Shown piece after piece: positions 1 through 16,217 of a DNA stretch of 16,217 nucleotides. The notes below the pieces were generated by a model. It saw nothing but the letters and a program-made list of their open reading frames with translations, was not told the DNA's origin and did not search any database. Origin of the DNA: Stephanodiscus triporus (lineage: Eukaryota; Bacillariophyta; Thalassiosirophyceae; Thalassiosirales; Thalassiosiraceae). The position numbers and the translations under genes are program-made. The DNA lies in the NCBI GenBank assembly GCA_036939755.1, contig JALLAZ010000386.1, positions 1 to 16,217 on the forward strand, in the 5' to 3' direction. Each line of letters starts with the position of its first letter. The first letter of the stretch is position 1.

Positions 1-3
1 TAA

Positions 4-908
4 TTGTGCACCTGTAGAATTAGTGGTAATTTATTAAGTAGTTTATTTATTTATTCATTCTGGACCGCTGAGGAGATAGACCTCAAGACTGACACTACAG
101 ATTGGAATCGTCTCACCTGCAACGAACGTCACTTCATCTCCCACGTTCTTGCCTTCTTTGCCACATCAGATGGCATTGTCAACAAGAACATCAGCAGCAA
201 CTTTGTGATGAAAGTCACATCACCTGAAGCCCGATGCTTCTATGGCTTCTAAATTGCCATCAAGGACTTCCACAGCGAAACATATTCACTTCTCATCGAC
301 ACATACATCAAAGACCCTGTGACGAAAAAGCACCTCCTTCGGGCAATTGAGACTGTTCCATGTGTCCAACAAAAAGCACAGTGAGCTCTCAAGTGGTGCG
401 ATACCACTTCCGCCAGCTTTGCTGAACACATGATTGCATTCGCCACTATTTTTGTACCATCTTTTGGCTGAAAAAACGTGGCTCGATGCCGGGCTTTTGC
501 TTCAGCAATGAATTGATTAGCCAAGATGAGGGGCTCCACTGCGACTTTGCATGTCTTCTGTACTCGAAACTTGTCAACCAGCTCCCAGAATCTTGAATTG
601 TTGAGATCATCAGCAGCGCTGTTGCAATTGAGATGGAATTTGTCGTCGATGCCCTCCCCGTCAAATTGATCGGTGGCATGAACTCCATCATGATGTGCAA
701 CTACATCAAATTCCGTGCCAACCAACTCCTCCTCTGCCTCGGCTGTGACCGTCACTTCAAAACTGGAAACCCGTTCAAATGGATGGAAACCATCAGTCTC
801 CAAGGCAAAACCAACTTTTTTGAAAAATGCATTGGAGAACACTCCAAATCAGGCGTTGGTGTTGACCGCGCCGACCAAACCTTCATCCGCGCCGATGCCA
901 GCTTTTGA
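4..908 (+). pseudogene. Ribonucleotide reductase small subunit (class I R2) pseudogene
   Basis: The conceptual translation follows eukaryotic R2, the di-iron tyrosyl-radical subunit that supplies dNTPs, from WTAEEIDL through [29 protein letters not shown] and FWLKKRG to the R1-binding C-terminal tail (FIRADASF). It is broken in several ways. The N-terminal part is missing. There are in-frame stops at 250-252 (TAA where Q is expected), 382-384 (TGA for W) and 594-596 (TGA, probably for R). Around 450-461 the conserved segment normally containing the VEGIFF iron-ligand Glu is lost, with a shift from frame 1 to frame 3. A second iron ligand is also changed: the Glu of the usual E-x-x-H motif is Lys, although the radical Tyr (HSETY) remains. 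No introns are seen. It cannot make an active enzyme. A functional R2 gene is expected elsewhere in the genome. Confidence 0.93.
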
Positions 909-1083
909 CACCCCCCCTCCTTCTCATGCTCCATCTCTCACCATTTCCTACATGTCACACATCTTTTGTTCCAGTCAGAACACAACACACACATTCTCGC
1001 ACTTGTTGCTTCCTGAGGCTTTACAGCAAAGCAACTACACAAAAGTGTGAGAACGTCATTAAAGTCCAATGAGTATTATGGCA

Positions 1084-1105
1084 GGAGGGGACTCACATCC
1101 CCTCC
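1084..1105. repeat. Perfect 8-bp hairpin
   Basis: GGAGGGGA at 1084-1091 pairs exactly with TCCCCTCC at 1098-1105 across a 6-base loop (CTCACA). It lies between the pseudogene and the microsatellite. It does not fit a complete tRNA cloverleaf, so I annotate only the inverted repeat. Confidence 0.6.
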
Positions 1106-1141
1106 AACCAAATGCAACAAGCCCTAGTGGTAGCGTAATGA

Positions 1142-1196
1142 TAATCTAATCTAATCTAATCTAATCTAATCTAATCTAATCTAATCTAATCTAATC
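1142..1196. repeat. Microsatellite (TAATC)11
   Basis: Eleven perfect tandem copies of the pentamer TAATC with no internal variation, which suggests recent expansion and likely length polymorphism. It is intergenic, between the R2 pseudogene and the 3' end of the minus-strand gene. Confidence 0.97.
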
Positions 1197-1372
1197 TATG
1201 TATATATCTATTTTAGGGAAGCTACCTTACTCTATTGTACTGTCGATGTCTGTTTTAGACCTAGAGTATCTATTATCTAGTATCTACATTACTACAATTC
1301 CAGATAATTGAGTGGATTCATCCTTCAGATGCGCCCGACCGCGTGGCTATCTCTCTCTGTGTCCTGCTCGTA

Positions 1373-3100
1373 TCAATCTTTTTTCACGCCTCCCACAACA
1401 ACATCTTTCGAACTACTACTGGCAACTGCTGCCCTCTTGGCCTTCGGCTTACCGTTTCCCTTGTTGTTGGTTGCACTATCATCAACGCCATCGTCGATGC
1501 CGTCGTCCCTCTTTCGCTTTGTCGTTGTTTGCTTTGCTTTGGAAGGACCATCGCCGCCACCGACGCCACTTCCCCCCTTTTTCCCTCCCCCTCCGCCCGC
1601 GGCGGCGTTGGCACCCGCATTTTTCCCCTTGTTCGTCTTCCTGGGAGATGATCCCACCTTTGTCGTGGCATTCCTCTTCCTCTTCGCTCCTCCCCCCCCG
1701 CCACCTTCTTCTACCCCCTCGTCGTCGTCCGTTGTGGCCGTATCCCCCGTTTCGTCCTCGTCGGAATTAGCATCGTTGTTTTCGTCGTCCTCCTCGTCGA
1801 CCCCCTCAGCGGCCTCGTCCACGTCCTCCTCGTATTCGTCGTCGCGATCGTCGTCGTCGTCTTCGTCGTCGACCTTGGCATCGAAGAACCTGATCTTTCC
1901 CGTCAGGTCGAACCCCCACGCTCTCAGCGGTCGGACCAGATCGCGGAATTTCAGATCGCGCATCGTCGCGTCGTAGTCCTCCGCCGTCGCCCTCCCACCC
2001 TCGTCGGATTCATCGTCGTCATCGATGTCGTCGTCCTCCGACTCGTCGTCGCGACCATCGTCGTCGTCCGATCCGACTCCCCCTCCGTGGCAGAGGGCGT
2101 GGTAATAGTCCTCCTCCGCGTCGACGTCCATCGCATCCCGCCTGTACTCCTTCGCGGCGTCCATGTCCTCGTCCGTCAGGCGGAAGACGGCGGTCCCCCC
2201 CCCCGCCCTCCCCGCGATCGCGCCGATCGTCGACGAAGACGAAGACGAAGACGAAGACGACGAAGACGCCGCGCCTCCCGCTCCCCCTCCCTTGTTCCCC
2301 TTCTTCGATATCTCCCTCATCTGCCGTTCCGCCTCCACGGCGTCGGCGACGGCGGCCTCGGCCCTCGTCCTCCTCCTGGTCGTCTCCTCGCGGAACCTCC
2401 GTTCGCGCGTCCGCCGTTCCCTCATGACCCGCGCGCGGTGCCTCTTCCTCCTCCTCCTCTCCCTCAAAAGGGCGTCGTACCCCTCCAGCCTGTGATCGCG
2501 ACACGCCATGCCTTGAACGAGGACCGTCGCCAGGAAGCGATCTGCCATTGACGATAGCAGCAGGGGCACGGATTCGTCGAGGTATCCCACCCCCGATCGA
2601 TGTAACAGCCGACGCGAGAGGTTCGACGGCGTCGTCGGCCGGTAGCCGCGCGCGGGGGGCGACGGCGGCCGTTGTTCCGTCGACGGCCCGCGAGATTTCG
2701 ACGCGATCGTCGTCGACGTCGCGGTCGAGAACGACTCGGTCCGAGGACGGGCGCCTTCCGCGACGACGATGCCCGTCGTCTCGCTCGCCGCGCCCGCAGT
2801 CGCGGCGTCGTCGTCGTCGACGACGACGTTTTTCGACGATTGTCCCGTCCCCGTCATCCTCCTCCGCCCGCAAAGCAGCGCCAGGAATTTCATCCTCCGC
2901 GCGTCCTCCGCGGACGTCAGCTTCAGCGCCGCGGCCATGCGCCGGGCCTCTCCGTCGGACGGCCTTTCCGTCGCGGACGACGACGGCGGCGGAGGCGGCG
3001 CGTCATCGACGAGTCCGTCGATCGCGCCCCCGGGAGGAGGGGGGGGCGTCGTCCAATCGAGCGACGGCGCCTCGGCGGCGACGGCGGGGGCGGATTCCAT
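1373..3100 (-). CDS. Low-complexity acidic/basic nuclear-type protein, possible TAF10-like histone fold
   Basis: The frame encodes 575 residues from ATG at 3100; the frame stays open to a GTG at 3115, but ATG is the sensible start. Order: Pro-rich N-terminus; a candidate histone fold at about 160-205, with helix 1 around RRLLHRSGV, a loop with Asp, and long helix 2 around LLSSMADRFLATVL; an Arg/Glu-rich basic helix at about 208-265; a Ser tract near 280-290; FRLTDEDMDAAKEY near 306-319, which could be the third histone-fold helix; acidic tracts at about 340-370 and 411-465; and a Lys/Arg/Gly-rich tail with several NLS-like patches. The LxRSG...D...LLSxxAxxF pattern resembles TAF10 of TFIID/SAGA, but large insertions and bias make this tentative. 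It could instead be an unrelated acidic chromatin protein. The codons are extremely GC-rich, unlike neighbouring genes. It is divergent from the fusion gene at 3385. Confidence 0.65.
   Translation of the reverse strand: MESAPAVAAEAPSLDWTTPPPPPGGAIDGLVDDAPPPPPSSSATERPSDGEARRMAAALKLTSAEDARRMKFLALLCGRRRMTGTGQSSKNVVVDDDDAATAGAASETTGIVVAEGARPRTESFSTATSTTIASKSRGPSTEQRPPSPPARGYRPTTPSNLSRRLLHRSGVGYLDESVPLLLSSMADRFLATVLVQGMACRDHRLEGYDALLRERRRRKRHRARVMRERRTRERRFREETTRRRTRAEAAVADAVEAERQMREISKKGNKGGGAGGAASSSSSSSSSSSSTIGAIAGRAGGGTAVFRLTDEDMDAAKEYRRDAMDVDAEEDYYHALCHGGGVGSDDDDGRDDESEDDDIDDDDESDEGGRATAEDYDATMRDLKFRDLVRPLRAWGFDLTGKIRFFDAKVDDEDDDDDRDDEYEEDVDEAAEGVDEEDDENNDANSDEDETGDTATTDDDEGVEEGGGGGGAKRKRNATTKVGSSPRKTNKGKNAGANAAAGGGGGKKGGSGVGGGDGPSKAKQTTTKRKRDDGIDDGVDDSATNNKGNGKPKAKRAAVASSSSKDVVVGGVKKD
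2232..2267. repeat. In-frame GACGAA hexamer repeat encoding a Ser tract
   Basis: About four perfect GACGAA units followed by degenerate copies. On the minus strand these read as alternating Ser codons and encode the poly-Ser tract of the acidic protein. The wider 1750-2850 region is rich in GTC/GAC triplets. Confidence 0.75.
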
Positions 3101-3384
3101 CTCCTCACTGTTCACTAACGATAGTGGCTTTGATTGTGCTAAACATCGTATGGTATGTTACACGATAGGGGAATAAGTATGGTGCCACTTACTTACGACG
3201 TGGTATCCACAACGATATCGTATGGTACGGTATGGTACGTATGTAGCGTCCAACGAACGCAACCATACACCACACCCATCACACAACTACCTCTCATCGC
3301 GATCTCACTGACTCCAACCAATCCCACTGCACCAACAACTTCTCTCTCGGTCAAGTGATTCCATCGACTAAAATAAGAAAAGAT
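3101..3384. promoter_or_regulatory. Divergent promoter region with repeated GTATGGTAC words
   Basis: This 284-base space separates the start codons of the minus-strand acidic protein and the plus-strand fusion gene, so it must hold both promoters and 5' leaders. GTATGGTAC occurs twice in tandem (3220-3228 and 3230-3238), and relaxed copies GTATGGTA and GTATGGTG occur at 3148-3155 and 3177-3184. A C/A-rich stretch with CAACCAATC-like words lies at about 3255-3350, close to the plus-strand ATG. No canonical TATA box is evident. Confidence 0.5.
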
Positions 3385-6300
3385 ATGGCGCAACCACTAC
3401 TAGTTCTGCTCGCTCTGTTCACGGCCCGTGCATCATCTTTTTCTCCAAACCAGAGGCGACGCGCGTTCTGTGCTGAACATATTCTACAGAGTTCGCCCCG
3501 CCATCCTACTGCCATTTGCTCGACGATTTCACCCCGTCGGGATGCCGATGGAAAGGAGAAACTGCTGCAGTGCCAGGGTTGCGAACGAACATTCAAATCT
3601 CGAAACGCTCTATTTCGACATATTCGCGGAGACGACGAAGCTTCCATGGATTGTGCGATAGCTACACGAGCAAGTCCACTAGTAGAGGAAGAGTTGCTCA
3701 TGACCGCCGTTATTCGTTATGGATACTACGACGGAAATATCGATCGTTCGATGGATAGTAGTCACGCAACGAATGAAGTTGTGGCGAATATGATACACGA
3801 GGCCTTCGTTCAACACGTGAATACCTACCTCGATGGAGAGAGCGCACTACATCAACAGAATCTTGGAAGATCGAAATTTCGAGAGGGCAAGATCTTTTCT
3901 ACCACAGCCCTCTCTTACAGCAGTGCTGCTATCATGCGTCAGCCAGCTCTCGGACAAGACGAGGAGGTGGTGGGTGCAACTTCAGAAGTGCTGTCATTCA
4001 ATTATCGACTCACATGCAAACCCGCCACAATTACAAGGTGGAAAGAATACGCAAACGGTGGAAAAATACAGGAGTGCATACAAGCCTCTTTAGACAAAGA
4101 GAGTAGCCTCATACAAATTCAATTGCATCATATGGACGCACTTGTACCACGCTCATCCAAATTCTATGCAGAGAGAAGTGCCACCCAAAGAAGTTACACT
4201 TTTTTGTTGCCTGTTGAGTGGATTCTCCCAGGTGTTGTTGACGAAACTGAAGAAAATGACGGGAGGAGGTCCGATGCTATCGCCCAAGTTATAGATTGGG
4301 CGAAAATTTTATCGCAACGCTCCCTATTACATTCTAACACACATCAGCCACGAGCCGCTGGTCAAAAGAAGTTGGACTCTCCCGCAATTGTTCTAGAATT
4401 GAAGCAATCTCTGAAGGCTATAGAAAGCGAGACAGTTCCAAATAGGCGTTTAAGGCGACAGGCCGAAAGAAGCAAAGACAACGATGATGTCGTTTCTGGC
4501 AGTAATGAGTCCGTCGACTTGCATTCGAACGACACGCCCACTAGATTGAGTCATGGAAGATTCGGGCAGCTGTGGAGAAAGGAGAAGAAATGCTGGTCGA
4601 ACTTTTCGTGCTTGACTGGAATGGCTTCCAGTCCAGGATATGAAGCAGTCTGGAGAACGATGGACCGGGCTAAGATAGTCGGAGTCATTGATTTGAAGAA
4701 CGCCTTCAACGCGAATGATAAAAGTGGGAATGAATCGATGGATGATATACAAAACATGCATATAATTCTCGAGTTCAAGGCGGATGGCTTTGTAATTGGC
4801 CAGATTCCTCGTCTCATATCTGCCGTGGTTGCCATGACTAATGGATGGCTGCCAAAAAAATTCTTTTCTGTTGCCACGAGGCCTGAGGTATTCATGCCTT
4901 CGCCACCTCCGCCACCGTCTTTTCACAGACTGTATTACTTCCAGTCGGCAAGGTATCACTTCCACGAGCTTACTAGCAATGCTTACGTGGAAAATGACAT
5001 CTCGGGTGGATCTTTTGCCAGGACAATTCAGTATGCAGGATCGCAATCGGAGATAAAGTGGGAGGAACAGCTTCGACAGAACCTTAATTTAGGAGGAGCC
5101 TCATCAATCAACAGCAGAATGGAGAGGGAGTGGCTATTAGAGTTACGCAATGTCGTTTCACCTGACCTTCGGCAGCGTGTGGAATCTTTCGAGGCTGAAC
5201 ACCTTGTTGATCAATCTCAGTGGGAAAATCAAGTGCAAGAATCATCAAGTATTCTTCCTTTTGTTGAGACTGATGCTCCTGAGGGTGCCTTTTCGGTCAT
5301 CTTAGGCTTATTACGAGACGTTGTTGAGAATGGTAGATGGCCTGCCACTTCTGATGCTCGATCTCGTGTGATTAAGTCTCCAGGTGGCTCGTCAGGGAAC
5401 ATCCTTGCGACCAAGAAAAGAGCTCTTGCATCATCTTTTCCCGGGAGCTCCATCTCGTCGGGCTCGTTTACTGTTATTAATGAAAAAATCTGGCAAAGTG
5501 GCGAATTGCCACTTGGTAATGATTTGTTCCCCCAGTTGAGGAAAGCTGTGTTTGAGTTGGAAGAGGAAATCATACGTCAGATGAGTTCTCCTCTTCCAGC
5601 AGCCGATGGTATGAAACGAGGAGTAACATCATCTCTTCGTCGATCACCGTCAACGCACTGTGCTATAAATAGAAATGCTCAATTTACGCCTCACGTTGAC
5701 AGTGGCCGTGGTCAAGGACAGAGTGTCTCGTTGATTGTAGGGCTTGGAAATTACACGGGTGGCGACATCATCGTTGAGGGCAAGCCATATGATATAAGAC
5801 ATAGTGCGTTGGAGTTCGATGGCTGGAATCAACTTCACTGGACGTCTCCTTTTAAAGGAGAACGGTAAGATATTGACCCTTTGTTTTCATCAATAATGAA
5901 CACTATTCACTCACTGTCTTCTATTCGACTCTAACTGTCTCTTTTTCCAGTTACTCTTTAGTGTTTTTTACCCCTGAAGTGATGAAGAAAGAAGAACGCC
6001 AAGGGGATTCTCTAAACACACTTCATGACTTCCATGCAAACCGATTGGCCCAAGAACACTCCCAAACGATCCCATTCTTGCCTCCACTGCATTTTCGTCA
6101 CGACTCAACAGATGCTCTCGTAATCAACGAGTTGCTCGATCCGGCCAAGGGCAGCGCATATAGTCTGAAAGAGCATGTAGCACATACAATGCCGTCGGGT
6201 TTCTCGCTCACGAGTCATAATTGTATACTTGATGTTGGCGCGCACATTGGAGTGTTCTCTCGATTGGCACTGGCTGAAGGATGCCGCCGTATTATCGCCT

Positions 6301-6923
6301 ACGAGCCAGAACCTACCAATTTTGAACTTCTCAGTCGAAACTTAGACATTGTCCAGCCGAGTAATGTAACAACATCCTCCCTGCCGTCGATTGAGTTGCA
6401 CTCGGCCGCCGTAGTACATGGGCCTTCTGGATCACGAACATTAGTTCAAGCGAGGAACGAGAATAGTGGTAAGCAAAATACGTGGCGGCATTCACTAGAA
6501 GAATATTCTCAGTATGTTGACAGAACAACGACGCTACCTTCAGCTTTGCAAAAGAAAACGCTCGAGCGCTTTTCTGTTGAGTGTGTTTCATTTTTTTCCA
6601 GTCATGATGAGGGAAAACAGAACGGCGCGTTGGTACCAGGTATAACCTTTGTCAAATTGGACTGTGAAGGGGCTGAGATTGATATTCTCCTATCCTACGA
6701 AGCATCACAGCGGTCATCATGGTTAGATTGTACACATTTGGTCTTCGAATGGTCGTTCACAAAAGAACGACGGGTAGACATTTTTCACAAGGCAATGGAC
6801 AATTTGAAAGAAGCAGGGTTTGAAGTGTACTACGAAGGCATCGGGAGTTGGTGGGACACTGATGTAGGGACTTTGTGGCCGTATCCCAATGATGCAATCA
6901 TTTTCGCTGCATTGAAACAGTAA
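3385..6923 (+). CDS. Plastid-leader fusion: C2H2-like finger, TruA-like, 2OG-Fe(II) dioxygenase, FkbM methyltransferase
   Basis: Exons 3385-5864 and 5951-6923 join in phase 2 to give 1150 residues. ATG 3385 is chosen over an in-frame upstream GTG because it opens a signal peptide ending in ASSFSP (16-21), close to the diatom plastid motif ASAFAP. Domains: a CxxC-x12-H finger (63-79, fourth ligand unclear); a TruA-type pseudouridine synthase fold (about 107-526), with RYGYYDG, a FYAERSATQRSY/LLP strand (260-276), WSNFS, DGFVIGQIPRL and PPPPPSFHRLYYF; a linker; a 2OG-Fe(II) dioxygenase (about 633-837) with H770-V-D772, GGDIIVEG, distal H818 and R827 in GERYSLVFF; and an FkbM-type SAM methyltransferase (about 885-1145) with ILDVGAHIGVF (919-929), AYEPEP and VKLDCEGAEIDIL (1061-1073). 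The TruA catalytic GRTD appears as GATS (197-200), so that domain may bind RNA without catalysis. The role, stepwise RNA modification in the plastid, is inferred; the substrate is unknown. Confidence 0.85.
5865..5950 (+). other. Intron of the fusion gene (86 bases)
   Basis: The donor is GTAAGA and the acceptor is a pyrimidine-rich CTCTTTTTCCAG. Splicing joins CG to T and restores GERYSLVFFTPE, the expected end of a 2OG-Fe(II) dioxygenase core, and keeps the methyltransferase in frame. If retained, the frame reads CGG TAA: the arginine is kept and translation stops at once. Confidence 0.92.
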
Positions 6924-7181
6924 TTGAGAGTGAATTGTTAGGACAATCACGTTGGTGTTTTCACGCTCAATAATTCTCCCTTATGCCCTTATGTAAAAAC
7001 TTACTGGGTCATTAATACCCCTACAAGAATACTTTATCGCCAGGTCAATCTTACTGAGAAGCACATGGAAAAAAGGGATAACTTAGACATTATAGGATTT
7101 CAATTGGTGGACATCTAGTCACAAACCCTTTTTTACGAGTCAAGTTCAGTGAAATGTATTCTTTTGCACTACCATCATCCG
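6924..7181. other. Convergent 3' spacer
   Basis: This space lies between the stop codons of the fusion gene (+) and the EEP gene (-). It must contain both 3' untranslated regions. I see no gene, RNA or strong hairpin. Confidence 0.6.
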
Positions 7182-9848
7182 TCACGAGGGTGGAATCGGT
7201 TCAATAACTGTCGCAAGAATTCCGTGGTCGGACGGAAATTTTAAGGTAGGAAACGCCATATCTTCAATGTACTCCTTTTCTCCCGTATTGTCCTTCCAGG
7301 TATGTCCAACCTTAAACTCATTCTTTCCAAACAAAATGAAATCTTTCGGGTTTACATCACCATTGGCTCTTTTGTCTGACTTCTTACAGGCCTTGTTCAA
7401 CTGAGTCTGCAGATATGTTCGAGAGTTGAAGGTGGTGTAATTAGAAGGATTTGGGACATCACCCCAGCAGGACGTCAAACCATAAGACACATAGTGCTTC
7501 CCCCAATCCAGAACATCTTGAGTCTTTCCGGGCTTGCCTTTCTCGTACGTGTTGGCATCAAGACCAAAAATAAGTTTGTGTGTGATGAGGGCAGAGTCTA
7601 ACGACATGGCCTTCATTATCGCACTTAGAACTGGTTTGGTTGCCAACCCGTTCGTGTCACCGTGGAACGAAACAACTACGAATGGAATGCCATCGCGATC
7701 AGTTGCTGTAATTGCCAAAATATCTCCCTTTGCAATGGGAACATCCACACCCTCCTCGAATGAGTTCTCCACGAGGGCGGTGATTTCAGCACTCGGTCCG
7801 GCTGGGAATGTGTCTTTGTTCAAGAAGATTGCTGAGTTCTGATCTCTCACAGCATCCATGTTGCCTGGACTCACGATCCAGTAATTTTTCAACAAGCCAT
7901 GGTTCCTCGCAAGATCGAGAAAGGACGCTGAAACTTCCTGAAGGGTGATGATATCGGATGTGCCGTAGACCGATCCAAGAATGTCAAGCGTATGTGGTAC
8001 TTTCTGTCGGTTGAGATTTTCAACCATGGTTTTCTTCAGAGATTGCCACACATCCGGCGAAGACACTGTATTCATCATATGGACGAGAATAGCATCAAAT
8101 ATGGCACCGCACATGGTTTGCAAAGGCAGGGAAACCTTCTCCTCCTCTGGCGTTATGTCAGGGTACTTTGCCCTTTTGATGGGTTGGAGCATCTTGTATG
8201 GTGGGTCAGTAATGGTGCCATCCTTCATCTGGATGGTGAGAGGTGTATCAAACATGAACTTTTTCCAAGCTGCCCACCATAAGTTGAGGTTGCTCAAATC
8301 CCCATCGTACCTTAGACGAGTGTTGAAAACGAAAGAATTTAGTGAACATCAGCAAACAAATCAAATTAAATGAGACGCAAGCCCCACATACATGTTGATA
8401 ACTGTTGGGCGGCAGACAGGCTCATCTGAGCCTACAACATTGATAGTGTTTGTGATGCGATCTGGGTTATTGTGTAGGGTGAAATGGTCGTCAGAGTGAA
8501 CAAGTATATATGAGAATTAAAGAGAGCAACAGCAAAACTGGAACTTGGTCAAGTTCTTACCTGGCATGGAAGCTAAGCGCTTGCTTCCTAATAAGGGATC
8601 CTAGCCAAATAATTGAACGCACTGAAGCATCAGTTTCCCTTGTCAATGAAGAAGGGACACAAGAATTAGCCTCTACAATTCCTTCTCACCTTCATAAAAC
8701 CAGAAACAATTTTCCGCTTCATGAAGTCTGACTCGTAGTAAGATCTAACGCTTTCCCATCCAACTCCGGACATCCTTTTTTCTAGATCGGAAAACATTTT
8801 TTCCGTAAATACCTCCGAGACGGGCACGTCCTTCTCCCCCGGCTGTTCCAAGAACGCTTCAATGTCAGACATGATCTTTTCGTAGTTCTCATTCTCGTCG
8901 TATGTGATCCAGTACTCGAAGGGATTATTATTGATTGCGGCTATGTTCCATGACGCGATTTGCAGCTTTCGCTTCGTGGAGGCCATGGCAATCATGCCGT
9001 TGCGGGCGGCCGTGGCGAGGTTCGGGTCGGGCGCGACGGGGCCGCTTCCGAGAAATTGGCCAGCGCCACCTTTTATTATTAGGGAGAAAACAGGCGTAAA
9101 TAACAGGATGAGCAGGTTGAATCAAAGGAAAAGAGTAGCAAAAATTTTCCGTGCACATATCGACAATGATGGAGCTTCACCCGTGCCGCTTGCATATCGT
9201 CGATAGTCGGCGGTGCCCTTTGACGACATACCCGAATTATACAAAAAAGCTGTGTATATTGCCGTCGCTCCGACAATTAGTAATGCCTTGTTGCGGTACG
9301 AGGATGGCAGGGGAGCTCCCCCGCCGCCGCCACGGTGATAGAGGTTAAGATTGCGACGATCGTAGGCCATGACTCTATCTGAAAGCAATAACTCTACCTT
9401 TTATGTTCTTATGAGTACGATATTGTGGTATTGTACTCTAAAAAAAAAATAGCCAGCAAACAGGCAAACGGTCGTGGAGCACACAAAACAGAGACGCACC
9501 ACATAATAACAGCAGTAAATATCCCCCACACAGGAGCAAAGTCCCCCAGAGATAGTATTACATACCTCTCGTCATGAACTTACCAAAATCAATAATATTC
9601 ATATTGAATGCTAATACCCCGGCAACGATGAAAATTGAAGTCACAGCTGCACAGGACAGCCGGCGACGGAACATGTAGCTTCGAAGGCAAGGGAAGCGAG
9701 ATTTCACCCTCTCATCGCACTCCCGCACAAAGGAAGGGGGGGAATCCTCCTCGTCGCCTTCGATCGCGACGTCCGTCTGTGCCGCCTCGGTGTAGTCTAC
9801 CCAGGCTGATCTCATCTGTATCTTTTGATTATTACCTCGTCTTTTCAT
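7182..9848 (-). CDS. Membrane-anchored endonuclease/exonuclease/phosphatase (EEP) family protein, six exons
   Basis: Exons: 9848-9584, 9378-9181, 9069-8690, 8600-8561, 8461-8392 and 8310-7182, giving 693 residues. All junctions are GT-AG and keep phase. EEP enzymes are Mg-dependent phosphodiesterases or phosphatases acting on nucleic acids, inositol phosphates or sphingolipids. Visible motifs: ASWNIAA (Asn near 196), DIITLQEV (metal-binding Glu near 443), VVSFHGDTNG (near 533), FGLDANTY (Asp 569, Asn 571) and PSDHGILATV (catalytic His near 680). Two hydrophobic segments near 65-86 and 118-136 precede the domain, so the enzyme is likely tethered to a membrane. The roughly 245-residue gap between the Asn and Glu motifs is much longer than usual and implies an inserted subdomain. 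The 5' end is the weak point: exon 1 joins in phase, but translation could instead begin at ATG 9370, giving 602 residues and one membrane segment. The substrate cannot be told. Confidence 0.8.
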
Positions 9849-10146
9849 TCACTCTCTTCTCTTTATCTTCTAATTTGGCGCAGCTTAGCCAAGATGTACA
9901 TACTAGAGTATTGAAGTAGGTCCCATAATATTATGACTCTAGAGTAGAGTATGGTAACAAGGAGGCTGCGTCCGAGGAAGAAAAGTTGGATTTTTTGAAG
10001 AGGCATTTTTTTACGTAGGAATCGAAATCCACAAGGAGGAAACTTCGACGCTCCACGCATGCACCACACACCTCACACAGACGCTAGATACATACCAAAG
10101 CGCAAAGCACCCAAGAAGTAGATATAGTGATAGTCCAGCATCCAGC
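9849..10146. promoter_or_regulatory. Divergent promoter region between the EEP and FMC1-like genes
   Basis: The 298 bases between the two start codons should carry both promoters. A GTATGGTAA word occurs at 9949-9957, and CTAGAGTA is repeated (near 9903 and 9939). No TATA box was recognised. If the EEP gene starts at 9370 instead, this region and exon 1 need reinterpretation. Confidence 0.4.
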
Positions 10147-10560
10147 ATGTCTTCAGCTAGCGCCCCTCCTCTCCATGTTTTACGTGGCATTCTGCGGCTC
10201 ATGAAGAAATCGGCACCATCCAAATCAGCATCCGCGTCGTCGGCACCCGTCGCTTCTGCTGCTGTACAACCAAGGTCTTCACAGCCGACGAATGCTCAAT
10301 TAACATTACATCAGAATATTATGTCACAATACCGACTGTCTCGGTACCTTCCTCCCCAAAAAGCTGTCATACAGCGACAGATTGCCTACGATTTTTACAT
10401 ATTAAAGCGAGATTTGAAAGAAAGGGCGCGACTGCATGAGTTGGATCAGGGAGCAGACGAAAAGCTCAGTCCCAAGGAGTTAAGCCGAAGGGCTGCTGCA
10501 CGGGCTGGGTTGCAGCTTCCGGAGTTTGATAGCGAAGAGGAGGCAAGAAGAATGGAATAG
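10147..10560 (+). CDS. FMC1/LYR-like small mitochondrial assembly factor
   Basis: The intronless frame encodes 137 residues from ATG 10147. The pattern fits FMC1, an F1-ATPase assembly protein related to the LYR family. It has an N-terminal LHVLRGILRLMKK helix (9-21), a Ser/Ala-rich insert (22-48), then long amphipathic helices around YDFYILKRDLKERARLHEL (81-99). It ends in the family-like LSPKELSRRAAARAGLQLPEF (107-127), where LSxxE...A...GLxLP is the most telling part. Family members are usually about 110-155 residues long, so the length fits. The Ala/Ser/Arg-rich N-terminus suits mitochondrial import. It is divergent from the EEP gene and convergent with the desaturase. Other LYR-type complex assembly factors are possible, since recognition rests on short motifs. 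Confidence 0.6.
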   Translation: MSSASAPPLHVLRGILRLMKKSAPSKSASASSAPVASAAVQPRSSQPTNAQLTLHQNIMSQYRLSRYLPPQKAVIQRQIAYDFYILKRDLKERARLHELDQGADEKLSPKELSRRAAARAGLQLPEFDSEEEARRME

Positions 10561-10928
10561 GATTGCAGGATGGCATTATTTACTGGACGGTGACGCATTA
10601 TGCTGTGTGATGCAGACGTTGTATTAGCCTGAGGTTGTCTTTATCATGCGGAGGCTGGATTATATGCCAGAAGCAGAAAGAACTACTGTGGAGGTATCTA
10701 AAGATTCATCGTCGAATCCCCTAACTTTGAGGCATCAAACTATCACCAGTACTCGGTTCCACAGAGTAAATTAAGCATCAGTTGATACAGAGTCAGTGAT
10801 TGGATGAATTTAATGACTAATAATTTGATTATGAGGGATCTGAGGTTTTCCCCAAAATGATGCTCGACAAAACAGCTCCAACCCGCCCATGATATGTCCA
10901 CATGTGCTCATACTAGTAAAACACCACG
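10561..10928. other. Convergent 3' spacer between the FMC1-like and desaturase genes
   Basis: These 368 bases must hold both 3' untranslated regions. I see no open frame with protein-like composition, no RNA gene and no notable repeat. Confidence 0.55.
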
Positions 10929-12624
10929 TTACGCTCGACCGGAGAGTGGCTTCAACTCCCAGTTGCATCCCGTCCCCACTTTGTGCATGTAAGAGAAAGT
11001 AGAAAACAGATTCTCCCAAATCCATGGATAATACGCATACTTAACGCCGTGTTTTGCGCAAATCTCTCGAACCTTGGGAGCAATGTATGGATACCAGGCA
11101 CTGCTCATACGAGGGAAGAGGTGGTGCTCAACCTGGAAGTTCAGTCCGCCAGTAAGATAACCAGAAATAGCACCTCCGTAGGTGGACGACGTTTCGACTT
11201 GAGACTTGAACCAGCAAATGGATTCGCCAGTCTTTTTGTATTCCGAGGTTGGATCGCGGTCGGAATGGATAAAGTTGTGAGACAGCGAGAAGAGAAGGCT
11301 TAGCGTAAGACTTTCGCTGATTCCCATGAGCATAATGATTCCAAAGGTGGCCCAACTCAATCCATTGTTAACGAAGGGGGAGTAAATATTCAAGAAAATA
11401 TACGAGGCCCTCAATGCCATGGCATACTTCCTCCTCTTGACGATATAGTCATTCTCCATTTGGATACCAACAAACTGCGCACCGCGTTGACGAAGATCCA
11501 TCACCTGGGGATTAAACACTGTTGAGAGCCAATAGAATCCGAGCATGAAGAGGAAGTAACCTCCCTGAAATTTGTGCCACCTTTTGCGAACAGCAAGGTC
11601 AGATGAGATAGGAGGGTTATGACGAACAACCAAGTCGAGAATCATTCTAAATAGAATCAAAAGAGAACTTACCACTTCCGTTGCGGGTGGCCGATGGGAT
11701 AATCGTTAAATGCGAACATGGGCTCCGCGCTGAAACTGTCGGGATCCTTCTCTGAGTGATTCGTGTAGGCGTGATGAGTCCAATGCTGCAGACGGAAGGA
11801 AAAGGCTGGACGTTAGATGGGATCACAAGGTCGAGCAAACAATAAATGATTCTAAGCGCCAAGGACGTACCTGTGCCATCCAATTCCATTTGTTGGAGCC
11901 GATAAGGTCGGTACCGAAACCCAAGAGGTCGTTAATCCAGGGTCGTTTGGAGGCGGCTCCGTGATTAGCATCGTGTTGAACGTTCAACCCGATGAATGCC
12001 TGCGCCACACCGAAAACTACGGCAGTGAATAAACCACTCTTATACCATCTGTCGTAGTTGAAAAAAGTTGTGGAGGTGGCGAAGGTGTATTGCATGAAGA
12101 AGAAGAGTGCAATGTAGAAGAAGGCACGGAAGAAGTAACCGGGGGTGCCAAATTCACGCCCTCGACGCACAATCTTGAAGACTTCTGATTTGATCTCCCT
12201 TTCAAAGGGGGTGTCAAACTTGTATCTAACAAACGTTAAAAAGGTAGGCGTGAATGATGAGGTCGTTGTTCGAGGTAAATAACTAAGTCACTCAATGAAC
12301 ACGAAACGCTTACTCAGGCTCGTAATCCACCACCTTCCCGACCATCATCATCTTCTCCAAATGCTTACCAGTGTGGTAAGGATGGATCATCTTATACTGC
12401 ACAGTCACGTCATTCCCACCGAAGAACTTGATCACCTCCCCACCCGGATGGACAAATTCGGCAATATCGTAAATGACTCCGTCTATGACCACCTCGGTCC
12501 CTTTCAGCGCCTTGAGAGATCGGAGGGATGATTGCGTCGCGGTATCACTGTTAACAAGATCTCCGTCATTGATCTTGGTTGCAATACGATTGCGGAGGAC
12601 GCTTGTGTTAGCGTTAGGTGGCAT
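10929..12624 (-). CDS. Cytochrome b5-fused front-end delta-5 fatty acid desaturase
   Basis: Exons 12624-12314, 12225-11871, 11785-11673 and 11580-10929 give 476 residues. All three introns (88, 85 and 92 bases) are GT-AG and in phase. The enzyme introduces the delta-5 double bond in C20 polyunsaturated acids on the route to arachidonic and eicosapentaenoic acid, normally in the endoplasmic reticulum. The N-terminal cytochrome b5 domain has HPGG at 59-62. The three histidine boxes are HDANH (188-192), HWTHH (223-227) and QVEHH (409-413), the Gln in the last being typical of front-end desaturases. Hydrophobic segments lie between the boxes. Delta-5 rather than delta-6 is chosen because long stretches match the Thalassiosira delta-5 enzyme as I remember it. 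ATG 12624 starts MPPNAN as in that protein; an in-frame upstream ATG at 12744 is less likely. Regiospecificity needs an assay. Confidence 0.94.
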
Positions 12625-13165
12625 TGTTGTGGGGTTATTAACGAAAGACTCCAATAAAAGTATGGTACCTAGGTAATGTGTGCTTTCGCCACTCCGATCC
12701 GCCAGATCAGCACAAAAAATCGTACCATATGTAATGTAGTACATTATTATTAATGTTGTATCGTATCTTCTCTTGCTCTATCTTAACTCTACGTCATAAG
12801 CTGTCGTAAGATAGAACCACGTCGCCGATCGCTGTGTCTCATCGGCGATCGAGTGTATGGTACGATAGAGTGTGTACGTATCTACCTAGGTAGTTTAATC
12901 GTAGAAGATTCAAGAGGATTCAACACGTGTCATTCACATCAGACAGAGGTGGGGTCGGCCGGGTCACACTGGACTCCACCGTAATCGCCTCCATCCTCAT
13001 GCTCACCGCCGACCGCCGGCCGCGTAAATTTTGATCCGTATTTGACTACATCTCTCTGATCCCGTTGATTCAAGAAAACTGGTCGGGCGCTCCAAGCAGA
13101 CCAAGGGAGTTTGGCTGGATTAGCAAGGAGAACTAAATAATAAGAGATCGGAGTCTACCGTATTC
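12625..13165. promoter_or_regulatory. Divergent promoter region between the desaturase and TLC genes
   Basis: These 541 bases contain no gene. They include GTATGGTAC at 12660-12668 and 12855-12863, its reverse form (GTACCATAT) at 12722-12730, an 8-bp inverted repeat at 12822-12848, an ACGTCA CRE-like half-site at 12791-12796 and a CACGTG E-box/G-box at 12924-12929. CRE-like and bHLH/bZIP sites are known to be used in diatoms; any function for these copies is inferred. Confidence 0.5.
12822..12848. repeat. Inverted repeat in the desaturase/TLC promoter
   Basis: TCGCCGAT (12822-12829) pairs with ATCGGCGA (12841-12848) around an 11-base loop. This could be a dimeric factor site or a hairpin. 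It lies between GTATGGTAC copies. Confidence 0.6.
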
Positions 13166-14107
13166 ATGTGCGGGGAACGCCAAGCCGACAAAACTCTACG
13201 GGAAGAAATCCCTTCCATTCTTCAGCCATGGATCTACCTCTACCGCGCGACACCCAAGATCATCATTCCAGGAACCAGTGTTGATATTTCCTTCTCTCTG
13301 CGCTGCGCTATCGTATTTTCTGCCCTTCGTTTTTCCTTCCGCCATGTTCTCTATCGGCTTGGATGGCCAGTGGGCGCATCTGACACATATTTTACATCGG
13401 CTTGCCTAGTCGCATTTTGCACTTCTTCTCTGATGCTGCCCGGATTGGCTGCGTTGCTACTCTCGCAGAAATTCGTGCCATCGGGAAGATTACAACCCTC
13501 TCCTCAGTGGTATCAAGATGCGACTCATGCGTTGATGGGGTTTTGTACGGCGTATATGATGTATGACTCCATCCTGGGGTATGTCGTCGAGACATGGCAG
13601 CCTGGAATCGGACCCGTCTTGTCTGCTGATGATTGGACTTATCTGATACATCACATATTGACGATCCTATACATGACTTCTGCGAGAATTGCCATGGCTG
13701 GACACATGAGTGCCATGATATTGATGTTCAATGGAGAACTCTCGGCTCCGATCATGAATTTGCATCTAATTCTCGAAAAGGCATCTGCTCAAGACTGCTG
13801 CAAAGGCATTACGTGGCTTCCTGCCATGTTTGCTTACAATGAACAAATCTTTTCCTTCGTCTACCTTGTATGTCGAGTGGCGATCTCTCCATTCGTAATT
13901 GCTTATGTGTCATATGATTTACTGCTCACGAAGAGTGGAAGGAAGAGCGTGCCAGTGTGGCTCTCGATTTCTTGGATGCCCATGTGCTGGGTAAGTGATG
14001 GGATGAATGTTCAATATAAATATACACCACTATTTTGATGCAATTCGATTACTCATGTCAATACCACTCCACATCACTTTCAGGGAGGTGAGAAAATTCA
14101 ATTGTAA
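13166..14107 (+). CDS. TLC (TRAM/LAG1/CLN8) domain multi-pass membrane protein
   Basis: Exons 13166-13990 and 14084-14107 join in phase 0 (donor GTAAGT, acceptor CATCACTTTCAG, 93-base intron) to give 282 residues, a normal size for this family. TLC proteins include ceramide synthases and lipid-sensing or lipid-transport proteins of the endoplasmic reticulum. Several hydrophobic segments are seen at about 39-56, 75-100, 120-140, 160-180 and 215-240, with a conserved-looking DDWTYLIHHILTILY (155-169) whose paired His is the TLC hallmark, followed by GHMSAMILMFNGELSAPIMN. It lacks a homeobox-like region, so it resembles TMEM56/TLCD-type proteins more than animal ceramide synthases. The short second exon (GGEKIQL) is the least certain part; without splicing the frame ends at 14038. 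It shares a promoter region with the delta-5 desaturase, which fits a membrane-lipid role. Confidence 0.8.
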
Positions 14108-14458
14108 TTGCGTTTTGGGACACCACAGCATCACAGCTCTAATTCTTTTTTCGTGTCTGCATATGCAATATTACAATGATTCAACGAAATACAATCTTAT
14201 TCAGTTCAATTCGGATCGATCGGATGGATAATGACCTGCATCGAGACATTGAGAAAAGGGCCACATTTTAGTAGTGGGCATTGGGAGTTATAGGGTTGCC
14301 CTATCTCTGATGGGTCACAAGGTGGCAGCTGCAATATTTCTGTTAATTTCAACGATATTTACTGAGGAAATATTTAACAGATCTTTCTGACGTTAAGTAC
14401 ACCAACACAAACTATCCTAACAACACAGTGATCTATCTGTTCAAATCCTCACACGACT
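14108..14458. other. Convergent 3' spacer
   Basis: This space separates the TLC gene and the minus-strand unknown gene. It is AT-rich with a small AGGGTTGCCCT hairpin near 14291-14301. I found no gene or RNA. Confidence 0.5.
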
Positions 14459-15860
14459 TTAGACAGCAGTTCTTGGACTTTCAGGCGTTTCAGTTCCAGG
14501 TGGTAGTGAGACACTGCCACTACCAAGCAATACTTCGATGGGATTCCCACATGGAAGAGTGTCGATAGGGCTCCCGCACGACGACCAGAAACTTTGTTTG
14601 GGACCCGCATTTGGTTTCTCTTTATACACAGCTTTTTTCCAAGAGAGTGTTTTTTCATCCCATTCTTCCGTGAGGTAGCTCAAAATTACCTGCCTCTTCT
14701 CCTGTGTCTGGAAGGAAAGACAACAGCCAAAAGTAATAATCAATACCACACATAACTATGAAAATGGAAAGTGATGAATTCTGTTCTCTTACATCATAGG
14801 GAGGGAGGAAGTTGGGTGGGAAGAAGTGTGAGGGCCAGGTACGGTCAGTGAAAAGCCACAGACCAGACTTATTGTCCACCGCAGTGGCGTTCAATGGACG
14901 CGGTCCAGAGAGCGACCACTTCCTCAACACTGCATCGCACATGGAAAAGTATGCCTCCTTGTGCTGTTGGATCGGGAAACATGAGTGATTTGATAAGGCT
15001 TATATCAATTAGGAAAGAATTTTTCACAAAACAGTCCAACCGACCTTTTCGCTACGGAACTCCGCTTTTCTCACTATTGTGCAATGGAATGCACCTGGGC
15101 AGAATCGACTAGGATTGTAAAAGTGCTTGAAAAGCTGGTTGTGGATGAATCGAAGCTGCCAGTTGGGTGGTAGTTCTGATGTCATGTCCATGAAATCCGG
15201 ACCGTAGGGCATGTCAAATCTAATTTCTAGCTCAGGCGGCTGGTCGCCGTTGGCTACAACCGCAGTGGGAAGGACTTCGATTTGTGGGATTAAGATTTTT
15301 CCGGACTTCATCACACTGTTTGTTGCGAATAAAAAAGTTAGAGATTAATGCATAGGCTTGCACACTTTGCTGACACAATTAATGAGTAATGATTGATCTC
15401 ACTTGATGATTTCTTTCTCGCTAACGCCTCCCCACTCAGGATTAAACGTTCCAATACGCATGATCTCCACGTGCGCCGAGTCCTTTGCGGGGAGCTTGTA
15501 CGATTTGGGAGGTCCCGGCTCGCCGCCACCCACTAGCCATCCATCATCATTGGTGGATTGCAGGTATTCGTAGTTACGATCGATAACATCATTGAAATCA
15601 AATGCAACTTGGTTTGTAACGGAGTCGGGGTGGCCGCGTTCAGACAATCGACTGAGGGAGAGACCCAAAAAGGCAAGCCCATCCACCTTCGATTCGACTG
15701 GCTTGAGTACAGGAGGCTGTATGAGGTGGCGGATATGACATATGAACAAATCTTTTAGATTGGAGCTTGTTGATTTGTCAATAGAGTTAGCCTCAATTCT
15801 TAAACATAGATAGTGCTCTTTCTTTTGCATAGGGGCGCAAAACGCTGGCCACGAACTCAT
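14459..15860 (-). CDS. Unrecognised protein, four exons
   Basis: Exons 15860-15403, 15315-15045, 14963-14793 and 14707-14459 join in phase to give 382 residues. Introns of 87, 81 and 85 bases are GT-AG; the second has a weaker GTCGGT donor. I do not recognise the family. The protein looks soluble and globular, with no signal peptide or membrane segment. Conserved-looking blocks include WLVGGGEPGPPKSYKLP, MRIGTFNPEWGG, EIRFDMPYGPDFM, NWQLRFIHNQLFKHF, SRFCPGAFHCTIVRKAEFRS, LWLFTDRTWPSHFFPPNFLPPYD and YLTEEWDEK. FHCTIVR looks like one half of a 2H-phosphoesterase H-x-T signature, but I cannot find a matching second motif, so I do not assign that function. My impression is that similar proteins occur across stramenopiles. 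ATG 15860 overlaps the stop of a tiny upstream frame at 15874. Confidence 0.75.
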
Positions 15861-15874
15861 TCCATTCTCACCAT
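15857..15874 (-). promoter_or_regulatory. Five-codon upstream ORF overlapping the main start
   Basis: On the minus strand ATG 15874 opens M-V-R-M-E and stops at TGA 15859-15857. That stop shares bases with the main ATG (15860-15858) as ATGA. If present in the transcript, this would make translation depend on reinitiation or leaky scanning. The transcript start is unknown. Confidence 0.4.
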
Positions 15875-16217
15875 GATTAATTTCGAGTACGGTAATATTA
15901 TTTTATGATGTCGCCTCGAGTCTCCGATCGTTGGTGGAAATAAAACGAGGAAAATGAAAGAATGATATGAGATATGAGTTTCTCTCTCTTGTGTTTGGCG
16001 ACAGCTTGGGAATGTTTCTCCTTTACAAGAAGGGAATGGTTAGGGTTTCTACTGGAGTTGAGGGCTTTGAGAAGGGGTTGAAGCCCGCTCTGTGCACAGG
16101 CAAAAAATTTTGTTCCGAAATCATGAATTTCCGATAGGTTGGGCTTAAAAAGTGAGTTATTGAGTAGTTAGCTAAAACTAGTAGATTTTCTTCGGCGATG
16201 GACAGGGGAGGTTTAGT
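15875..16217. promoter_or_regulatory. 5' flank of the unrecognised gene
   Basis: These 343 bases run to the window edge and should hold its promoter and 5' leader. I see no open frame, RNA gene or strong motif; a neighbouring gene may begin beyond the edge. Confidence 0.4.

Follow-up and report, generated by a model that had tools for sequence, protein, structure and literature searches.

A Diatom Protein Joining a TruA-Derived Module, a TET-Like 2OG-Fe(II) Dioxygenase, and an FkbM Methyltransferase: A Candidate Nucleic-Acid Modification Enzyme

A gene of the diatom Stephanodiscus triporus encodes a predicted protein of 1150 residues in which a zinc-finger-like stretch, a TruA-derived region, a 2OG-Fe(II) dioxygenase domain, and an FkbM methyltransferase domain follow one another behind an N-terminal leader. 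The gene occupies positions 3385–6923 of the window, that is, of the whole stretch of 16,217 nucleotides analyzed (assembly GCA_036939755.1, contig JALLAZ010000386.1, positions 1–16,217, forward strand); all features described below lie on this (+) strand. We read the protein as a multidomain nucleic-acid modification enzyme that would oxidize and then O-methylate its substrate, most likely RNA, and give this reading a probability of roughly 0.4. The likeliest origin is a nucleic-acid hydroxylase of TET-like kind to which an O-methyltransferase was added.

Gene Structure and Paralogue

The gene consists of exon 1 (3385–5864) and exon 2 (5951–6923), separated by an 86-base GT-AG intron (5865–5950; GTAAG...TTTTTCCAG) lying within the codon for R827, and the spliced protein reads ...FKGE-R-YSLVFFTP across the junction. 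The longest stop-free run in 3301–7000 was found to be 855 codons, against a maximum of 287 in 300 dinucleotide shuffles, and the frame bearing the FkbM domain, which also encodes the last strand of the 2OG domain, is stop-free over 348 codons (shuffle maximum 287, n = 300). GC3 is even along the gene (0.44–0.45). The linker between the 2OG domain and the FkbM profile match (5979–6230; residues 837–920) is an open frame, with the stretch 5952–6128 having the same GC3 as exon 1 (0.44).

Because a single open exon encodes both the final strand of the 2OG domain and FkbM, they are read as parts of one gene, and division into two separate genes is rejected on account of this common exon and frame. 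It is very improbable that a chimeric contig, or two genes, were taken for one. Such an error would fit a gene model built from genomic sequence alone, and also a paralogue that stops after the 2OG domain; however, a 348-codon frame longer than that in any of the 300 shuffles and a uniform GC3 both speak against it, and the frame would need to survive any chimeric join. We regard the gene model as real, and the single chain of 1150 residues proposed in the initial annotation holds.

The paralogue, named C137 after its contig, is encoded in the same genome and contains the zinc finger, the TruA-like region, and the 2OG domain in identical order, with the FkbM domain absent; it matches residues 460–836 of the window protein with a BLASTP E value of 3e-45. 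Since the combination of TruA-like region and 2OG domain thus exists in this genome on a chain lacking FkbM, the methyltransferase may be an addition to a TruA-like and 2OG core, or may have been lost from the paralogue. A match between the C137 linker and an open reading frame of contig C67, which by eye resembles an anaphase-promoting-complex cullin, was weak (E 0.0155) and was judged to be due to chance. With respect to the organism, the genome also yields a silicon transporter match (758.8 bits) and 27 light-harvesting matches, pointing to a photosynthetic diatom.

N-Terminal Region and TruA-Derived Module

Residues 1–50 (3385–3534) form the leader, with a signal-peptide-like hydrophobic stretch, LLVLLALFT, at residues 5–13, followed by ASSFSP and a basic stretch, the net charge across residues 19–55 being +3. 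By eye, and by the usual targeting rules, ASSFSP resembles the ASAFAP plastid-targeting motif. The plastid-type leader proposed at the outset is plausible on hydropathy and charge, the motif itself being a likeness by eye. The C137 model begins at an ATG at L021 2467 without a signal-like leader, and its frame is open further upstream.

The zinc-finger-like stretch (3568–3654; residues 62–90) matches PF00096 over residues 62–81 with an E value of 0.0013, under the curated cut-off. The candidate ligands are C63, C66, H79, and C90 in the window protein and C6, C9, H22, and C30 in the paralogue. A zinc finger had been proposed for the window protein, and the stretch is indeed present in both family members; from its ligands it is, by eye, of the C2HC rather than the C2H2 type.

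Evidence for TruA comes through the paralogue. C137 matches TIGR00071 (E 1.1e-7, below the equivalog cut-off) and PF01416 (E 0.0067, below the cut-off), and hhalign of TruA against the alignment of the window protein with C137 gave a score of 46.6 (probability 78.8, E 1.7e-5) that was attained by none of 200 column-shuffled controls (maximum 22.7), with the reversed alignment scoring 14.2 and the 2OG part 15.9. The assignment of the window protein rests on these two results, since by itself it has no significant match to the TruA profile (−0.7 bits); its C-terminal piece alone reached a score attained by 1 of 100 shuffles. The C-terminal half of TruA (4750–4941; residues about 456–519) is detectable through the paralogue and the pair.

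The N-terminal, catalytic half is expected at 3703–4254 (residues 107–290), where no TruA profile likeness is detectable: its scores were attained by 18 of 100 shuffles for the window protein, 77 of 100 for the paralogue, and 8 of 100 for the pair—not above chance—and the second hhalign match of the pair, in this region, has an E value of 0.32. By eye, YYDG (114–117) and KFYAERSATQRSYTFLLP (259–276) look like TruA blocks. The RTDxGVxA position, if likewise placed by eye, falls at 3928–3960 (residues 182–192) and reads AIMRQPALGQD, with the catalytic Asp missing. Structure models, one of them of segment 107–526, had pLDDT values of 32.2 and 36.0 and were unusable; a Foldseek search from such a low-pLDDT model yielded a list of 359 matches that is itself meaningless, with none reaching E ≤ 0.001 and TruA missing from the best 50. 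The initial annotation had placed a TruA-like domain over residues 107–526; its C-terminal half stands, but a complete fold is not supported by the window sequence.

The Asp of the RTD motif is described as essential in TruA (PMC7822408). The motif is present at all 15 TruA loci examined (14 as RTDxGV), which were taken without a motif filter, and in neither of the two family members, nor does it occur anywhere in the window chain. A filtered count of 12 of 12 is partly circular, 10 of the 12 having been picked by the motif, and the RTDxGV filter misses the RTDAAV of Pseudomonas aeruginosa TruA. Owing to the absence of RTD from both family members, an active pseudouridine synthase is rejected, and the TruA part is probably a dead recognition module. 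Compared with TruA/PUS1-type tRNA pseudouridine synthases, the diatom proteins have in common the C-terminal half, as reflected in the TIGR00071 match of the paralogue; unlike those enzymes, both copies are without the catalytic Asp, the N-terminal half is unrecognizable, and a long stretch separates the two parts. The suggestion that this region serves in RNA recognition fits the missing motif and the unrecognizable catalytic half, with RNA as the ligand being what we infer.

The TET-Like Oxygenase

The 2OG-Fe(II) dioxygenase domain extends over residues 583–827 in exon 1 (5131–5864), on the evidence of its identity to the paralogue and of profile matches to NgTet1 in the PDB, and is completed by a last strand, YSLVFFTPE, in exon 2 (5951–5978), the counterpart of which in the paralogue is YSLVWFTPK. 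The predicted metal ligands are H770 (5692–5694), D772 (5698–5700), and H818 (5836–5838), and the 2OG-binding Arg is R827, which spans the splice. The HxD...H triad and this Arg are all present and aligned among the window protein, C137, C1104, and the viral L028 protein, and the 2OG region is 46–47% identical to that of C137.

In searches of the PDB, four- and five-sequence profiles both placed NgTet1, a Naegleria Tet protein, on top (E 0.011 and 0.0041), with H-x-D, H, and R in register with the window domain, and PiuC next (E 0.07–0.27); CcTet appeared with the four-sequence profile only, at an E value of 0.92–0.97 and ranked behind the unrelated YvoA. No oxygenase of the PDB was matched by a three-sequence profile or by the window's exon 1 used singly, and PDB sequence searches with each exon, or with the FkbM part, as sole query gave chance matches or nothing. 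Among Pfam 2OG families there was no match at E ≤ 10: the window segment gave nothing and the spliced segment only the unrelated FlaA (E 0.23). The oxygenase assignment proposed earlier is upheld by the ligands and the NgTet1 register but not by a Pfam family, and the domain is most likely a TET-like hydroxylase. The likeness to TET/JBP proteins (NgTet1, CcTet) consists in the H-x-D...H...R layout; NgTet1 is matched at modest E values (0.011 and 0.0041) and CcTet at about 0.9, the likeness coming from sequence profiles. We know of no TruA or FkbM part in TET/JBP proteins.

Relatives of the oxygenase were also sought more widely. Viral contigs yielded none to single-protein queries. With alignment queries, one virus contig (L028) proved to carry a free-standing 2OG gene, and a second contig to carry such a gene in two pieces. 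The 2OG alignment found no relatives in the bacterial genomes searched; in phage records, nothing matched L028 at E ≤ 0.01, and the window 2OG domain had one match, at E 0.8. Matches of related 2OG proteins to a PHROG "DNA endonuclease" (E 0.00018 and 0.0011) were not accepted at face value.

The Tet-like proteins being the nearest solved relatives by profile, the enzyme might instead be a DNA-directed TET/JBP-like oxidase, with the zinc finger and the TruA remnant binding DNA and the hydroxymethyl base then being methylated. A zinc-finger-like stretch and a TET-like domain would suit DNA too; however, the leader is predicted to be of the plastid type, and TruA-derived parts, in the proteins where they are known, bind RNA. 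We consider a DNA substrate unlikely.

The Methyltransferase and Its Coupling to Oxidation

The FkbM domain (6231–6824) contains DVGAHIG, YEPEP, and KLDCEGAE stretches, and its full length scores above the curated cut-offs of both PF05050 (Methyltransf_21; E 6.6e-12, 46.3 bits against 22.7) and the NCBIfam model TIGR01444 (fkbM_fam; E 1.4e-14, 54.8 bits against 37.7), while Methyltransf_23 (0.033) and TRM5-TYW2 (0.069) match it weakly besides. We regard its family identity, as first assigned, as certain. Like other FkbM domains it is complete; unlike them, it is fused behind an oxygenase, and its relation to the remaining FkbM genes in the genome is weak (best E 0.038).

FkbM is a diverse family of O-methyltransferases, known from natural-product and sugar methylation. 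This diversity, together with the presence of PiuC, a PKHD-type hydroxylase, among the PDB profile matches, would suit a hydroxylase and methyltransferase of a protein, glycan, or small molecule. It is hard to see what a TruA-derived module common to both paralogues would do on a sugar or a protein, and such a substrate has a low probability. In the literature, no report of FkbM acting on RNA was found among the matches listed, in a weak search whose sampled matches in large part did not contain the word FkbM.

The two catalytic domains might also modify a nucleic acid without being coupled, the oxygenase placing one mark and FkbM methylating another oxygen, for example a ribose 2′-hydroxyl on that nucleotide or on one close by. 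As FkbM is missing from C137, which keeps the TruA-like region and the 2OG domain, the oxygenase evidently can stand without the methyltransferase, and base oxidation and ribose methylation occur on one nucleoside in hm5Cm, as listed in PMC7694415. Fusion downstream of the oxygenase on one chain would instead favor sequential action, and we consider uncoupled domains rather improbable.

Comparison With ALKBH8 and Proposed Function

ALKBH8, a tRNA wobble-uridine hydroxylase and methyltransferase, has an RRM as its binding part. Both ALKBH8 and the diatom protein unite a SAM methyltransferase with a 2OG-Fe(II) oxygenase in a single polypeptide, preceded by a putative RNA-binding part. Unlike in ALKBH8, the oxygenase is nearer to Tet by profile and matched no AlkB Pfam family, the methyltransferase is of the FkbM rather than the Trm9 type, and the binding part is TruA-derived. 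An AlkB-type oxygenase found no support in the Pfam scans or the PDB profile search, and the pairing typical of ALKBH8 (AlkB-type oxygenase and Trm9-type methyltransferase) is absent from the diatom protein by the Pfam scans. As a statement of how the protein might work, the analogy drawn in the initial annotation is fair, hydroxylation and methylation activities residing on one protein in ALKBH8 as presented in PMC7694415. Among the titles and abstract openings of the literature matches listed, no published description was found of the TruA-like, 2OG, and FkbM architecture, nor of a diatom family combining the TruA-like and 2OG parts.

In the proposed mechanism, the zinc-finger-like stretch and the decayed, non-catalytic TruA-derived module would hold a structured substrate in place for the catalytic domains; the likeliest such substrate is RNA, for instance the stem-loop of a plastid tRNA. 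The TET-like dioxygenase would then hydroxylate a base or a methyl group on a base, and the C-terminal FkbM domain would use S-adenosylmethionine to methylate an oxygen, in the simplest case that of the new hydroxyl. We infer the RNA substrate, the plastid location, and the order and coupling of the two steps. The most specific form of this proposal—a self-contained plastid RNA modifier in which the dead TruA docks the RNA, the TET-like oxygenase acts, and FkbM O-methylates the new hydroxyl, producing a new nucleoside such as a methoxymethyl pyrimidine—is tentative and on balance doubtful.

If it is true, a retired pseudouridine synthase would target a TET-like oxygenase to RNA, oxidation and methyl capping would be combined in one chain, and a new organellar nucleoside, directly detectable by mass spectrometry, would be predicted. 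Even otherwise, the gene pair reveals a family in a diatom that joins TruA-like and 2OG parts.

Gene Structure and Genomic Setting

The boundaries that the initial annotation had assigned to the gene (3385–6923, + strand) were confirmed by translation and splice joining: exon 1 (3385–5864) begins with the ATG at 3385, the intron (5865–5950) is of the GT-AG type, and exon 2 (5951–6923) ends with the stop codon at 6923, the spliced product comprising 1150 residues. The longest open frame runs for 855 codons, whereas none of 300 dinucleotide shuffles produced one of more than 287. The splice join yields ...PFKGERYSLVFFTP, with ...PFQGERYSLVWFTP as its counterpart in a paralogue on contig C137 of the same genome.

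Divergent from this gene, the − strand at 1373–3115 encodes a protein that is acidic and of low complexity and that matches TAF10 below threshold (PF03540, E 0.0001). Pieces of cytochrome b5 (PF00173) and fatty-acid desaturase (PF00487) at 10929–12744 (− strand) are probably from a single intron-containing front-end desaturase gene, and a membrane protein with a TLC domain (PF03798) lies at 13166–14038 (+ strand). The assembly (21.65 Mb, 1324 contigs) contains a silicon transporter (758.8 bits) and 27 light-harvesting family matches, which together point to a photosynthetic diatom; silicon transporters are known from some other silicifiers too.

The Paralogue and Other Relatives

A search of the same genome with exon 1 retrieved C137 at window residues 583–816 (E 1.3e-26) and 19–129 (E 5.6e-5). 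The paralogue (locus L021, 2467–5250) comprises a zinc finger, a TruA-like part, a 2OG domain, and a stop, without FkbM. Its five-exon model gives 814 residues, with a GC-AG guess as the final intron and a frame that stays open upstream of the chosen start. In BLASTP against a one-sequence database, the two proteins match across window residues 460–836 (E 3e-45) and in the zinc finger (E 3e-6). No third complete family member was found with two exons of the paralogue as queries. The linker ahead of the C137 2OG domain matches (E 0.0155), probably by chance, an ORF on contig C67 (L063, 934–3168) that by eye resembles an anaphase-promoting-complex cullin subunit.

The same 2OG type also occurs on its own: in a Tet-like gene of this genome (L022, 196–1203, contig C1104; stretch NKN...HTDGGN...GFGDYTGGEL), in a 208-residue viral ORF (L028, 1142–1768, IMGVR_UViG_3300017749_003563) matching no Pfam family, and in two pieces on a second virus contig, IMGVR_UViG_3300044246_000721 (L027, 2980–3174; L031, 2001–2231), one close to the contig start and the other in its last third.

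Domain Assignments

Both curated FkbM profiles exceed their cut-offs (PF05050, 46.3 bits against 22.7; TIGR01444, 54.8 against 37.7), so that the methyltransferase first noticed by eye can, by profile score, be assigned to the C-terminal domain with certainty. None of the genome's 10 FkbM family matches, counting the window gene, lies on C137; a protein search with exon 2 gave one other match, at E 0.038.

The proposed 2OG-Fe(II) dioxygenase was likewise upheld, with H-x-D, H, and R in register with the Naegleria Tet NgTet1 in profile alignment. No Pfam 2OG family matched the segment at E ≤ 10, the spliced segment recovering FlaA alone (E 0.23), and exon 1 alone or a three-sequence profile found no oxygenase in the PDB. 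NgTet1 was the first PDB match with four- and five-sequence profiles (E 0.011 and 0.0041), followed by the PKHD-type hydroxylase PiuC (E 0.07–0.27). CcTet, another TET/JBP dioxygenase, matched with the four-sequence profile only (E 0.92–0.97); since the unrelated YvoA (0.5–0.74, both profiles) and transketolase (0.92, five-sequence) score at this level, that match alone carries no weight. The profile matches and registered residues thus indicate, with good confidence, a 2OG dioxygenase and, with moderate confidence, Tet as its nearest relative.

For the zinc finger, the Pfam C2H2 match is under cut-off. The ligands are C, C, H, and C in the window protein (63, 66, 79, 90) and likewise in the paralogue (6, 9, 22, 30), which suggests C2HC by eye.

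The claimed TruA-like part is unsupported from the window sequence alone, but its C-terminal half is supported via the paralogue. With a TruA model built from 12 sequences, the window sequence scores −0.7 bits; its C-terminal piece is equaled by 1 of 100 shuffles, and piece 91–545 by none, by a small margin (22.45 vs 21.24). The spliced C137 protein matches TIGR00071 (E 1.1e-7) and, as its best Pfam family, PF01416 (E 0.0067), both under curated cut-offs. Aligned together, the pair matches TruA in hhalign with a score of 46.6 (probability 78.8, E 1.7e-5, 68 columns), the controls reaching 22.7 (maximum of 200 column shuffles), 14.2 (reversed alignment), and 15.9 (2OG part); with a TruA profile restricted to prokaryotes, the probability is still 64.1 for the whole piece and 79.6 for the C-terminal one. 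The signal of paralogue and pair is confined to the C-terminal half. Scores of the N-terminal half are reached by 18 (window), 77 (paralogue), and 8 (both) of 100 shuffles, its sole suggestive trace being KFYAERSATQRSYTFLLP at 259–276, which is in the order expected but is an insignificant second-best hit (E 0.32).

The RTD motif occurs in all 15 TruA loci examined (11 bacterial, 4 from this genome; RTDxGV in 14) and is absent throughout both family members. Its presence in 12 of 12 model sequences is partly by construction, 10 having been picked by the motif. In TruA, the aspartate is described as essential (PMC7822408). Given the C-terminal match and the absence of RTD with this aspartate, the part is TruA-derived and most likely devoid of pseudouridine synthase activity. 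The four loci counted from this genome (L023, L024, L025, and L026; contigs C419, C648, C10, and C65) are TruA-family members that retain RTD, and ordinary TruA activity therefore need not depend on the window gene.

AlphaFold mean pLDDT (32.2 with two-sequence and 36.0 with one-sequence input) was too low for any conclusion. The Foldseek list likewise supports none: of its 359 matches within the E ≤ 10 limit, not one reached E ≤ 0.001.

Proposed Mechanism

In the simplest reading, the zinc finger and TruA remnant would recognize one nucleic-acid substrate, the 2OG domain would oxidize it, and FkbM would transfer a methyl group onto it. Judging from the TruA ancestry, the substrate may be RNA; the leader, hydrophobic and then basic, and an ASAFAP-like motif seen by eye would fit a plastid location. 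Oxidation would precede methylation, and the two may be coupled. The FkbM-less paralogue, as modeled, indicates that the oxygenase can occur with no methylation step attached, making an add-on, second-step role for FkbM natural but unproven.

The combination of TruA-like, 2OG, and FkbM domains was undescribed among the titles and abstract openings listed, in which subscription journals are thinly covered. TET/JBP architectures have reportedly been surveyed computationally, and relatives may be among them. ALKBH8 is described as a single protein that hydroxylates and methylates a nucleoside (PMC7694415); the likeness lies in an oxygenase and a methyltransferase on one chain. By likeness rather than membership, the protein may be grouped with oxygenase-plus-methyltransferase nucleic-acid modifiers.
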